64,000 bases of DNA from Rufibacter roseus (GTDB lineage: Bacteria > Bacteroidota > Bacteroidia > Cytophagales > Hymenobacteraceae). Every line of letters begins with the position of its first letter. Positions within the stretch are counted from its first letter, which is position 1. The translations under genes and the position numbers were made by a program. The notes beneath the pieces are model-generated. The model had not been told where the DNA came from, made no database searches, and saw only the letters and a list, made by a program, of their open reading frames with translations. The stretch spans positions 1 through 64,000 of the forward strand of contig NZ_LRML01000012.1 in NCBI RefSeq assembly GCF_001647285.1, in the 5' to 3' direction. Below, piece after piece: positions 1-64,000 of this stretch.

Positions 1-27
1 GATTTCTTAAAATCAGGCCCAAAACAG
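1..27. repeat. Dispersed palindrome, right half cut by window edge
   Basis: The right arm (AATCAGGCCCAAAACAG) is the same as in the copy at 55900-55937. It lies just 3' of the minus-strand gene that ends at 93. The left arm would be outside the window. Confidence 0.7.
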
Positions 28-92
28 ACGTCGGATTTTATTTATAAAAAACCTACTCCGCCACTTACTGTAACGTGAAGGTTCTTAGCAGA

Positions 93-287
93 CTACTTCT
101 TTTGAAGCTTGGGTAAACGGAATACGCTTTTCTTCCCCGCAGGGGAGATCATGTAGGCTTGACGCAACTGCTGAAGCCTTTGCAGAGACTCCTGCAGGTA
201 GCTGTCACCTGACGGAAGAAACGTGTTGTTCTTTAGTAAATCTTCGATGGGCTTGCCGGCCACTTTCTTTTTAACTGCAGTGTCCAT
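93..287 (-). CDS. Small hypothetical protein (64 aa)
   Basis: A basic, Lys/Leu/Gln-rich 64-residue protein with no signal peptide or membrane segment. The middle (about residues 30-45, SLQRLQQLRQAY) should form an amphipathic helix, and both ends are Lys-rich. I do not recognise the family. The start is an ATG at 287. Support is only the intact frame, the plausible composition, and a dispersed palindrome placed after the stop as at many gene ends here. It could be a small nucleic-acid-associated or antitoxin-like protein, but nothing in the sequence shows this. Confidence 0.5.
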   Translation of the reverse strand: MDTAVKKKVAGKPIEDLLKNNTFLPSGDSYLQESLQRLQQLRQAYMISPAGKKSVFRLPKLQKK

Positions 288-695
288 TTCTCAATTTGTT
301 AGAGATACAGATTACAAGTATATACATTCATTCCCTAAACTCCGACAGCAACATTAACAAAATATTAATGTGCCATGACTTTCTTAAATTTGTTATACCG
401 CAAGAATCTTAATATGTTTACTCTAATTAAAGATTTTTGTTATGAATCCACTACTAGGTTTCTTATTTTTCTTTTTAGGCCTGCTGGCTTCCCTGGTAAC
501 GTGGCTATTGAGCCTCATCTTTGGGTAGCCTCCCCCCCCCTCTTTCGTTCGTTTTCTAGAGAATACAGGGTCTAATATTTGCATTAGGTCTTTGACAGTC
601 TCTTCTTGCCCTTTCTTAAAAAAAATGCGTTTACCTTAGCACCTCTCCGGCTTTGTTGCGTTTGAACAGCTGGTACGGTTACTAATTCTTTACGC
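288..695. other. Intergenic region, no gene seen
   Basis: AT-rich, divergent region between the small minus-strand gene and the CDF transporter. It holds a run of nine C at 532-540, a likely slippage-prone tract. The one longer frame (375-575) runs through this tract and has no recognisable protein. No promoter could be assigned with confidence. Confidence 0.5.
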
Positions 696-1688
696 ATGCC
701 CCAACCCTCGGCAACATCTTCCATCCGCCTGATGGCCTATATGCTTTTATTGGCGTTAGTGCTCTTAGGCGTGAAGTTTGGTGCTTTTTTTCTTACCCGA
801 TCAAATGCCATTCTAACGGATGCCCTGGAATCCATCATCAACTTTGTGACCGGTGGGGTAGCGCTGTACAGTGTGTATCTGGCGGCCAAACCCAAAGACC
901 AGGACCACCCGTATGGCCATGGGAAAATAGAATTTCTGTCTTCAGGTTTAGAGGGCACCTTAATTGCTATAGCCGGAATAGGCATTATTGGTAAATCTGT
1001 CTACAACCTGGTTTACCCGCAGACTATTGCAAGAATTGACACGGGTATGTACCTTACGTTCTTGACAGGGGGAGCCAACTATCTTGCCGGCCGGTACCTG
1101 GTGCGGCATGGCACCCGCCACAGCTCCGTTACCCTCATCGCCAACGGCAAGCACCTGCTCTCTGACGCCTATTCCAGCCTTGGCCTTATCATTGGCCTTG
1201 CGTGCATCTACTTTACCGATCTGCTCTGGTTAGACTCTGTGGTGGCCATTATATTCGGCTCCTTCATTACCTACACCGGCTACGGACTGGTACGCAACTC
1301 AATTTCCGGCGTGATGGACGAGGCCGACCACCAGCTCATTGAGCGGATTATACAGGTACTGAACCAGCGCCGCCGCCAGAACTGGATTGACCTGCACAAC
1401 ATGCGCGTGATCAAGTACGGCAGCCACCTGCACATAGACTGCCATCTAACCTTGCCTTGGTATTTCAACCTGCAGGAGTCTCACAAAGAGGTAGAGCTGT
1501 TTCAGGAAACCATTGAGGAAGAACTGGGCGATGTGGTGGAACTCTTCGTTCACCTGGACCCCTGCCTGCCCCCGCTGAGTTGCCGGCTCTGCACCAAGTC
1601 AGACTGCAAAGTAAGGGAACATGTGTTTGTAGACCGGGTAGAATGGACCTTAAGTAACGTAATTGTAAACGAAAAGCACGCCCTTTAA
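696..1688 (+). CDS. Cation diffusion facilitator family transporter
   Basis: A 330-residue inner-membrane cation efflux protein of the CDF family, expected to exchange a divalent metal for protons. It shows the family hallmark HPYGHGK between TM2 and TM3, several hydrophobic segments, and a C-terminal cytoplasmic domain. The TM5 metal site HxxxD is present (KHLLSDAYSS). The TM2 site, usually DAxHxxxD, reads DALESIIN, so His and the second Asp are replaced by Glu and Asn. The C-terminus carries a Cys cluster (CRLCTKSDC). Metal specificity cannot be read off; the altered site and Cys cluster suggest it is not a plain zinc exporter. It is a single gene, followed by a dispersed palindrome. Confidence 0.9.
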   Translation: MPQPSATSSIRLMAYMLLLALVLLGVKFGAFFLTRSNAILTDALESIINFVTGGVALYSVYLAAKPKDQDHPYGHGKIEFLSSGLEGTLIAIAGIGIIGKSVYNLVYPQTIARIDTGMYLTFLTGGANYLAGRYLVRHGTRHSSVTLIANGKHLLSDAYSSLGLIIGLACIYFTDLLWLDSVVAIIFGSFITYTGYGLVRNSISGVMDEADHQLIERIIQVLNQRRRQNWIDLHNMRVIKYGSHLHIDCHLTLPWYFNLQESHKEVELFQETIEEELGDVVELFVHLDPCLPPLSCRLCTKSDCKVREHVFVDRVEWTLSNVIVNEKHAL

Positions 1689-1728
1689 CAGCTTAGCAAA
1701 CGGCCTTTATCTTGAATGCAGCCCTTTT

Positions 1729-1766
1729 GTTTCAGGCTTAATTTCAGAAATTCAGGCTAAAAACAG
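1729..1766. repeat. Dispersed palindrome copy
   Basis: GTTTCAGGCTTAA...TTCAGGCTAAAAACAG, between the converging ends of the CDF gene and the EEP-family gene. It probably serves as a terminator for one or both. Confidence 0.75.
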
Positions 1767-1774
1767 CTGCCTAT

Positions 1775-2920
1775 TTATTCTGATTTATTTGTTTGTCCTG
1801 TCCCTTTTGGCAACCAGATATCTGCTAGTATTGGGTAATGATCTGACAAATTCTGACGGATAGTTCGGTAGCCGCTGCTGGAGAATTCCGGAGAATGCAA
1901 CAGGTAATCTATGCGTAAAATTGGGTACAGCCCATTGTACGTATTACCTACTCCCCAACCGGTTTTCACAAAGGCATCTTCTAAGCCTTTGCTAATTTTA
2001 TTATACGTGAAGGAAGCTGGCGGATCATTGAAGTCACCGCAAATAATGACAGGGTACGGAGAGTTCTTGATATGTTCCGCTACTTTTTCCACCTGCCGTG
2101 CCCGCTTTATAGCGCCCACCTGCAACCGCCTGATGATGTTTCTGGAGGCAGCAATTTTCTCATCGCTTGAAGGGACAGCCCCCGGGTTTTCCAGAAATTC
2201 ATAGTCTTCCCGCTTAAACCGGTTCGACTGAAAATGCACGTTATACACCCTCACCGTATCCTGCCCCACCAGTAGATCAGTGTAAATGCAGAGGTTGTTA
2301 GTTTCTTCGTTAAATAGTATATTTCCTTTATGCACGATTGGGTAAACACTGAACGTGGCTATTCCCCAGTGATCGGTTTTGCGGAGAGTTTCTGTATAGG
2401 CCACGTGATTGTTTTTAGCCCGCTGCAATACTATAAGCGTGTCAAGGTTATTACGCCCCGCTTTCTTAGAAGTGTAAAACTCCTGAAAGCACACAATGTC
2501 TGGTGACTCTTCCTGCACCATCTTAAATATCTTTTCGCGGGTGCGAGGGTTTCCGCTCCACCTGTACAAATCGAAAAGACGGGCATTGAAACTGAGCACC
2601 CGCATCTGTTCCGCCTGCTCCGGCAACTCGTCTGCCAAGAGGTTCATTTGGAGCTGGGTTTTCAGGTTGTCAAAGCTTATAAGCACCGCAAACATTGATA
2701 TAAAAATTGCCCGGCTTTTGACCAGTAACCAGTACAGAATAAAGAGCAGGTTCAGGAACAGTAGCGCTGGAAAAGTCAAGGCTACCAGACTGGCTACCCA
2801 AAAGAAGGAAGGGTTAATGTAAGAGGAGAAATGAGAGAGCACCAAAGCCACCGCAGCTCCTATATTCAGAAACACGATGAGTTTAAACAAGAAGCTTCTT
2901 TTGATTTTATTTCCGTGCAC
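1775..2920 (-). CDS. Membrane-anchored endonuclease/exonuclease/phosphatase family protein
   Basis: A member of the EEP (DNase I-like) metal-dependent phosphodiesterase fold. The N-terminus has two or three hydrophobic segments, so the catalytic domain is tethered to the membrane. Fold motifs appear in order: LSFNARLFD, the metal-binding Glu in CFQEF, ICGDFND, and LSDHYPI with the catalytic His. The frame is open to an ATG at 2986, but a GTG at 2920 gives the usual beginning (VHGNKIKRSFLF then TM1) at 381 aa. The upstream extension also covers a degenerate palindrome at 2975-2998, so I prefer the GTG. Family members act on phospholipids, nucleic acids or inositol phosphates; the substrate is not deducible. 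Confidence 0.85.
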   Translation of the reverse strand: MHGNKIKRSFLFKLIVFLNIGAAVALVLSHFSSYINPSFFWVASLVALTFPALLFLNLLFILYWLLVKSRAIFISMFAVLISFDNLKTQLQMNLLADELPEQAEQMRVLSFNARLFDLYRWSGNPRTREKIFKMVQEESPDIVCFQEFYTSKKAGRNNLDTLIVLQRAKNNHVAYTETLRKTDHWGIATFSVYPIVHKGNILFNEETNNLCIYTDLLVGQDTVRVYNVHFQSNRFKREDYEFLENPGAVPSSDEKIAASRNIIRRLQVGAIKRARQVEKVAEHIKNSPYPVIICGDFNDPPASFTYNKISKGLEDAFVKTGWGVGNTYNGLYPILRIDYLLHSPEFSSSGYRTIRQNLSDHYPILADIWLPKGTGQTNKSE

Positions 2921-3535
2921 GCGCTCAAATATAGCAAGGATCTCCCCGCCTATAAAGATACAAATGAAGATTTTGTTTGGCTGCAAAAGAGGCTAAAAGT
3001 ATACTCTTCAAAAACCAGCTAAATTTCATAAGCTGCCTCTAACCTTGTGCCATAAGGCTCGTATACTCCTTCACACGTCTTTTGTTCCGGCAGCACCTGC
3101 TATTTGAGTTGGAGCAAGTCAAAACACCTCTACTTTTTATTTAAGTAATAAGCTATATTAATTTGGCTTACTTGAATTTATTTGTTTCTAGCGCATCTTT
3201 CCTTTCACCCGTGGAACATTGTTTCCCCCACTAATCTCTGATGCAAACCTTCATTTCCTGAATGCCCTAAATTTGTCACAACCACTATTCCCTTACCAGG
3301 CTCACCAAGTACTGCCTCTTACTCTTGCATATTGCATTTCACCCGCTCATAAGCTACCTAAGCCTATCAATAATAATTTTACATCTATACTGACATACTG
3401 ACATCCATTGATTTTTACCGAATATCCTATTTTAACTGAGTCAATCAATTAGAATCTTATACTTCAAGTATCACTTCACCACAGACTTCTTGTATCTTGT
3501 ACTGAATATTTCATAAACAATGCGTAATAGCTGCT
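2921..3535. other. Long AT-rich intergenic region with a degenerate palindrome
   Basis: About 600 bp without a credible gene. At 2975-2998 a shortened, degenerate copy of the dispersed palindrome is visible (GTTTGGCTG then AGGCTAAAAG). The rest is AT-rich with no strong hairpin; the short plus-strand frame at 3219-3401 has no protein-like features. Confidence 0.45.
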
Positions 3536-4639
3536 TTAGAAGATGGTGAGCTGCTTGCCTGTTCTGGGAGTAAAGGCGGTTAAATCATAGGGAGGCATTT
3601 CTCTTCCGGCAAAATGCTTGCGGTAAGCCACCTGGAACAGCGCCTTGATTGTTTCAGCCCACTTCCCCTCCCCTGTCATGCGTCTTCCAAACTGACTGTC
3701 GTTTAAAGAACCCCCATGGCAAGCCTTGATCTGGTTCAGAACTTTGGCCGCTCTGTCGGGGTATGCTTTATGAATCCAGTCTTCAAAAGTCTCGGCAATG
3801 GCCCCGTTAAGACGAACAATGGTATACGCCGCCGACAGGGCTCCCGCCTGAGCTGAAGCCTCCAGAATAGCGGGCACCTCATGATCATTTAAGCCTGGTA
3901 TAATTGGAGCCACCATCACGTTTACCGGAATACCCGCCTCTGACAAAGCCCGCACCACCGCCAGTCTTTTGGCACCAGTAGCGGTGCGCGGTTCCAGCTT
4001 TTGCCTCACCGATTCTTGCAAAGAAGTGATAGAGATGTTCACGTGTACCAGCCGGTGGCGGTGCAGTTCCTGCAGCAGATCCAGGTCGCGTAAAACAAGG
4101 GCGTTTTTAGTGATGACGCTTACAGGGTGGCGGTACTGCAGCAGCACTTCCAGCAGCTGACGGGTAATCTTTTTCTTAGCCTCAATGGGTTGATAGCAAT
4201 CTGTGTTGCCCGACAACATGATAGGCCTTACCACCCACTTCGGGTTCTCTAACTGAGCCTTCAGCACGTCTGCCGCATTCTCTTTGATGATGATCTTCTG
4301 CTCAAAATCTATACCGGCTCCTAGCCCCCAGTAGGCATGGGTATTGCGGGCGTAACAGTAAACGCAGCCATGCTCGCAACCTTGGTACGGATTCATAGAA
4401 TAGGACAAACCTAAGTCAGGCGATGTGACTTCATTCACGATCTTTTTCGGGAATTCCTGAAAAAATTGCGTGGCCGTCTTCTGCTCCCATGGCTCGTCAA
4501 GCCCCTCCAGATGCTCTAATACATACTCATTCTTGAGATAGGGATTTGTTGGGTTGAACTGTGCTCCTCGTCCCTTCACCAAATCACTTTCCTGCCAAGG
4601 CCGCTTTGCTTTCGTTCCTTCCGTATGCTTATTTTCCAT
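3536..4639 (-). CDS. PA0069 family radical SAM protein
   Basis: A cytosolic radical SAM enzyme of 367 aa from ATG 4639. The iron-sulfur motif CxxxCxxC is seen as GCEHGCVYCYAR in the usual PA0069/SplB-like setting (YSMNPYQGCEHGC), followed by LSGNTDCYQPIE and the VITKN strand of the TIM barrel. Relatives include spore photoproduct lyase-like proteins, but the reaction of the PA0069 group is not established. An upstream in-frame ATG at 4669 would add ten hydrophobic residues and is less likely. Single-gene transcript; AT-rich DNA lies on both sides. Confidence 0.9.
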   Translation of the reverse strand: MENKHTEGTKAKRPWQESDLVKGRGAQFNPTNPYLKNEYVLEHLEGLDEPWEQKTATQFFQEFPKKIVNEVTSPDLGLSYSMNPYQGCEHGCVYCYARNTHAYWGLGAGIDFEQKIIIKENAADVLKAQLENPKWVVRPIMLSGNTDCYQPIEAKKKITRQLLEVLLQYRHPVSVITKNALVLRDLDLLQELHRHRLVHVNISITSLQESVRQKLEPRTATGAKRLAVVRALSEAGIPVNVMVAPIIPGLNDHEVPAILEASAQAGALSAAYTIVRLNGAIAETFEDWIHKAYPDRAAKVLNQIKACHGGSLNDSQFGRRMTGEGKWAETIKALFQVAYRKHFAGREMPPYDLTAFTPRTGKQLTIF

Positions 4640-4950
4640 AGCTAAATATATTAGCTTAAAATAAACCAAGCAACTAGATAAGCTAATAAATTTAGTAAGA
4701 TGTTAATCCCATATTTGCATTACAGTATCAACCCAAAACTTAGACAAACAATCATTCACTCTACCAATTCCAGAAGGCGCAACTATAAAACAGCTCTATT
4801 TCCAATACCCCATAACTTTAAAACATGCTTGTCATTTATACTGAATTTTCTAATTCCACTTTAAATTACAGAAAAATTATACCCCCTATTTTTTCAGAAA
4901 TCGTAAGAGCATAGACGAGATGAATTGTTTCACCTTAACAACACCTAACT
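4640..4950. other. Divergent intergenic region
   Basis: AT-rich 311-bp stretch between the radical SAM gene and the divergent lipoprotein gene. It should hold both promoters. No repeat or strong hairpin was seen. Confidence 0.5.
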
Positions 4951-5361
4951 ATGAAAATTCTGAAATTGAAATTAGCAGCTTCTTGTTTATTTGCCGCGAC
5001 CTTTATGTTCACGGCCTGCGGAGACAGTACTGGTACCACCGCCGACAACCCAACCGTTGACAACAGCATTGGTGGAGATGGTTACAGCAGCACTGTTGAA
5101 ATGCATGGCTCCGGCAATAACCACGGTGGAACAGCCGGCACCCACGGTGCCACGACTGGCTCAACTACTGACACAACCAGAGCTTCTGGAACGACGAATG
5201 GAGCTACTGGAACGAACAGACAGAACTCAGGAACAAATGGCACAACTGGAGGCACTAACGCTGGCACCGGCACCAACAATAACAACAACAACACTACAAT
5301 CACCACCGATGGAACCAGTGGTGGCACAACAGGAACTACCGGCAATACCAACGGCATGTAG
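4951..5361 (+). CDS. Thr/Gly/Asn-rich low-complexity lipoprotein
   Basis: A 136-residue protein with a clear lipoprotein signal peptide (hydrophobic core then lipobox FTAC, Cys about 23). The mature part is almost entirely low complexity: Gly-Thr dipeptides, Ser, Asn and a run of six Asn, with a few His. No folded domain is visible, so it is probably an unstructured surface or periplasmic protein anchored by its lipid. The composition resembles lipoproteins annotated only as hypothetical in Cytophagales. The coding DNA is itself repeat-like (ACTGG/GGCAC/AACAAC units) and so prone to length variation. A 24-bp perfect inverted repeat follows the stop. Confidence 0.75.
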   Translation: MKILKLKLAASCLFAATFMFTACGDSTGTTADNPTVDNSIGGDGYSSTVEMHGSGNNHGGTAGTHGATTGSTTDTTRASGTTNGATGTNRQNSGTNGTTGGTNAGTGTNNNNNNTTITTDGTSGGTTGTTGNTNGM

Positions 5362-5369
5362 TAGTATAA

Positions 5370-5419
5370 CTAACAAAAGAAAAGGGAGCGAATAAATTCG
5401 CTCCCTTTTCTTTTGTTAG
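5370..5419. terminator. Bidirectional intrinsic terminator (24-bp perfect stem)
   Basis: Left arm 5370-5393 and right arm 5396-5419 are perfect complements separated by two bases. The A-rich left and T-rich right ends give a U-tract in either direction. It lies between the converging lipoprotein and cytochrome c genes. Confidence 0.9.
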
Positions 5420-5441
5420 ACATGTTAAATAAGCCGCTTTA

Positions 5442-5843
5442 TCACTGACATGACTTTAGCTGCTCCCTTACCTCACCAATGCTTACCTTCTGTTTTGGTG
5501 ATCCGAACTCATTATGCAGATAGTTGATGATGTTAGTGATGTCAGTCTCCGTTAGAGCCGCATTGCCGGGCATAGGCTGATTATACACCACTCCGTTCAC
5601 CTCTACTGGGCCACTCATACCATTCCGGATAATACAGGCTAATTCACTCCTGTTCTTGTCAGAAAAATCTGAGTTGGCCAAGGGCGGAATGATACCACGC
5701 AAGCCTTCTCCGTTTTCAAGATGGCAGCTGGCACAATGGCGGCCGTAAAGAAGCTTGCCCTCTTCTCCCCTTTCGGTGAAGCAGCCTATGAGCAGCAGCC
5801 CTACCCACACCAAGGCCAGTACATTACTTTTTGCCTTGCCCAT
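5442..5843 (-). CDS. Small c-type cytochrome, probable lipoprotein
   Basis: A 133-residue class I cytochrome c. The heme-binding motif CASCH is at residues 37-41, and the distal Met is probably in QPMPG. The N-terminal hydrophobic stretch ends in LLIGC, which fits a lipobox, so the protein is likely anchored on the periplasmic side of a membrane. Its start overlaps the end of the SCO gene by 20 bases, so the two are almost certainly co-transcribed and perhaps translationally coupled. With an SCO protein beside it, it likely works in electron transfer to, or assembly of, a cytochrome oxidase, although no oxidase subunit lies in the window. Confidence 0.9.
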   Translation of the reverse strand: MGKAKSNVLALVWVGLLLIGCFTERGEEGKLLYGRHCASCHLENGEGLRGIIPPLANSDFSDKNRSELACIIRNGMSGPVEVNGVVYNQPMPGNAALTETDITNIINYLHNEFGSPKQKVSIGEVREQLKSCQ

Positions 5844-6492
5844 TCTTATTCTTTTGTTCAGCCAAAAGCAGCTCCATGTCCTGCATTAGTCGATCTACGT
5901 CTTCTTCATCCAAACCATGATAGTGCCCCCTGATTCGGCGTTGCTCATCTATGAGCAAGAAGCCATCTGTGTGCTCAAATCCGCCAGGTACACTTTCGTC
6001 TTGCATGGCAGTAACGAAATAGTGTTTCTGGGCCAGGTCCATAATGGAGTCTCGGTCGCCGGTAAGAAAATGCCAGGTGTCACTTTTCACCCCAAGCCGA
6101 TCAGCATAGTCACGCAGCACCGCTACGGTGTCATGACGGGGATCAATGGAATGTGAGAGCAACGCCACATTAGGGTTTCCTTTAAACTTCTCGTATACCC
6201 GCAACATCTGGCTCTTCATTTTAGGGCAGATGGAAGGACAAGAAGTAAAAAAGAAATCGGCTACGTAAATTTTACCCTCTACCGTTTTGGGAGTTACCCA
6301 TTGGCTGTCCTGGTCTAGGAAGGCAAAATCAGGGATGGTATGATAAATAGTATCTACTACGGGTTTCCCTTCCACCATTTTCACATCTGGCGTGCGCGGC
6401 CCTAAAATGGGCAGTTGCCGCTCTTGCGGCTCTGAGGTGCAAGCACTAAAAATTGCTAAGCCGAATGCGGCATACACTAGTAACTTCTTCAT
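5824..6492 (-). CDS. SCO family protein (copper chaperone / thiol-redox lipoprotein)
   Basis: A 222-residue SCO1/SenC family protein with a thioredoxin fold. The Cu-binding motif CxxxC is seen in TSCPSICPK, and the third ligand His in FEHTDGF. The signal peptide ends in a lipobox (FSAC). Known members deliver copper to the CuA site of cytochrome c oxidase or act in thiol redox. It is the middle gene of a three-gene minus-strand operon: coiled-coil lipoprotein, 1-base gap, SCO, 20-base overlap, cytochrome c. Confidence 0.93.
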   Translation of the reverse strand: MKKLLVYAAFGLAIFSACTSEPQERQLPILGPRTPDVKMVEGKPVVDTIYHTIPDFAFLDQDSQWVTPKTVEGKIYVADFFFTSCPSICPKMKSQMLRVYEKFKGNPNVALLSHSIDPRHDTVAVLRDYADRLGVKSDTWHFLTGDRDSIMDLAQKHYFVTAMQDESVPGGFEHTDGFLLIDEQRRIRGHYHGLDEEDVDRLMQDMELLLAEQKNKNGQGKK

Positions 6493-6493
6493 T

Positions 6494-6907
6494 TTACTTA
6501 AGCTGCGCTTTTAAATCTTGGGCATGCTGCAGACTCTGCTCAATGTTTTGCTGCACTTTCTCCATTTTCTCCTTTTCCTGCTGAAGGTAGGGCACCGCCT
6601 CAGCAGGCTGCTTCAGGTCAGGGGCTTTGTAATTCCGCATCCACTGCATCATTTGCTCATCGGCCTCCGCTAGTTGGGCAATACCTGCATCAAACTTCTG
6701 CTGTAGCAAGGTATCATCTGCCAATAAAGAATCTTTCAGTGCGGCGAGTTCTTTCCGTGAATTATAAAGGTCTCCCATGTTGGCCATAACCGAATCATGT
6801 AAGGCTATTACTTCAGTCTCTAGCTCCTTGGCCATTTGTTCCTCAGAGGGCGCACAGCCAGCCAATGCCAACAGGCACACCACCAAGGAAGTTATGCTAT
6901 TTCTCAT
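6494..6907 (-). CDS. Coiled-coil lipoprotein, first gene of the SCO operon
   Basis: A 137-residue protein with a lipoprotein signal (LALAGC) and an almost fully helical, Glu/Lys/Gln/Leu-rich body with heptad-like spacing (ELETEVIALHDSV; EKEKMEKVQQNIEQSLQ). I do not recognise a named family. Similar small coiled-coil lipoproteins are often found next to SCO genes in Bacteroidota, from memory, which suggests a role in the same periplasmic redox or copper pathway. It ends one base before the SCO start codon. Confidence 0.75.
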   Translation of the reverse strand: MRNSITSLVVCLLALAGCAPSEEQMAKELETEVIALHDSVMANMGDLYNSRKELAALKDSLLADDTLLQQKFDAGIAQLAEADEQMMQWMRNYKAPDLKQPAEAVPYLQQEKEKMEKVQQNIEQSLQHAQDLKAQLK

Positions 6908-7047
6908 TTATATATAGGTTCTAAAAATTCTGCCACAAAGGTAGAACCTGTGCCCATAGAACGCACTTTAATCTTGAAGATTATGCGTACTTAACTTTTG
7001 AGCCTTCTGCTTTCACTACAGAACCTGCCGTGCTATTGACACCGCCA

Positions 7048-7087
7048 CTGTTTTAGAGCTATTTTCATAAAAAGAGGCCGAAAACAG
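7048..7087. repeat. Dispersed palindrome copy
   Basis: CTGTTTTAGAGCTATTTT...AGAGGCCGAAAACAG. It lies downstream of the minus-strand gene ending at 7142 and overlaps the left arm of the adjacent terminator by three bases. Confidence 0.8.
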
Positions 7088-7131
7088 AAAAGCCGCCTAC
7101 AATGTTGCAGGCGGCTTTTCTGTTTTTTTTT
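7085..7131. terminator. Intrinsic terminator
   Basis: A 14-bp stem (7085-7098 with 7109-7122, CAGAAAAGCCGCCT) is followed on the + strand by nine T, and on the - strand by the TTTT of the neighbouring palindrome. It ends the minus-strand gene at 7142. Confidence 0.85.
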
Positions 7132-7141
7132 AAATAGCTGG

Positions 7142-8137
7142 TTACCAACTAAAGTCTTCGCGAGAAGGCGGTGTGGAACCCTGGTTACGCACGTGCCCGC
7201 TCATGGGGTCATAGCGGCGGTTGCGGCCTTCTTCGGTTCTGTAATCACGGTCATTGCCCCAGCTCAGAGAGCCGGCCTCATTGCCGTAGTTCTCGCTATG
7301 CATTCCTTCATTTTGTTGGTCGTAATGCTGGCGTCTTGGCTCATTCCAGTTTCCTATACCCGAATTTCCTGTTGCCCCGTTGCGGTCATACAGGCTTCCC
7401 ATGTAAGAATCGCCACCCATGTTGTTACCATACTGGCCACGGTTGTACTGCGACTGGGTGTTGTCGTAGATTTCGTACTGGCTGTCATCGCCGCGGCGAG
7501 ATACGTCGTTAGTTCCGAAACTGTACACTGCTCCGTTTGAACCGGCTCTGTCGGCTGGCTCCCAGCCGCGGGTGCTATCTGAGCCTTGGGTGCCGTAACG
7601 GCCAGAGCCGTCGTACTGCTCGCGCTCTCCTTCTGCAAAGCTATTGTGGTCACGGTACGCGCCGTACACCTGGCGATTTACCTGCTGACGGTCATCGCGG
7701 CCGTGCCCGCTGGCCCACTGGCTTCCGTCTGACGATCCTTGGTGTGAACCGTTTCTTGAGGAGCCCCAGCCCTGGGCACCGCCAAAGCTACCCATGTTGC
7801 CGTGGTTGCGGGCAGCGCTGCGCAACCCGTTGTTACTCTCGCTGGGGAACACGTTGGGGTTGTCAAAGCGCTCGCCCTGGCGGTCTCTGTCACGGCCATA
7901 GTCGGGGCTGTTGCTGCTGAAGTTAGCCCTACGATCCTGGTCTGAGCCGTAGTAGTCACGGCTGCGGTAATCGTTGCGGATATCGTTATCGTTAAAATCA
8001 TTTCTCCTGTTCAAGCGGTCGTACTCTCCTCCACGATAATCATCCTGACGATACGCTCCGCGGTATTGATCTTCATCGGAACGACGACCTTGGTTCCGGT
8101 CGCGCCCGTAGTCCTGATTCTGCTGATTTCTATTCAT
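7142..8137 (-). CDS. Disordered Arg/Asp/Tyr/Gly/Asn-rich protein
   Basis: A 331-residue protein from ATG 8137; a 10-residue longer start at 8167 is possible. There is no signal peptide or membrane segment. It is built of repeated hydrophilic words such as DRDRQG, YRGGEYD and NRGQYGN, with many Tyr between Arg, Asp, Gly and Asn. This resembles RGG/YGQ-type disordered proteins that condense or bind nucleic acid, but no folded domain supports a function. The frame is intact for 1 kb although all six frames here are rather open, a result of the GC-rich repetitive codons. A terminator follows directly. Confidence 0.65.
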   Translation of the reverse strand: MNRNQQNQDYGRDRNQGRRSDEDQYRGAYRQDDYRGGEYDRLNRRNDFNDNDIRNDYRSRDYYGSDQDRRANFSSNSPDYGRDRDRQGERFDNPNVFPSESNNGLRSAARNHGNMGSFGGAQGWGSSRNGSHQGSSDGSQWASGHGRDDRQQVNRQVYGAYRDHNSFAEGEREQYDGSGRYGTQGSDSTRGWEPADRAGSNGAVYSFGTNDVSRRGDDSQYEIYDNTQSQYNRGQYGNNMGGDSYMGSLYDRNGATGNSGIGNWNEPRRQHYDQQNEGMHSENYGNEAGSLSWGNDRDYRTEEGRNRRYDPMSGHVRNQGSTPPSREDFSW

Positions 8138-8261
8138 GAGATTAGGTGTTAAGTTAGAGTTAAACACTCTTTCTTAACGATAGCAACTGCATTTCGGTTT
8201 TTCGCCTGTTTTCCGGAAACTAAAGCCAGACTGGAAACCAGGGGCCCTTTGGCGGCAATTG

Positions 8262-8528
8262 CTACTTCGTTCTCAGGTTGTTCGCGTTGCTGCCGTCCAG
8301 TTTCCAGGCATCTTCTTCGTTTTCGGCTCCAATGTTTCCTACCTCTTTGCTGCCTTCGGGGGCTGGGTCAAAATAGTCGGTTTCCTGAGCCTGGATTTTA
8401 CTTCCGCCCCGGTCTGGTTTGGCTATTTCCTCGCCGGTTGACTGATGCCCCTCGTTGGGAGTTGGATTTTCATCGGGCAAGCGTTTGCTTTCGTCTGCGT
8501 TGGTAATGTTATCGTTTTCAATTGGCAT
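8262..8528 (-). CDS. Small acidic hypothetical protein
   Basis: About 88 residues from ATG 8528 (92 from ATG 8540). It is hydrophilic, rich in Glu, Asp, Asn and Pro, and predicted to be disordered; no domain is recognised. It sits upstream of the Arg/Tyr-rich disordered protein in the same direction, 124 bases away. Stress- or starvation-related small acidic proteins look like this, but that is only a guess. Confidence 0.5.
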   Translation of the reverse strand: MPIENDNITNADESKRLPDENPTPNEGHQSTGEEIAKPDRGGSKIQAQETDYFDPAPEGSKEVGNIGAENEEDAWKLDGSNANNLRTK

Positions 8529-8617
8529 GATCTTCTGCATTTAAAGTTTCGGCAACCAACTCAGTTGCTTTCTCCTTTGTACGCGCGCGCCTGATTTTGT
8601 TTATTACGAAATAATGA

Positions 8618-8673
8618 AGAAGGGTCTGTTTTAGGGCTGTTTTCTCAAAAACAGCCCTAAAACAGACCCTTCT
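8618..8673. repeat. Dispersed palindrome copy, near-perfect 26-bp arms
   Basis: The most symmetrical copy: AGAAGGGTCTGTTTTAGGGC pairs with its complement, and about 26 bp of stem close a 3-4 base loop. It lies just after the minus-strand gene ending at 8692. Confidence 0.9.
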
Positions 8674-8691
8674 ATCAAGGCTTGCCTCTGA

Positions 8692-9324
8692 TTAGTTTTC
8701 GCTGAAAGGCTCCAGCTTTATTTTCTCAATCATGAGGTATTTTTTGAATTCATGCAGCATGCGGGCCATCTCCCGGTCCTGCTCCTCCATTTGCCCTTTC
8801 TCTGTGTCAGCAGATTCAATAGCGGCTTTTAACTGCTCCAGGCTTACCGCCATATGATCCCTGGCGCCTTGAGCCCTCTCCCGCAGATCTCCTTCCAGCG
8901 CATCACTCTGCATGTTTGCGTCTAGCTCCTGCAGACAAACCTCCAGAAACGGAATCATATCCCAAGGATTATTGGGCCGGTTCCACGTGAATTCAATGTT
9001 GCAGCGGCGGCACTTGTATCGGTTCATTTTCCAGCCTCTTTCATTGGTTGCCACCCCCACTTTCTTGAGCATGTCTGCTTTAGAGCAGGTGGGGCACTGG
9101 GCATGGTCTTCAATTATTCCCTTCAGGGTTTCATGCTTTTCCAGCACTTGTTGCCGGAAGGCGGCATGGTTGTATATTTTCTCGGTGAGGCGCTCACAAG
9201 CGGCATTCAAATCTTCATGTTCCTGGGTAAGTGCGCCCTCCTGGGCCAAACGCTCCCCGCGGCTTTTGAAGAAATTTATCAACTTGATCACTTCTCTTTC
9301 ATTCTCTGTTAATTGCTGCTTCAT
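8692..9324 (-). CDS. Coiled-coil / zinc-ribbon hypothetical protein
   Basis: A 210-residue protein from ATG 9324 (MKQQLTENER); an in-frame ATG at 9390 adds 22 unlikely residues. The N-terminal ~70 residues are helical and charged. A four-Cys zinc ribbon follows: CPTC, then CRRC about 30 residues later. A C-terminal helical, acidic tail completes it. No named family recognised. The layout suggests a cytosolic zinc-stabilised protein, possibly nucleic-acid-binding. Single gene, with a palindromic terminator-like repeat after it. Confidence 0.75.
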   Translation of the reverse strand: MKQQLTENEREVIKLINFFKSRGERLAQEGALTQEHEDLNAACERLTEKIYNHAAFRQQVLEKHETLKGIIEDHAQCPTCSKADMLKKVGVATNERGWKMNRYKCRRCNIEFTWNRPNNPWDMIPFLEVCLQELDANMQSDALEGDLRERAQGARDHMAVSLEQLKAAIESADTEKGQMEEQDREMARMLHEFKKYLMIEKIKLEPFSEN

Positions 9325-9434
9325 GTAGAATGGCTGCTTATTGGTATACAAAGATAAGCAAAAAAAGAGGGCACCGGGGTTAGAAAGCATCCTTTAGCGA
9401 CCACACCGCCGGTGAAACGCAGCATTTGGCGTGC

Positions 9435-9737
9435 TTAAGTAGAATGCAGGCAAAAAAAAGAAGCCTCTTCAAACGTTACCGTTTGAAGAGGCTTTTGAAA
9501 ATAGGGGCAAGCGAGGCAATTGTCATTAGGTTCTGTAGCATATCCCCCAATAAGCACCAGATCTTTTGACGCTTCTACCGAGGCAGAAGTGCCCCGCCGC
9601 TCCTTTATGTCTTGTTCAGCAAACTTGTTCTGCTGTTTTAATAAGTCAAAGGTAATAGGTATTTTTTCTACTGCATTTGATTTTCGGTGAGCGAGAGATG
9701 TTTCCAGATGAATAACCCCTTTAGCGGGATGAACCAA
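9435..9737 (-). CDS. Doubtful small ORF whose 3' end is a terminator hairpin
   Basis: A 100-residue frame. Residues from about 82 onward are encoded by the strong hairpin at 9461-9494, so either the gene overlaps its own terminator or the true product ends differently (a frameshift, or no gene at all). Residues 60-77 read DLVLIGGYATEPNDNCLACP, a Gly-Gly followed by a Cys-containing tail, as in Bacteroidota peptide-natural-product precursors. No modification or export gene is adjacent. Confidence 0.3.
   Translation of the reverse strand: MVHPAKGVIHLETSLAHRKSNAVEKIPITFDLLKQQNKFAEQDIKERRGTSASVEASKDLVLIGGYATEPNDNCLACPYFQKPLQTVTFEEASFFCLHST
9452..9494 (-). terminator. Intrinsic terminator for minus-strand transcription
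   Basis: A 15-bp stem (9461-9475 with 9480-9494, AAGCCTCTTCAAACG) with a 4-base loop. On the minus strand it is followed by eight T (A-tract 9452-9459). It implies that a minus-strand transcript arrives from above 9500. Confidence 0.85.
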
Positions 9738-10420
9738 TTCACTCTCCCCATTAAATCTCCTTCTTACTCTCCTTACATTTTCAAACTTTCGCTCAAAAAT
9801 CTCTTGCGCCTATAACAGCTTTACAACTAAAAGGTTCAGAGAACACAAACTTACAAAGTATAAACAGCTGCCTCAAGCCTCCTGAAAAAATGAATTTTCA
9901 GTTCTTTTTGCAGCAGCACTGCCCACCTTGCGTTGCACAATATTAAAACAAATATATAAAATAGCAAATACTAGATTTTACCTATTCAACAAATTATAAA
10001 AATATTCATATTTACAGCTATCATATTTTTTTATAATTTTAACATTGTATTTGAACCAAACTTTGATACATCAATGTTAAGCCCTCAAAATACGGTCAAT
10101 TAGCATAACTTTTCTTATTTATCAGAAACTTATGCCCAGCATTAAAAATTGACCATATAAACACACAATGCAATTTATAATTTCTATGAAAAACATATAC
10201 TACCCTAGTCCTAATGTTTTACTTCGGCCATCTTCCATTCTGTAAAGTAAGGCCAAAAGCAAACTTTTAACATTTACACTTCTTTATTTTATCCAGATGC
10301 GCTCCCCCCACGCAAACAATTCATTCTGGATGAAAGGCAACAAGCCAGATGTTATTCTGCCTTGGCACATTTTATCAACTAATTGATAGACAACACCTAG
10401 CAACAATTCTTTACGGCACC
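9738..10420. other. Long AT-rich region upstream of the T9SS cargo gene
   Basis: About 680 bp, very AT-rich (notably 9940-10200). No ORF, strong hairpin or dispersed palindrome was seen. It should contain the promoter of the adhesin-PorP operon; the base composition is below that of the flanking genes. Confidence 0.5.
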
Positions 10421-13400
10421 ATGGCGCCTAGAAACAAATTTTATTACCTGCTAACGTTCCTGCTTTTCTGGAGCGTCACTTCTTACGCACAAACTTGCCC
10501 AAACACTCCAGACCCCACACTGGAAGATGCCAATGGCGGTAATTTCATTCAATGTAGTTCCGCGTTAGGGGGGCAGAGTTTCAATCTGGAGGTGACCAAC
10601 AACTCCTCCACCAAGGAAACCAATCTTGAATACACCATTGACTGGGGAGACGGGACCACAGAAACATTTCCTGCTTCTTTCACCGGTGCCAGCCACACTT
10701 ATTTGGCCCAGTCAAAGTTTGATCTGGTTTTTACTGTAAAAGGAGCCGAAGGATGTGTTGAAAGCAAAGTGTATCATGTATACAACGGCACTAACCCCAG
10801 GTTCGGCTTACAGAACCCAGGTGGTTCTTCTGGCTGCGTGGGCTCAACGTTTGTGTTTGCGGTAACCGGAACAGACAACAACTCCCCCAACACCACATAT
10901 AAGATCTGGTTTGATGACGGGTCTGACACTTTATATTTCACCCAAAACAACATTCCCAAGTACATCACCAAAAAGTTTGACAAAGGATCTACGGGCAAGC
11001 CAGACGGTTTTACTATGTTCGGGGAGGCCATTGACTGTAAAACCTCTACCGCCACAATAGGCAGTATTAGAATTTCAGTTCCGCCAGTAGCCGATTTTAA
11101 AGTAAACCCCGGAAACACCGTCTGCACCAACTCAGCAGTTACGCTAATTGACAAATCAACAGGTGGCTACAATAGCGACAACCCTGCCAACAGCGATGCC
11201 TACCGCCGTATCTGGTCTGTTTCACCGGCCACCGGCTGGAGTTATGCCTCAGGCTCTTCGTCTTCTTCAGAAAAACCTGTTCTTCATTTCAACACGGCCG
11301 GCAAGTATGAAGTGACGCTGACAGTACGACCACTAGGCAGCAACCCTTCCTGTACTGAAAACATTGCCAAACAAACTATCATAGTTGAAGACCCTACTCA
11401 AGCGGCTTTCACTCTACAGCCTGAGAGCTTTTGTTTGCCTAGCCGAGTGGCTACCAAAAACACCACTCCGGGAGAAAATATTCAATACAAATGGTCTGTG
11501 CTTCCGGCAGAAGGCGTAACTTTTGAATCTGGTACTGCAACTGATGCCGAACCAGTTATCCTTTTCTCGAAATCAGGAAACTATAAAGTTACCTTATCTG
11601 CTACCAACTCCTGCGGCACTACTACCGCCACCGAAGAGATTGTTATCAAGGCCAATCCTACCATAACTTTACCCGCTACCGCAGCGTTCTGCGGTCCGCA
11701 AACATTAACTTACTCAGCTTCTTCTCCGGCTGTAGCTCCTGTTTATAACGACGAAAGCAGCACCATTACCCGCTACCAGTGGACGCTATCTGGTGGTGAC
11801 GGTGTGCAATTTGCCGAGGCCGACATGGCAACCGAAGCCCACCCTACTATCTTATTCACCAAAAGCGGTGTGTATCAGCTTCAGGTACAAGCCTGGAATG
11901 AGTGTGGCGTCTCTACTGCCGCTACCCAAACCGTTACCATTCATGAGTTGCCTCTTGTACAGTCCGTAGAGCCCGTGATGATCTGCGAAGGTGGCACTGC
12001 CACCTTAACCGCCGTAGGCAATGGCGCCTCTTACCGTTGGTTTGCCTCTGCCACCTCTACAAAAGTGCTATCTACGGAAGCTGTATTCACTACCCCAGTT
12101 CTTAAAGCCACCACTTCCTATTTTGTTGAGGCAGTTTCAGAAAACCAATGCTTCAGCTCTACCCGCACCGAGGTAGTGGTAACTGTACAGCCTTTGCCTG
12201 CCACTCCGGCAGTAACAAACCTTACCGTTTGTACCGGCACCAGAACTGTGCTCAGTACCTCGGTAGCAGATGCTCAAATTGAGTGGTTCACCTCCTCTAC
12301 CGGCGGCACTCCTTTCTTTGTAGGTAACACCCTTGACACGTTGCTTTCTGCAACCACTACCTTTTATGTAGGCAGCCGGTCAGACATAGGCAATTGCGCA
12401 TCCTCTGCCCGCGCTTCCGTTATGGTAACAGTAGAAAAACCTATTTCTAATAACACCATTACTACCCTAAGCTACGGGCTGTGTATTGGCAGCACAACAA
12501 AAGAGATAGCAGCCACCAAACCAACTGGCGGATCTGGCACTCCTAAATACCAGTGGCAACGCAGCACCGATGGCGTAAACTTCCAAGACATGGAGGGAAT
12601 GACAGGTCAAAACTTACCTGCCACTACCCTGCTTGAAACCACCTGGTTCCGGAGAAGTGTGCGCCTGGGTGCTTGTTCTGAAGCAACGCAGCCAATCAAA
12701 ATCTCTGCCGTACCGCTCATCACTAATAATGTTATACAAGCCGACCCTCAGCCTATTTGCGCGGGCACTGTACCTCCGGCCATTACTGCCACTCAACCAG
12801 AAGGAGGAGATGGTTCAGAACCTGTATTTGTATGGGAAAGCAGCACTAGCAAAAACGGCACTTACAAAGCCGCCAAAGGAACAGGCAGCTTAACCTCTTT
12901 TCAACCAGAGGCTTTGTCAGCCAACACGTGGTTCCACCGCAAAGTTATTATCAATGGCTGCGAGAGCATTTCAGAGGCAGTAGAAATCAAGGTTAACCCA
13001 CTTTCTTTACCTCCAACCGCTAAAGGTGTGACCATTTGTAGCGGCAGCACAGCCTCTTTGACTGCCACCGCTCCAAGCGGACCCTACACCTGGCACGACG
13101 CCCCCGTGAACGGCAACTTATTGCACACTGGCAACACTTTCATCACCCAGCCGCTCATCAACAACACCGACAGCCCTATTACTTTCACCTTTTATGTGCA
13201 ATCTGAGGCAACCGGTGGCTGTACCGTGGAGAGAACAGCGGTGCGAGTTGTAGTGGAACCACCTATCAGAAACAACACCATTGAAGAAGTAGCCACCATT
13301 TGCGCTGGCACCTCGGCAGGTACCATTAAAGGCTCAGTACCAACAGGTGGCTCAGGCACCCCTAAATACGTGTGGGAATTCAGCACTGATACCGAACATG

Positions 13401-16400
13401 CAGATGTAAACAGCAAAGTCTTTAAACTAGCCACTGCGGCTAGCAAAAACAGCCAAAGCTACGAGGCAGGCGTTCTGCAAACCACTACCTGGTTCAGGAG
13501 AAAAGTGACTTTGGGCAAGTGCGTGGAGTACAGCAACGTTATTAAAATAGAAGTAACACCAGGGCTGGCAAATAACATCTTACCGGCCAACACTGAATTC
13601 TGCGAAGGTACCACCGCTCCGCTTTTACAAGAAGTAGCAGGCAAATCTGTGACCGGCGGCGACCCAGCAGAAGGTATTACTTACAAGTGGCTCATGAGCA
13701 CCACCGGCGCCAACAGCGGCTTTGAAGAGGCACCAGGCGCGAACACTGCTGCTACGTATCAGCCCGAGAACCTTAGCGCCCCCACTACCTGGTTTAAGAG
13801 AGTGGCCATTTCAGGGGGCTGTTCTTTACCAAGCAACGCTATTGCTGTTCACATTATTCCGCTACCTGCTTTACCAGTAGTGAAAGCAGCAGAGATAACT
13901 GTTTGCCAAGGCGCCTCAGCTAAACTAGAAGTCTCACCAGTGTCAGGAATCTCCTACCAGTGGTTTGACCAAAGCGGAAATTCTATTGGCACCACGCCAG
14001 CAGTGACCGTTTCCAGCCAGAACATTGCAGACGCAACCACCTATACCTTTTATGTAGAAGCACGGTCTGGCAAAGGATGCTTCGCTTTAGAGAGGGTGCC
14101 GGTAAAAGTCACCGTATTGCCAGCCATTAGCGCTACAGTAGCAAGCGGAATTCAGACTGTTTGCTACGGATCGGCCCCAACTATGCCTTTAACCGCTACG
14201 GCTCCAACGGGCGGCACAGGAAAATATTCTTATCGCTGGGAATTTACCACTGATTTAAATAAACCATTCAGTCCGATTGGCGCTGCCGACACATTAGAAA
14301 GTTATTTACCAGGCCCATTAACTCAGGCCACCTATTACCGCAGAGTAGTGATTTCTGGCAACTGTGAAAGCCAGTCATCTGTGGTGCAGGTTTCTGTTGA
14401 TGCACCAATCATAAATACCATTGCCATATCTGGTGGCAACGGCGAAGTCTGCTACAACCTTCAGCCAGCCATCTCTTTAGGTGGACGGGCCTCAGGAGGA
14501 GATGGTAAACTATATAAGTATCTGTGGGAATTCCGCACGAGCCCGAACCAGCCGTACAAGCGCACTTCTGCTTCAGACACACTGGCCACCTTTACTCCCG
14601 GACCCATCACTCAGGACACCTGGTTTAGAAGAGTAGTAACCTCTGGCGCTTGTACACTGGAATCAAATGTCATTTACCTGCACGTGAACCCAGTACCTGA
14701 AGCCCCATTGGCACAAGGCACCACCACCTGCGTTGGCAGCACGGCAAGCTTAAGCGCTACCGGAAACGGTGTCATTCAGTGGCTAGATGCCCAGGGGAAA
14801 GTATTGCACAAAGGTTCTTCCGGCTCAGTTTTCAGAACTCCGGTTCTTACCGAGACTACCACCTTCTACGCCCAGGTGATAAGCGATGCCCAGTGTGCCA
14901 GCACGCTTACCGCCGTTACAGTAGAAGTAGAGCAGAAGGTGACGAATAACTTCATTGAACCAGTAGAGGCCGTTTGCTTTGAGTCTGCGCCTGCTCTTTT
15001 AATAGGCAGCAACCCTAAGGGGGGCAGCGGGAAATACACCTACCAGTGGTACATCAGAACTAAGTACAAAAATTACGAGCCTATACCTAACGCAACACAG
15101 GCAAACCACCAGCACGGCATCTTAACAGAAACGGTTTGGTTTAAGCGGGGCGTTACATCTGGCACTTGTGATGAAGTATTAAGCCCTGAAGTAGAGGTAA
15201 AAGTGAACATTCCAGTAGCCGCAGGAAGCAACTACGTGAAAGCCGCACAATTCATTCCGGCCAATACTGCGCCGCGCGAGTTAGTGGGCAGCCAGATTGT
15301 TGATGGCAACCAGTATACCTATCAGTGGCACTACAAAACCGATGAAATGGCAGATTACAAAGCTATTGAAGGTGCAACTGGCATCAACTATCAGCCAGGG
15401 GAGTTAACTAAAACCACTTATTTCAGACGCCAGGTAATCATTAGCGGTTGCTTTGACTACTCGGTCCCTGTTAAAATTACGGTGGTAAGCGGCTTTGCTG
15501 ACAATACCATTTCCGGAGGAGGCCAGGTGTGTTACAATGAGCCAACCAATCTAATATTAACTGGTAACCAACCTACCTATGACGCACAGGATGTGACCTA
15601 CTACTGGGAAAGCAAAACCAAAAACAGAGACTACATCACCCTTACTGGCGCAGCTGCCCGCGAGAGAGACTATAAAGTTCCTGCTTTAACTGAGACCACC
15701 ATCTTCCGGAGAAAGGCGGTTCTGCATGGCATCACCACCGTCTCTAATGAAATAGAGGTGATCGTGCTGGTTCCTATTACTTTCAATAACATTACCTCGC
15801 CAGAGCAAACCGTCTGCGTAGGCAGCGCACCTACAACTTTAGTAGGCTCTACGCCTAAGGGAGGTGCTGGCAGCAACTTCAGATATTTGTGGGAAAGCTC
15901 CACCAACCCCACATCAGGTTTCACCACTGCTCCTGGAGTAAGTTCTGAGAAAGACTACACCCCATCTGCTCTGCTCCGAGACACCTGGTTTAGAAGAAGA
16001 GTTATTTCCGGCAATTGCTTAAGCGAACCTAGCGCAGCCGTGAAAGTAACCACCACTCCGTTACCTAAGCCGCCAGTGGCTGCCAACGTGTTTTCTTGCG
16101 CCGGCAACACTGCTACCTTAGAGGCTACTGCTGTAGCACCTACTATTGAGTGGTATGACCAGCCACTGGGAGGCAAGCTGTTACACACAGGCACTACCTT
16201 TACCACGCCAGTACTGCATAAAACCACTACCTATTATATACAAACCGTAGCGCAGAGCTGCGCCAGTGAAAGAGTAGCGGTTACGGTAGACATTCCGGCA
16301 CCAACGGCTGATGCGGGGGCTGATGTAACCATTGCCAGAGGAAAGTTTGCGGAACTGCAGGCCATTGGTGGAGTTAGCTACAGCTGGTCACCGAGCCAGG

Positions 16401-16789
16401 GATTGAATAATGATAAAATAGCCAACCCAGTGGCCAAACCAACCCAAACACAGCTTTACACCGTGACAGTGACCACTGCCGATGGCTGTACATCAACCGA
16501 CCAAGTTCTGGTGAAGGTCATGCAACCAGTAGAAATCCCGAACGGCTTTACCCCGAACGGAGACAACATGAACGAAACTTGGGAGATTCCGGACCTACTG
16601 GACTACCCTAATTGCCAGGTACAGGTCTTCAACCGCTGGGGAAGTAAAATATTTGAATCAAGGGGCTACAACACCGCCTGGGATGGTCGCCACAACGGCC
16701 AACCGCTTCCGGCTGCCACTTACTATTATATCATAAGATTAAGCGGCCAAGAAGAGCCGATCACCGGTAACGTAACTATTATTAAGTAA
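10421..16789 (+). CDS. Giant Ig/PKD-repeat surface protein with T9SS (gliding-motility) C-terminal domain
   Basis: A 2122-residue secreted protein from ATG 10421. A signal peptide ends near SVTSYAQ. The N-terminal third holds PKD-like domains (IDWGDGTTETF). Then come about ten ~95-residue modules that recur as NNxI...C.GS...PTGG.G...Y.W...TTWFRR.V..G.C, interleaved with five Ig-like modules (e.g. TICSGSTASL). A last PKD-like domain precedes the CHU_C/gliding-motility C-terminal domain (IPNGFTPNGDNMNETWEI ... VFNRWG ... ITGNVTIIK), the sorting signal for the type IX system. It is probably an outer-membrane-attached adhesin. A PorP/SprF gene follows after 6 bases. The internal modules make it prone to recombination. 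Confidence 0.93.
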   Translation: MAPRNKFYYLLTFLLFWSVTSYAQTCPNTPDPTLEDANGGNFIQCSSALGGQSFNLEVTNNSSTKETNLEYTIDWGDGTTETFPASFTGASHTYLAQSKFDLVFTVKGAEGCVESKVYHVYNGTNPRFGLQNPGGSSGCVGSTFVFAVTGTDNNSPNTTYKIWFDDGSDTLYFTQNNIPKYITKKFDKGSTGKPDGFTMFGEAIDCKTSTATIGSIRISVPPVADFKVNPGNTVCTNSAVTLIDKSTGGYNSDNPANSDAYRRIWSVSPATGWSYASGSSSSSEKPVLHFNTAGKYEVTLTVRPLGSNPSCTENIAKQTIIVEDPTQAAFTLQPESFCLPSRVATKNTTPGENIQYKWSVLPAEGVTFESGTATDAEPVILFSKSGNYKVTLSATNSCGTTTATEEIVIKANPTITLPATAAFCGPQTLTYSASSPAVAPVYNDESSTITRYQWTLSGGDGVQFAEADMATEAHPTILFTKSGVYQLQVQAWNECGVSTAATQTVTIHELPLVQSVEPVMICEGGTATLTAVGNGASYRWFASATSTKVLSTEAVFTTPVLKATTSYFVEAVSENQCFSSTRTEVVVTVQPLPATPAVTNLTVCTGTRTVLSTSVADAQIEWFTSSTGGTPFFVGNTLDTLLSATTTFYVGSRSDIGNCASSARASVMVTVEKPISNNTITTLSYGLCIGSTTKEIAATKPTGGSGTPKYQWQRSTDGVNFQDMEGMTGQNLPATTLLETTWFRRSVRLGACSEATQPIKISAVPLITNNVIQADPQPICAGTVPPAITATQPEGGDGSEPVFVWESSTSKNGTYKAAKGTGSLTSFQPEALSANTWFHRKVIINGCESISEAVEIKVNPLSLPPTAKGVTICSGSTASLTATAPSGPYTWHDAPVNGNLLHTGNTFITQPLINNTDSPITFTFYVQSEATGGCTVERTAVRVVVEPPIRNNTIEEVATICAGTSAGTIKGSVPTGGSGTPKYVWEFSTDTEHADVNSKVFKLATAASKNSQSYEAGVLQTTTWFRRKVTLGKCVEYSNVIKIEVTPGLANNILPANTEFCEGTTAPLLQEVAGKSVTGGDPAEGITYKWLMSTTGANSGFEEAPGANTAATYQPENLSAPTTWFKRVAISGGCSLPSNAIAVHIIPLPALPVVKAAEITVCQGASAKLEVSPVSGISYQWFDQSGNSIGTTPAVTVSSQNIADATTYTFYVEARSGKGCFALERVPVKVTVLPAISATVASGIQTVCYGSAPTMPLTATAPTGGTGKYSYRWEFTTDLNKPFSPIGAADTLESYLPGPLTQATYYRRVVISGNCESQSSVVQVSVDAPIINTIAISGGNGEVCYNLQPAISLGGRASGGDGKLYKYLWEFRTSPNQPYKRTSASDTLATFTPGPITQDTWFRRVVTSGACTLESNVIYLHVNPVPEAPLAQGTTTCVGSTASLSATGNGVIQWLDAQGKVLHKGSSGSVFRTPVLTETTTFYAQVISDAQCASTLTAVTVEVEQKVTNNFIEPVEAVCFESAPALLIGSNPKGGSGKYTYQWYIRTKYKNYEPIPNATQANHQHGILTETVWFKRGVTSGTCDEVLSPEVEVKVNIPVAAGSNYVKAAQFIPANTAPRELVGSQIVDGNQYTYQWHYKTDEMADYKAIEGATGINYQPGELTKTTYFRRQVIISGCFDYSVPVKITVVSGFADNTISGGGQVCYNEPTNLILTGNQPTYDAQDVTYYWESKTKNRDYITLTGAAARERDYKVPALTETTIFRRKAVLHGITTVSNEIEVIVLVPITFNNITSPEQTVCVGSAPTTLVGSTPKGGAGSNFRYLWESSTNPTSGFTTAPGVSSEKDYTPSALLRDTWFRRRVISGNCLSEPSAAVKVTTTPLPKPPVAANVFSCAGNTATLEATAVAPTIEWYDQPLGGKLLHTGTTFTTPVLHKTTTYYIQTVAQSCASERVAVTVDIPAPTADAGADVTIARGKFAELQAIGGVSYSWSPSQGLNNDKIANPVAKPTQTQLYTVTVTTADGCTSTDQVLVKVMQPVEIPNGFTPNGDNMNETWEIPDLLDYPNCQVQVFNRWGSKIFESRGYNTAWDGRHNGQPLPAATYYYIIRLSGQEEPITGNVTIIK

Positions 16790-16795
16790 GCAATA

Positions 16796-17812
16796 ATGAA
16801 GAAGCTTGCACACCTTGTGGCCTTTCTGGTGCTGTTAACCCCAGCCATGGCCCAGCAAAAACCGCAGTACAGCCAATATTTGTTTAACAACTACCTGCTG
16901 AACCCTGCTCTTTCAGGCATAGAAAATTACACTGATGTTCGTATGGGTACCCGCAGACAATGGGTAGGCATAGAAGGCGCACCTGTCACATATTATGTCA
17001 GTGGACACACTTCTCTGGGCATGAGTGACCGCAACAGACCCCTTGGCCAGACAGGCAAAGGGTTTATACCCAAAACTCCTGTTATAGGTAACCGGAACAC
17101 CAAATTCCATAAATCACGCCCACACCATGGCTTTGGAGCCATGGCTCAGGTTGACAGAACTGGTCCTTTAAGCAATACCAGCCTTAACGCAACCTACGCC
17201 TACCACCACCCTCTCTCAAAACGGATCAACATGTCAGTTGGGGTGTCTAGCGGATTAGTACAAACTAGACTTGACGGCAATGCCATTCACCTCAGAAACG
17301 AAGGAGACCCTGCGTTACAGCATGGCCGTTTATCTCAGACTAACTTTGACTTAGGCCTAGGCACCTGGATTTACTCAGACAATTTCTATGTAGGCTTTTC
17401 TGCTGCCCAACTTCTTACCGAGAAAATGGCTAAAAACGAAAACAGCGCCATAGCAAAGCAAGGGCTCCAGCCACATTACTTCGCCACCTCCGGGGTACGG
17501 TTACGCGTACGGTACGACTTGTCGCTTGAACCATCTGTCATGGTGAAAGTAGCAGCACCGAGCCCGGTTTCAGTAGACCTTAACTTAAAAGCTACTTACG
17601 CCAACCGGATATGGGCTGGAATTTCTTACCGACATAAAGACGCAGTAGCAGCTCTGGCCGGAATAAATTTAAATTACATATTAGATATGGGATACTCTTA
17701 CGATCTTACTACCTCAGAACTTAGCACCGCCAGCGCCGGAAGCCACGAATTAATCTTAGGTATCAAATTACAAAACAAAGGGCGCCTCCTGTGCCCCCAG
17801 TGGCTTTGGTAG
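16796..17812 (+). CDS. PorP/SprF family type IX secretion system membrane protein
   Basis: A 338-residue outer-membrane beta-barrel protein of the PorP/SprF family. A signal peptide (ends PAMAQ) is followed by the signature start QKPQYSQYLFNNYLLNPAL...GIENYTD and by RRQWVGIEGAP, then alternating strands to the C-terminus. Known members anchor or help export large T9SS cargo such as SprB, and are encoded directly after the cargo gene, exactly as here (6-base gap). It likely serves the upstream giant protein specifically. A strong palindromic terminator follows. Confidence 0.95.
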   Translation: MKKLAHLVAFLVLLTPAMAQQKPQYSQYLFNNYLLNPALSGIENYTDVRMGTRRQWVGIEGAPVTYYVSGHTSLGMSDRNRPLGQTGKGFIPKTPVIGNRNTKFHKSRPHHGFGAMAQVDRTGPLSNTSLNATYAYHHPLSKRINMSVGVSSGLVQTRLDGNAIHLRNEGDPALQHGRLSQTNFDLGLGTWIYSDNFYVGFSAAQLLTEKMAKNENSAIAKQGLQPHYFATSGVRLRVRYDLSLEPSVMVKVAAPSPVSVDLNLKATYANRIWAGISYRHKDAVAALAGINLNYILDMGYSYDLTTSELSTASAGSHELILGIKLQNKGRLLCPQWLW

Positions 17813-17832
17813 GCTAACACCTACAGCTACAT

Positions 17833-17890
17833 ATAAATCGCCCGTTTCAGGTTTGTTTTTAAAAAAGCAGGCCTGAAACGGGCGATTTAT
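17833..17890. repeat. Dispersed palindrome copy acting as terminator
   Basis: ATAAATCGCCCGTTTCAGG pairs with CCTGAAACGGGCGATTTAT, followed by TTTT. It terminates the adhesin-PorP operon. Confidence 0.9.
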
Positions 17891-18344
17891 TTTTACCAGA
17901 CCCTGTTCCCGTTGAAAGAACCCTCTCGTTTAACTTACCACAGCACAGACAATTATCTTACCCCTCCTCCTCCCTTTTCAGCAATTACTCAACCCAACTA
18001 ATGGGACTACATTCCATCTATTATTTTAACTATCACTAGCCAAACATTATAGAGAACCCCACAACAACCCATTATTAAAACCAAATATATTGCAAACCTA
18101 TTATATCAAAACACCAAAACAATATATTTAAGTTTTCCAATACTGTTTTTATATTAATAATTGTATTATTCAAACATTATAGTTATAAAATAATAACAAA
18201 ATAGCGTTTAAGCGCATTTTACCAAAACTATGATTAGACAAAGCCGTTAAATCTAATAAATCAAGTTATTTGATTTTACTAAGACCTAGAACAAAACACT
18301 ACCTTAAAAGCATCTTTTTTAAAAAACTAAAGTACAAATGCACT
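17891..18344. other. AT-rich intergenic region
   Basis: About 450 bp, extremely AT-rich from 18060 to 18340. No gene or strong hairpin seen. It holds the promoter of the secreted protein gene at 18345. Confidence 0.5.
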
Positions 18345-18728
18345 ATGAAAAACTTTACTCTTACCCTGTACTTCTTATTAGCACTTGCAGTAAGTGCCGT
18401 AGCCCAAAATACTCCTCAAAACCCAGCTATGGAGAAGGCTACAACAGACCTTACCAGATTAATGGCAGAGAGCATGGCTCTAAATGAAGTTGACTATATC
18501 AAACTGAAAGCCATCAACACTGAAAGACTAACCTTAACCACAGAAGTTGAAAAACTTTACGCCGATGACGAAGTGATGCTCAATAGCCGCCTTCAAGAAA
18601 TTGAGGAGGAATATGAGGAGAAAGTCTTCAAAATACTGAATAGCCGCCAAGTGGCTGCTTACGCGGAATTCAAACAACGTCCTGAAGCTAACTTTACAAC
18701 GCTGACCCAAAAAATAAAAGGGCAATAG
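18345..18728 (+). CDS. Small secreted helical protein
   Basis: A 127-residue protein from ATG 18345 with a signal peptide cut after SAVAQ. The mature part is helical and charged (EIEEEYEEKVFKILNSRQ), and could form a periplasmic helical bundle like Spy/CpxP-type chaperones, although the LTxxQ signature is absent. Not recognised as a named family. The upstream in-frame ATG at 18270 would hide the signal peptide and is rejected. A clear intrinsic terminator follows. Confidence 0.75.
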   Translation: MKNFTLTLYFLLALAVSAVAQNTPQNPAMEKATTDLTRLMAESMALNEVDYIKLKAINTERLTLTTEVEKLYADDEVMLNSRLQEIEEEYEEKVFKILNSRQVAAYAEFKQRPEANFTTLTQKIKGQ

Positions 18729-18768
18729 CTATAAAAACTTTACCTGAGCAATCCCCCAAAAGCGGAAG

Positions 18769-18802
18769 AGGGCCCCAATACTTGGGGCCTTTTTCTTTTT
18801 CA
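18769..18802 (+). terminator. Intrinsic terminator
   Basis: Stem GGCCCCAA/TTGGGGCC followed by TTTTTCTTTTTC. It ends the small secreted protein gene. The remaining gap to 19053 shows nothing notable. Confidence 0.9.
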
Positions 18803-19052
18803 CCCAACTGGCGCTGTAATAAAGTCTATACAATACAGCCGTATTGACGCGCTATAATAATCAGGCAGAGTTATTCAGTAGCTGCGGAAAATGCTACCTT
18901 TGCCCAGTTGCCATAAATCATTTATCAAAGCCCCTATCTATACAGACAGCTTTTTTGCTGTTGCTCATTTTTTACCTCTTCAAGCGCTAAATGCGTATAG
19001 ACAATGAATATTTATGGGCAGCAGAACACGCTTTTAGTATAAACAACCGCCT

Positions 19053-19286
19053 ATGGAATGGTCTAAAATATACAACCCCAAGCAGATGAACTCCTTCCAG
19101 TTCGTTGCCCTCACGGGAATTATCATGTCTGCTTTGGCACATGTACTGCTACACTTGTGGGGAAAAGAAGTTGAATCGTTCAATTACTTATATCTGTGCT
19201 GGGGAGTTCTTTTCATATTTGGCACCGTCCAGAACTTACGCCACGACCCAAGTGATGACGATCACCATCATCACCACCACCATTAA
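19053..19286 (+). CDS. Small membrane protein with natural poly-His tail
   Basis: A 77-residue protein with two hydrophobic segments (about residues 14-34 and 42-58) and a soluble C-terminal tail that ends in DDD followed by seven His. The tail would bind divalent metals such as nickel, copper or zinc. The family is not recognised. The His codons alternate CAT/CAC, so this is not a simple triplet expansion. Single gene, with a dispersed palindrome after the stop. Confidence 0.7.
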   Translation: MEWSKIYNPKQMNSFQFVALTGIIMSALAHVLLHLWGKEVESFNYLYLCWGVLFIFGTVQNLRHDPSDDDHHHHHHH

Positions 19287-19315
19287 AGATGATCTGTTCA
19301 AAGAACTGCAGTAGC

Positions 19316-19351
19316 GTTTTGCCTGCGTTTTCTGCAAAACAGGCCTAAAAC
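19316..19351. repeat. Dispersed palindrome copy
   Basis: GTTTTGCCTGCG...ACAGGCCTAAAAC, 3' of the His-tail gene and upstream of the HD-domain gene. Confidence 0.8.
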
Positions 19352-19421
19352 AACTCTCTTCTCTTACCTTTTCTTGCGTAGCCCGTGGTCTTCTTTTAAT
19401 TTCATGGCCTATATATGCTAT

Positions 19422-19985
19422 ATGACCAGAGAAGAAGCTACTGATATTTTACACCAATACACTAAGAGCGAAAGTCTTTTGCGCCATGCCCGCACCGTTG
19501 AGTTGGTCATGAGGGCTTACGCTCAGCAACAAAATCAAGATCCGGAGCTGTGGGGTAACACTGGCCTCTTGCACGACGCAGATTATGAAGCCTACCCTGA
19601 GCAGCACCCGCAGGTAATTGTAAACCTACTAAAGGAAAAAGGCGAACCTGAAATGGCTCACGCTATTTCGGGGCACTACAGCCATTGGGGTGTTCCGCAC
19701 GAAAGTCTGCTAGACAAGGCACTACTTGGCTGTGATGAGATTACCGGCTTTGTAGTAGCCTGTGCACAGGTCCGGCCACAGCGCCTGGAAGGCTTAGAAG
19801 CTAAATCTGTACTTAAGAAATTGAAGCAAGCCAGCTTTGCCGCATCTGTAGACCGTGGCGAAGTAAAGTTAGGCGCAGAGTTACTTGAAGTAGACCTAGC
19901 CCAGCATATTGATTTCATTATTAAGACGCTACAGCCGCACGCCCAGGAACTGAACCTGAACCCAGTACCCTCAGGAGGGGATTAA
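19422..19985 (+). CDS. HD domain-containing hydrolase
   Basis: A 187-residue cytosolic HD-superfamily protein from ATG 19422 (MTREEATDIL). Metal ligands typical of HD phosphohydrolases are visible: His in LLRHARTVE, the HD pair in GLLHDADYE, and later GHYSHWG and GCDEITG. Members hydrolyse phosphate esters, often of nucleotides; the substrate is not known for this type. An in-frame ATG at 19374 lies in the leader after the palindrome and is less likely. Followed by another palindrome copy. Confidence 0.85.
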   Translation: MTREEATDILHQYTKSESLLRHARTVELVMRAYAQQQNQDPELWGNTGLLHDADYEAYPEQHPQVIVNLLKEKGEPEMAHAISGHYSHWGVPHESLLDKALLGCDEITGFVVACAQVRPQRLEGLEAKSVLKKLKQASFAASVDRGEVKLGAELLEVDLAQHIDFIIKTLQPHAQELNLNPVPSGGD

Positions 19986-20020
19986 CGCCCCTTCTTTGAG
20001 AAACCGCATAAGGTTCTTCC

Positions 20021-20062
20021 GTTGTTTTAGCCTTACTTTTCGTAAAAGACGTCTAAAACAAC
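20021..20062. repeat. Dispersed palindrome copy
   Basis: GTTGTTTTAGCC...GTCTAAAACAAC; the outer GTTG/CAAC pair extends the stem. 3' of the HD gene. Confidence 0.8.
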
Positions 20063-20117
20063 TGGAGGCTTCAATTTTCAAGGAGTTATACCTAATAGCT
20101 CCACTTATATTCCTTAA

Positions 20118-20606
20118 ATGGCAGAACCAGAAGAAGACTATACTGAAGACTATTACCACGCTTACTTTGGGCAAAGTGCAGATTATTACCTGCGCAAGCT
20201 GGAGCAGTACCAGAATGGCCGAAAATTCACTTTTAACCTTGGAGCATTTTTCTTTTCTATGCTCTGGATGCTATACCGCAAAATGTTTATTCCGGCTCTG
20301 GTATACCTTGGCTTGGTAATAGCACAGGGCATGATCATTGTTTCCCTTACAGAACGAAGCATTATAACCAAAGAAACCGCCTTGTACATTGACCGTGGCA
20401 TGACCTTAGTATGGGGCATTGTGGTTGGCTTTTTGGGCAATTACCTCTACCTGCGGCAAGCCGAAACCAAAGTTAACCGCCTGAAAAGAACCAGCCTTAG
20501 TCCACAGGAACGGGTAGATCGGCTGCACCAGATGGGGGGCACAACCTATATGCCTCACATTCTGCTGGCCCTCATTCTATTGATGAGTGTTCTGTTCAAC
20601 AGGTAA
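20118..20606 (+). CDS. DUF2628-like membrane protein
   Basis: A 162-residue membrane protein. After an acidic, Tyr-rich N-terminus comes FNLGAFFFSMLWMLYRKMF, the hallmark of DUF2628-type proteins, and three to four hydrophobic segments with a basic loop (QAETKVNRLKR). Function unknown in the family. Same direction as the flanking genes but separated by the palindrome, so probably its own transcript. Confidence 0.75.
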   Translation: MAEPEEDYTEDYYHAYFGQSADYYLRKLEQYQNGRKFTFNLGAFFFSMLWMLYRKMFIPALVYLGLVIAQGMIIVSLTERSIITKETALYIDRGMTLVWGIVVGFLGNYLYLRQAETKVNRLKRTSLSPQERVDRLHQMGGTTYMPHILLALILLMSVLFNR

Positions 20607-20775
20607 CTCAAAGTTTATAGTGCAAAGAAACGTGAGCGGCGTGTGGCACAGAATCGGGTAAACCAAGGAATCAGCTTTAAACAAATCATTTGAGGTTGGT
20701 TTTTCCGTATAGAGAAGAAACCGAAGGCCTGAGCAGGGTTTTCGGCATCTTCATTTCAGACATTAGCACGGAAAA

Positions 20776-22158
20776 ATGCGCTCACCCAAACGCTACTTCA
20801 GAAATACAAAGGCTCCTGTACCATCTCACCAGACATCAACCCGAAGGGTAGTGACCAAAAGCCACGAGGTCACCACCTCCAGAAAGAGGGTCGTCATTGG
20901 CAAAAGGCAGCGCCGGTTACGGCAAGGTTCCGCGGTAAAGGGAGCTGAAAACCGATTAAAAGGCTTCAGGCAAGCCTCGGTATTGGCTGTGGCCATTACG
21001 GGTTTTATTCTCATGCTTATCTCTCCTAGCGAGGCCGGGCTTGGTTTTCAAGACGACACCACGCTGCAGGAGACGGAAGTAGTGGTGGTTGATACGCTTT
21101 CTGACTCTCTAGACTCCGCCGCGGTAGATTCCCTGGCGCTGCAGGCGCCACAGTCAAGTCAGGAAGCCACCGATGAAGCCCTCAGCGCCATTCAGAACCT
21201 CTGGAACAGCTTTTTTTACAACCTGCCTAAAATATTGATAGCCCTTGGAGCACTGTTGCTTGCCTGGCTTATTGTAAGGTTGGTAAAAACGCTGCTTCGG
21301 AAAAGCATAGGGCACTGGCATAGCTCCGGGGCCATTATTACCCTCATTACTATTTCCATCTGGCTTTTGGCAATTGGTATAACAGTCAGTATTGTGGCCG
21401 GAGATATCAGAGCGTTGGTTGGCTCTTTTGGCTTGATCGGTTTGGCATTGTCATGGTCGTTGCAAACACCTATTGAAAGCTTCACGGGTTGGCTGCTCAA
21501 CTCTTTTCAGGGGTACTACCGGGTAGGCGACCGCATTAGGGTAGGCGAAGTGTTCGGAGATGTGTACCGCATAGACTTTTTGACCACGACCGTCTGGGAA
21601 ATTGGCGCCCCCTATGCCCCGGGCTTTGTGCAGGCAGAGCAGCCTACCGGCCGTATGGTCACGTTTCCGAACAATGAAATCTTGTCTGGCACCGTCATCA
21701 ACCTCACCGGCGACTTCCCCTATGTCTGGGATGAATTATCCGTGGCCGTAGCCAACGAATCTAATTTAAAAATTGCGGCTGATGTAATAGAAAACGTAGC
21801 TTCAGATTTATTAGGGAACTATATGATGGAACCCGCCCGTCAATATGGCAAGCTGCTGGAACGTGTGGGAATCTCTGACTCCGTTTCGGAAAAGCCCCAG
21901 GTATTTGTTTCTCTGGAAGATTCCTGGACAAATATCACCACCCGCTATTTAGTGGGTGCGCGTGAAAGAAGAAAGTGGAAAAGCGACCTGACTTTTAAAA
22001 TCACCCAAGAGCTGAACAAACCTGAGTACACAGGCATTATCATACCCGTTTACCCAAGGCAACAGGTTCAGTTTATCAATCCTGAGGGTGCCCCTGTTAC
22101 CGTCTCTTCCTTTAAAACCCCTGAACCTGGCACAGGCAAAATTGAGGGAGAGGATTAG
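20776..22158 (+). CDS. MscS-family mechanosensitive ion channel
   Basis: A 460-residue channel protein. The first ~70 residues are strongly basic and low-complexity, then one hydrophobic segment (residues 74-90) and an acidic linker. The MscS core follows: TMs near 145-240 with ALSWSLQTPIESFTGW, then the beta domain (YRVGDRIRVGEVFGDV), and a soluble C-terminal domain. It should release solutes on osmotic downshock from the inner membrane. The basic N-terminal extension is unusual; a start at an internal Met (about residue 81) is possible but would remove the first TM. Confidence 0.88.
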   Translation: MRSPKRYFRNTKAPVPSHQTSTRRVVTKSHEVTTSRKRVVIGKRQRRLRQGSAVKGAENRLKGFRQASVLAVAITGFILMLISPSEAGLGFQDDTTLQETEVVVVDTLSDSLDSAAVDSLALQAPQSSQEATDEALSAIQNLWNSFFYNLPKILIALGALLLAWLIVRLVKTLLRKSIGHWHSSGAIITLITISIWLLAIGITVSIVAGDIRALVGSFGLIGLALSWSLQTPIESFTGWLLNSFQGYYRVGDRIRVGEVFGDVYRIDFLTTTVWEIGAPYAPGFVQAEQPTGRMVTFPNNEILSGTVINLTGDFPYVWDELSVAVANESNLKIAADVIENVASDLLGNYMMEPARQYGKLLERVGISDSVSEKPQVFVSLEDSWTNITTRYLVGARERRKWKSDLTFKITQELNKPEYTGIIIPVYPRQQVQFINPEGAPVTVSSFKTPEPGTGKIEGED

Positions 22159-22214
22159 TGAAGTAGCTTTCATTGCCAAGGAGAGGATGGTCGCTCTGTA
22201 AGCTTGGGGGCGCA

Positions 22215-22248
22215 GTGTGAGTGATTCGTGGCGGAGAATCACTCGCAC
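22215..22248. other. 13-bp hairpin between convergent genes
   Basis: GTGTGAGTGATTC pairs with GAATCACTCGCAC (one G-T wobble) around an 8-base loop. No U-tract on either side, so it is a weak or Rho-assisted terminator, or a REP-like hairpin. Confidence 0.6.
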
Positions 22249-22291
22249 AGAAACTCAGCCCCTTACGAGACATGACTTTGGAACCCCTTGC

Positions 22292-22582
22292 TTAGACCTG
22301 CGCTACTTTGAACGGTTTAACTTCAACTTGTTCCCAAACCTTCTGCAGAATGTATGGCTCCTGGTCAAGGTAGTTCTGCAGGTCAGCCTCTTGCTCAAAC
22401 TGCATGACCATGGTAGAACCTATCATCTTGTCTTCAGAACTTAAATGAGCACCACCTAAGATGAAGTTGCCATTTTCTTTCAGCTTTTTCACCCCCTCTA
22501 AATGCGCAGGCCGGGCTGCCATTCTACGATCTAAGGCACCTGCATCGGTATAATCTATGCCAGTAATCAGATATTGTTTCAT
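22292..22582 (-). CDS. YciI family protein
   Basis: A 96-residue YciI-like ferredoxin-fold protein. It shows the family pattern: a first strand (QYLITGIDYTD), R(P)AHLEGVKKLKENGNFILGG, and a C-terminal DPY-like stretch (LDQEPYILQKVWEQVEV). The His in AHLEG is the conserved putative catalytic residue. Members act in small-molecule catabolism (dehalogenase-like), but most have no known substrate. Single gene facing away from the TonB receptor. Confidence 0.9.
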   Translation of the reverse strand: MKQYLITGIDYTDAGALDRRMAARPAHLEGVKKLKENGNFILGGAHLSSEDKMIGSTMVMQFEQEADLQNYLDQEPYILQKVWEQVEVKPFKVAQV

Positions 22583-23113
22583 AGTATTCAGAAGATTCAG
22601 TTAAGCCGTAAAGGTACTAGTTAGGCACCAAACCATTCCACTAAAAACGCTCCTGATTCTTGCGAAGCTGCTTTGGAGCCATTTTTCCAAAAACTGCCCT
22701 AAAACACAATTTTTAGAAACTGAAGCAGAAAGCAGCCTGACGCCACACAATTTATTGACATGAAATAAGCTTCTCCCGCTGATTTCTTGTAAAGAACTTA
22801 ATTACGAGCTAGAAAATAGCTCCAATTCTATTACAAAAGTTTGTCGCTAGTACTCCTTTCAAAATGCCAGAAGTAAGAAATTTGAACTAGTAAAGACTTG
22901 GTGCAATCTGTAGAGACTGTCTTCTATTTTTCATCTTTAGCTCAAACATTGGCTACATTTTCTTTTTTTACCTCAGCACATTAAACCTTTGAGGCCTAGC
23001 GTTATCTAAAAGCAGGAGTTAAAGCTTAGGAAGTGGCGGAGGTAGTGCGGCTTAACTCTTTACCAAACGTCTTTTACCTGTAAACTCAACAGGCACATGG
23101 CCTGAAGGCATTA
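22583..23113. other. Divergent intergenic region
   Basis: About 530 bp between yciI-like and the TonB receptor, containing one dispersed palindrome (22670-22706). The rest is AT-rich and must hold both promoters. No ORF was accepted. Confidence 0.5.
22670..22706. repeat. Dispersed palindrome copy in a divergent promoter region
   Basis: GCTTTGGAGCCATTTTTCC...CTGCCCTAAAACAC. One of the few copies not at a gene 3' end. Confidence 0.7.
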
Positions 23114-25603
23114 ATGAAGAAACTTTTCCTCCTGAGCATTTTTGCGCTTTTAGTCTGTTTTTCCTCCACAATTGCCGCTTCAGGGGCCAACACTTCTGTA
23201 TCTTTTACTAAGCGAAGTCAACATAATTCTACTACAGTAACAGGCGTGGTGCAAGATACCACCAGCAAACAAGCAGTAGGCTTTGCCACCGTGGCGCTGC
23301 AAGACAAGGAGGGCAAAAACCTGACCGGCACCTCTGCCGATGAAAATGGGAAATTCAGTTTGCCGCAAGTAGCACCGGGCAAATACAACCTCGCCATCAG
23401 TTTTATTGGGTATCAAACTAAAATTTACCCTATTACGGTTTCTAGTGGCGCAACCACTTTAAACGTAGGTACCATTTTATTAGAAACCGACAGCAAGAAA
23501 CTGGAAGAGGTAGTGGTTACCGGTGAAAAAGACCTGGTGCAGGAAACCGATGACGGGCTGGTGTACAACGCCGAAAACGACATCACAAACATTGGAGGCA
23601 CAGCCGCCGATGTGCTGAAAAAAGTACCGCAGCTCTCTGTTGATTTAGACGGAAACGTAGAGCTGAGGGGCAGTAACAAAGTACGCATACTTATTAACGG
23701 CAAACCTTCCTCTATTTTAGGCGACAATTTGGCTGAGGCGCTGGAGCAGATTCCGTCTGACATGATCAAAAGTGTTGAGGTAATTACCAGCCCCTCCGCA
23801 AAGTATGACGCCGAGGGCAGTGCCGGGGTAGTGAACATCATCACGAAGCAAAGCAATCTGGAAGGCATGACCGGATCTGTAACGGCCACCACCGGTAACC
23901 GCGCCAATAGGCTGAACACTCACCTGAATGTCCGCAAGAAAGGACTGGGTGTGAGAGCCAGCGTGGGCGGCAATTTCAACGACCGCTTCGGCGATTCTGA
24001 ATCAGAGCAGCAGTATTTTATGGAGGAAGATCAGGTGCTTTATGCCTCAAAACAAATAAGACAGACCAGCACTTTTGACAACACCGGCCGCTCACTGTTT
24101 TCTCAGCTGGGCGCTGACTATGACTTCAATGAGAAGAACAACCTGAGCGCCAACATGCGGGTAAACCGCTCCGGCAGCCTGAACGAGCGCATCTTGAACT
24201 CTATTGAAACAAACGCCGATGGAGCTCTGATCCGGCAGTACAACCGCAACATAGACAATGTGGGCCAATCGCGCAGCGTTGACCTGAATGTGCGCCACAA
24301 AAAGAAATTCCATAAGGAAGACCAGGAGCTGGAACTGATGGCTATTTACAACACAAACCAGCGCAACAGCGACTACAGCCTTGACCAACAGAACGCCGAT
24401 GGTGTAATTGATTACCTGGAGCGGAACGACAACCACGGCACAAACCGAGAAATGGTCTTTCAGGCTGACTACTCTCACCCGTTTGACAAGTGGGGGCATC
24501 TGGAAGTAGGCAGCAAGGCGGTACTCCGCTCCTCGGCCAGCAACTACCAGTTCTCTTCGGCACGGTCACCAGAAGCACCGTTGGAGGTAAACCCGGCCCG
24601 GTCTAATGTGTTCAACTATGATCAGGATGTGTACTCCTCCTACTTCTCGTACCGTTACCGCCTAGATAAGAAATATGTGCTGCGGTTGGGCGGGCGCTAT
24701 GAGTACACCAACGTTCACGGTCATTTTGCCACCACGGGTTCTACCATTGACCGACCGTTCAGCAACTTTATGCCCAACATCATGTTCCTGCGCAATTTCG
24801 AGAACAACCAGCGCATCAGAATCAGTTACTCCACCCGTATACACCGGCCCGGCATTTGGCAGTTAAACCCTTACCGCAACGAAAGCAACCGCATCAACAT
24901 CAGGTACGGCAACCCCGAGCTGGAATCTGAGCTGACGCACAACACTGACCTTAGCTACAGCTGGTTTATCAAGCGCACCAGCGTATCGGCTTCGGCGTAT
25001 TGGCGGCAAACGAACAATGACATTGGGCACTACCAGCTTCCGGTGGTAGAGAACGGTGACACCATTCAGCACACTACTTACCGCAACCTGGGCAAAAACG
25101 CCTCTTACGGCACCAACCTCTCCCTGAACACCCGATTTCTGGAGAAAGGGCAGTTTGGCGCCAACTTCAACATTTTCTACAACGACCTGCTCATTGACAA
25201 CGGAACCACCACACTGCGCCGCTCCGGGTTTATGTACAACATGAGCTCCAATGCTTCTTACCGTTTCCAGAAGGAGTTCAGCGTACAGGCGGCTGGCTCA
25301 TATAATTCTGGGCGCATGTCGTTGCAAAGCAAAAGCACCCCCTTCTACTCGTACAGCATGGGGCTACGCAAACAGTTCATGAACCGGAAAGCCAGCCTTA
25401 GCCTGAACGTGGAGAATTTTCTGTTCAGCAACAACACCATTCAAACCACGGTGCGTAACCCAAACTCGGTGAACAGCAACTTCAACAACAACTACAACCG
25501 CATTGTGCGCCTGAGCTTTAACTTCCGGTTCGGCAAAATGGAATTCAAGTCTGACAAAGTGTTGAAGAAACTGGTAGACGAGCCTGAGCAGAAAAGAGGC
25601 TGA
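23114..25603 (+). CDS. TonB-dependent receptor / outer membrane beta-barrel family protein
   Basis: An 829-residue outer-membrane protein. Signal peptide (to about residue 23), a carboxypeptidase-regulatory-like domain (about 43-125: GVVQDTTSKQAVGFATVAL ... FIGYQTK), a plug domain (VPQLSVDLDGNVELRG ... VEVITSPSAKYDAEGSAGVVNIIT), then a long Asn/Tyr-rich beta-barrel. This is the 'outer membrane beta-barrel' subgroup without a SusD partner. It probably imports, or signals in response to, an unknown ligand. No regulator or transporter is adjacent. Confidence 0.92.
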   Translation: MKKLFLLSIFALLVCFSSTIAASGANTSVSFTKRSQHNSTTVTGVVQDTTSKQAVGFATVALQDKEGKNLTGTSADENGKFSLPQVAPGKYNLAISFIGYQTKIYPITVSSGATTLNVGTILLETDSKKLEEVVVTGEKDLVQETDDGLVYNAENDITNIGGTAADVLKKVPQLSVDLDGNVELRGSNKVRILINGKPSSILGDNLAEALEQIPSDMIKSVEVITSPSAKYDAEGSAGVVNIITKQSNLEGMTGSVTATTGNRANRLNTHLNVRKKGLGVRASVGGNFNDRFGDSESEQQYFMEEDQVLYASKQIRQTSTFDNTGRSLFSQLGADYDFNEKNNLSANMRVNRSGSLNERILNSIETNADGALIRQYNRNIDNVGQSRSVDLNVRHKKKFHKEDQELELMAIYNTNQRNSDYSLDQQNADGVIDYLERNDNHGTNREMVFQADYSHPFDKWGHLEVGSKAVLRSSASNYQFSSARSPEAPLEVNPARSNVFNYDQDVYSSYFSYRYRLDKKYVLRLGGRYEYTNVHGHFATTGSTIDRPFSNFMPNIMFLRNFENNQRIRISYSTRIHRPGIWQLNPYRNESNRINIRYGNPELESELTHNTDLSYSWFIKRTSVSASAYWRQTNNDIGHYQLPVVENGDTIQHTTYRNLGKNASYGTNLSLNTRFLEKGQFGANFNIFYNDLLIDNGTTTLRRSGFMYNMSSNASYRFQKEFSVQAAGSYNSGRMSLQSKSTPFYSYSMGLRKQFMNRKASLSLNVENFLFSNNTIQTTVRNPNSVNSNFNNNYNRIVRLSFNFRFGKMEFKSDKVLKKLVDEPEQKRG

Positions 25604-25652
25604 GTTTTGGGGCTGTTTTAGACCTGAATTTCTAAAACCAAGCCTAAAACAG
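25604..25652. repeat. Dispersed palindrome copy, enlarged
   Basis: GTTTTGGGGCTGTTTTAGACC...AAGCCTAAAACAGG. It is about 10 bases longer than the usual core and begins directly after the TonB receptor stop codon. Confidence 0.75.
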
Positions 25653-25732
25653 GAAAAATGAGCGGGTGTTACGCCAGCTTTGCTGGGCTTACGTAAGAAG
25701 TTGTACTTTTACACCCAACTTGAACCTGCTTT

Positions 25733-25999
25733 ATGACCAACAACGACATCATGAAAAAGCTGCGCGTGGCCCTGCAACTGCGCGATGACGACATAATCAA
25801 CATTCTGAAGCTGGTGGATTTCAACGTGACCAAAAGTGAATTAGGCGCTATATTCCGGAAAGAAGACCACCCCAACTATAAACCCTGCGGAGACCAACTG
25901 CTGCGTAACTTCCTGAATGGCCTTGTCATACACATGCGCGGCACCCCAGAAGAAAAGAAAGCCGCACCAGCCAAAAAACCGTACCGCAAGACTAATTGA
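25733..25999 (+). CDS. Single-repeat DUF1456 protein
   Basis: An 88-residue protein with one DUF1456 unit (NNDIMKKLRVALQLRDDDI ... VTKSELGAIFRKEDHPNYKPCGDQLLRNFLNGL). The well-known YehS has two such units in ~156 residues, so this is a half-length form. A Lys/Ala/Pro-rich tail (EEKKAAPAKKPYRK) replaces the second unit. Function unknown. ATG 25733 is the only sensible start. Confidence 0.88.
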   Translation: MTNNDIMKKLRVALQLRDDDIINILKLVDFNVTKSELGAIFRKEDHPNYKPCGDQLLRNFLNGLVIHMRGTPEEKKAAPAKKPYRKTN

Positions 26000-26347
26000 T
26001 AGTTGATTGTTTGTTGCTGATTGTTTTTTGGCATCTATTTGAGCGACTGACTTTTCATAATTTTGTTGTGCGTAGAGTTAGCGTAGCGCTCTACGCACCT
26101 ACCGTACAGCCAATCTCCCGATTGGCATTTTTAAATTTTCAATAGACTTTGGCAGATCTCAAAGGCAAGCTGCAGTAGCACGGGAAAAAAGGCTTTTCTG
26201 GCTTGTCCCAAGATCCTTTTGGAGGGCAAAAAGAGAAGGTTTTTTCAGCCTTGCCTTCGTCTTTATTGACTCCTATTACAGAATAACAACCCAAACATAG
26301 CAAGAATAGAATAATTCATTAAATTCATGTGTTCAATGACTTAACAC
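26000..26347. other. Intergenic region with a hairpin
   Basis: About 350 bp. It holds a hairpin at 26068-26098 (GTGCGTAGAG with CTCTACGCAC, 11-base loop) without a U-tract. Otherwise no gene or known repeat. Confidence 0.55.
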
Positions 26348-27082
26348 ATGAAACACGCCTTCATTCTGCTCCTTTTAGCAGGCCTACTCACCGCCGATAG
26401 TTTCAAAGATCAACAACTGAAGCACGAACGGGTGCAAACGGCATATCAGGAAAAAAAGGCCGGGGCAGAGCGGCTGCTGAAAAGCAAATCCCTTTCTTTG
26501 AACACGCTGCAGCTGTACATGAGGGCTTTCAAGCAGGAAGAAGTGCTGGAGGTGTGGGCTAAAAACAAAACCGATCAGAACTACCAGTTGCTGATTACTT
26601 ACCCCTTCTGCTCCATGTCAGGCACGCTGGGGCCTAAACGCCAGGAAGGGGACTTACAAATTCCAGAAGGCTATTACTTCATAGACCGCTTTAATCCCCA
26701 GAGTAATTTCTACCTCTCGTTGGGCATTAATTACCCCAATGCCGCCGATAAGATCAAAGGCAAAGGCCGTTTGGGCGGTGACATCTTTATTCACGGAGCC
26801 TGCGTGACCATTGGCTGCATCACCATCACCGATGACAAAATAAAGGAGGTGTACCTGCTGGCGGCGGAGGCTTTTAACAACGGGCAAACCAAAATTCCGG
26901 TGCATATTTTTCCGGCACGTTACAGCACAACGGCCTATACCCAGCTACAACAGGAGTACGCTAACAAGAAACCTTTGCTCTCGTTTTGGGAGAACCTGAA
27001 AGGTGGGTACACCTATTTCGAGAAAAATAAAAAGCTGCCGACGGTACAGGTTAACGCTGCTGGCAATTATGTTTTCAGGTAA
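26348..27082 (+). CDS. YkuD-type L,D-transpeptidase (YafK-like)
   Basis: A 244-residue periplasmic protein with an N-terminal signal peptide (cleaved near residue 16-18). The YkuD catalytic motif is seen as HGACVTIGC (His149, Cys157), preceded by PEGYYFIDRFNPQSNFYLSLGINYPN, which matches the YafK/ErfK type. Such enzymes form or cleave 3-3 cross-links or attach proteins to peptidoglycan. It is followed after 21 bases by a VOC-family gene in the same direction, possibly co-transcribed. Confidence 0.92.
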   Translation: MKHAFILLLLAGLLTADSFKDQQLKHERVQTAYQEKKAGAERLLKSKSLSLNTLQLYMRAFKQEEVLEVWAKNKTDQNYQLLITYPFCSMSGTLGPKRQEGDLQIPEGYYFIDRFNPQSNFYLSLGINYPNAADKIKGKGRLGGDIFIHGACVTIGCITITDDKIKEVYLLAAEAFNNGQTKIPVHIFPARYSTTAYTQLQQEYANKKPLLSFWENLKGGYTYFEKNKKLPTVQVNAAGNYVFR

Positions 27083-27103
27083 GATCTTCTAAAAAAAGAC
27101 AAA

Positions 27104-27484
27104 ATGAACAGTCCTACTATTCCCGCTGGCTACCAGGCCGTAATGCCGTACCTGATCGTACCCAAAGCCTCGCAGCTTATAGATTTCCTGCACAAGGTGT
27201 TTGGGGCGGAGGAAAAAATGAAGCACCTACGTGAAGACGGTTTGATCATGCATGCTGAAGTGACCATTAGCGGCAGCACGCTTATGATTGCCGAAGCCAC
27301 AGACGAATGGACTGCCCAGCCTGCAGGTCTCTTCCTATACGTACCCAACGCCGACGAGGCGTATCAGAAGGCGCTGGCGGAAGGCGCTACCTCAGTACTG
27401 GAACTCCGCGATCAGGAATACGGCCGCAGCGGCGGCGTGAAAGACTTTTGTGGCAACACCTGGTGGATCACGTCAGTAAGGTAA
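27104..27484 (+). CDS. VOC (glyoxalase/PhnB-like) family protein
   Basis: A 126-residue vicinal-oxygen-chelate protein with the paired beta-alpha-beta-beta-beta units: MPYLIVPKASQLIDFLHKVFGAEE, HAEVTISGSTLMIAEA, LFLYVPNADEAYQKALAEGA, and DFCGNTWWITSV. It belongs to the PhnB/YxeI-like subgroup; the actual substrate is unknown. Probably co-transcribed with the L,D-transpeptidase. Confidence 0.9.
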   Translation: MNSPTIPAGYQAVMPYLIVPKASQLIDFLHKVFGAEEKMKHLREDGLIMHAEVTISGSTLMIAEATDEWTAQPAGLFLYVPNADEAYQKALAEGATSVLELRDQEYGRSGGVKDFCGNTWWITSVR

Positions 27485-27540
27485 GGCACTCGGTAGCTCC
27501 GCCCTCCCCTATAAGTGCTACTTCCGCTCTAAGAAGAAAT

Positions 27541-27578
27541 TGTTTTTGGCTTACTTTTCTTAAAACAGGCCAAAAACA
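27541..27578. repeat. Dispersed palindrome copy
   Basis: TGTTTTTGGCTTAC...ACAGGCCAAAAACA, between the converging VOC gene and the hypothetical gene at 27599. Confidence 0.8.
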
Positions 27579-27598
27579 GTGTAAAGCAATTTATATTT

Positions 27599-27940
27599 TT
27601 AGGAATTCCATTCCACGCAATTCTTTAAATCCTCTTTATATTCCTTAAACAAGAAGACGGGGTGGATGAATTCTGTGTGAAACTGCGTCAGCTTTTTCTG
27701 TAGTTCAGAATTTTGAGGAACCTGCGTGGTGAGTATTGAACCATTGGCGTTGAACACAATGATATCTGATTGCACGTACCACTTTAATTCACTGTTAGTG
27801 ATCAACCAAAAAACTTGATTGTTATCGTCCCAATCAATGGCCTTTATCTTGCTCCAGTCTTGGTGCAGGCATTTAAACACCTTACAAAGAAATTCAACGA
27901 ACTCTTTTTCGGAATGACAATTAACTGACAAATCACCCAT
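27599..27940 (-). CDS. Hypothetical protein (113 aa)
   Basis: A soluble 113-residue protein with many aromatic residues (FLCKVFKCLHQDWSKIKAI, DDNNQVFWLITNSELKWYV). No motif or family recognised. The DNA is more AT-rich than the neighbouring housekeeping genes, which suggests accessory origin; it begins the patch that includes the transposase and the HsdR-N-like nuclease. The start is taken at ATG 27940. Confidence 0.6.
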   Translation of the reverse strand: MGDLSVNCHSEKEFVEFLCKVFKCLHQDWSKIKAIDWDDNNQVFWLITNSELKWYVQSDIIVFNANGSILTTQVPQNSELQKKLTQFHTEFIHPVFLFKEYKEDLKNCVEWNS

Positions 27941-28139
27941 TGAAGTTTCACATTCAGTATAAATACGTACAAATTTAGTATAAATACCAAAAAGGTAAAT
28001 CTAAAGGGCTCTACAAATTCATACAATTGATCATTAAACGAAGTATACATAATGCTGGCAGCAAAACTATAGATTGAACCTCAGAGCTTTGCCCCAGCAC
28101 TTAGCTCTAAATTTAGGCACGCTCAGTTGCTTCGCTGCT

Positions 28140-28175
28140 GTTTATGCCCTAGTTTTCTGAAAACAAGACTAAAAC
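28140..28175. repeat. Dispersed palindrome copy abutting a start codon
   Basis: GTTTATGCCCTAGTTTTC...ACAAGACTAAAAC, ending 8 bases before the ATG at 28184. It would form a hairpin over the ribosome-loading region if transcribed. Confidence 0.75.
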
Positions 28176-28183
28176 GCCCGCCC

Positions 28184-28612
28184 ATGTGGACCTGCCCCAC
28201 CTGCACCCAATCTTTTCTGCGCACGCACCAGTCCCACTCCTGCCTAGACAAAACCGAGGCTGATTTTTTGCGCGGCAAATCTGAGGTGACGGTGAGCCTG
28301 TACCACCACTTTCTGGCGCAGTACCGCACCATTGGCGACTATAAAATTCACCCCGCCAAAACCATGATCTCGCTGGCCAAGAACACACGCTTCTGCTCCA
28401 TATTTCAGTTCGGAAGAAACTTTCTGGACGTGTGCCTGCCTCTGAACCAAGTTTATGACAACACGCTCTGCTTCCACAAAATAGGGCATCTTGGCGATAA
28501 GCTCACAAACCACTACGTGCGGTTTTATGATAAAGAAGATCTGAATGAGGAGGTGCTGTTTTATATGCGCATGGCATATGAGCAGGATGCGGAGAAGGGC
28601 TTGAGAAGATAG
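28184..28612 (+). CDS. DUF5655 domain protein
   Basis: A 142-residue protein from ATG 28184. It begins with a zinc-finger-like WTCPTCTQSF...HQSHSC, followed by the DUF5655 region (YKIHPAKTMISLAKNTRFCSIFQF ... FHKIGHLGDKLTNHYVRFYDKED). DUF5655 is a small nuclease-fold-related domain of unknown role. The frame is open upstream through the palindrome (from 28127), but those residues (FLKTRLKR) are repeat-encoded and not part of the protein. Confidence 0.82.
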   Translation: MWTCPTCTQSFLRTHQSHSCLDKTEADFLRGKSEVTVSLYHHFLAQYRTIGDYKIHPAKTMISLAKNTRFCSIFQFGRNFLDVCLPLNQVYDNTLCFHKIGHLGDKLTNHYVRFYDKEDLNEEVLFYMRMAYEQDAEKGLRR

Positions 28613-28641
28613 CTAAATAATAGAAGACCATAATTCTTACA

Positions 28642-28671
28642 ACTATGGCGCGGAAGTTACTTCCGTGCCTT
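28642..28671. repeat. Left REP hairpin of the RAYT element
   Basis: ACTATGGCGCGGAAGTTACT continuing to 28671; the exact reverse complement of 29262-29291. It folds on itself around the central T. Confidence 0.88.
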
Positions 28672-28706
28672 CCACAGTTAGTGTATGTAGAGCCAATTAG
28701 CTAGCT

Positions 28707-29258
28707 ATGAGCGAAAAGTACAAAGCTAAAAATCCTGAAGGAATCTATTTTGTCACCTTTGCGGTAGTTCAGTGGGTTGATGTATTTACACGGCGGGAGT
28801 ATAAAGACATACTTGTTGAAAGCCTGCGCTACTGCCAACAGAAAAAAGGGTTGATCATCTATGCATGGTGCATCATGACCAATCACTTGCACTTAGCGTT
28901 AGGCACAGATGGTGGCATGGCATTGGCAGACATAATTCGTGATTTCAAGAAATACACCTCAGTGGCATTGGTACGGGCTATTCAGGAGAACATACAGGAG
29001 AGCAGAAAAGACTGGATGTTATCCATCTTAAAGGAAGCCGCAGCAGGAAGCTCCAAACATCTGAAATACCAGTTTTGGCAGAACCAATACCACCCAGTGG
29101 AGTTGACCAATAATGATCAGCAGCAACGGTGCTTAGACTACATTCATCAGAATCCGGTAGCGACTGGAATTGTAAGCGAGGCGGAAGCTTATGTCTTTAG
29201 TAGTGCCACTGACTACGCAGGCGGTAAAGGACTAATAGCAGTATCTTTTATAGAATGA
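28707..29258 (+). CDS. REP-associated tyrosine transposase (Y1_Tnp / RAYT)
   Basis: A 183-residue single-strand DNA endonuclease of the HUH Y1 family. The metal-binding HUH motif is MTNHLHLAL (His60, His62), and the catalytic Tyr145 is in CLDYIHQNPVATGIV, the typical RAYT sequence. The N-terminus YFVTFAVVQWVDVFTRREY also matches the family. It is expected to nick REP hairpins and move or amplify them. All key residues are intact, so it may be active. It sits 35 bases after the left REP and its stop is 3 bases before the right REP. Confidence 0.93.
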   Translation: MSEKYKAKNPEGIYFVTFAVVQWVDVFTRREYKDILVESLRYCQQKKGLIIYAWCIMTNHLHLALGTDGGMALADIIRDFKKYTSVALVRAIQENIQESRKDWMLSILKEAAAGSSKHLKYQFWQNQYHPVELTNNDQQQRCLDYIHQNPVATGIVSEAEAYVFSSATDYAGGKGLIAVSFIE

Positions 29259-29261
29259 CAA

Positions 29262-29291
29262 AAGGCACGGAAGTAACTTCCGCGCCATAGT
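29262..29291. repeat. Right REP hairpin of the RAYT element
   Basis: Exact inverted copy of 28642-28671, starting three bases after the transposase stop codon. Confidence 0.88.
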
Positions 29292-29294
29292 AAT

Positions 29295-29338
29295 AAGAGT
29301 CTGGCTTAGTAGGGTTCTTCTACTCAAGCCAGACTCTT
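29295..29338. terminator. Bidirectional intrinsic terminator
   Basis: AAGAGTCTGGCTT-AGTAG pairs with CTACT-c-AAGCCAGACTCTT, one bulged base, 7-base loop. It separates the RAYT gene from the convergent HsdR-N-like gene. Confidence 0.85.
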
Positions 29339-29372
29339 TCTACTTTCTTATATTTCTACCATGGGTATAATC

Positions 29373-30470
29373 TTAGTTTAACGAAACAGATTTCAAATCA
29401 TAGCTCATGGCAGTATTGATCAGTTGCTCAGCGTGAGCGTAAATGTCATCTAGGCTTTGCAGCTCATGTCGTGATTCTTTCTTTAATTCATCAAAGAGAG
29501 TAATTGATTTCTTCGCTCCTTCCAAATTCAGCCTACAAATGGGTTTACGGTTATTATCGTCTAATAAAACTCCAAAATAACTTTGGGTATCACGATGATA
29601 AATACGGCTGGCGTCTATACTTCCTCTAAGAATGGAGCGAACAATATAGAAGGCTTCTTTTTCCATTTCAGTAGTAGTCACTTTATTGGCCGGTTCAGGA
29701 TTAGCTGGATGAACGGTTTTTTCGTCTTCTACTCTTGTTTGCACAAAGTTTCTGTCTTCTTCAGAGGCAAGAGCTGATTTAAGTCTGTCGCTTATCATTT
29801 CACTTATAAGCCCATTGATAGACTTTTTCACGAGCCCCGTATATTGTTCCAGTACTTTAGCAGTCATAGCCCCAGATACTATTTGGCGAGCAAAATGCTT
29901 TACAAACACATCCGTGGGGTTTGCCATTTCCTCCAACATGATGCGCTTAATCTCTTTAGCATATTTAAGCTCTGTGGCTGAACTTAAAATATTCTCTACG
30001 CTAAACTGGGCTTTGTGGTATTTCTTCAGTTCAAAGATAGCCTGCTCGCTTACTTCTGTAATGTTGAACTCCCAAAACGGTTTGTCATCCATTTTGTTCG
30101 GCTCTACTAAGTCTGTGTAAAACCTATAAACTACACCATTAGTCAGAATGCCAAAACGGGCTGAGGTGACGTGAAAATATCTATGTAACTGCGAATTGTG
30201 CACATCAAGCTTTTCTTTCCAATGTTTGCATTCAATGATGATTGACGCAGCTCCGTCTTTGAAAATGCAATAATCAACTTTCTCTCCTTTCTTTATACCT
30301 ATATCAGCTATGAATTCAGGAACTACTTCCATTGGGTTAAAAACATCATATCCTAATGCTGAAATGAATGGCATGACGAAAGCCATTTTAGTGGCCTCTT
30401 CAGTATGAATCGAATCTTGCATACGCGAGACTTTCTCGCCCAATGCCTTTATAATGTCCTGAAAATCCAT
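29373..30470 (-). CDS. Orphan type I restriction HsdR N-terminal-like nuclease
   Basis: A 365-residue protein whose first half matches the HsdR N-terminal (PD-(D/E)XK) nuclease domain: Glu24 in HTEEATK, Asp66 in EKVDYCIF, and Glu80-Cys-Lys82 in IIIECKHW. The second half is helical, without helicase motifs. There is no HsdM or HsdS in the window, so it is not a complete restriction system. Such stand-alone proteins are common in Bacteroidota accessory regions and may act in defence or DNA repair. AT-rich, next to the RAYT element. Confidence 0.82.
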   Translation of the reverse strand: MDFQDIIKALGEKVSRMQDSIHTEEATKMAFVMPFISALGYDVFNPMEVVPEFIADIGIKKGEKVDYCIFKDGAASIIIECKHWKEKLDVHNSQLHRYFHVTSARFGILTNGVVYRFYTDLVEPNKMDDKPFWEFNITEVSEQAIFELKKYHKAQFSVENILSSATELKYAKEIKRIMLEEMANPTDVFVKHFARQIVSGAMTAKVLEQYTGLVKKSINGLISEMISDRLKSALASEEDRNFVQTRVEDEKTVHPANPEPANKVTTTEMEKEAFYIVRSILRGSIDASRIYHRDTQSYFGVLLDDNNRKPICRLNLEGAKKSITLFDELKKESRHELQSLDDIYAHAEQLINTAMSYDLKSVSLN

Positions 30471-30608
30471 AGTTGTATTGTTTAGGTTAATAAAAATTTA
30501 TCTATATAAAAAAAGGTAAATATTTATTTTTGAATATCCTAAGAAATATGAGATTTATACTTGCTAATTGATCACTAATCACAAATCACTATTGACCTAA
30601 AATACAAG

Positions 30609-31286
30609 ATGTTAATAAAGCTGTCCTCCCGCCCCCTCCTCAACTCCACCACCGTTTTCACTCTCACTTTACTGGTGCTAGGAATGACCGTTTTAGGAGT
30701 TTACCTATTCGGGCTTGGTCGGCACCATACATTTTTCCAGAACTCGCTGCTTTCCACTACGCTGCTTTCAGTTGTATTCTTTGCCTTTGTGTGTTCTGGT
30801 CTATACCGGGGCGTGAAGCTCAGAGATACCTTGGGCAGAGTCACAGACAAAATTCCGTTCAGGCGAAAGAATAAGAACAGTGGGCAAAGCAGCAGCAACC
30901 TAATAGATGTGTCTGGATTATTACCCTCCTTCTCCAAGAGCAGCTCTACAGACTCTGGTGGTGGTGGGAGCAGCTTTGACTTTGGAGACTTTGGAGACGG
31001 AGAGGGTTTTGTAGCGGTTATTGTAGGTGTGTTAGCCTGGGTAGCGGCAGCCGTGGTGCTGAGCGTGGTGCTGTTCTTGTTTGGTGAAGTGTTGCTGGTG
31101 GCAATATTCGCTTTTATAGCCATGCTGTACTGGATCTTCTTCAGAGCACTGCGCCTGGTGTTTCGGCACAGCCACCAAACCAAAGGTAAATTCTTTTCCA
31201 GCATTGGCTACGGACTACTCTACACCGTACTCTACAATAGCTGGATTTACGCCATTTTTCTGCTGGTGGAGTATTGGCGTGGTTAA
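30609..31286 (+). CDS. Multi-pass membrane protein with Gly-rich loop
   Basis: A 225-residue protein with about five hydrophobic segments: two near the N-terminus (15-35 and 48-66), a soluble basic then Ser/Gly/Asp-rich loop (GGGGSSFDFGDFGDGEG), then two or three more. Family not recognised. The loop resembles those of Bacteroidota inner-membrane proteins annotated as hypothetical. It diverges from the HsdR-like gene over a 138-bp AT-rich gap. Confidence 0.72.
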   Translation: MLIKLSSRPLLNSTTVFTLTLLVLGMTVLGVYLFGLGRHHTFFQNSLLSTTLLSVVFFAFVCSGLYRGVKLRDTLGRVTDKIPFRRKNKNSGQSSSNLIDVSGLLPSFSKSSSTDSGGGGSSFDFGDFGDGEGFVAVIVGVLAWVAAAVVLSVVLFLFGEVLLVAIFAFIAMLYWIFFRALRLVFRHSHQTKGKFFSSIGYGLLYTVLYNSWIYAIFLLVEYWRG

Positions 31287-31290
31287 ATGG

Positions 31291-31326
31291 GTTTTTAGCC
31301 TGTTTTTCTGAAACCAAGGCCAAAAC
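31291..31326. repeat. Dispersed palindrome copy
   Basis: GTTTTTAGCCTG...AAGGCCAAAAC, five bases after the stop of the membrane protein gene. Confidence 0.78.
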
Positions 31327-31366
31327 AATTACTATCTCGCTTTCTGGTAAAATTATTGTAATCTGG

Positions 31367-31423
31367 AACACCATATAAACAGAAAAGGTGGGCGTTTGCC
31401 CACCTTTTTGTTTATATGGTGTT
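31367..31423. terminator. Bidirectional terminator, ~26-bp stem
   Basis: AACACCATATAAAC...AAAAGGTGGGC pairs with GCCCACCTTTTT...GTTTATATGGTGTT, one bulge, GTTT loop. It serves the converging genes that end at 31286 and 31430. Confidence 0.9.
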
Positions 31424-31429
31424 TAGTAC

Positions 31430-31798
31430 TTAAGCGGCTGTATTACGCTGCAGAAGAGACAATAAACGTAGCAAGTCTTCTTCATACTCTTCTATCTCTC
31501 TTAGTCCAGTACGCGCTTCTTCAATTTTACCTTTTCGGTACAAACTGATCAGTTCGCTGGCCTTTCTTGTAAAGGCCATGTTAAGCTTTTCCAGTTCTCT
31601 TACCTCAGCATTGTTACTTAATTTTTGCAGAGCTTCACTGTACAACCATTTACCAAAGGCATTTTCACGGGGAGAAAGAACAGCATCGTCTAAATCCCCG
31701 CCGTACAGAATAGCCCGCAGCTTTGACTTGAATAAAATAAATTTTATTCGGGCCTGCTGAATGTCAAATTGCTCAAGGTTCACCTGGGTATATAGCAT
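31430..31798 (-). CDS. CZB-like domain protein lacking the zinc ligands
   Basis: A 122-residue helical protein that follows the chemoreceptor zinc-binding (CZB) pattern: ARIK-ILFKSKLRA, FGKWLYSEALQKL, ELEK, ISLYRKGKIEEAR. In CZB domains the ligands are His-Cys-His-His. Here the matching positions look like Phe20, Asn46, Asn73 and Thr77, so all four seem to be replaced. The fold is probably kept but zinc sensing lost. It follows the PAS-only protein in the same direction (44-base gap) and probably partners it in signalling. The alignment is from memory of the family, not computed. Confidence 0.72.
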   Translation of the reverse strand: MLYTQVNLEQFDIQQARIKFILFKSKLRAILYGGDLDDAVLSPRENAFGKWLYSEALQKLSNNAEVRELEKLNMAFTRKASELISLYRKGKIEEARTGLREIEEYEEDLLRLLSLLQRNTAA

Positions 31799-31842
31799 AA
31801 ATGGGGGTTGTGTATAGGCAACACAAATACTGGTGAACTGGT

Positions 31843-33153
31843 TTACTTTGAAGAATTTTCTTTATTTTCTTGTAGCTTTTGCTTGGCTTCTACAAGGTCG
31901 GTTACTTCAAAGGCAAAGGTAACAATGCCTACTATTTTTCCATCTTCTTTAAAAGCCTGGTATACAAAATTATAGTAGGTGTCAATCATCTCGCCGGTGC
32001 CGTGTCTGTCAATCTTAGCCAAAAGCTCTTTTCCAATAAATGGCTCACCGGTTTTGTACACGTTGTCTAGCAAATCAAAGAAGCCCTGCGCTTTCAGCTC
32101 AGGCCATGCTTCTTCTACCGTTTTGCCTAAGAACTCACGGCCGGGGGCTAATTTCTGGTAATTGGGGTTCACTAGTTCATACACATGCTCTGGGCCCCGC
32201 TGTATGGCAATAAGCGCGGGCGCCTCCATAAACAGGTCATGCAACATCTGCCGTTGGGTCTCTACTTGTAATGAAGCTGCTACCTCACGGTCAAAAGAGG
32301 CCGCCAGTTCTTCATTGGTTGAAACTAACTCTTCTACCAATGACTTCTGTTCATGATAGTCAGTGGTGCTTCCCACCCACATAATTACCTCGCCTTTCTC
32401 ATTCAAACGAGGAAGGCCTTTGGTTAAATGCCATCTGTACTTGCCGTCTGCGCGGCGTACGCGGTACTCTACCTGGTAATCTGTTTTAGATTCTACTGCT
32501 TTGCGCCAGGCGGCACTTGCTTTTTCTCTATCATCGGGGTGCACTATCTCAATCCAGCCATACCCGTAGAGTTCCTCCATAGAAAGCCCAGAATACTCTA
32601 CCCACTTCTGGTTGTAATAGTCACAGTAACCGTCTGGCCGGGTGGTCCAGAACATCTGCGGCAGAGACTCGGCCATAAACCTGAACTTCTCCTCGCTTTC
32701 ACGCAGTGCTTTTTCTGAGGCGACTTCTTCGGTCAGGTCTTTTACCTCAATAACTGTAGACACCGGCACACCGTTTTCAAATATGGGGCTGGCGGCACAA
32801 CTCACTGGAAAAAACGTTCCGTCCTTCCGGATGAACATATCTTTATGAGCCCGCACATTGTTGTTGGTAGGTAACGCCCTGTCAATGGGGCAATCTTCCA
32901 TAGGGTAAGGGCTACCGTCTGGGTGATGGTGGTGTATGAAGTAATGCAACGGTTTATCCTGCACTTCAGCTAGTGAAAACCCTGTCATTTTCTCAGCGGC
33001 GGGGTTCATAAAAGTGCAAAACCCTTTATCATTCATCATGAAAAGGGCTACCGTTGCGTTATCAGTAATGGTGTTTGTTATCTTAAGCTGATTTTCAAGA
33101 GCTTTTTCTACCTCTTTTAGATTTGTATTCTCTTGAGCGAAGGCTTGATCCAT
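31843..33153 (-). CDS. Three-PAS-domain sensory protein without output domain
   Basis: A 436-residue cytosolic protein with three PAS domains: about 25-145 (NATVALFMMNDKGFCTFMNPA), 155-275 (MAESLPQMFWTTRPDGYCDYY, with the PAC motif YRVRRADGKYRWHL), and 305-425 (LFMEAPALIAIQRGPEHVYEL). It ends in a short charged helix (EAKQKLQENKENSSK). Proteins of this type usually continue into a histidine kinase, but the frame stops and no HisKA/HATPase follows; the next gene is the CZB-like protein. It may signal by protein contact, or be a kinase truncated long ago. Confidence 0.9.
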   Translation of the reverse strand: MDQAFAQENTNLKEVEKALENQLKITNTITDNATVALFMMNDKGFCTFMNPAAEKMTGFSLAEVQDKPLHYFIHHHHPDGSPYPMEDCPIDRALPTNNNVRAHKDMFIRKDGTFFPVSCAASPIFENGVPVSTVIEVKDLTEEVASEKALRESEEKFRFMAESLPQMFWTTRPDGYCDYYNQKWVEYSGLSMEELYGYGWIEIVHPDDREKASAAWRKAVESKTDYQVEYRVRRADGKYRWHLTKGLPRLNEKGEVIMWVGSTTDYHEQKSLVEELVSTNEELAASFDREVAASLQVETQRQMLHDLFMEAPALIAIQRGPEHVYELVNPNYQKLAPGREFLGKTVEEAWPELKAQGFFDLLDNVYKTGEPFIGKELLAKIDRHGTGEMIDTYYNFVYQAFKEDGKIVGIVTFAFEVTDLVEAKQKLQENKENSSK

Positions 33154-33487
33154 TGAATTACTTTTTATTTAACACTCACTGTAGCTGATTGAGTAAAGTT
33201 AGAATAAACTTAACTAGTACGGAGGTTATTCTTGAATTATTTTCATGCGGCACTGAAATACCCAGCTACTATAAGAAGAACACCTGCTGAACTGGCTAAA
33301 ATTTTCTTTATTAATAGACAACTATATACAACGCTACACTACTGGTTTTGGCGCTAACGTAATATTTGGTTTTTTGTTTGAACCAAATAATCAAACGAAC
33401 ACTTATCCTACGCCTTGGTCATTTCAACAAATGTTATTAGCTCAAAAAAATAAAAGCTGAAGCATGCGGCTTCGGCGCAGCATTGTT
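33154..33487. other. Divergent intergenic region upstream of tyrS
   Basis: About 330 bp, AT-rich, between the PAS gene and the palindrome at 33488. It should contain the PAS promoter. No gene seen. Confidence 0.5.
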
Positions 33488-33523
33488 GTTTTTAGCTTCC
33501 TTTTCAGAAAACAGGCCGAAAAC
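33488..33523. repeat. Dispersed palindrome copy upstream of the tyrS promoter
   Basis: GTTTTTAGCTTCC...ACAGGCCGAAAAC, immediately upstream of the proposed tyrS promoter. It could insulate tyrS from read-through. Confidence 0.8.
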
Positions 33524-33528
33524 AGAAA

Positions 33529-33560
33529 CTTGCATTTCTTCACTAAACCCGCTTCCTTTG
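33529..33560 (+). promoter_or_regulatory. Probable Bacteroidota-type promoter of the tyrS leader
   Basis: TTG at 33530-33532, a 20-base spacer, then TTCCTTTG at 33553-33560, close to the Bacteroidota consensus TTTG-N19-21-TAnnTTTG. The start of transcription would fall near 33566, about 15 bases before the leader ORF. Confidence 0.55.
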
Positions 33561-33581
33561 CAAAATATTTCGGCATTCAAA

Positions 33582-33668
33582 ATGACGCTACACCAGCTTA
33601 CGTTTTATAAGTACTCAGCCTACTCTACCTATTGCAAAATAGCCGTAGCCTGGGAAAACTATGCCTGA
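33582..33668 (+). CDS. Tyr-rich leader peptide of tyrS (28 aa)
   Basis: A 28-codon ORF from ATG 33582 to TGA 33666-33668. Five of 28 residues are Tyr (codons at 33606, 33612, 33621, 33630 and 33660), four of them packed into nine codons (YKYSAYSTY). This density, the position between a promoter-like sequence and an intrinsic terminator, and the downstream gene encoding tyrosyl-tRNA synthetase mark it as a regulatory leader peptide rather than a functional protein. The codons for Ala-Trp-Glu (GCCTGGGAA) also form the antiterminator strand. The frame is open upstream to 33483, but that part is palindrome sequence and lies before the predicted transcription start. Confidence 0.75.
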   Translation: MTLHQLTFYKYSAYSTYCKIAVAWENYA

Positions 33669-33733
33669 TTTGAAATAATAACACCTTTCAATACAGAAGC
33701 CCAGGTTCACGGACCTGGGCTTTCTTGCTTTTT
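33647..33733 (+). promoter_or_regulatory. Antiterminator/terminator switch of the tyrS attenuator
   Basis: Strand 2 (33647-33654, AGCCTGGG) lies inside the leader ORF and can pair with strand 3 (33700-33707, CCCAGGTT). Strand 3 is also the left arm of the terminator. Strand 1 (CCAG, 33593-33596) can pair with strand 2. Ribosomes stalled at the Tyr codons leave strand 2 free, favouring read-through; ribosomes reaching the stop codon cover strand 2, so the terminator forms. Pairings were found by eye. Confidence 0.75.
33697..33733 (+). terminator. Intrinsic terminator upstream of tyrS (attenuator)
   Basis: A perfect 10-bp stem (33697-33706 AAGCCCAGGT with 33713-33722) and 6-base loop, followed by TTTCTTGCTTTTT. 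No gene ends just before it except the Tyr-rich leader ORF, and tyrS starts 57 bases later. Confidence 0.88.
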
Positions 33734-33789
33734 GCCCAGCCGTGTCTTGCGCCTCCAACTACATTTTTTCTCAAAATCACTTTTACAAA

Positions 33790-35013
33790 ATGGACGCAAC
33801 CGCACAAGTACAACTTCTAAAAGAAAACGTAGAGATTTTTCTACCAGACAACGCCTTAGAGGAAAAACTGGCTCTGGCTGAAAAAGAAAACCGGAAGCTG
33901 ATCATCAAGCTGGGCTTTGACCCCACCGCCCCAGACCTGCACCTGGGCCACGCGGTGGTACTCAAGAAACTCCGGCAGTTTCAGGAGCTGGGACACACCA
34001 TTGTCATTATTATTGGTGATTTCACGGCCCGCATTGGTGACCCTACCGGCAAAAATAAATCGAGGCCGCCGCTGAGTTCGGAGCAAGTAAAGGTAAACGC
34101 GCAGACGTACGTGAACCAGCTCTCCAAAATTCTGGACGTAAGCAAATGCGTGATCAGGTACAACTCAGAATGGTTGGGCGCCATGGACATGACTGCGGCT
34201 ATTTCGCTGCTGTCTCAGGTGACCTTAGCCCAGATCATGCAGCGCACTGATTTCAACAACCGCTTTACCAGCGGTCTGCCCATTTCTCTGCATGAACTGG
34301 TGTACCCGCTGCTGCAGGGTTTTGACTCTTCAGTTATACACGCAGACATTGAAATGGGCGGAACCGATCAATTGTTTAATTGCTCCATGGGCCGCCAAAT
34401 GCAGGAAAGCGCTGGCAGCACCGGGCAAGCAGTAGTATGCATGCCCTTGCTCAGGGGAATAGATGGATCTGCCAAAATGAGCAAGTCTGAAGGCAACATT
34501 GTAGGTCTCACTGACCATCCCAACGAAATGTTCGGTAAAATTATGTCAATTCCAGACGCGCTGCTGCCTGAGTACCTGCACCTCACTACTGACTTCAGCA
34601 AGTCTGAAAAGCAGGAACTGTTAGACAGACTGCAACAGGGCGAAAACCCGATGAACATAAAGAAACTGGTAGGGTTGAACGTAGTTACCCAATACCACAG
34701 CACAGATGAGGCGCAGCAGGCTCAAGACTTTTTCCAGAACCAGTTTCAGAACAAGCGCTTTGATGAGAAAGAATTCATTACTGTTTCTTTGGTCACCCTT
34801 GGTTTAGGCATTTCTGAAAACCTGCGGCTGATTGACCTGTGCAAAGGCCTTAAACCTGAAGAAAGCCGGTCTAACCTGAAAAAGTTAATAGAAGCCGGTA
34901 GCGTGACAGTGAATGGCCTAAAAGTAACCTATGCCCAAAGTAGCTTAGAACCCAGCAGCTTCCCAGTAAAAGTACGTATTGGAAAAAGGGGCTTTTTTGA
35001 GGTTCTTTCCTAA
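33790..35013 (+). CDS. tyrS: Tyrosine--tRNA ligase
   Basis: A 407-residue class I aminoacyl-tRNA synthetase that charges tRNA-Tyr. The HIGH motif appears as HLGH (51-54), KMSKS at 229-233 (AKMSKSEGN), and an S4-type RNA-binding domain closes the C-terminus (LKKLIEAGSVTVNGLKV). It belongs to the TyrZ-like bacterial group (FDPTAPDLHLGH). ATG 33790 is chosen; the in-frame ATG at 33742 overlaps the leader region and adds 16 atypical residues. Expression is probably controlled by the leader-peptide attenuator upstream. A dispersed palindrome terminates the transcript. Confidence 0.96.
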   Translation: MDATAQVQLLKENVEIFLPDNALEEKLALAEKENRKLIIKLGFDPTAPDLHLGHAVVLKKLRQFQELGHTIVIIIGDFTARIGDPTGKNKSRPPLSSEQVKVNAQTYVNQLSKILDVSKCVIRYNSEWLGAMDMTAAISLLSQVTLAQIMQRTDFNNRFTSGLPISLHELVYPLLQGFDSSVIHADIEMGGTDQLFNCSMGRQMQESAGSTGQAVVCMPLLRGIDGSAKMSKSEGNIVGLTDHPNEMFGKIMSIPDALLPEYLHLTTDFSKSEKQELLDRLQQGENPMNIKKLVGLNVVTQYHSTDEAQQAQDFFQNQFQNKRFDEKEFITVSLVTLGLGISENLRLIDLCKGLKPEESRSNLKKLIEAGSVTVNGLKVTYAQSSLEPSSFPVKVRIGKRGFFEVLS

Positions 35014-35032
35014 GTACCCTTTCAAAGCAAAT

Positions 35033-35086
35033 TAAGCTTCTGTTTTAAAGCTGTTTTTCTTAAAACGGCTCTAAAACAGAAGCTTA
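35033..35086. repeat. Dispersed palindrome copy, tyrS terminator
   Basis: TAAGCTTCTGTTTTAAAGC pairs across a short loop with GGCTCTAAAACAGAAGCTTA. The rest of the gap to 35386 is AT-rich and shows no other feature. Confidence 0.85.
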
Positions 35087-35385
35087 CACATATGTCACCT
35101 ATGCTCCTATCAGCGTACAAGTTGACCAATAATCAAATCAGCTCCACAAGCCATTTCTAAATCATTGATTATTTTCATGTAACTGCATATCCTTTCTTCC
35201 TGAATTGCGTAGGTGCACTTGATTTAAGACTGCATGTGGCATTACTTGCCTGTTCGTAAAGTGTTGGGTAAATAGGCCGCATTTAGCCAGAAGCCTGAAA
35301 TACATCTTCTATAAAATCATTGTAAGATAAATGTTTCATTACAGTGGAAAAAGTTCAACCAGCACCGTCCGCTTATCATCAACCT

Positions 35386-35814
35386 ATGACCCAAGAACTT
35401 CGCAATATATTTGACAAGGTTTTTTTAACGATTACCGAGGATCATGAAAACCGCTGGGTTTTTGTCGACTGGTCGGGGTATTTAACAGAAGAAAATATAA
35501 AGGCTGGCGCCTTGGCTTACACCAAAGTCATTAAAGACACTGGGTTTAGCTGCGTACTAAATGACACTACCAAGGTAGTAGGTAGTTGGGACCACTCTCT
35601 AGACTGGGTGGTGAACGAATGGAGCGTGCAGGCCGCGGCTGCCGGAGTGAGGCACTTTGCCATGGTGACCGCCCCAGAGACCTTTGCTCAGACTTCGGCC
35701 GAGAACTTCTACTCTAACGTAAAAGCCTTCAAGATTAATGTTTTTGATAATCTGGAAGAGGCAAGCCGTTGGCTCAGAAAGTATTCCCTTCATAATGGTT
35801 CCAGTTTAATTTAG
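35386..35814 (+). CDS. STAS-like protein, first of a tandem paralogous pair
   Basis: A 142-residue soluble alpha/beta protein from ATG 35386; a GTG at 35344 would add 14 residues. Alternating strands and helices (WVFVDWSGYLTEENIKAGALA, FSCVLNDTTKVVGSWDHSLDWVVNEW, RHFAMVTAPETFA) suggest a SpoIIAA/STAS-like fold. It shares the block GSWD...L.W..NEW....AG.R with the next gene, so the two are paralogues. A role in partner-switch or PAS-type signalling is plausible but not shown. Confidence 0.72.
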   Translation: MTQELRNIFDKVFLTITEDHENRWVFVDWSGYLTEENIKAGALAYTKVIKDTGFSCVLNDTTKVVGSWDHSLDWVVNEWSVQAAAAGVRHFAMVTAPETFAQTSAENFYSNVKAFKINVFDNLEEASRWLRKYSLHNGSSLI

Positions 35815-35827
35815 GTAAGGCAACAAA

Positions 35828-36238
35828 ATGGAAGAGCAGATAGAACTTAAAAAGGTCTTTGGTGACGTTTTTTTCAGAGCCGGCAGAAAAGAAGACAAAT
35901 CCATTCTGTATGCCTATTGGTACGGAGTGCAGAGTGAAGAGACCGTGAAAGACGGCGGTTACAAAATGTTGAGCTTAATCAAAGAAAAGCCTTATAACAA
36001 ACTCATGAACAGTAATGAGCATGTCATAGGCTCATGGGACATGGCCTTGGAATGGGCCGAAAATGAATGGGCACCCGCTATGCGGAAAGCCGGTCTGCGC
36101 TATTTGGCTTACGTAGTACCCGCCAGTATTTTCGCCACCCTCACCGTTGAATCTTTGATTCAGCGCATTGATGACGAATTTGAGATAAGAACCTTCAAAA
36201 GCGAAGAGCAAGCCGAACAATGGCTAATGTCTGTTTAA
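35828..36238 (+). CDS. STAS-like protein, second of a tandem paralogous pair
   Basis: A 136-residue protein 13 bases after its paralogue and surely co-transcribed. It has the same pattern (LYAYWYGVQSEETVKDGGYK, EHVIGSWDMALEWAENEW, RKAGLRYLAYVVPASIFA) but has diverged elsewhere, so the duplication is not recent. Fold as for the upstream gene. The invariant GSWD and NEW positions probably form the shared functional surface. Confidence 0.72.
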   Translation: MEEQIELKKVFGDVFFRAGRKEDKSILYAYWYGVQSEETVKDGGYKMLSLIKEKPYNKLMNSNEHVIGSWDMALEWAENEWAPAMRKAGLRYLAYVVPASIFATLTVESLIQRIDDEFEIRTFKSEEQAEQWLMSV

Positions 36239-36289
36239 GACAGAGCCCTCGGCATTGAAGTTTTAGTTATAGCACTTTATAAACCTGAT

Positions 36290-36345
36290 CCTGTTTTGGG
36301 GCTGTTTTCATGAAAGCAGGCCTAAAACAGGACCCGGTTTTTTTC
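36290..36345. repeat. Dispersed palindrome copy acting as terminator
   Basis: CCTGTTTTGGGGCTG...GCAGGCCTAAAACAGG, followed by GGTTTTTTTC. It lies between the converging STAS-like pair and the GMC gene. Confidence 0.88.
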
Positions 36346-38060
36346 TAGATATTCTGCTTCTTCAGCTCCCCTACCGCATGGTCTACCGCACGGGCCGTTA
36401 AAGCCATGTACGTGAGCGATGGGTTTTGAGTGGAGGTGGAGGTCATGCAAGCGCCGTCTGTTACGTACACATTGGGGCAAGCGTGCAGCTGGTTGTATTT
36501 GTTCAGCAGCGAGGTCTTAGGGTCATTGCCCATGCGTACGCCACCCATTTCGTGTATATCCAGCCCCGGGGCCTGCTTTGAATCTGATTTATGAATGTTA
36601 GTAAAGCCTGCCTTGGTGAACATTTCCTCCATCTGGGTCAGGTAATCGGCTACCATCTTCTCGTCATTGTCATCATAGCCAATGGAGATGTTCAGAAGCG
36701 GTATACCCCAGGCGTCTTTCTGGTCTTTGCTCAAACTCAACTGACTTTCTTCCTTCGGAATTGTTTCGCCCATCATGTGCGATTGTACTTCCCAGTTGCC
36801 TAACCTTGGGTTTAGGAGCTGTTTTTTCAATTCTACACCAAAACCAGAAGTATCTTCCACCAAACCCCGCTGGGCATTGAAACCTGCTGCGTAGCCACGC
36901 AAAAAGTCTGTTTCCTGGCGGTGCAGGTTCCGGAAGCGCGGGATATAGCCACCGCCGGCAGGGTTACGGCCATCGGTGGTGAACTCCTGAAGTCCCTCAT
37001 ATTCCGCCCTTATTCTGGCTCTGTAGTTATGGAAGGCCACGTACTTGCCCAGCAAACCATTGTCATTGCCCAATCCATTCGGGAAACGGGACGAGGTGGA
37101 GTTGAGCAGAATCTGGTTTGTGTTGAAAGCCGAGGCGTTTACAAAAATAACCGGCGCGTAATACTCTGTTGCTTCTTTAGTTTGGGCGTTAATTACCCGC
37201 ACGCCCGTGGCTTTTCCGGCCTGCTCGTCATACAGCACTGATTCCACCACCGAATGCGGCAGCAGCGTCAGGTTACCAGTTCTTTCAGCCCATGGCAGTG
37301 TAGAAGCATTGCTGCTGAAATAGCCCCCAAACGGACAGCCGCGCTGGCAAAGCGTTCGGTTCTGGCACTGCGCCCGGCCCTGGTCAAAATGTATTTGGTT
37401 AGGCTTTGACAAGTGCGCGCAGCGGGCACTGATGACATGCCGGTTGCCATAGTTCTTTCTGAGCGACTGGCTGAAATAATTCTCAACGCTGTTCAGCGGG
37501 TAAGCTGGCAGAAAATCACCGTCTGGCAATTCAGGCAGACCGTCGGTATTTCCGGAGATACCGGCAAATTTTTCTACGTGGCTGTACCACGGTGCCAGAT
37601 CTTTGTACCTGATAGGCCAGTCTACCGCAAAACCATCTCGCGCAGGGCCTTCAAAGTCGAAGTCGCTCCAGCGTTGGGTTTGCCGAGCCCATAGCAACGA
37701 CTTACCGCCTACCTGCTGGCCGCGTATCCAGTCAAATGGCTTTTCCTGCACATAGGGCTGCTCCTCGTCCTTCACAAAAAAATGCATGGCATCTTCCCGG
37801 AACGCGTAGCAGCGGCTCACCACTGGGTTTTTCTCCCGTATTTCATGCGGCACCTCTCCCCTATGCTCAAATTCATAGGGCATTTTATTTGTGGTGGGGT
37901 AATCTATGTTGTGCTTTACATCGCGGCCACGTTCCAGCACCAAGGTTTTCAGGCCTTTCTCAGTGAATTCCTTGGCTGCCCAACCGCCACTTATGCCTGA
38001 ACCTATGACAATGGCGTCATACGTGCGCTGCTTTTTACTTTCTGTATTCAAATTGGCCAT
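36345..38060 (-). CDS. GMC family oxidoreductase
   Basis: A 571-residue FAD-dependent dehydrogenase. The FAD motif is VIGSGISGGWAA (about residues 18-29); further GMC marks are GGKSLLWARQTQRW, VNASAFNTNQILLNS, and the C-terminal active-site region HEMGGVRMG ... STSTQNPSLTYMALTARA. It resembles the large subunit of gluconate/sugar dehydrogenases. The preceding gene, 3 bases upstream, encodes the small subunit (subunit 3 type), so the pair likely forms a membrane-associated sugar or polyol dehydrogenase passing electrons to the respiratory chain. Confidence 0.94.
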   Translation of the reverse strand: MANLNTESKKQRTYDAIVIGSGISGGWAAKEFTEKGLKTLVLERGRDVKHNIDYPTTNKMPYEFEHRGEVPHEIREKNPVVSRCYAFREDAMHFFVKDEEQPYVQEKPFDWIRGQQVGGKSLLWARQTQRWSDFDFEGPARDGFAVDWPIRYKDLAPWYSHVEKFAGISGNTDGLPELPDGDFLPAYPLNSVENYFSQSLRKNYGNRHVISARCAHLSKPNQIHFDQGRAQCQNRTLCQRGCPFGGYFSSNASTLPWAERTGNLTLLPHSVVESVLYDEQAGKATGVRVINAQTKEATEYYAPVIFVNASAFNTNQILLNSTSSRFPNGLGNDNGLLGKYVAFHNYRARIRAEYEGLQEFTTDGRNPAGGGYIPRFRNLHRQETDFLRGYAAGFNAQRGLVEDTSGFGVELKKQLLNPRLGNWEVQSHMMGETIPKEESQLSLSKDQKDAWGIPLLNISIGYDDNDEKMVADYLTQMEEMFTKAGFTNIHKSDSKQAPGLDIHEMGGVRMGNDPKTSLLNKYNQLHACPNVYVTDGACMTSTSTQNPSLTYMALTARAVDHAVGELKKQNI

Positions 38061-38063
38061 GGC

Positions 38064-38600
38064 TTAGCTTATTGAGGCGGTGGTTACTGGGTGCACTGCC
38101 ACGTATCGGCTGGGTACTAACTCATACTTGCGAAGCTTGGTCATGACCAGTTCTGAATTAAGATACCCTTTAATGGTTTGTTTTTTCAAAATAGAATAAA
38201 AGGCCAGCACCTCTTCAGGTGCTTTCCCGGCGTTTACTTCAGCAATCAATCTCTGCCGTTGCTCCGGAGTGGCTTCTTGAAAAGAGTTTCCTAACTGCTT
38301 TTTGGTTATTTTCTGGAAAACCTCCATTCCACGCATAAAATCTTTCTGTTCTTTGGGGGAGTAGCAATCATCTACCATGTCCAGCGTGAACAGGTGCAGA
38401 CCCAGGTCTTTGGCTCCGGGTGTTTCTGTGGCCGGAAGAAGAACTTCTACCACCTCAGCGAGCAGTTTTTCCTGCGTCTGGCTCACCTCCAGGTGCCGGA
38501 GCGGAATGGATGCTCTTCCGTCTTCCATCACGCAAGACGGCACCACAATTAGCCCTCCGGTTAAAATAAGAATGCCTTTTACAGCGGAACGCCTATCCAT
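38064..38600 (-). CDS. Gluconate 2-dehydrogenase subunit 3 family protein
   Basis: A 178-residue small subunit. The N-terminus (MDRRSAVKGILILTGGLIVVPSC) has two Arg before a hydrophobic stretch, similar to a Tat signal, and ends in a Cys that may be lipidated. The body matches the subunit-3 family (LAEVVEVLLPATETPGAKDLGL ... FMRGMEVFQKITKKQLG). It probably carries the catalytic GMC subunit out through Tat and anchors it. First gene of the two-gene operon. Confidence 0.92.
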   Translation of the reverse strand: MDRRSAVKGILILTGGLIVVPSCVMEDGRASIPLRHLEVSQTQEKLLAEVVEVLLPATETPGAKDLGLHLFTLDMVDDCYSPKEQKDFMRGMEVFQKITKKQLGNSFQEATPEQRQRLIAEVNAGKAPEEVLAFYSILKKQTIKGYLNSELVMTKLRKYELVPSRYVAVHPVTTASIS

Positions 38601-38802
38601 ATTTTCCCCTTATGTACATGTCAAGTTAATCACCAGGGCAAGATTAGCCCGTGGCGGAACCACTATGTTACAAAATTTTTAAGATATATGCTAGACTTAA
38701 CCGCTTTACTTACTGATTCGCATTATTTCAGTAGCATAAATAAAGGAATTGTAAAACTACTTCCTACGCCTTCTGTAATTCAGGAAGAAGTAAAAACTGT
38801 CT

Positions 38803-38838
38803 GTTTTAGCCCTATTTTTAGAAATACAGGTTTAAAAC
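38803..38838. repeat. Dispersed palindrome copy
   Basis: GTTTTAGCCCTATTTTTAG...ACAGGTTTAAAAC, 3' of the minus-strand DUF805 gene. Confidence 0.75.
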
Positions 38839-38873
38839 GCTGTTTCATGTCAAGCGGCTCAATGGGTTATTTG

Positions 38874-39308
38874 CTATTTCTGAACAGGCTCCTTTTGCCA
38901 GAATTCATCATTCAAATCTTCCAGCACTTTTTCATCAAATCCGGGAGGTTGGCCGAATTTATTCTTTTTGTGATCTCCCTCCCAGAACAATAAAACCAGC
39001 ATAAAAAAAGGAATTAGCTGTAACCAACCTGAGGTGCCCATATCATGGCTTCGTTTTGCACCTTGAGCTAGAATAAACCACAGAAAGGGTACGTTCAGGG
39101 CCAGCACTAGCACAATTTCCAGTGAGTCTGTGGCAGACGACAAATAGTTTTGGAGGTTGGTTAGAGGATGAAAACCCAGCACAATGACACTACCTCCAGA
39201 CTCAGTAAGGTACGTGAGCAATACCCCGAACAAGAAGAAGACAAGGTAAGACAGTCCGTACTCTAACCTTCTTATTCTGCCGGAAAAAGAGAAAGGATTT
39301 CTGAACAT
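38874..39308 (-). CDS. DUF805 family membrane protein
   Basis: A 144-residue inner-membrane protein beginning with the DUF805 hallmark FRNPFSFSGRIRRLEYGLSY. Three hydrophobic segments follow, then the AQGAKRSHDMGTSGWLQLIPF block with the conserved Arg-x-His-Asp. Function unknown. The C-terminal tail (residues 115-144) is polar and acidic. Single gene. Confidence 0.92.
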   Translation of the reverse strand: MFRNPFSFSGRIRRLEYGLSYLVFFLFGVLLTYLTESGGSVIVLGFHPLTNLQNYLSSATDSLEIVLVLALNVPFLWFILAQGAKRSHDMGTSGWLQLIPFFMLVLLFWEGDHKKNKFGQPPGFDEKVLEDLNDEFWQKEPVQK

Positions 39309-39393
39309 GCTGGGCTTGCTGATTTTGCTTCTTCTTCTAAAGTACTTCTATTCCTCTGAAAAGTCAAGCCGCAGCGGTAAGCAGATTTAACGG

Positions 39394-39648
39394 TTAACAA
39401 TCGCAGGTAAAGTCGCGGCTGTTGTAACTGTCAGATGCCACGTCGCCTATTTTTACCAATTGGTCAAACAGAACTTCCTGCCCAGTTACCAGCTCCAGCG
39501 TCAAGGCCCCATCTTTCTCCTCCACTTTTTTTATCATGGTGGTGACGGTGAGGTACTCATGCAGTTCGGTGCGGTACTGTATTTTCAGGAATTTCTTTTT
39601 CTGTACGGCCTCGTTTACTGCCGCTACTAGTCTCTCGTCCATAGCCAT
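39394..39648 (-). CDS. Small beta-rich hypothetical protein
   Basis: An 84-residue soluble protein. After a short helix (DERLVAAVNEAVQKKK) it is predicted to be all beta (FLKIQYRTELHEYLTVTTMI, LTLELVTGQEVLFDQLVKI), so a small Sm/SH3-like barrel is possible, with some resemblance to WYL- or Rof-like small barrels. It ends in Cys-Asp-Cys. Not assigned to a family with confidence. Confidence 0.65.
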   Translation of the reverse strand: MAMDERLVAAVNEAVQKKKFLKIQYRTELHEYLTVTTMIKKVEEKDGALTLELVTGQEVLFDQLVKIGDVASDSYNSRDFTCDC

Positions 39649-39681
39649 AAAATTAACTGATATGCTTACCTATACGGCTGG

Positions 39682-39723
39682 AGCGTTTTAGGTTTGTTTT
39701 CCGGAAAGCAGGCCCAAAACGCT
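39682..39723. repeat. Dispersed palindrome copy overlapping a stop codon
   Basis: AGCGTTTTAGGTTTG...GCAGGCCCAAAACGCT. Its last two bases are part of the stop codon (39722-39724) of the DoxX gene. Confidence 0.85.
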
Positions 39724-40129
39724 ACCGGCTCCGGCGCAGTTTGGCATCAAAGGAATACTGATTCCAATCTGACACAAACAGCAGCAGCCCCGCCAGGTAC
39801 AGGCCGTACATCATTTGCACAAATACGTTCTGCCATTCCTCTAAAAGGCACGAGCCGAAAATAAGAGCCAGCACCACCAGGGCACCGGCTATTAAGCTCT
39901 GGCGGGTGAAAAGGCCAAGCACCAGCAACAACCCAATGACCAATTCGGCAACAGGCAAGAAGTAGCTAAAAGGCTGCACCAAAGCCGTGGGCAGCATAGA
40001 ATCCTGGAACAGCCCCACCATCCAGCTGCTGAATTTGTCAAGCTTTGGCAACCGAACCAGCCCGTGCCCAAAAAAACTCAATGCTATAGGCAGACGGGCA
40101 AACAGAAAGGCTAGTGAGGCATTCTTCAT
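39722..40129 (-). CDS. DoxX family membrane protein
   Basis: A 135-residue, four-TM protein from ATG 40129 (MKNASLAFLFARLPIALSFFGHGLVRL). It shows the DoxX features GHGL, PVAELVIGLLLVLGLFTR and a C-terminal short polar tail. DoxX-type proteins are linked to respiratory or oxidative-stress complexes, without a defined reaction. The in-frame ATG at 40213 runs through a degenerate palindrome (40146-40183) and is rejected. The stop overlaps another palindrome. Confidence 0.9.
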   Translation of the reverse strand: MKNASLAFLFARLPIALSFFGHGLVRLPKLDKFSSWMVGLFQDSMLPTALVQPFSYFLPVAELVIGLLLVLGLFTRQSLIAGALVVLALIFGSCLLEEWQNVFVQMMYGLYLAGLLLFVSDWNQYSFDAKLRRSR

Positions 40130-40145
40130 GCTAAAAAGGGTAAGT

Positions 40146-40183
40146 GTTTGGGGGCTCTTTTTCTTAAAATAGATGATAAACAG
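40146..40183. repeat. Degenerate dispersed palindrome copy
   Basis: GTTTGGGGGCTCTTTTTC...TAGATGATAAACAG, between the end of the HAD gene and the start of the DoxX gene. The arms are no longer fully complementary. Confidence 0.55.
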
Positions 40184-40199
40184 CTTTTCCTTTTGACCT

Positions 40200-41000
40200 C
40201 TACTCCCCTGCAACCTGCCGCAGCACTTCCACCACTCCGTTTTGGGTGTTGCTTTTGGCTCTGAGCTTAGCGGCCTGTTTTATGTCTTCATGCGCGTTTT
40301 CCATGGCATAAGAGAAGTGGGCATGGTCCATCATTTTGAGGTCATTCAAATAATCACCGAACACCATGGTTTGCTCCGGCGTTATGCCGAATTTCTTCTG
40401 CACGGCCTGCAGGGCAACACCCTTATTCGCTTCTCTGTGGCAGATGTCCAGCCAGATTTTACCCGAAACAGTTACCTGCAAGTGCGTTCTTTCTTCCTGA
40501 AAGTAGGTGTTGCTGTTACTTTCAGATCCGGCTAAATCACAGATGGCAATTTTAAGAAACTCATCATCGGTTATTTGTAACAGATCCTCTACCACCTGCA
40601 CCTCGTCATAGTAAAGCTTTACCTGGTCCATAAACTCCTGCGCGGTATTATCTACATAAGCCGTTTTCTTGCCACAGAGCACAATGTAAACGCCGGGTAC
40701 TGTTCGGGCTTTCTGCAGAAGCTGCTGGGTTGTTTCCAGCGGCATGGCCTGCACCAAAATCTCTTCCCCTTGAAAAGCGGTATAACTTCCGTTTTCGGCC
40801 ATGAACACAATGTCATTCTTGATAGGCTCAAACAGGTTCAGCAAGTTGTAGTACTGCCTTCCGCTGGCGGCGGCAAACAGAATCCCCTTGGCTTTGAGCG
40901 CCTCATAAACAGGATAGAAATCGGGACTAAGTTGGTGCTGGGGGTCCAGCAGGGTGCCGTCCATGTCGGAGGCTATGAGTTTTATGTTTGAAAAATCCAT
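40200..41000 (-). CDS. Cof-type HAD family hydrolase
   Basis: A 266-residue haloacid-dehalogenase phosphatase. Motif I is SDMDGTLLD (nucleophile Asp), motif II AAASGRQYYNL, and the motif III/IV region ANKGVALQAVQKKFGI ... MVFGDYLNDLKMMDHAHFSYAM. The cap is of the Cof (C2B) type. Members dephosphorylate sugar phosphates and cofactors such as FMN or pyridoxal phosphate. ATG 41000 is preferred over ATG 41009. Lies 56 bases after corA in the same direction. Confidence 0.93.
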   Translation of the reverse strand: MDFSNIKLIASDMDGTLLDPQHQLSPDFYPVYEALKAKGILFAAASGRQYYNLLNLFEPIKNDIVFMAENGSYTAFQGEEILVQAMPLETTQQLLQKARTVPGVYIVLCGKKTAYVDNTAQEFMDQVKLYYDEVQVVEDLLQITDDEFLKIAICDLAGSESNSNTYFQEERTHLQVTVSGKIWLDICHREANKGVALQAVQKKFGITPEQTMVFGDYLNDLKMMDHAHFSYAMENAHEDIKQAAKLRAKSNTQNGVVEVLRQVAGE

Positions 41001-41056
41001 TGAATACATTTAGAGAAGTTAGCCAGGCTATTCGCCACGCCAAGCTCCAGTAGAAA

Positions 41057-42007
41057 CTAAAGCCACTTTTTCCGCTTGAAGTACCACAAAAACGCCATGG
41101 AAGAAAGCAGCATGAGCACCAAGGCAAAAGGGTAACCAAACCGCCACCGCAGCTCCGGCATAAAATCGAAGTTCATGCCGTAAATGCTGGCAATAAGCGT
41201 GGGCGGCATGAACACCACCGTTACCACGGTAAATATTTTGATAACTTGGTTCTGCTCAATGTTCACCAAACCCAGAAACGTGTTCTGCAGGTACTCTAGC
41301 CGCTCAAAACTGAACTGGGTATGTTGCAAAAGGGAGCCAATGTCTTTGATGACAATGCGCAGCCTGTCCTTCTCGGGCTCTTCTACTATAAAAGACCGCA
41401 GCAGCGAAGACACCAGCCTTTGCTTATCTACAATGCTCTCGCGAATTTGAATGGTGTTTTCCTGCAGTTCTGAAATACGCAGCAGCACTTCCTCTTCAAT
41501 TGACTTTTCCTTTACCAGCCGCTTGCTTACAAGGTTGGTTTTGCGGGTGAGGAGCTCAATAAAGTCGGCATCGTTGTCAATCTGGGTTTCCAGGAGCAAA
41601 AGCCAAATCTGGATGGCCTTAATGGTGGTTCCCTTGAAAGTCTTCATCTTGCGTACCGTTTCCCCAAACGACTTCATTTCAGTGCGGCGCAGGGTAAACA
41701 ATACATCGTCTTTGAGTATGAAGGAAACCTGGCGGGTAATGTAGCCGCCGTCTTGGTGCATCACAAAAGCTGCGTTGGCCTCCAGTAAGCTATCGTCTTC
41801 ATAATAGCGCGAACTGCTCTCAATCTCGGCGGCCTCCTGCGGGGTAAAGAACTCAATACCGAACTCTTCCTCTACCCGACGCATCTCATGGTCTGAGGGT
41901 GCCTGCAGGTCTACCCAAATGATACGCCCCTTCTCCTCTCCGTCAAAGTCATCTGGGTTTTTCTCCCAATGAAGTTCGTCTTTTCTTAAGTAGAAATTTC
42001 TGATCAT
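41057..42007 (-). CDS. corA: CorA family magnesium/cobalt transporter
   Basis: A 316-residue pentameric divalent-cation channel. The long cytosolic domain ends in the stalk helix, followed by TM1 and the diagnostic YGMNF motif (about residues 276-280), then TM2 and a basic tail (FKRKKWL). It takes up Mg2+ through the inner membrane. Probably the first gene of a short transcript with the HAD gene. Confidence 0.95.
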   Translation of the reverse strand: MIRNFYLRKDELHWEKNPDDFDGEEKGRIIWVDLQAPSDHEMRRVEEEFGIEFFTPQEAAEIESSSRYYEDDSLLEANAAFVMHQDGGYITRQVSFILKDDVLFTLRRTEMKSFGETVRKMKTFKGTTIKAIQIWLLLLETQIDNDADFIELLTRKTNLVSKRLVKEKSIEEEVLLRISELQENTIQIRESIVDKQRLVSSLLRSFIVEEPEKDRLRIVIKDIGSLLQHTQFSFERLEYLQNTFLGLVNIEQNQVIKIFTVVTVVFMPPTLIASIYGMNFDFMPELRWRFGYPFALVLMLLSSMAFLWYFKRKKWL

Positions 42008-42425
42008 GTCGCTCTTGGTGTTGCCCTGTCAGTCCTCTTCTTCGGCTGTTGCCCTTTTCCTCTGCAAACCTACTAATTAAATCTTTGATTGCGGGCAGCC
42101 CCGTTTGTTCAAAGAATAGGCTATGTATGGCTACGCCATTTGCTCTAACTACTCAACATACCGTTAGGTTTTGTGTGCTGGCAATCTTTATCAAAGAAAA
42201 TGCCCTCCGCAGCTCTCTTTACCACCTCGTAAACTTGCACGATCTTCTGATTATCCAATTTTAATATGGTTTTAATATAAATTATACTGATTTTAATACA
42301 ACTAGCTGTTGATTTAGCCCGTATTCCTAACATTAGCTTTACTGGTTTACTCTCTTTCACCATAATTCCTGTGCTATCTCCAGCACGTAATGCGCCTTTT
42401 CTTCACACACCAAACCAATTGACTC
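42008..42425. other. Divergent intergenic region corA-katE
   Basis: About 420 bp, AT-rich from 42180 to 42360, holding both promoters. Two short opposing frames overlap here (42049-42264 and 42145-42363), but neither has protein-like features. No dispersed palindrome. Confidence 0.5.
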
Positions 42426-44639
42426 ATGGATCACAACGAGAAAAAAAATGACAAGCCTCAAACTACCTTTGACCCTGACAAGGTAGATGAAAACAGCAAA
42501 AACCAGCAATTGGAAGCCTTTCGGGAAGACCCAAAGGAGCAGTATTACACCACCAACCAAGGCCTGCGCATCAGCGATACCGACAACTCCCTCACCGCCG
42601 GTGACCGTGGGCCTACGCTTCTGGAAGATTTTCACCTGAGGGAGAAGATGACCCACTTTGACCATGAGTCTATTCCGGAGCGCATAGTACACGCCCGCGG
42701 CTCTGGCGCCCACGGCTATTTCCAGGCCTATGATGATTCCATGAAAAAATACACCAAGGCCAAGTTCCTAACCGAGCCTAACCGCCGTACACCCGTGTTT
42801 GTACGGTTTTCTACCGTGGTTGGCTCCCGTGGCTCCGCTGACACCGTGCGTGACGTGCGCGGCTTCGCCACCAAATTCTACACTGCTGAGGGTAACTATG
42901 ATCTGGTAGGCAACAACATGCCACCCTTCTTTATTCAGGATGGAATCAAGTTCCCGGACTTAGTGCACTCTATTAAGCCCGAGCCGCACAATGAAATGCC
43001 CCAAGCCTCGGCGGCGCACGATAATTTCTGGGACTTTGCCTCGCTCATGCCCGAAAGCACTCACATGCTCATGTGGGTTCTCTCTGACCGAGCTATTCCG
43101 CGCAGCTTTAGAATGATGGAGGGCTTTGGCGTGCACACGTTCCGGTTTATCAACGAGGAAGGCAAAGGCCGTTTTGTCAAGCTCCACTGGCGACCCATGT
43201 TGGGGGTAAAATCTCTGGTGTGGGACGAGGCCCAGAAGCTGGCCGGAAAAGATGCCGACTGGCTCCGCCGCGACCTATGGGAAGCCATTGAAGAAGGAAA
43301 TTACCCTGAATTTGAATTAGGTGTGCAGATTGTGGAAGAAGAAGATGAGCACGCGTTCGCCTTCGATTTACTAGACCCAACAAAGTTAATCCCAGAAGAA
43401 TTGGTACCCATCACACCCATCGGTAAAATGGTGCTCAACCGCAACCCAGACAACTTCTTCGCCGAGACCGAGCAGGTTGCATTTCACCCGGGCAATCTGG
43501 TTCCGGGCATTGACGTGACCAATGACCCATTGCTGCAGGGCCGCCTGTTCTCTTACCTAGATACCCAGTTAAACCGTTTCCACAGCTCCAATTTTGTGGA
43601 GGTGCCTATCAACCGACCAGTGGTACCGGTTCACAATGTAAACGGGGCCGGCTTCATGCGCCACACCATCAACAAAGGAAAAGTGAACTATACCCCTAAC
43701 TCCCTGGGCGGCGGATGCCCCATGATGGCACCGGAAAAAATGGGCGGCTATGTGCATTACATGGAAAAAGTGGAAGGTCACAAAATCAGGAAACGGAGCG
43801 AAAGCTTTGATGACCACTACAGCCAAGCCACGCTCTTCTGGAACTCCATGACTGAAACTGAGAAAAAGCATATTGTCAGTGCCTTACATTTTGAGCTGGG
43901 CAAAGTGGAAACGTTGGCGGTGCGCGAGCGGATGGTGCACAACCTGGCCCACGTAGATCTGGATCTTGCGGCCATGGTGGCCGAGGGCATAGGCGTTGAA
44001 GTTCCAACGGGTTCAGTGGCTGAAAAGGTAAAAAGCACCCTCGCCTCGTTCAAAGAAAAACTCTCCTCCAAAAAAATGGTAGATGAGTCGCCGGCGCTGA
44101 GCCAGGAAAAAGGCAAAAAGAAAACCGTAGCCACCTTAAAAATAGCCGTTTTGGCGGACCACGGTGTGGATGCGGAGCAGGTAATGCAGATCAAAGAAGC
44201 TCTGAAGGCCGAGGGCGTGGAAGCTAAAATCGTCTCCAAGTTCTTCGGTAAACTGAAAGGGAAGAACGGAAATGAGCTGGAGGTTGATAAAAACCACGTT
44301 ACCACTGCTTCAATCATGTTTGATGCTGTTCTTATTCCAGCGGGAAAAGAAAGTGTGGAGGCCATGAAAAAACAAGGCGATGCCCTACATTTTGTGAATG
44401 AGGCTTTCAAGCACTGCAAAACCATTGCGGCCCTAGGCGAGGGCATTGAGTTGCTGCAGTCCTCCCACATTCAGGGTGTAGACTTTGTGCAGCCAGAAGC
44501 CAGCAGCGTTACCACCAGCAAAGGAGTGGTAACGGCCGGCACCGGCGCTGATGTCAAAAGCTTCGTGAGCAGTTTCCTGGAAAGCCTGGGCGAGTACCGC
44601 CACTGGGAACGCGAAGAAAAAGCCATGATACCGGCCTAA
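42426..44639 (+). CDS. katE: Large-subunit (HPII-type) catalase
   Basis: A 737-residue heme catalase that disproportionates hydrogen peroxide. Catalytic His89 is in IVHARGSGAHG, the conserved Asn in NNMPPFFIQDGIKFPD, and the heme-ligand Tyr in GRLFSYLDTQLNR. Unlike small catalases it continues beyond residue ~510 into a Lys-rich linker (KEKLSSKKMVDES) and a C-terminal DJ-1/PfpI-like flavodoxin domain (LKIAVLADHGVDAEQV ... TIAALGEGIELLQSS), as in HPII. Cytosolic, probably tetrameric. Single gene with its own terminator. Confidence 0.96.
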   Translation: MDHNEKKNDKPQTTFDPDKVDENSKNQQLEAFREDPKEQYYTTNQGLRISDTDNSLTAGDRGPTLLEDFHLREKMTHFDHESIPERIVHARGSGAHGYFQAYDDSMKKYTKAKFLTEPNRRTPVFVRFSTVVGSRGSADTVRDVRGFATKFYTAEGNYDLVGNNMPPFFIQDGIKFPDLVHSIKPEPHNEMPQASAAHDNFWDFASLMPESTHMLMWVLSDRAIPRSFRMMEGFGVHTFRFINEEGKGRFVKLHWRPMLGVKSLVWDEAQKLAGKDADWLRRDLWEAIEEGNYPEFELGVQIVEEEDEHAFAFDLLDPTKLIPEELVPITPIGKMVLNRNPDNFFAETEQVAFHPGNLVPGIDVTNDPLLQGRLFSYLDTQLNRFHSSNFVEVPINRPVVPVHNVNGAGFMRHTINKGKVNYTPNSLGGGCPMMAPEKMGGYVHYMEKVEGHKIRKRSESFDDHYSQATLFWNSMTETEKKHIVSALHFELGKVETLAVRERMVHNLAHVDLDLAAMVAEGIGVEVPTGSVAEKVKSTLASFKEKLSSKKMVDESPALSQEKGKKKTVATLKIAVLADHGVDAEQVMQIKEALKAEGVEAKIVSKFFGKLKGKNGNELEVDKNHVTTASIMFDAVLIPAGKESVEAMKKQGDALHFVNEAFKHCKTIAALGEGIELLQSSHIQGVDFVQPEASSVTTSKGVVTAGTGADVKSFVSSFLESLGEYRHWEREEKAMIPA

Positions 44640-44666
44640 TTCCAGCTTCTTCTGCTAATCTAAAGA

Positions 44667-44701
44667 AAATCCCCACTAGAGATTTGGTGGGGATTTCTGT
44701 T
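44667..44701 (+). terminator. Intrinsic terminator of katE
   Basis: A 10-bp stem AAATCCCCAC (44667-44676) with GTGGGGATTT (44687-44696), then TCTGTT; 27 bases after the katE stop. Confidence 0.85.
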
Positions 44702-44805
44702 ATTATCCGAAATGAAAATAAACTAATCAGCAGTTTTCTACACTAGTTAGCTTCTGTTGTTCTCAGAAAATCATAGAAGAGGCTCCGCCGCAGGCAAACT
44801 TTATA

Positions 44806-44863
44806 CAAGAGAAGCTGTTTTTGGGCTATTTTTAATAATGCAGCTCCAAAACAGCTTCTCTTG
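44806..44863. repeat. Dispersed palindrome copy
   Basis: CAAGAGAAGCTGTTTTTGG pairs with CCAAAACAGCTTCTCTTG. It is the second terminator-like element in the 366-bp gap between katE and the LEA-like gene; nothing else is seen there. Confidence 0.88.
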
Positions 44864-45005
44864 CATTTTACCCCAGCCTTGTTTTAGGAAACCGCTGACC
44901 TATCAGAATAAACACCTAATTGTCATGTCCTCACTAACCAAGATTTCCTAGATGCGTTTGCTGAAAAGGGACTTTATTCGCCACATCACCTAAAACTTTA
45001 CCAAG

Positions 45006-45947
45006 ATGAAAAAGGGGCTGAAGATTCTACTGACGGTACTGCTGGTCATTCTGGTAGCTGGCGTATTAGTATTTGCCCTCACTCCCACCCGTAAACTGGT
45101 CTCGTTTTTCGCCCCAGAGATTGACAACCTGCGCGTGACCGATGTGAAGCTGGACGAACAGAACGCTACCATGCAAATGTTGGCCGAAGTGAAACCATCT
45201 CTGTTATCGGGCTTTGTGGACAGCGTGGCCTATGATTTCAGGCTGTACGGCATCAGCATCGCCAAAGGGAAAAAGACATTTTCTAAAGCTGAACAGAAAG
45301 GTCAAACCCAAGTCCTCAAGCTCCCCGTTACCATGAACCATAACGTTACCCGTGAACTGGTGCGGCGGCAGGTAAAAGAGGGTGGCAAGGTGCAGGCGCA
45401 TATTGACGCGTATACTGACATGCCGCTCTTCGGCCGGCAGAAACTTGACATAGACCAAGACCTTGAAATGATTATTCCGGCCCTGCCCGGCCAAGAATTG
45501 GTAGACGTGAAGATTACTGATTTTGGGCTGGACAACATGGAGATGCTTATGACCATGGTTATTGACAACCCAAACCACTTTGATTTTTACGTTCGGCGCT
45601 ATGACATAAAAATGAAGCTGAAAGATTACGTTTTCACCTCCGGAAAATTGAAGAAAGATTACCTTATTAAAGCGCAGAGCAAAACCCCTGTGCAAGTGGT
45701 AGCCACCTCAGACGTAAAGAACCCAATCAAGACTACCTTTAAAACCATCTTCGGGGACAAAGATTGGCCTTACCACATGACCATGCATTCTGTGATAGAG
45801 CCTAAAAGTGAGGTGGTGGGCACTGTTGAAATGAGCGGAGAAAAAACTGGTTCCGTCAACATTAAGCAGCAACTAAAAAAGATCAAAGAAACCAAAAAAG
45901 CCAAAGAAGAGGCCGAGGAAAAAAAAGAGGAGCAGCAGAAGAACTGA
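45006..45947 (+). CDS. LEA type 2 (WHy-domain-like) membrane-anchored protein
   Basis: A 313-residue protein with one N-terminal hydrophobic anchor (residues 8-25) and two beta-sandwich repeats of the LEA14/WHy type: one around residues 40-140 and one around 165-265, each with strand patterns such as VKLDEQNATMQMLAEVKP and FGLDNMEMLMTMVIDNPNHFDFY. The C-terminal 45 residues are Lys/Glu-rich coiled coil (KKIKETKKAKEEAEEKKEE). LEA-2 proteins are linked to desiccation and stress tolerance. Single gene, converging on the response regulator. Confidence 0.82.
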   Translation: MKKGLKILLTVLLVILVAGVLVFALTPTRKLVSFFAPEIDNLRVTDVKLDEQNATMQMLAEVKPSLLSGFVDSVAYDFRLYGISIAKGKKTFSKAEQKGQTQVLKLPVTMNHNVTRELVRRQVKEGGKVQAHIDAYTDMPLFGRQKLDIDQDLEMIIPALPGQELVDVKITDFGLDNMEMLMTMVIDNPNHFDFYVRRYDIKMKLKDYVFTSGKLKKDYLIKAQSKTPVQVVATSDVKNPIKTTFKTIFGDKDWPYHMTMHSVIEPKSEVVGTVEMSGEKTGSVNIKQQLKKIKETKKAKEEAEEKKEEQQKN

Positions 45948-45958
45948 GTTAGTGATTT

Positions 45959-45994
45959 GTTTTTGGCCTGTTTTTCTAAAAACAGCTCCAAAAC
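45959..45994. repeat. Dispersed palindrome copy
   Basis: GTTTTTGGCCTG...ACAGCTCCAAAAC, between the converging LEA-like and response-regulator genes, ending 5 bases from the regulator stop. Confidence 0.82.
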
Positions 45995-45998
45995 ACTT

Positions 45999-46709
45999 TT
46001 ATTCCGCCACCTCTAGCTTATAACCGCGCCCGTGCACTGTGGTAATTTTCACGTTGGAGTCTGGCTGTAGATACTTGCGCAAACGCGAGATAAACACGTC
46101 TAAACTTCGGCCTACAAAATAACCGTCGTCTTGCCACAGTCGCTGTAGAATTTCTTCGCGGCGCAATAGTTGATGAGGGTTCTGCGCAAACAGCCGTAAC
46201 AGTTCAGCTTCTCTATCAGTGAGCGTGTGGGTCTGACCATTTACGTGCAGCTGCAGGTTCTTGAATTCTAAGGTAGAGGCTCCAATTCTGAACATATCCT
46301 CTGCCGGTTGAACAGCTGAAGAGGCAGAGGCAGCATCTACTTGGCGGGTGGTGCGCCGTAAAATTGCCTTTACCCGGTACACCAGTTCCTCCAACCCGAA
46401 GGGCTTGGTCAGGTAATCATCACATCCCAATTCAAAGCCTTGCAATCTATCCGTTTTCATGGCTTTGGCAGTCAGAAACATGAAGGGTACCTGTGCTTTT
46501 TTTTTCCGTAGTTCCTGCGCCAGAGAAAAACCATCTAGCCTGGGCAACATCACGTCCAGTACGCAAAGGTCATACGTTTCCCCTGTCGCCGCCGCTAACC
46601 CAGCTTCCCCGTCCGTGCACAGAGTCACAGCATAGCCAGCGCTCTCCAAGCCGTCCTGCAGCAGGAAACCAAGATTTGGGTCGTCTTCTACAATGAGGAT
46701 GTGCGGCAT
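45999..46709 (-). CDS. OmpR/PhoB-type response regulator
   Basis: A 236-residue two-component transcription factor. The receiver domain has the acidic pocket (VEDD, residues 8-10), phospho-acceptor Asp52 (CVLDVMLPRLDG) and the Lys of FLTAKAMKTD. The C-terminal winged helix shows LTDREAELLRLFAQNP and GRSLDVFISRLRKYL. It resembles RprY-type regulators of Bacteroidota. The likely partner kinase (48580-49857) is on the same strand but separated by two unrelated genes and a repeat. Confidence 0.93.
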   Translation of the reverse strand: MPHILIVEDDPNLGFLLQDGLESAGYAVTLCTDGEAGLAAATGETYDLCVLDVMLPRLDGFSLAQELRKKKAQVPFMFLTAKAMKTDRLQGFELGCDDYLTKPFGLEELVYRVKAILRRTTRQVDAASASSAVQPAEDMFRIGASTLEFKNLQLHVNGQTHTLTDREAELLRLFAQNPHQLLRREEILQRLWQDDGYFVGRSLDVFISRLRKYLQPDSNVKITTVHGRGYKLEVAE

Positions 46710-46794
46710 TTTGTTAGACTATAGATATTAGACGTTAGATTCTAGATTTTGGTAGATTAGTGTAGTGTCTTGTACTGCAAAGAAAGTTATTTTC

Positions 46795-46866
46795 TGGCGC
46801 AAGCGTCCGCTTGAGTCCGCACGTATTACTACTCTGCATAGTTGGCACAAGCGGACGCTTGCGCCA
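46795..46866. repeat. Family-2 inverted repeat (GCGCAAGCGTCCGCTTG)
   Basis: TGGCGCAAGCGTCCGCTTG (46795-46813) and its exact complement (46848-46866) enclose a 34-base spacer. It lies between the DNA alkylation repair gene and the response regulator. Related copies are at 58851-58919 and 61974-62007. Confidence 0.88.
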
Positions 46867-46927
46867 TAGAAAAAATTAAAGAGTTAAAACGTAAACATTG
46901 CAAACAACCTTAGCGCTTATCAATGGT

Positions 46928-48034
46928 TTAATTCACCACTACAAAATCAGCAATGTCTTTCTCCTGCCCGTTCACAATAAGTGACACGCGGTGCGGACCG
47001 GTGTAGTACTTGCGGGTAGTAATATATTTGAAGCTCTGCTTGCGCGTGATGGCCACCTTCTCTACCGGCGCGTACTCCCGCTCACTTATCTTAAACACCT
47101 TCCGCGCCAATGATTTGTTCGCCTTCTGATAATACACGCCATACTCCAGCCGTACCTTCTGCGGAAGGTCTGAGGTATTTTGTAGCACGAACGAGAATAG
47201 CAAGTCTTTACCCAACGACACCTCGGGCGTGAGCACTTTAAAGTCTTGTAGTGCCAACTGTGCATCTCCTTCATACCCGAAGTACTTCAGCACCTCCGTA
47301 TGCCCCTGTTTCAGTAAGGTACGGCAGCCGTGTTTTACCACCCAATCCGCTTCCGGCGTTTGGCCTTTCCACTGGGCCAGCAGTTCCAGTACCAGCTCCG
47401 GATTGTCTTTGGAAATATCGTTCAAGTTGTTGGCTACACTTCGGCGCACAAACTCAAAAGGGTCGTTCTTCAGGTTTTCCAGAATGGGTAGAATGGGCGA
47501 CGGATTTTTCTTCAGGAACGGCAGCGCCATGGCCCACGGCAATCTAGGCCGGCAACCTTCGCTGGCAAACCGTCTTACCGCATGGTGCTCATGCTTAGAC
47601 CACGCCAGCATCTGCGCCATCATCTGTTCTGGGTACTTGAGAAGAAACGGCCGCACCGCAAATTCACAGCTGATGAACTGGGTAATCTGTTCCATGGCCA
47701 TGGTAGACGTTTCCAAATCATCCAGCCCGTACAGCTCCACATAATCCGGAAAGAACATGAACTCCACATGCCGTACTGGAAACTGCTCTGCCTTCAGTTG
47801 GTTTATGGACTGCAAAATGAGCCGCACCGCTTCCGGAAATTCTTGCGGCAGAAAATGGTGTAGCACCTGCGCCGTATGCCGCATACGCTCCTTCAGTTCT
47901 TTCGCTTCCCAGCCCTCCGCAAAGATTTGCCGCTTGAATTCTACCGGGTCAACAGTTGGCACTACCTTCTGCAGTACTTTAGTGAAGCCGTCAAAAAATT
48001 GCGGAGAGTATACTTCTTTAAGAGGGGTTGGCAT
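46928..48034 (-). CDS. DNA alkylation repair protein (AlkC/AlkD-like HEAT repeats)
   Basis: A 368-residue all-helical HEAT-repeat protein from ATG 48034. Repeats are visible from about residue 100 to 250 (HHAVRRFASEGCRPRLPWAMAL; DPFEFVRRSVANNLNDISKDNPELVLELL), then KHGCRTLLKQGHTEVLKYFGY and a C-terminal beta domain (VLQNTSDLPQKVRLEYGVYY). This two-part layout matches the AlkC-type DNA glycosylases that remove alkylated bases. Arg/Trp residues of the HEAT surface (RRFASEGCRPRLPW) are typical of the DNA-binding face. The longer start at 48067 lies in a partial palindrome. Confidence 0.88.
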   Translation of the reverse strand: MPTPLKEVYSPQFFDGFTKVLQKVVPTVDPVEFKRQIFAEGWEAKELKERMRHTAQVLHHFLPQEFPEAVRLILQSINQLKAEQFPVRHVEFMFFPDYVELYGLDDLETSTMAMEQITQFISCEFAVRPFLLKYPEQMMAQMLAWSKHEHHAVRRFASEGCRPRLPWAMALPFLKKNPSPILPILENLKNDPFEFVRRSVANNLNDISKDNPELVLELLAQWKGQTPEADWVVKHGCRTLLKQGHTEVLKYFGYEGDAQLALQDFKVLTPEVSLGKDLLFSFVLQNTSDLPQKVRLEYGVYYQKANKSLARKVFKISEREYAPVEKVAITRKQSFKYITTRKYYTGPHRVSLIVNGQEKDIADFVVVN

Positions 48035-48047
48035 GGTGCGGGTTTCT

Positions 48048-48067
48048 GTTTTGAGGCTAATTTTCAA
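48048..48067. repeat. Partial dispersed palindrome (left half)
   Basis: GTTTTGAGGCTAATTTTCAA matches the left arm and loop only. It lies just upstream of the DNA alkylation repair gene. Confidence 0.4.
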
Positions 48068-48081
48068 CTATTTTATATAAA

Positions 48082-48507
48082 TCAATCCGCTAGTTCTTTG
48101 AAGATAGCTTCCCGATTAACTGTGTCTAGTTCAATAGAAAAAAATGTACGCCCCTCCTTTCCCTGAAAGAGATAACCATCTTCTGAATCTAACCATTCTC
48201 CACTAACACCATTGTAACTCTCTGAGCCAGCTTTTAAGATGCTACTTTTCGCTTTTACTGGATCGTAATATTTTGACTTATGTATACTTTTGATCAATTG
48301 AGTAGTACTTGCCGGAGTAAGTCCGATTTTATATATAATGGCATAATCTTGCCACATATCTTGGTACTCATCCTGTATAATTTGAATGTCTGTAGGAATA
48401 ATTATATCTGCAGCTGTTTGAAATCTATTTTTACTAGGGGTTCTACCCCAATCGCAACTACAAAATAATATTAGAGCACTTATCAATAATATATTATTCG
48501 CATTCAT
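48082..48507 (-). CDS. Hypothetical lipoprotein
   Basis: A 141-residue protein with a lipoprotein signal (hydrophobic core, lipobox FCSC). The mature region is mixed alpha/beta without known motifs (DYAIIYKIGLTPASTTQLIKS; DGYLFQGKEGRTFFSIEL). The coding DNA is much more AT-rich than the kinase upstream and the repair gene downstream, which suggests it was acquired. It sits between the kinase and the repair gene in the same direction. Confidence 0.68.
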   Translation of the reverse strand: MNANNILLISALILFCSCDWGRTPSKNRFQTAADIIIPTDIQIIQDEYQDMWQDYAIIYKIGLTPASTTQLIKSIHKSKYYDPVKAKSSILKAGSESYNGVSGEWLDSEDGYLFQGKEGRTFFSIELDTVNREAIFKELAD

Positions 48508-48579
48508 TTCAAGATAGCTTAATGTTATTTTAAATCCTCAATTGGATTGATGATAAAGTTAAGCGTATTCAGCTAATCT

Positions 48580-49857
48580 TTATCTCACCGGCAGCACCAA
48601 TCTAAAACACGTTCCCTGCTGCTCGGCGCTCTCAACCGTCACTTGCCCGTGGTGCGCGTCCATGATGGCTTTTACATAGCTCAACCCTAAGCCGAAACCC
48701 TTCACGTCATGCACGTTGCCGGTGGGCACGCGGTAAAACTTGTCAAACAAAAACTTCTGGAATTCTTTCTTGATACCGATGCCATGGTCGCGGATGCTGA
48801 TGAGAATACCTTGCTCCACGTCTTGGGTGCTCACTTCAATCTTCGGGGCCTGCGGCGAATATTTCTCGGCGTTGTCCAGCAAACTGTACAGCGCATTGGC
48901 CACGTGCAGGCTGTCGGCGTGCACCAACGACTGGGTGGCCTGTAGATCTAACCTAAGCTGACCAGAACGCTGCTGCAAACGCGGCGACAGGTTCTCTGAG
49001 GTTTGCTGCAAAAGAGCGTGCAGGTCAACCGCTTCTTTCTTCAGGGCCAGCTCCCGGCTTTCCATGGTAGCCATCTGAAGTACCCGCTCCACCTGCGCCC
49101 GCAGCCTTTCGTTTTCAGAATGAATCAGGTCGTGGTAACGGGTGAGCCTTTCAGCGGGCAAGGTTTCGGCGCGTTTGCGCAGTACCTCGCTGGCCAGTCC
49201 GATATTGGTAATAGGGGTTTGCAGTTCGTGGGTGAGGTTGTTGATGAAATCTGTCTTGAGTTCGGCTAACCGCTTCTCGCGCAGAATCTGAATCATGGTG
49301 TAGGCGAAGAACAGCACCACCAGCAGCAAGGCACCGGTGCTGTACCACCAGAACTCCATTTCCTTCAGAATAAACGAGGTTTTGGAGGGAAACACCACTG
49401 CCAGATTGTACATCGGCACTGCCCCTTCATTCTCATGACGTATCACTGTTTGAGGCTCTTTGGCGGAGGAAATTTGCTGCGTAGCAGGCACAAACTGGCC
49501 AAACATGAGCGTATCATCCAGACTGTTGTACAAACCGAATTCATACGGTTCCTGCAGTTTCCGTCGACCCAGTTCTTGTTGTAGCAGCGCCGCGGCCACG
49601 GTTGGGTCTACCGGCGCGTTCAGTTCGGCCACGAAGAAATTAGAAGCTACTTGCTGAATGGGCTTGGCAGAGGCCGTTTGCCCCAGCTGGGTCAGCAGTT
49701 GGTCGGCCACATTGGTCAGGGCCACCTGCACGCTGTGGTTGAACTCCCGTTCCTGCACATTGTAGGCTTTGGTGAGCCACACCAGTTGCGCGCCCAGCAA
49801 GGCCATCAGCGAAACGCTGGCCAGCACCAGAATGATTTGGATTTTCCGTCTGCTCAT
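48580..49857 (-). CDS. Membrane sensor histidine kinase
   Basis: A 425-residue two-component kinase with two TMs (residues 8-27 and 172-190) around a ~145-residue periplasmic sensor. The phospho-acceptor His210 is in FINNLTHELQTPITN; the ATPase domain shows the N box (LYSLLDNAEKYS), DHGIGIK, the F box and GFGLGLSYVKAIMDAH. It has the RprX-like layout (no HAMP). It should phosphorylate the OmpR-type regulator at 45999-46709, now 1.9 kb away. Confidence 0.94.
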   Translation of the reverse strand: MSRRKIQIILVLASVSLMALLGAQLVWLTKAYNVQEREFNHSVQVALTNVADQLLTQLGQTASAKPIQQVASNFFVAELNAPVDPTVAAALLQQELGRRKLQEPYEFGLYNSLDDTLMFGQFVPATQQISSAKEPQTVIRHENEGAVPMYNLAVVFPSKTSFILKEMEFWWYSTGALLLVVLFFAYTMIQILREKRLAELKTDFINNLTHELQTPITNIGLASEVLRKRAETLPAERLTRYHDLIHSENERLRAQVERVLQMATMESRELALKKEAVDLHALLQQTSENLSPRLQQRSGQLRLDLQATQSLVHADSLHVANALYSLLDNAEKYSPQAPKIEVSTQDVEQGILISIRDHGIGIKKEFQKFLFDKFYRVPTGNVHDVKGFGLGLSYVKAIMDAHHGQVTVESAEQQGTCFRLVLPVR

Positions 49858-50010
49858 GGGTTAAAAGTACGGATTTTCTCCCTCTGCGCCACCGCATTAA
49901 CATCTCATTAACATCTTTTTACAAACCATTAACCTAGGTGCTTGACAGAAGCCGGTATGTTTGCAAAGGAGAAGGAGTTAGCAAAGGAAATTGCTTTCAT
50001 TGTTGTCTTC

Positions 50011-50154
50011 CGGATTTGCGAACCCTTGCTCTTTCGGATTTGCAATCCGGAAGTATTTAACTGGGGATTTGCAATCCCCTTCGCAATTCTAGCTGCCTCC
50101 TTTGTGCGGATTACAAATCCGCAGTTACCCAAATTCGGGATTGCAAATCCCGAA
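50011..50154. repeat. Family-3 hairpin cluster (GGATTTGCAATCC type)
   Basis: Four perfect small palindromes in 120 bp: 50035-50049, 50063-50079, 50106-50122 and 50134-50154, each of the form (C)GGATT-TGC/ACA/GCA-AATCC(G); a broken fifth starts at 50011. They fill most of the 346-bp gap between the kinase and the glycosyltransferase gene. A second cluster is at 56905-57070. Confidence 0.88.
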
Positions 50155-50203
50155 CAGCAATTTATATAGAGAACCAAGAACTGTAAGTACAGCGCTGACA
50201 ACT

Positions 50204-53200
50204 ATGAGTACCATCATTAAAGCACCTAGCAAACCAGTTTTACAACCACATTTCCTATTCACCAAACGCCAGTTCATGCCGCTGCTCCTTGGCATTGGTA
50301 TCATTGCACTTGGGTTTGTCCTGATGGCTTCTGACGCGCACCCGCAGGGTTACGGCTTTCAGGGGCTCACGCTGGGGCCGTTGCTGGTGGTAGTGGGGTT
50401 GGCGCTTCCGTTTTGGGGCATTTTCAGGAAAAACAGGCCAGAAACGCATCCGCAGGACTCCCCTCTCCCAGCAAAAGTAAAAGTAACGGTTTCTCCGGCA
50501 TGGCGCGCATTTCAAAAGCTTGATACTTTAACCGGCTGGTTTGTTGGTTTAGTGGCGCTGGGAGTGTATGTGCTGACGCTGGAGCCCAGCACCAGCTTCT
50601 GGGACACGGGCGAGTTCATTGCAGCGGCTTATAAACTACAGGTGCCGCATCCGCCAGGGGCACCGCTCTTTTTGCTCATCGGGCGACTGTTCACGTTGTT
50701 CAGTTTCGGTGATACATCACAAGTGGCGTGGTGGATGAACTTTCTGTCGGCGTTGAGTAGCGCGGGAACGGTGCTGTTTCTGTTCTGGAGCATTACGCTG
50801 CTGGCGCAACGGCTAATGTCCATTTCGGCCGAAGGCCCTACTCCTGCCCAACGCATTTTGCTAATAGCCAGCGGGGCGGTGGGTGCGTTGGCCTTTGCGT
50901 TTACAGATTCATTCTGGTTTAGTGCGGTAGAGGCCGAAGTCTATGGCATGTCGTCGTTTTTTACGGCCATTGTGGTGTGGGCGGCGCTGAAGTGGCAGGA
51001 ACAGGCAGACGCTCCGGAGGCCGACCGTTGGCTCTTGTTTCTGGCGTATCTGGTGGGGCTTTCCATTGGTGTGCACCTGCTCAATCTGGTGGCGCTTCCG
51101 GCGTTGGCGCTGCTGGTGTATTTCAAGAAATACAAACTAACAAAGGGTGGCGTGGTGGCAGCCTTGGCCATTGGCGGGGCGCTGGTGCTGGCGGTGATGG
51201 AGGGTGTCATTACGGGGCTTCCGTCCATAGCAGGCGCGTTTGAGGTGTTCTTCGTGAACAGCATAGGCTTGCCTTTTGGCAGCGGCGCGGTGGTGTTCTT
51301 GCTCTTGCTGGCAGGAGCTATTGTGTACGGACTGCGCTGGGCGAAGCAGCATCAGAAGCCGCTGTTGCACACTTCACTGGTGGCACTGGTACTGGTGTTG
51401 GTGGGCTATTCTTCTTACCTGATGGTGCCTATACGGTCTGGCTTTAATCCGCCTATTGACGAAAACAATCCTGAGAATATTCTCTCCTTCGTGAGTTACC
51501 TAAAACGCGAGCAGTACGGCTCAAGGCCGCTGCTGTTCGGGCCGCAGTTCCCTGCCCAGGCGCAGAGCTACGAGAACACCGGTAAGGTATACGCGCCGCA
51601 GAACGGCAAATATGTGGTGGTAGACCAGAAGTTTGAGAGTGTGTACGATGGCAAAGACAAAACCCTGCTCCCCCGCCTGTACTCAGACCAGCCGGTGCAC
51701 CTGCGGGCGTACCAGCAGTGGGTGGACGTACAGGCGGGCCAGAAACCTAGCTTCGGGCAGAACCTGAGTTTCCTGTGGAAATACCAGCTGGGCCACATGT
51801 ACTGGCGGTATTTCGGGTGGAATTTCATTGGCCGCGAAAGCGAAGTGCAGGGCGCGGGGGTGCTATGGCCTTGGAAACAAAAACAAGACGTACCCGAGCC
51901 AATGGCCAGCAGCAAGTACCGGAACCAGTTCTTCCAGCTCCCCTTCCTGTTAGGTGTTTTGGGGCTGATTTTCCAATTTCGGCGCCAAAACAGAGATGCG
52001 TGGGTAGTGGCGCTTTTATTCTTTTTCACGGGCATAGCCATTGTGCTGTACCTGAACCAACCGCCTATTGAACCCCGCGAGCGGGACTACACTTTTGCGG
52101 GCTCGTACTATGCCTTCAGCATCTGGATTGGTTTAGGCGTTCTGGCTCTCGCCGAAGGATTACGCAAGTTCCTGAAATCAGCGGTTCCGACAGCGGTGAT
52201 AGCCACCGTTCTGGCATTCTCAGTTCCTATCATACTCTTAGCCGAAGGCTATGACGACCACGACCGTTCTAACCGCTACCACGCTCTCCTATCCGCTAAA
52301 AACTTGTTAAGTTCTGTGGCGCCCAATGCCATCTTGTTCACTAACGGCGACAACGACACGTTTCCGCTGTGGTACGCGCAGAAAGTGGAGGGCTTTAGAA
52401 CCGATGTGCGGGTGCTGGTAATGACTTACCTCAACACCGATTGGTACGTGGAACAGGCCATGCGGCAGGTGAACACCTCAGCACCGCTGCCCACCACATT
52501 AGAACCGTCGCACTACGCCTTCAGCAAAAACAATTACCTGCCGTACATGGCCAACCCCAGCGTGCAAGACAGCGGCATGGACTTAAACCAGTACATGGAC
52601 TTGCTAAAACAGAACCATCCGGCGCTGCAGGTGCAAACTCAGGACGGCCGAACACTCAGTGTACTGCCCACCAAAAAGCTAAGCCTTCGGGTAGACAGAA
52701 ACGCAGTCCTGCAAAATGGAACAGTCTCTTCTGAAAGAGCGAATCAGGTTCCGGAGGTAATGAACTGGGAAGTAACGGCTGGGGCATTGGAGAAAAAGCA
52801 CCTCTTCATGCTCGATGTTCTGGCTGCAAACCAATGGGAACGACCTATCTACTTCGCCAGCACCGGCTCTGAAACGGCTGAACTGGGTCTGCAGCCGTTC
52901 CTGCAGTTAGAAGGGCAAGCGCTTCGGTTGGTGCCCGCCCGAAACCCAGACCCTAAGGCTCCCTTTTATGTAGACCGCGCCCGCACCCAAGAAAGCCTAT
53001 TAAAGAATTTCCAGTACACCGGCTTGGCCGAAGATGACCATCCGTATGAGGAAAATTTCACCACGCAGATAGTGCCGGTGTACCGGAGCAATTTTGCGGA
53101 GCTGGCCTCAGCGCATTTACAAGCCGGAGACACTGCCCAAGCCCGCCACGTTTTGATTAAAGCCCTGGAACTCATGCCCGACAAAGGCGCACCGCACAAC

Positions 53201-53461
53201 TATGAAAGCACCAGCCTGGTGCTGCCCCTCGCCCAAGCCGGACTGACCAAAGAAGCCCGAGACTTGACAAACCTGTTGTCAAACCGTTTTGCCTCACAGC
53301 TGAATTATTACCGCACGCAACCTGCTCACTTCTTCAGAGAGCGCCAGCTGAACTTGTACGGGCTGCAGAACTTAGTACAAGCCGCCTACGCTGGTGGTTT
53401 GCCAGAAGCGAAGAAGCTGGAGGAGGTGTTTATGAGGGAGTATGGTTTAATTGGGAATTAG
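50204..53461 (+). CDS. DUF3098-like domain fused to DUF2723 (GT-C type) glycosyltransferase
   Basis: A 1085-residue membrane protein from ATG 50204. Residues 17-75 look like a DUF3098 unit: LFTKRQFMPLLLGIGIIALG ... TLGPLLVVVGLALPFWGIF, two TMs. From about residue 100 the DUF2723 family begins (KLDTLTGWFVGL ... FWDTGEFIAAAYKLQVPHPPGAPLF) with ~10 TMs; Asp-Thr-Gly-Glu is the presumed catalytic loop of this O-mannosyltransferase-like fold. A periplasmic C-terminal domain follows (FTNGDNDTFPLWYAQ onward). Residues 69-81, at the junction, are encoded by a dispersed palindrome. It should glycosylate exported proteins. The upstream frame from 50102 is hairpin sequence. Confidence 0.9.
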   Translation: MSTIIKAPSKPVLQPHFLFTKRQFMPLLLGIGIIALGFVLMASDAHPQGYGFQGLTLGPLLVVVGLALPFWGIFRKNRPETHPQDSPLPAKVKVTVSPAWRAFQKLDTLTGWFVGLVALGVYVLTLEPSTSFWDTGEFIAAAYKLQVPHPPGAPLFLLIGRLFTLFSFGDTSQVAWWMNFLSALSSAGTVLFLFWSITLLAQRLMSISAEGPTPAQRILLIASGAVGALAFAFTDSFWFSAVEAEVYGMSSFFTAIVVWAALKWQEQADAPEADRWLLFLAYLVGLSIGVHLLNLVALPALALLVYFKKYKLTKGGVVAALAIGGALVLAVMEGVITGLPSIAGAFEVFFVNSIGLPFGSGAVVFLLLLAGAIVYGLRWAKQHQKPLLHTSLVALVLVLVGYSSYLMVPIRSGFNPPIDENNPENILSFVSYLKREQYGSRPLLFGPQFPAQAQSYENTGKVYAPQNGKYVVVDQKFESVYDGKDKTLLPRLYSDQPVHLRAYQQWVDVQAGQKPSFGQNLSFLWKYQLGHMYWRYFGWNFIGRESEVQGAGVLWPWKQKQDVPEPMASSKYRNQFFQLPFLLGVLGLIFQFRRQNRDAWVVALLFFFTGIAIVLYLNQPPIEPRERDYTFAGSYYAFSIWIGLGVLALAEGLRKFLKSAVPTAVIATVLAFSVPIILLAEGYDDHDRSNRYHALLSAKNLLSSVAPNAILFTNGDNDTFPLWYAQKVEGFRTDVRVLVMTYLNTDWYVEQAMRQVNTSAPLPTTLEPSHYAFSKNNYLPYMANPSVQDSGMDLNQYMDLLKQNHPALQVQTQDGRTLSVLPTKKLSLRVDRNAVLQNGTVSSERANQVPEVMNWEVTAGALEKKHLFMLDVLAANQWERPIYFASTGSETAELGLQPFLQLEGQALRLVPARNPDPKAPFYVDRARTQESLLKNFQYTGLAEDDHPYEENFTTQIVPVYRSNFAELASAHLQAGDTAQARHVLIKALELMPDKGAPHNYESTSLVLPLAQAGLTKEARDLTNLLSNRFASQLNYYRTQPAHFFRERQLNLYGLQNLVQAAYAGGLPEAKKLEEVFMREYGLIGN
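50409..50446. repeat. Dispersed palindrome copy inside the coding sequence
   Basis: CGTTTTGGGGCATTTTC...AACAGGCCAGAAACG, in frame in the DUF3098-DUF2723 fusion, encoding FWGIFRKNRPET. It matches intergenic copies such as 53852-53887. Confidence 0.75.
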
Positions 53462-53524
53462 GAAATGGGAATTAACGTAAACTAGGGAGTTGCAACTGCC
53501 AAAGACTTCGCCTCTACGCCTTTG

Positions 53525-53700
53525 CAGAGATTCTCCCCTTGAGGGGAGCGAAGAGGGGTGTTTACAGCTGCCGGTCCACGCATTGCCTACAATTGTTCCA
53601 TGCTATCTAGGATTCAATCCTTCAGGAAATGATTTATCGACAATGCGTGCTCTCCTTTGTAAACACCCCTCTTTATCTCCCCTCAAGGGGAGAATCTGCC
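53525..53700. repeat. Family-4 inverted-repeat element
   Basis: Ends near 53525-53566 and 53660-53700 are inverted copies (AGATTCTCCCCTTGAGGGGA ... AGAGGGGTGTTTAC), and inner CACGCATTG/CAATGCGTG also pair. The element has MITE-like symmetry and no ORF. It occupies most of the 478-bp gap before the UspA gene. Confidence 0.78.
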
Positions 53701-53851
53701 TTTTGCTGGCGTCTTTCTGTTTCCGAATTTACTTTGATAGAGAATAAGGAATTGTCAAGTGTATTATATTCTCTCTTGTCATCCTGAAAGTTACTTGTGG
53801 GAAAGCTGTAATAAGGTTTGCTATTGCAGCTAGTTTCTTCTGAAGGTACCT

Positions 53852-53887
53852 GTTTTGGAGCTGATTTTGGAAAAACAGGCTAGAAAC
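53852..53887. repeat. Dispersed palindrome copy
   Basis: GTTTTGGAGCTGATTTTGG...ACAGGCTAGAAAC, 3' of the minus-strand UspA gene. Confidence 0.8.
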
Positions 53888-53939
53888 GGCAATGGCGCAG
53901 ACCTGCTAGTGTCTGTGCCAATACCGTTTACCAAACCTG

Positions 53940-54851
53940 CTACCTCGTAAAAATAGAATCAGGCCTCGCTTTTCCTTCTTCTACCGCAGGCAAGGAGAGC
54001 AACGGCAATACGCTGTCGTGCGCAAGGCGCTCGGTAGTACTGGTATGGAACAGATTCTCCAGGTAAGAGCGGTGCTGCTTGGCCACGATCAACATATCGG
54101 CGTTTTTACTTTGGGCGTATTCTTCAATGCTACGCGCCAAATCACCACTGAAGATTCTGGCGAATTTAAACGTGGGCGCCTGCAGTTCCATTTTCTGGGA
54201 GAACACAAGCCAGCGATCCTCGTCTTTCTGTTCGCCTTCATGCTCCTGCACATACAGAACCGTTACTTCGGCTCCGAAAGTATTAGCAATGGTGGTTAAC
54301 TCCTCTATGTGCCACTGTACTTCATGGTGTGGGTCGGCAGCGAAAACAATCTTTTTGAGGCCGGTGTAGTTGCTGTGACGCGGAACAGCCAAAACAGGGC
54401 AGGGTGCTTTGTCCATAATGTAGCCGGTGTTGGTGCCAATCCAGCGGTCAAGAGAAGACTGGGCACCTTTGGTGCCCATTACCACTAACCCAACTGGGTT
54501 TTGCTCCAGGTAATCCAGAATAACATCGGTGCCTACTCCTCTTAGAAAAACAGCCTCCACCAGCTGGTCGGGCGCCACTGAACGACGAACTTCTGATACT
54601 ATATCATTCAGCCTTCTCTCCTCGTCCCGCAGTCGTTCTTCATCCATCTCCACTGTGGCAGGATTGTATATATTAGGGTCTGACCAAGCTAATCCGGAGG
54701 CCGTGACAGAAGTACCCATGGTGGAGGCATTTAATTGGCCGGCATGCACAAAAACCAACTTCGCTTCCAGCGCTTGGGCTAGCTCTATAGCATACGTGGT
54801 GGCGTGGCGGGCTTCGTCTGAAAAGTCAGTTAGAACGGCTATTGTTTTCAT
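53940..54851 (-). CDS. Tandem-domain universal stress protein (UspA)
   Basis: A 303-residue protein with two UspA domains. The first ends with a complete ATP-binding motif G-2X-G-9X-G-T (GTKGAQSSLDRWIGT). The second ends in AKQHRSYLENLFHTSTTERLA, where the Gly residues are missing, so only the first domain should bind nucleotide. ATG 54851 (MKTIAVLTDFSDEARHAT) is the usual start; two upstream Met codons are possible. Cytosolic; acts in stress survival. Single gene. Confidence 0.93.
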   Translation of the reverse strand: MKTIAVLTDFSDEARHATTYAIELAQALEAKLVFVHAGQLNASTMGTSVTASGLAWSDPNIYNPATVEMDEERLRDEERRLNDIVSEVRRSVAPDQLVEAVFLRGVGTDVILDYLEQNPVGLVVMGTKGAQSSLDRWIGTNTGYIMDKAPCPVLAVPRHSNYTGLKKIVFAADPHHEVQWHIEELTTIANTFGAEVTVLYVQEHEGEQKDEDRWLVFSQKMELQAPTFKFARIFSGDLARSIEEYAQSKNADMLIVAKQHRSYLENLFHTSTTERLAHDSVLPLLSLPAVEEGKARPDSIFTR

Positions 54852-54952
54852 CATAGTAGTAGGCATTTAAGGTTGGCTCAGTATTTCTAATGTTTTACTC
54901 AAACAGACCAGATATAGTTGCTTTAGTATATTTACCTCAACCATGCATGTCT

Positions 54953-55064
54953 GATACTCCCCCTTTTGAAGGGGGCGAGGGGAATGTTTACACAAGGAGA
55001 GCTAAACATTGTTGGTCCTACTCCTTTGTGGTCATCCCGAGCAAAGCCGAGGGACCTAACGAAG
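54953..55064. repeat. Family-4 compound element
   Basis: GATACTCCCCCTTTTGAAGG ... GTTTACAC ... GTCATCCCGAGCAAAGCCGA ... CTAACGAAG. The same order of blocks occurs in reverse orientation at 61861-61971. It lies in the 307-bp gap between the UspA and DsbA-like genes, upstream of UspA; no ORF accepted. Confidence 0.8.
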
Positions 55065-55158
55065 ACACTCAGGAGCAAGAGAAAATAAGACAGCCACCGC
55101 AGTGGGACAGGTCGCGATCTGTCCGTACATTTTCTTTGAATGGAACAGCTAGAGTTTT

Positions 55159-55845
55159 TTAATATGGAATCTGGAACGCCTGCAAAAGATGCTCTTCCAG
55201 GTCTGGGAGTTGGGAGAAGCCGCGGGAGATGAGCCGAGGCCCTGCGGGATGTTCTAGGTAGACGCTTGGTAGAGTGGTCACACCCAGATTTTCCACGAAC
55301 TGGAATTCCTGTTCGGTCTGCCGGTAGATTTCCTCGGTTTCAAAGAGAGCCAAAAACAGATTCTCAGAAATGCCGAATGGCTTTACCACCTGCACCAGCA
55401 CCTGTGGATTACTGATATCCAGACCATCGGCGTAGAAAGCGGAATGCAGGGCGCGGAGCACCTCCAATGTTAAATTAGGCCGCAGGTTCCGTACTGTGAG
55501 CAGAGCCCTGCAGGCGGGCTCGGTATCATAGTAAATTTCTTTTTTCAGGAAGAAGGAATAGTCAAAAGGCAGGTGTGATTTCTCCTGGGCCCGGTGCCAG
55601 CTTACCGCCAGTTTGTCTGACTCTTCAGAAGTGAGCGGCTCTTGCGCGTACGGCCGAAGCCCTCCCACCAGCACCTGCACCGACAGCCTGCCGTACCAAA
55701 GAGCCCGAAGCCGCCGAATGATGGGCGTAAACCCGTAACACCAGGCGCACATGGGATCTGTTACATACAGCAGTTTAGGATTATCTGGCAGGTTTTGCAT
55801 TGGCTCCATCTTTGGTCTAAAGTCTTTTACTGAATACTCCGACAC
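55159..55845 (-). CDS. DsbA family (FrnE-like) thioredoxin-fold protein
   Basis: A 228-residue cytosolic thioredoxin-fold protein with the redox motif CAWC (Cys33-Cys36, in VTDPMCAWCYGFTP), a helical insertion and the cis-Pro strand (GVTTLPSVYLEHP). It resembles the FrnE/2-hydroxychromene-2-carboxylate isomerase branch of the DsbA family. No signal peptide, so it acts in the cytosol, probably as an oxidoreductase. Follows the SDR gene in the same direction with a palindrome between. Confidence 0.9.
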   Translation of the reverse strand: MSEYSVKDFRPKMEPMQNLPDNPKLLYVTDPMCAWCYGFTPIIRRLRALWYGRLSVQVLVGGLRPYAQEPLTSEESDKLAVSWHRAQEKSHLPFDYSFFLKKEIYYDTEPACRALLTVRNLRPNLTLEVLRALHSAFYADGLDISNPQVLVQVVKPFGISENLFLALFETEEIYRQTEQEFQFVENLGVTTLPSVYLEHPAGPRLISRGFSQLPDLEEHLLQAFQIPY

Positions 55846-55899
55846 AAAGGTTCAGCACCTAAGTTAAATTTTCAGATGTAGTGGCTAGTTGAAAGCTTC

Positions 55900-55937
55900 A
55901 TTTTTGGCCTCTTTTTCAGAAATCAGGCCCAAAACAG
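55900..55937. repeat. Dispersed palindrome copy
   Basis: ATTTTTGGCCTCTTTTTC...AATCAGGCCCAAAACAG, five bases from the SDR stop codon. Confidence 0.82.
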
Positions 55938-55942
55938 CGCCT

Positions 55943-56722
55943 CTATTGGTAAATCATTTTCACGGTCATGCCACCATCTATTATCAGGCTCTGGCCGGTA
56001 ATGAAGCCTGCTTGGTCAGAGCAAAGAAACAGAGCGGCCTCAGCCACATCTTCCGGCACCCCAACCCTGCCCACCGGGTGCTGGGCTTTGTCTTCTTCGC
56101 TGTGCTCTGGCTCATAACGTTTACTATTTTTCTCCCACGGCCCGGTTTCAATCCAGCCGGGGCTGATGGCGTTTACCCGTATCTTAGGCCCCAGACTTAC
56201 CGCCAGCGAATGCGTGAGCGCCTCCAGCCCGCCTTTGGAGGCCGAGTAGGCAAACGTATCGGGCTCCGACATGAAAGCGCGGGTAGAGCTAATGTTCAAC
56301 ACAGCGGGGTGTGCGGCTTTCTGCAGAAGCGGCAACGCATATTTGGTGCATAGCATAGGGCCGCGCAGGTTTACGTTCAGCACCTGGTCAAATTCTGCCA
56401 TCGGCAATTCAGCCAAAGGCTTTCGGGCGGGCGAGGCTATTCCGGCATTGTTGATGAGCGCGTCCAGCTGGTTGTATTTCTGCTCTATTGCAGCCATTAA
56501 TTGCTTCACCTGGTCTTCCTCGGCTACATCGCAAGGCAGAAACTCCGCCTGCAGGTGCTGCTCTTCCAGACGAACTATTGCCTCTTTACCTGCTTCAGCG
56601 TCAACATCTGATATAATAACCTTTGCCCCGGCTTGTGCGAAGGCCTGAGCCATTCCTAATCCTATGCCCTGGGCACCTCCGGTAATCAGAACAACTTTAG
56701 AAGAGTAATAAGCTGCTGACAT
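55943..56722 (-). CDS. SDR family NAD(P)-dependent oxidoreductase
   Basis: A 259-residue classical short-chain dehydrogenase. Cofactor motif TGGAQGIG (residues 14-21), NNAG (LINNAGIASP), catalytic Ser in NISSTR and YxxxK as YSASKGG; the C-terminal ITGQSLIIDGGM completes the family pattern. The Asp at the end of the second strand (IISDVDAE) favours NAD(H). Substrate unknown; glucose-1-dehydrogenase-like members look similar. Single gene. Confidence 0.94.
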   Translation of the reverse strand: MSAAYYSSKVVLITGGAQGIGLGMAQAFAQAGAKVIISDVDAEAGKEAIVRLEEQHLQAEFLPCDVAEEDQVKQLMAAIEQKYNQLDALINNAGIASPARKPLAELPMAEFDQVLNVNLRGPMLCTKYALPLLQKAAHPAVLNISSTRAFMSEPDTFAYSASKGGLEALTHSLAVSLGPKIRVNAISPGWIETGPWEKNSKRYEPEHSEEDKAQHPVGRVGVPEDVAEAALFLCSDQAGFITGQSLIIDGGMTVKMIYQ

Positions 56723-56844
56723 GAGACTGAGTAGTTGAATGTTGATTTATGTGAACGGCAGAGGTAGTGGCGGAGATTCATCTTCTTCTCACTTCACCTT
56801 TGCTAACGAAAGTATTTCAAACTAGCTACTCAACGGTATGAGCT

Positions 56845-56880
56845 GTTTTTAGGCTGTTTTTCGAAAATTAGGCTAAAAAC
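56845..56880. repeat. Dispersed palindrome copy in a divergent region
   Basis: GTTTTTAGGCTGTTTTTCG...TTAGGCTAAAAAC, upstream of both the SDR gene and the FAD/Rieske gene. Confidence 0.82.
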
Positions 56881-56904
56881 ACCATAACCTCGACGTCGCT
56901 GTTC

Positions 56905-57070
56905 GGGATTTATAAATCCCACTTTGCCTCAAGTAGCCTGTGGCTTACGGATAATGCTATAAAAGTGATAAGGGCAGCAAATACTACTTCCGCGGCTTTT
57001 CCGTTCAATGGCGCAACAACGGGGATTACAAATCCCCTGTATACCCGCTTCCGGATTGCAAATCCGGAAG
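56905..57070. repeat. Family-3 hairpin cluster, second copy
   Basis: Palindromes GGGATTTATAAATCCC (56905-56920), GGGGATTACAAATCCCC (57021-57037) and the 23-bp one at 57048-57070 (CTTCCGG...CCGGAAG). Between them is TACTTCCGCGG, similar to the RAYT REP core. With the palindrome at 56845 they fill the 495-bp gap. Confidence 0.85.
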
Positions 57071-57217
57071 AGCAAGAAGTAAGTAAAGCAAGTTATATCC
57101 AGTAGAGCAGGTGAAAGTCCTGAATTCAAGTACCGCCCCTCCTACCTTTTCAGATTCATCGCGTTTAATGTAGGTATACCCTTGAATGCCTTTCTACCAA
57201 ACCTGAAAAATAAACCT

Positions 57218-58819
57218 ATGAAGACAACTTCTATCTGGCGGCAAGATGCCGAAGCTACGCATTACCCTACTTTACACGAAGAAATTGAAGCCGACGTGGC
57301 CATTATTGGCGGCGGTATTACCGGTATCACCACGGCGCATCTTTTGGCCTCCGCCGGCAAGCGGGTGGTCGTGCTGGAAGCTTTGCAAGTAGCCGAAAGT
57401 ACCACGGGCTATTCCACCGGAAACCTCTATTCTTACGTAGGCGAGTACCTGCAGAAACTCAAAACCAAGTACGACCAGGAAACGGTGAGCAGAGTGATGG
57501 CTTCCAGAGCTTCGGCGGTTGATATGATTGAGAGCTTGACGAACAAATTCTCCATCGACTGCCACTTCAAACGGATTCCATTTTACCTGACCACCGAGCA
57601 CGCCGAAGAAGACGAATTCATCCGCAACGAGTTTGAGATAGCCCAGGCCGCAGGCACTCCCGCGCATTTTGACACCACTTCGCCCCTGCCTTTTCCCATC
57701 GGTTCCGCGTTCAGGCTAGACCACCAGGCGCAGTTCAACCCCATGGTGTATGTAAAAAGCCTCGCCCGCCACACGGCTGGGCCTAACTGCCAGATTTTCG
57801 AGAACAGCAAAGTATTGAAGGTAGACGAAGGCGATACCCATGTGGTACACACCCAGCACGGAAAGGTGCGGGCCAAGCAGGTAGTGCACGCCACCCATAC
57901 GCCCAAGGGCATTTGGTTTCTGCATACGCTGCTGGGGCCTTACCGCGAGTATGCGCTGGGCGTGAAACTAAACCAGCCCTACCCCGAAGGCACCTACTGG
58001 AACTACCACGCCATGCACCACCACTCGCTGCGCACCTACACCAACGACCAAGGCGAGCACTTCCTGCTTGTTCTGGGTGAGTCGCACAAGGTGGGGCACA
58101 AAGAAAACAACCAGGAGAACTTCCAGAAGCTGGAGCAGTACGTGCGGGAGCGGTTCGATGTAAAATCTGTTGAATACCGTTGGGGTGCCCAGCAATACAA
58201 ACCCGCCGACGGTCTGCCCTACATTGGTCAGCGCGACAAAGATTCCGGCATTTACGTGGGCACCGGTTACGCCGCCGATGGCCTCACCTACGGCACCCTG
58301 GCCGCCATGGTCATCAGCGACCTCATATTGGGCAAGGAAAATCCATACGCCGATATGTACTCCCCTAACCGGCACAACCCCATGAAGTCGGCTGGCAAGT
58401 TCATGAAGGAGAACACCGATGTGATGATGCAGCTCATTAAGGACCTGCCGTACCGCAGTCAGGTAGAAAAGCTAGATGAAATTCCGGTGGGTGAAGGTAA
58501 AAACGTAGAGATAGACGGCAAGAACTATGGCGCCTACCGCGACCACTCCGGCCACTTGCACGTAGTGTCTGCCATGTGTACCCACATGGGCTGCGTGGTG
58601 CACTGGAATAAATCAGAGACCAGCTGGGATTGCCCCTGCCACGGCAGCCGCTTCGACTTTGAGGGCAAAGTACTCGAAGGCCCCGCCTACTACAACCTCT
58701 CCAAAATGGAAGGCAAGCCCAGCACCGTGAACAGGTTCAAGAAACTATCCTCGGCGGTTTTCTTTGCCGGTACCGCCTTGGCCGGAGCTTATTTTATCAG
58801 AAAGGCTTTGAAAAAGTAG
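57218..58819 (+). CDS. FAD-dependent oxidoreductase with C-terminal Rieske domain
   Basis: A 533-residue protein from ATG 57218. The N-terminal DAO-type FAD domain has VAIIGGGITGITTAHLLASAG, and GTGYAADGLTYG near the end of the domain. A Rieske [2Fe-2S] domain follows with ligands Cys454/His456 (CTHMGC) and Cys472/His475 (CPCHGSRF; CPCHG offers a second Cys at 474). A C-terminal hydrophobic helix (about 508-526) then KKALKK anchors it to the membrane. This matches the widespread family of FAD/Rieske oxidoreductases of unknown substrate. Confidence 0.93.
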   Translation: MKTTSIWRQDAEATHYPTLHEEIEADVAIIGGGITGITTAHLLASAGKRVVVLEALQVAESTTGYSTGNLYSYVGEYLQKLKTKYDQETVSRVMASRASAVDMIESLTNKFSIDCHFKRIPFYLTTEHAEEDEFIRNEFEIAQAAGTPAHFDTTSPLPFPIGSAFRLDHQAQFNPMVYVKSLARHTAGPNCQIFENSKVLKVDEGDTHVVHTQHGKVRAKQVVHATHTPKGIWFLHTLLGPYREYALGVKLNQPYPEGTYWNYHAMHHHSLRTYTNDQGEHFLLVLGESHKVGHKENNQENFQKLEQYVRERFDVKSVEYRWGAQQYKPADGLPYIGQRDKDSGIYVGTGYAADGLTYGTLAAMVISDLILGKENPYADMYSPNRHNPMKSAGKFMKENTDVMMQLIKDLPYRSQVEKLDEIPVGEGKNVEIDGKNYGAYRDHSGHLHVVSAMCTHMGCVVHWNKSETSWDCPCHGSRFDFEGKVLEGPAYYNLSKMEGKPSTVNRFKKLSSAVFFAGTALAGAYFIRKALKK

Positions 58820-58850
58820 GTCGTTCTTCTAATCAAATACTACTCTAACC

Positions 58851-58919
58851 TGGCGCAAGCGTCCGCTTGAGTCCACACGTTTATTTCAGCAATGCGTTCG
58901 GACACAAGCGCGCTTGCCA
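58851..58919. repeat. Family-2 inverted repeat, damaged right arm
   Basis: The left arm TGGCGCAAGCGTCCGCTTG is identical to 46795-46813. The right arm (ACAAGCGCGCTTGCCAT) has lost bases. It lies after the FAD/Rieske gene and before a palindrome. Confidence 0.82.
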
Positions 58920-58958
58920 TAAAAAAAAAATTATTAATGCGGCTACAGAATGACACCC

Positions 58959-58994
58959 GTTTTCAGCCTAGTTTCAAAAAAACAGCTCCAAATC
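58959..58994. repeat. Dispersed palindrome copy
   Basis: GTTTTCAGCCTAGTTTC...ACAGCTCCAAATC, between the converging FAD/Rieske and TonB receptor genes. Confidence 0.75.
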
Positions 58995-59005
58995 GCCCTC
59001 CTCTT

Positions 59006-61267
59006 TTACTTCAGCAGATTATACCGCACTCCCAGAAAGCCCCTGATGCCCTGCAACGAGGCGTAGTTGTAGCTGGGGTCAAAAGTGTAGCCGTGCGGGT
59101 TCGTGATGGGGTCATCAACGGTGCGGTCAAAGGGGTCGAAGGGGCGCATGATGGGGTTTTGGGGCACGAAGTTGAGCAGGTTCTTCACTCCTCCGAATAC
59201 CTCCAGCCCGTTACTCATTTTCTTGGTTAGTTGCACGTTCATGATGGTAAACCAGGGCGAATATTCAAAACGGTAATCATAGGGAAGAATAGGCAAGCGC
59301 ATAGGGCCGGTCCAGGTGCCGTTCAGGTCTACGGTAAGTTGCGCCGGGAAAGTGTAGCTGGCGGAGTAGGTACCGGACCATTCCGGCGCGTGCAGCTGCA
59401 CCACTTTCGCCAGCGGCCCCTCGCCTGCCGCCCGTTTCTGGTACACCTGCATATACGTGACGCCGGCCGCTATTTTCAGGGGAATGTAGAACGAGAATTC
59501 TGTATTGGCCGAAATGCCTTTAGACACCGCATGCCCCTGCAGGTTGGCGTAAATGATTTTCTGCGGGTCGGTGTCAAAGTCACCTATGATTTTATTGCTG
59601 AATCGAGAGTAAAAACCCGTTACATCTACGGTGAGCAGAAACGGTTCCAGCGGTGCCTGCCACAGGTAGTTCAAATTGGTATTGATGGACTGCTCTGGCT
59701 CCAATCTCTCCGTAATGACTACCTCACGGGCTCCGGTGAGGGCGGCGTGGTCTTCGGTGAACAGGCTTACTACGCGGTAGCCCGTCCCGAAGCTGGCCCT
59801 GATGGCGTGCTGCGGCCCCGGCGTCCATTTGTAGGCCACTCTCGGCGACTGGATGTGCCCGTGCCGTTTGTCATAGTCATAGCGGTAGCCCAGCAGCAGT
59901 TTGTGTTTCTCCGTGAGCGTCCACTCATCCTGCACGAAAAGCCCGGGCAAAGGCGTGGTGACCGGTTGGTTCTGCGGTTGAGCAGCATCTGCCGTGGCTG
60001 TGGCGGGGGTGTTGTCATCGTACCAGGTGTACCGGAACGAGCTGCCCAAGAGCAGGCTGTGGCGGGCGTTCAGTTGCTTGTCCCAGTACAGCTGCCCGAA
60101 ACCCACCAGCTGGTCGGCATGGAAAGGCGTGGTGCCGTAGAACGAATTCTGCTGGTGCCGGTTCAAAGAAAACTGCGATATGATGCGCTCCCGCACCGGC
60201 AGCTGGTACAGCCCGATCAGTTCCCAGCGTTTGGTATAGATGCTTTCGCCGTAGACCTGGTCTGAGCCGCGGTGCTCTTTGCCCCAGTTCATTTGCCCGC
60301 CCCAGCGATCTTCGTACACGTACCGCGCCGCCACGCTGGCCTGCCGGTTTTCGGGCCGAACAAAATCATACTTGTTGAACACCGACACACGGCTCTGCAG
60401 CGTCATATCGGTAAAGCCATCGTGGTTGCGGTCTTCGGGGTTTTGGTAGTGGAAGTAGTTGACGCCTATCAAGGCGTGCGCGCTTCCGGCCTTGAACTTC
60501 AGCCCCACGTCTGAACTGACCTCGCCCCACGAGGTACCGAAAACCTCAGCGCTCACCTTTGGGGCTTTCAGCGGACTTTTGGTGATGACGTTGATGATGC
60601 CGCCCATCGCCTCCGACCCGTACAAAGACGCCGCCGGTCCCTTCACCACCTCAATGCGCTCCACCAAACTGTTCGGGATTCCGCTCAGGCCATACACCGA
60701 CGAAAGGCTGCTGACAATGGGCATTCCGTCTATCAGAATTAGCGTGTACGCCCCTTCCATGCCGTTGATGTGGATGTCGCCGGTGTTGCACACGTTACAG
60801 TTGAGCTGCGGCTGCACCCCGTTTATCTGTCCCACGGCCTCAAACAGACTGGGCGTCGGGTTCTTCCGGAAAAACGCAGGCGCATACACCTCCACCGGCA
60901 CCGGACTCTCCAGCCGGCTCATCTCCTTCATGGTGCCCGTTACCACCACCTCCTGCAGTTTGCCGGCTGTGGGTTTTAAATTCACCTGAAAGTTTGTTTT
61001 GCCCGACTGCAGCGGAAGGGTGTCGTTTTGGTACCCCAGAAAAGAAACCACCAACTGACCAGAAGCAAGATTATGCGGAACAGAGAGTTTGAATTTCCCT
61101 TTCTCATCGGCCATGGCACCTAGGGTGGAGTTCAGAACGCTGATGTTGCAGAACCCTAACGGCTCCCGAGTCTGCGCGTCTTTCACTGTTCCAGAAATAG
61201 TTGTTTGTTGGGCAGCAACAGTAAAAGTGAGCAAAGAAGCCAGCAGGAGGAGTAGTTGTTTTCGCAT
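59006..61267 (-). CDS. TonB-dependent receptor with carboxypeptidase-like domain
   Basis: A 753-residue outer-membrane receptor from ATG 61267 (MRKQLLLLLASLLTFTVAAQ signal). A carboxypeptidase-regulatory-like domain (about 22-105: ISGTVKDAQTREPLGFCNIS) precedes the plug (EVVVTGTMKEMSRLE ... LIDGMPIVSSL ... VKGPAASLYGSEAMGGIINVIT) and the barrel, which ends in VRYNLLK. In the plug two Cys form CNVC (residues ~155-158) just before GDIHINGM; this is seen in a Bacteroidota subgroup and may bind metal or form a disulfide. Ligand unknown. No SusD partner. Confidence 0.93.
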   Translation of the reverse strand: MRKQLLLLLASLLTFTVAAQQTTISGTVKDAQTREPLGFCNISVLNSTLGAMADEKGKFKLSVPHNLASGQLVVSFLGYQNDTLPLQSGKTNFQVNLKPTAGKLQEVVVTGTMKEMSRLESPVPVEVYAPAFFRKNPTPSLFEAVGQINGVQPQLNCNVCNTGDIHINGMEGAYTLILIDGMPIVSSLSSVYGLSGIPNSLVERIEVVKGPAASLYGSEAMGGIINVITKSPLKAPKVSAEVFGTSWGEVSSDVGLKFKAGSAHALIGVNYFHYQNPEDRNHDGFTDMTLQSRVSVFNKYDFVRPENRQASVAARYVYEDRWGGQMNWGKEHRGSDQVYGESIYTKRWELIGLYQLPVRERIISQFSLNRHQQNSFYGTTPFHADQLVGFGQLYWDKQLNARHSLLLGSSFRYTWYDDNTPATATADAAQPQNQPVTTPLPGLFVQDEWTLTEKHKLLLGYRYDYDKRHGHIQSPRVAYKWTPGPQHAIRASFGTGYRVVSLFTEDHAALTGAREVVITERLEPEQSINTNLNYLWQAPLEPFLLTVDVTGFYSRFSNKIIGDFDTDPQKIIYANLQGHAVSKGISANTEFSFYIPLKIAAGVTYMQVYQKRAAGEGPLAKVVQLHAPEWSGTYSASYTFPAQLTVDLNGTWTGPMRLPILPYDYRFEYSPWFTIMNVQLTKKMSNGLEVFGGVKNLLNFVPQNPIMRPFDPFDRTVDDPITNPHGYTFDPSYNYASLQGIRGFLGVRYNLLK

Positions 61268-61423
61268 GCTCAAAATTGAATTACTATTTTTAGACAAACC
61301 TAAAAATAAAATACGACACAACACTACTTATGTTTAGACACCTTTTATTCCTTTCTTCTTTCATTCGATATTTTGATTCAGCGGCAGCAGTTGGCACAGA
61401 CACTAGCAGGACTTGGAGTAGTT

Positions 61424-61465
61424 CTGAGTCCTGAGTTCTGAGTCACGAGTCACGAGTCGCGAGTC
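61424..61465. repeat. 7-bp tandem repeat, six units
   Basis: Units CTGAGTC, CTGAGTT, CTGAGTC, ACGAGTC, ACGAGTC, GCGAGTC without gaps. A likely variable-number site upstream of the TonB receptor gene. Confidence 0.85.
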
Positions 61466-61860
61466 TCAAAAAAGAATAGAAACCATTCCCACCTTAGCGT
61501 CTCCTGCGGGAGCGGGCAACGCAGAAGCCGTAGGCGCCGAGGCGCTTAGCGGGAGCACGAGATACAGGTTCAAGTTAGCAGTAGCCACTTCCGCTATGGA
61601 ACAGCGCACATGGGCCAGGTGGTAAATTAACTGAAGCCATTACTGTTTGAGCGGCAGCGAGTTTAAGGGCTTCTTGATTCTTTTGGTTACTTTTCTCATC
61701 AAGGAGAAAAGTGACAAACCTAAGCAGGGAGAGACATACCTAGAGGTTTAGCAACAAAGGCAGTGGGAGCAGAGGCTTTTTAGGTTGTTGGTGATAACAC
61801 ACAACAACGGCAGGCGGTAAAGCGGTGGTGGAAGGAAAATAACTGGTAGAAGGACTGCTT

Positions 61861-61971
61861 CTTCGTTAGATCCCTCGGCGATGCTCGGGATGACCGCAAA
61901 AGAGAAGGATCGACAACGCGTGGACCGGCAGGTGTAAACACCCCCTTCGCCCCCTTCAAAGGGGGAGTATC
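61861..61971. repeat. Family-4 compound element, reversed copy
   Basis: Reading the minus strand gives GATACTCCCCC...GTTTACACC...GTCATCCCGAGCATCGCCGA...TCTAACGAAG, the same order of blocks as 54953-55064. Confidence 0.8.
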
Positions 61972-61973
61972 AA

Positions 61974-62007
61974 CAATGCGTGCGGACACAAGCGGACGCT
62001 TGCGCCA
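61974..62007. repeat. Family-2 half element
   Basis: CAATGCGTGCGGACACAAGC followed by GGACGCTTGCGCCA is the right arm of the family-2 repeat; no left arm is nearby. It directly adjoins the family-4 element. Confidence 0.8.
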
Positions 62008-62042
62008 GAGAAAATTGCCTGAGTAAATCCACTGAAAAGATA

Positions 62043-62090
62043 AAACCCGTTTTCAGCCTGTTTTCCATAAAACAGCCCGAAAACGGGTTT
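62043..62090. repeat. Dispersed palindrome copy, helicase terminator
   Basis: AAACCCGTTTTCAGCCTG pairs with its near-complement ending CCCGAAAACGGGTTT. It lies 22 bases after the stop of the minus-strand helicase gene. Confidence 0.88.
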
Positions 62091-62112
62091 CCAAAAACTT
62101 TCACCAAAACGC

Positions 62113-63354
62113 TTACTTCTTCTTATTCTTCTTCCCTTTCTTCTGATTCTCAAACTCCTCCACCTCACGCAGCAAACTCTTCAAATCTGGCTTTACCTCC
62201 GCAGAGAAGTCAATGGTACTGGTGTAATCTTCCTTATTGATTTCTAGGACTTTGATGGGCTTGCCCAAGTATTCCTCAATCACGTCCAGAATGGGTTTTT
62301 CCTCGGGGGCACAGAACGAGACCGATTTGCCTTTCTGGGTGCCGCGGCCGGTGCGGCCTACGCGGTGCACGTAGTTTTCGGGCACGTCGGGAAGGTCATA
62401 GTTGACTACGTACTCTACGCTTGGTATGTCAATGCCGCGGGAGCTCACGTCAGTGGCGATGAGCACTTTCACGTCGCCGCGCTTGAAGCGGTTGAGCGAG
62501 TTGAGGCGGTCTTTCTGGTCTTTGTCGCCGTGCAGGGTTTCGGTGATAATGCCCACGCGCTCCATGGCGTTGTGCACGCGTTCGGCCCGCACTTTGGTGC
62601 GCACGAACACCAGTATTTTGCTGCCCTCGTTCTCTTTCACCACGCGCTCCAGAAAGTAGCGTTTGTCGTCCATGCCCACGTACGCCACGCTGTGGTCCAC
62701 GTTCTTAGACACGGGGTCTTTGGGCGAAATCTGGATACGGATGGGCTTGGTCACGAGCGAGTACGCCAGGTCTTTGATGTGCTCATTGATGGTAGCCGAG
62801 AAGAACAGCGTCTGCCGCTTGCGGGGCAGGTGGCGCAGCACGTCGCGGATGTCTTTGATGAAGCCCAAGTCCAGCATGTGGTCGGCCTCGTCCAAAATGA
62901 GCATTTCTACGCGCTCCAGCCGGATGTGGCCCTGGCTCACGAGGTCAAACATGCGGCCGGGCGTGGCCACCAGCACGTCTATGCCGTCTTGCAATTTCTC
63001 TATCTGGGGCGCCTGCTCCACCCCGCCAAACACGGTCATGGTCTCTACGCGGGTGTGCTTGCCCAGCGTGTGGAACACCTCGGTAATCTGGATGGCCAGC
63101 TCGCGGGTGGGCACCATGACCAGGCACTTGATGCCGTCTTGCCGGCCGTACTGCTTGCGCTCATGCAGCAGGTGCAGCACGGGTATGGCAAACGCGGCGG
63201 TCTTGCCCGTGCCCGTCTGCGCGATGGCCAGCACGTCTTCGCCCTTCAAGATGGGCGGAATAGCCTTAAACTGGATATCGGTGGGTTTCTTGAAGCCCAG
63301 TTTGTCCAGGGCTTTCTTGATGGCGGGGTTGATATGGTAATCCTCGAATTTCAT
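62113..63354 (-). CDS. DEAD-box RNA helicase (RhlE-like)
   Basis: A 413-residue ATP-dependent RNA helicase. Motifs in order: Q motif (FKKPTDIQFKAIP), Walker A AQTGTGKT (residues 45-52), PTRELA, DEADHMLD, SAT (FFSATI), IVFVRT-like LVFVRTKVRAERV, TDVSSRGIDIP, and HRVGRTGRG. The C-terminus is a short Lys-rich tail (NQKKGKKNKKK) that binds RNA non-specifically. It probably helps ribosome assembly or RNA turnover, especially in the cold. Single gene. Confidence 0.96.
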   Translation of the reverse strand: MKFEDYHINPAIKKALDKLGFKKPTDIQFKAIPPILKGEDVLAIAQTGTGKTAAFAIPVLHLLHERKQYGRQDGIKCLVMVPTRELAIQITEVFHTLGKHTRVETMTVFGGVEQAPQIEKLQDGIDVLVATPGRMFDLVSQGHIRLERVEMLILDEADHMLDLGFIKDIRDVLRHLPRKRQTLFFSATINEHIKDLAYSLVTKPIRIQISPKDPVSKNVDHSVAYVGMDDKRYFLERVVKENEGSKILVFVRTKVRAERVHNAMERVGIITETLHGDKDQKDRLNSLNRFKRGDVKVLIATDVSSRGIDIPSVEYVVNYDLPDVPENYVHRVGRTGRGTQKGKSVSFCAPEEKPILDVIEEYLGKPIKVLEINKEDYTSTIDFSAEVKPDLKSLLREVEEFENQKKGKKNKKK

Positions 63355-63677
63355 GGGCGCAATGGTTCCGGCCAGCGGCCGAGGTGGTGGCGGTTCTCCC
63401 CTTTTACGGTTCCCCCGCCGAAACTTCTACAAAGGTGCGATTTCTTTCTGGGTTTTGCAGGCGGAGGCGGTGGTTTTGCACTTCGGGGCTGTTTTTGGGG
63501 AAAGAAGTTGTAAACAAGATGAAATTTTATATATTGTATCTCGAAAATAATATATAATATTATCAAGGCTTATTTATTTCTTATTTTTAAAAACTGCACC
63601 GACCTCATTTGAGGTTATGTAAAAAAATTGAACCGGTGCATTATTTACGCGTTGGCAGCTACTTTAATAAGTTTGAA
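63355..63677. other. Boundary region: GC-rich then abruptly AT-rich
   Basis: 63355-63510 is GC-rich and ends in a left-half palindrome-like sequence (CGGGGCTGTTTTTGGGG near 63484-63500). From 63510 the sequence is strongly AT-rich, with a hairpin at 63595-63640. This looks like the border of an acquired segment. Confidence 0.5.
63595..63640. repeat. Two-stem hairpin before the terminal gene
   Basis: TGCACCG (63595-63601) pairs with CGGTGCA (63634-63640); inside it ACCTC/GAGGT (63602-63606 with 63611-63615) forms a second stem. It ends 37 bases before the ATG of the last gene. It could be a terminator, a recombination site or an RNA structure. Confidence 0.6.
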
Positions 63678-64000
63678 ATGACAAAATTAACATTCACAAC
63701 AGCAGAAAAACTAAACTTAAAAACTCATCCTGACTTTAATGAAATATGGTTGCAAGATAGGATTGCAGAGAACCCTCAAATAATTGGATTAGGAGAATTA
63801 GAGCTTATTGACAGAGAAAGAAAACAACATAAATCTGGTCGGCTCGACCTTTTACTTGCAGATTTTGAAAATAATGCCAGATATGAAGTTGAGCTCCAAC
63901 TTGGGCAAACTGATGAAAGTCACATTATTCGCTGCATTGAATATTGGGATGTTGAAAAAAGGCGTTATCCTCAATACGACCATTGTGGAGTTTTGATAGC
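63678..64000 (+). CDS. AT-rich PD-(D/E)XK nuclease-like protein, cut by window end
   Basis: An ORF from ATG 63678 that is still open at 64000 (107 codons seen). The visible part contains GRLDLLLAD, then YEVELQLGQTDESHIIRCIEYWD, which fits the D...E-x-Q core of PD-(D/E)XK nucleases (Asp of LDLL, Glu and Gln of EVELQ), plus an upstream Glu-rich helix (GELELIDRERKQHKSG). It resembles predicted restriction-endonuclease-like hypothetical proteins from accessory regions. The AT-rich codon use differs sharply from the helicase gene next to it and suggests transfer. C-terminus unknown. Confidence 0.7.
   Translation, partial: MTKLTFTTAEKLNLKTHPDFNEIWLQDRIAENPQIIGLGELELIDRERKQHKSGRLDLLLADFENNARYEVELQLGQTDESHIIRCIEYWDVEKRRYPQYDHCGVLI

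Follow-up and report, generated by a model that had tools for sequence, protein, structure and literature searches.

A 64,000-nucleotide window of Rufibacter roseus DNA carries an accessory tyrosyl-tRNA synthetase (TyrRS) gene that is very probably controlled by a ribosome-mediated transcription attenuator of the trp/phe type, in which a Tyr-rich leader would sense the level of charged tRNA-Tyr. Comparison among related genomes has established the parts of this system, their order and spacing, the conservation of the control codons, a terminator and an antiterminator that exclude each other and covary, and the inheritance of the leader together with the gene. To our knowledge, this is the first well-supported Tyr-specific leader-peptide attenuator, and it matches no Rfam family at the gathering threshold. 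It would represent a classical form of control, applied to an amino acid new to it, in a phylum (the Bacteroidota) for which no described case was found.

All parts of the cassette lie on the forward (+) strand of the window. A promoter-like sequence at 33529-33560 combines a -33 TTG with a -7-like element, TTCCTTTG (33553-33560), a variant of the Bacteroidota-type TAnnTTTG placed about 21 nt 5' of the leader ATG. The leader ORF follows at 33582-33668, where its 28 codons specify the peptide MTLHQLTFYKYSAYSTYCKIAVAWENYA ahead of the stop codon, with Tyr at codons 9, 11, 14, 17 and 27; the first four are considered control codons, in agreement with orthologous Tyr-rich ORFs. The initial annotation had described this ORF correctly, including its five Tyr codons with four lying within nine codons. 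The orphan terminator that it reported is likewise found where it was placed, although the stem comprises 12 pairs (33696-33723, with a loop of 4 and a U-rich tail) rather than 10. The terminator is formed by a left arm at 33696-33709 (strand 3), common to both alternative helices as seen from structure and covariation, and a right arm with the U-rich tail at 33710-33735 (strand 4). The alternative helix joins AGCCTGGG (strand 2, 33647-33654), located within the leader ORF, to CCCAGGTT (33700-33707) through 8 pairs, one of them G-U, and the spacing originally given for strand 2, 14 nt 3' of the fourth Tyr codon and 11 nt 5' of the stop, has been confirmed. A CCAG at 33593, once proposed as strand 1, is displaced in the minimum-energy fold by a helix at about 33610-33634, where CTCAG.CTAC...CTATT pairs with AATAG..GTAG.CTGGG; this segment includes Tyr codons and is a candidate protector in the folding model. 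Folding has also indicated that the whole leader is more stable than its shuffles (z = -2.96). The tyrS gene does begin at 33790 and extends to 35013, but it encodes an accessory second TyrRS and is not the housekeeping gene.

The 407 aa window protein is a complete TyrRS of the TyrZ type, with HLGH and KMSKS motifs and both the catalytic and S4 domains; it matches TIGR00234 (tyrS) at 330 bits (cut-off 113.8), as well as PF00579 and PF01479. A second, distant TyrRS is encoded in the same genome (G000:C38:52958-54079), sharing 27% identity with it. The distant type is present in all 16 genomes of the genus and is the main enzyme, devoid of a Tyr leader, while the window type occurs in 9 of the 16; this patchy occurrence identifies the latter as an accessory enzyme. 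Outside the genus, the window type has been detected in 11/150 genomes of the family, 9/390 of the order and 1/395 of the class sample, as well as in 117 of 173 genomes of a Weeksellaceae genus (recognized as Chryseobacterium by a named member, L034) and in 24 of 148 genomes of the Weeksellaceae family sample. The accessory enzymes form a monophyletic clade (support 100/100) apart from the TyrZ-type enzymes of other phyla. Within this clade, one Rufibacter copy (G001) and one copy from another Cytophagales genome (G822) group with moderate support with Weeksellaceae copies and not with their own relatives, and the genes adjoining the cassette differ between genera. This indicates that leader, terminator and gene travel together as a monocistronic cassette, which, judging by tree and neighbourhood, moves horizontally between genera. 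No operon partner of the accessory tyrS is common to different genera, and no dedicated tRNA-Tyr was found beside the cassette. In three of the four g231 genomes (L140-L143; G705, G672 and G627), the accessory gene is interrupted by in-frame stops or breaks, and it is similarly broken in one Rufibacter genome (L007, G011), with leader and terminator intact in each case; to judge by these disrupted copies, the spare TyrRS is readily lost. At locus L259 (G1259, positions ~490-930), leader and terminator are again intact and tyrS is truncated to 87 codons, in a genome lacking a full accessory tyrS.

About 150 accessory copies have been parsed, from Rufibacter, Pontibacter, two other Cytophagales genera, Chryseobacterium and other Weeksellaceae. 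Nearly all of them are preceded by a leader ORF with Tyr codons and then an intrinsic terminator, the Tyr codons nearly always occurring as a YY pair or a denser cluster. Besides that of Rufibacter given above, examples of the leader peptide are those of Pontibacter (MTKQQHILPYPFYNDYYTLVYVWERYVHCCTA), g231 (MNNLMQSYYTYAYYYLIVRAGDCYIIK) and Chryseobacterium (MKHLNSILRLPFFSEYYTPGYRSGRLSISVIQ). In leaders of the Weeksellaceae type (n=118), Tyr16 is present in 118 and Tyr17 in 117. The codon for the first Tyr of the pair (codon 16, columns 46-48 of alignment A1) is always TAT (118/118), and that for the second is TAC or TAT. Leader and gene are also inherited together: the genomes with the Rufibacter leader-core pattern are precisely those 8, out of 16 in the genus, where this cassette type is present, and the Weeksellaceae leader N-terminus occurs in 112 of 171 Chryseobacterium-genus genomes, once in each, and only alongside an accessory tyrS, intact or truncated, since the lone case scored as lacking tyrS precedes a truncated one. 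As controls, short upstream ORFs with three clustered Tyr codons were sought at other TyrRS genes and found at none of the 16 main genes and at 6 of 99 TyrZ-type genes from other classes and phyla; a leader ORF with Tyr control codons precedes almost every accessory copy, so that the Tyr leader exceeds chance. A Tyr leader on the main tyrS is thereby ruled out for these 16 genomes, and its being an ancestral trait of TyrZ-type enzymes was also rejected, the six sequences being mutually unrelated apart from one identical pair.

The two competing helices are each conserved. In alignment A1 (115 sequences), pairing amounts to 98.7% in the terminator, where 38 cells show double changes, and to 99.8% in the antiterminator, where 4 do, neither reached in 500 shuffles (0/500 each); the sequences counted here and below are related and therefore not independent, representing about six well-separated lineages. 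The left arm covaries with both of its partners across clades: at position 4, the left arm, terminator partner and strand-2 partner read G/C/C in 129 cases, A/T/T in 9 and C/G/G in 4, and at position 6 they read A/T/T in 116 and G/C/C in 26. The antiterminator thus draws on the left arm of the terminator and is mutually exclusive with it. When arms from different clades are combined, the non-cognate pairs mostly pair less well, with some equal or better, and the antiterminator of the g231 clade retains only 5 of 7 pairs in a fixed register. In some lineages strand 2 has been kept although it is read in another leader frame (111 copies versus 3+4), which indicates selection on the RNA, not on the peptide, in those lineages. 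In Chryseobacterium, the distance from terminator to tyrS ATG is 20-25 nt; a promoter would not fit into this space, and tyrS expression therefore needs read-through. The trp/phe-type reading of the initial annotation is supported by these results: the Tyr-rich ORF and the two alternative stems that it proposed to follow in relatives are conserved with covariation, and the separate tyrS start downstream of the terminator that it named as contrary evidence has no place in a gap as short as that of Chryseobacterium. The protector is less clear, as the Chryseobacterium candidates (one at codons 9-11, another at the CCCG after YY) pair in 92-96% of cells with covariation not above that of shuffles. 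As far as sequence can tell, the accessory tyrS leader has every testable feature of the trp, his and phe attenuators except this protector helix.

The position of the Tyr codons relative to strand 2 has been evaluated by folding the stretch of RNA between a masked ribosome and the 3' limit of the left arm. When the A site holds a control Tyr codon, the probability of the antiterminator is mostly 0.8-1, and with the ribosome at the stop it is 0, in every clade; in ribosome-free folding this probability varies widely. A stall on the control codons is thus predicted to free strand 2, which a ribosome at the stop would not do. Counting back from the last permissive position, the final Tyr codon is 1-3 codons away in 146 of the 147 leaders, many of them related. 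Tyr density, with related sequences included, reaches 0.44 over the five final permissive codons, compared with 0.02 upstream and 0.08 downstream. It could be argued that the leader senses a general slowdown of translation and not tyrosine specifically, as folding predicts that stalling at many of the early codons would, in most clades, leave the antiterminator free to form as well. This is nonetheless very unlikely, considering the concentration of Tyr at the permissive boundary and the identity of the gene as a TyrRS, together with Chryseobacterium copy L109, where only the YYTP codons are permissive.

For the attenuator, we infer the transcription start, ribosome stalling, read-through and inducing signal as follows. 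Transcription would begin directly 5' of the leader ORF. When Tyr-tRNA is ample, the ribosome would reach the stop codon and occlude or pass strand 2, allowing the terminator to form and leaving tyrS off. When Tyr-tRNA is short, through starvation or because the housekeeping TyrRS is inhibited or poisoned, the ribosome would stall on the clustered Tyr codons. Strand 2, starting some 8-14 nt downstream, would then remain free to pair with the left arm of the terminator, and the polymerase would read through into tyrS.

Some features of the Weeksellaceae leaders go beyond what classical attenuation needs. Over codons 2-13, the entropy at codon positions 1/2/3 is 0.21/0.08/0.89 in 118 Weeksellaceae-type sequences, with 66 nucleotide versions and only 11 peptide versions, and this periodicity vanishes past YY, codons 18-22 being without it. 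Copies from different Weeksellaceae genera retain the N-terminal motif, as do those acquired horizontally. Residues 2-13 (KHLNSILRLPFF) are thus maintained as amino acids while synonymous sites change freely, and our best guess is that they have a nascent-chain role in the exit tunnel. One explanation would be an arrest at YY assisted by the nascent chain or by a ligand, where the N-terminus K-x-L-N-x-I-L-R-L-P-F-F acts in the exit tunnel, either amplifying a Tyr-tRNA shortage or sensing a small molecule, with the same RNA switch following. It appears unlikely as the basis of control, given that the invariant Tyr codons agree with codon sensing and that this N-terminus is absent from the leaders of Rufibacter, Pontibacter and g231, which have more Tyr codons instead; the motif is therefore not needed in general, and such a role would supplement the attenuator and not replace it. 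Tentatively, and with some doubt, a hybrid may be envisaged for Weeksellaceae, in which the KHLNSILRLPFF nascent chain renders the ribosome hypersensitive at no more than two or three Tyr codons, joining starvation and arrest in a single switch on a mobile backup synthetase that answers failure of the housekeeping TyrRS.

The same protein-level conservation of the Weeksellaceae N-terminus, together with the existence of conserved short ORFs with terminators, could be taken to mean that the leader ORF is a small-protein gene in its own right, equipped with a terminator and incidentally placed before a tyrS with a separate promoter. This is extremely improbable, as the peptide drifts and shifts frame past YY, the terminator arm and its two partners covary as triples, the leader occurs strictly one-to-one with the accessory tyrS, and the terminator-ATG gap of 20-25 nt in Chryseobacterium cannot house the promoter that this reading demands. 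The chance of direct sensing of tRNA-Tyr or tyrosine by a T-box or another known RNA element is negligible: in Firmicutes, tyrS and tyrZ are under T-box control (tyrZ: PMC9437257), but here the T-box and specifier architecture is absent and no Rfam family, including the T-box covariance model, matched at the gathering threshold. At E up to 1, Rfam matches were at chance level only, the relevant ones being two protein-coding leader families below their gathering thresholds, Phe_leader (31.8 bits, cut-off 55) and Leu_leader (24.3 bits, cut-off 50). The ribosome-mediated attenuator is the preferred reading.

By its description, the nearest analogue is the auxiliary TrpRS1 of Streptomyces coelicolor, whose ribosome-mediated attenuation is named in the title of Vecchione and Sello (2010) as cited in PMC4787780, and which is also mentioned in PMC9437257. 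In both cases an accessory synthetase gene follows a leader peptide whose control codons match the amino acid of the enzyme, in a transcription attenuator that is a probable one here, and a spare enzyme is induced, or would be, upon failure of the main one. The two differ in amino acid (Trp versus Tyr) and phylum (Actinobacteria versus Bacteroidota), and they are likened by description and not by sequence; TrpRS1 is indolmycin-resistant, and the likeness drawn here is one of regulation. The attenuators of Escherichia coli pheST, pheA and trp share the leader ORF with control codons, the overlapping antiterminator and terminator and the ribosome geometry; they serve other amino acids in another phylum, their Rfam models fall below threshold here, and in the Bacteroidota system part of the leader peptide sequence is itself conserved. 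Bacillus subtilis tyrZ also encodes an accessory TyrRS, selective against D-Tyr, with expression responsive to uncharged tRNA-Tyr; it is governed by a T-box and a MarR regulator (PMC9437257), and its T-box RNA senses the tRNA directly, without a leader ORF. The His leader peptides of hisS/hisZ in bacilli (Naville and Gautheret 2010, PMC2965389) place a leader-peptide attenuator on synthetase paralogues beyond Proteobacteria and Actinobacteria, although they concern His in Firmicutes and are predicted only. Naville and Gautheret (2010) stated that leader-peptide systems were known only in Proteobacteria and Actinobacteria and added Firmicutes, with Bacteroidota unmentioned (PMC2965389). In the searchable literature no described case of leader-peptide attenuation in Bacteroidota was found, in line with the remark in the initial annotation that a Tyr leader for tyrS is not known to have been described in this phylum.

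Should the attenuator work as proposed, transcription and translation in Bacteroidota would be coupled closely enough for the ribosome to steer RNA polymerase, and the question of coupling would become directly testable in this phylum. Bacteroidota generally do without Shine-Dalgarno initiation. The tyrS leader would also constitute a ready-made sensor of charged tRNA-Tyr in these bacteria, and its presence identifies the accessory TyrRS as a backup enzyme that may serve to resist TyrRS inhibitors or D-Tyr.

Further observations concern individual loci and their upstream regions. The leader of L269 (G1393) is degenerate, only one Tyr being left at the control position (SEYLLP), and tyrS is intact; by its sequence, this cassette may be under relaxed control. 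A T[AT]nnTTTG element lies 17-21 nt 5' of the leader ATG in 7 of 8 Rufibacter-type copies and 4-21 nt in others, with looser forms such as TATATTTAC in about half of the Chryseobacterium copies. In Chryseobacterium, a block CTTAATGGTTTAAATATTGG is strongly conserved about 60-30 nt 5' of the leader ATG, around the -33 region, with an inverted CCATTAAGA farther upstream in some loci; it is possible that this block is a regulator site besides the attenuator. Palindromic elements of the type GGCTGTTTTC..AAAACAGCC occur in the window at 8634-8656, 50416-50439 and 62056-62077, and similar palindromes lie near tyrS in several Rufibacter loci.
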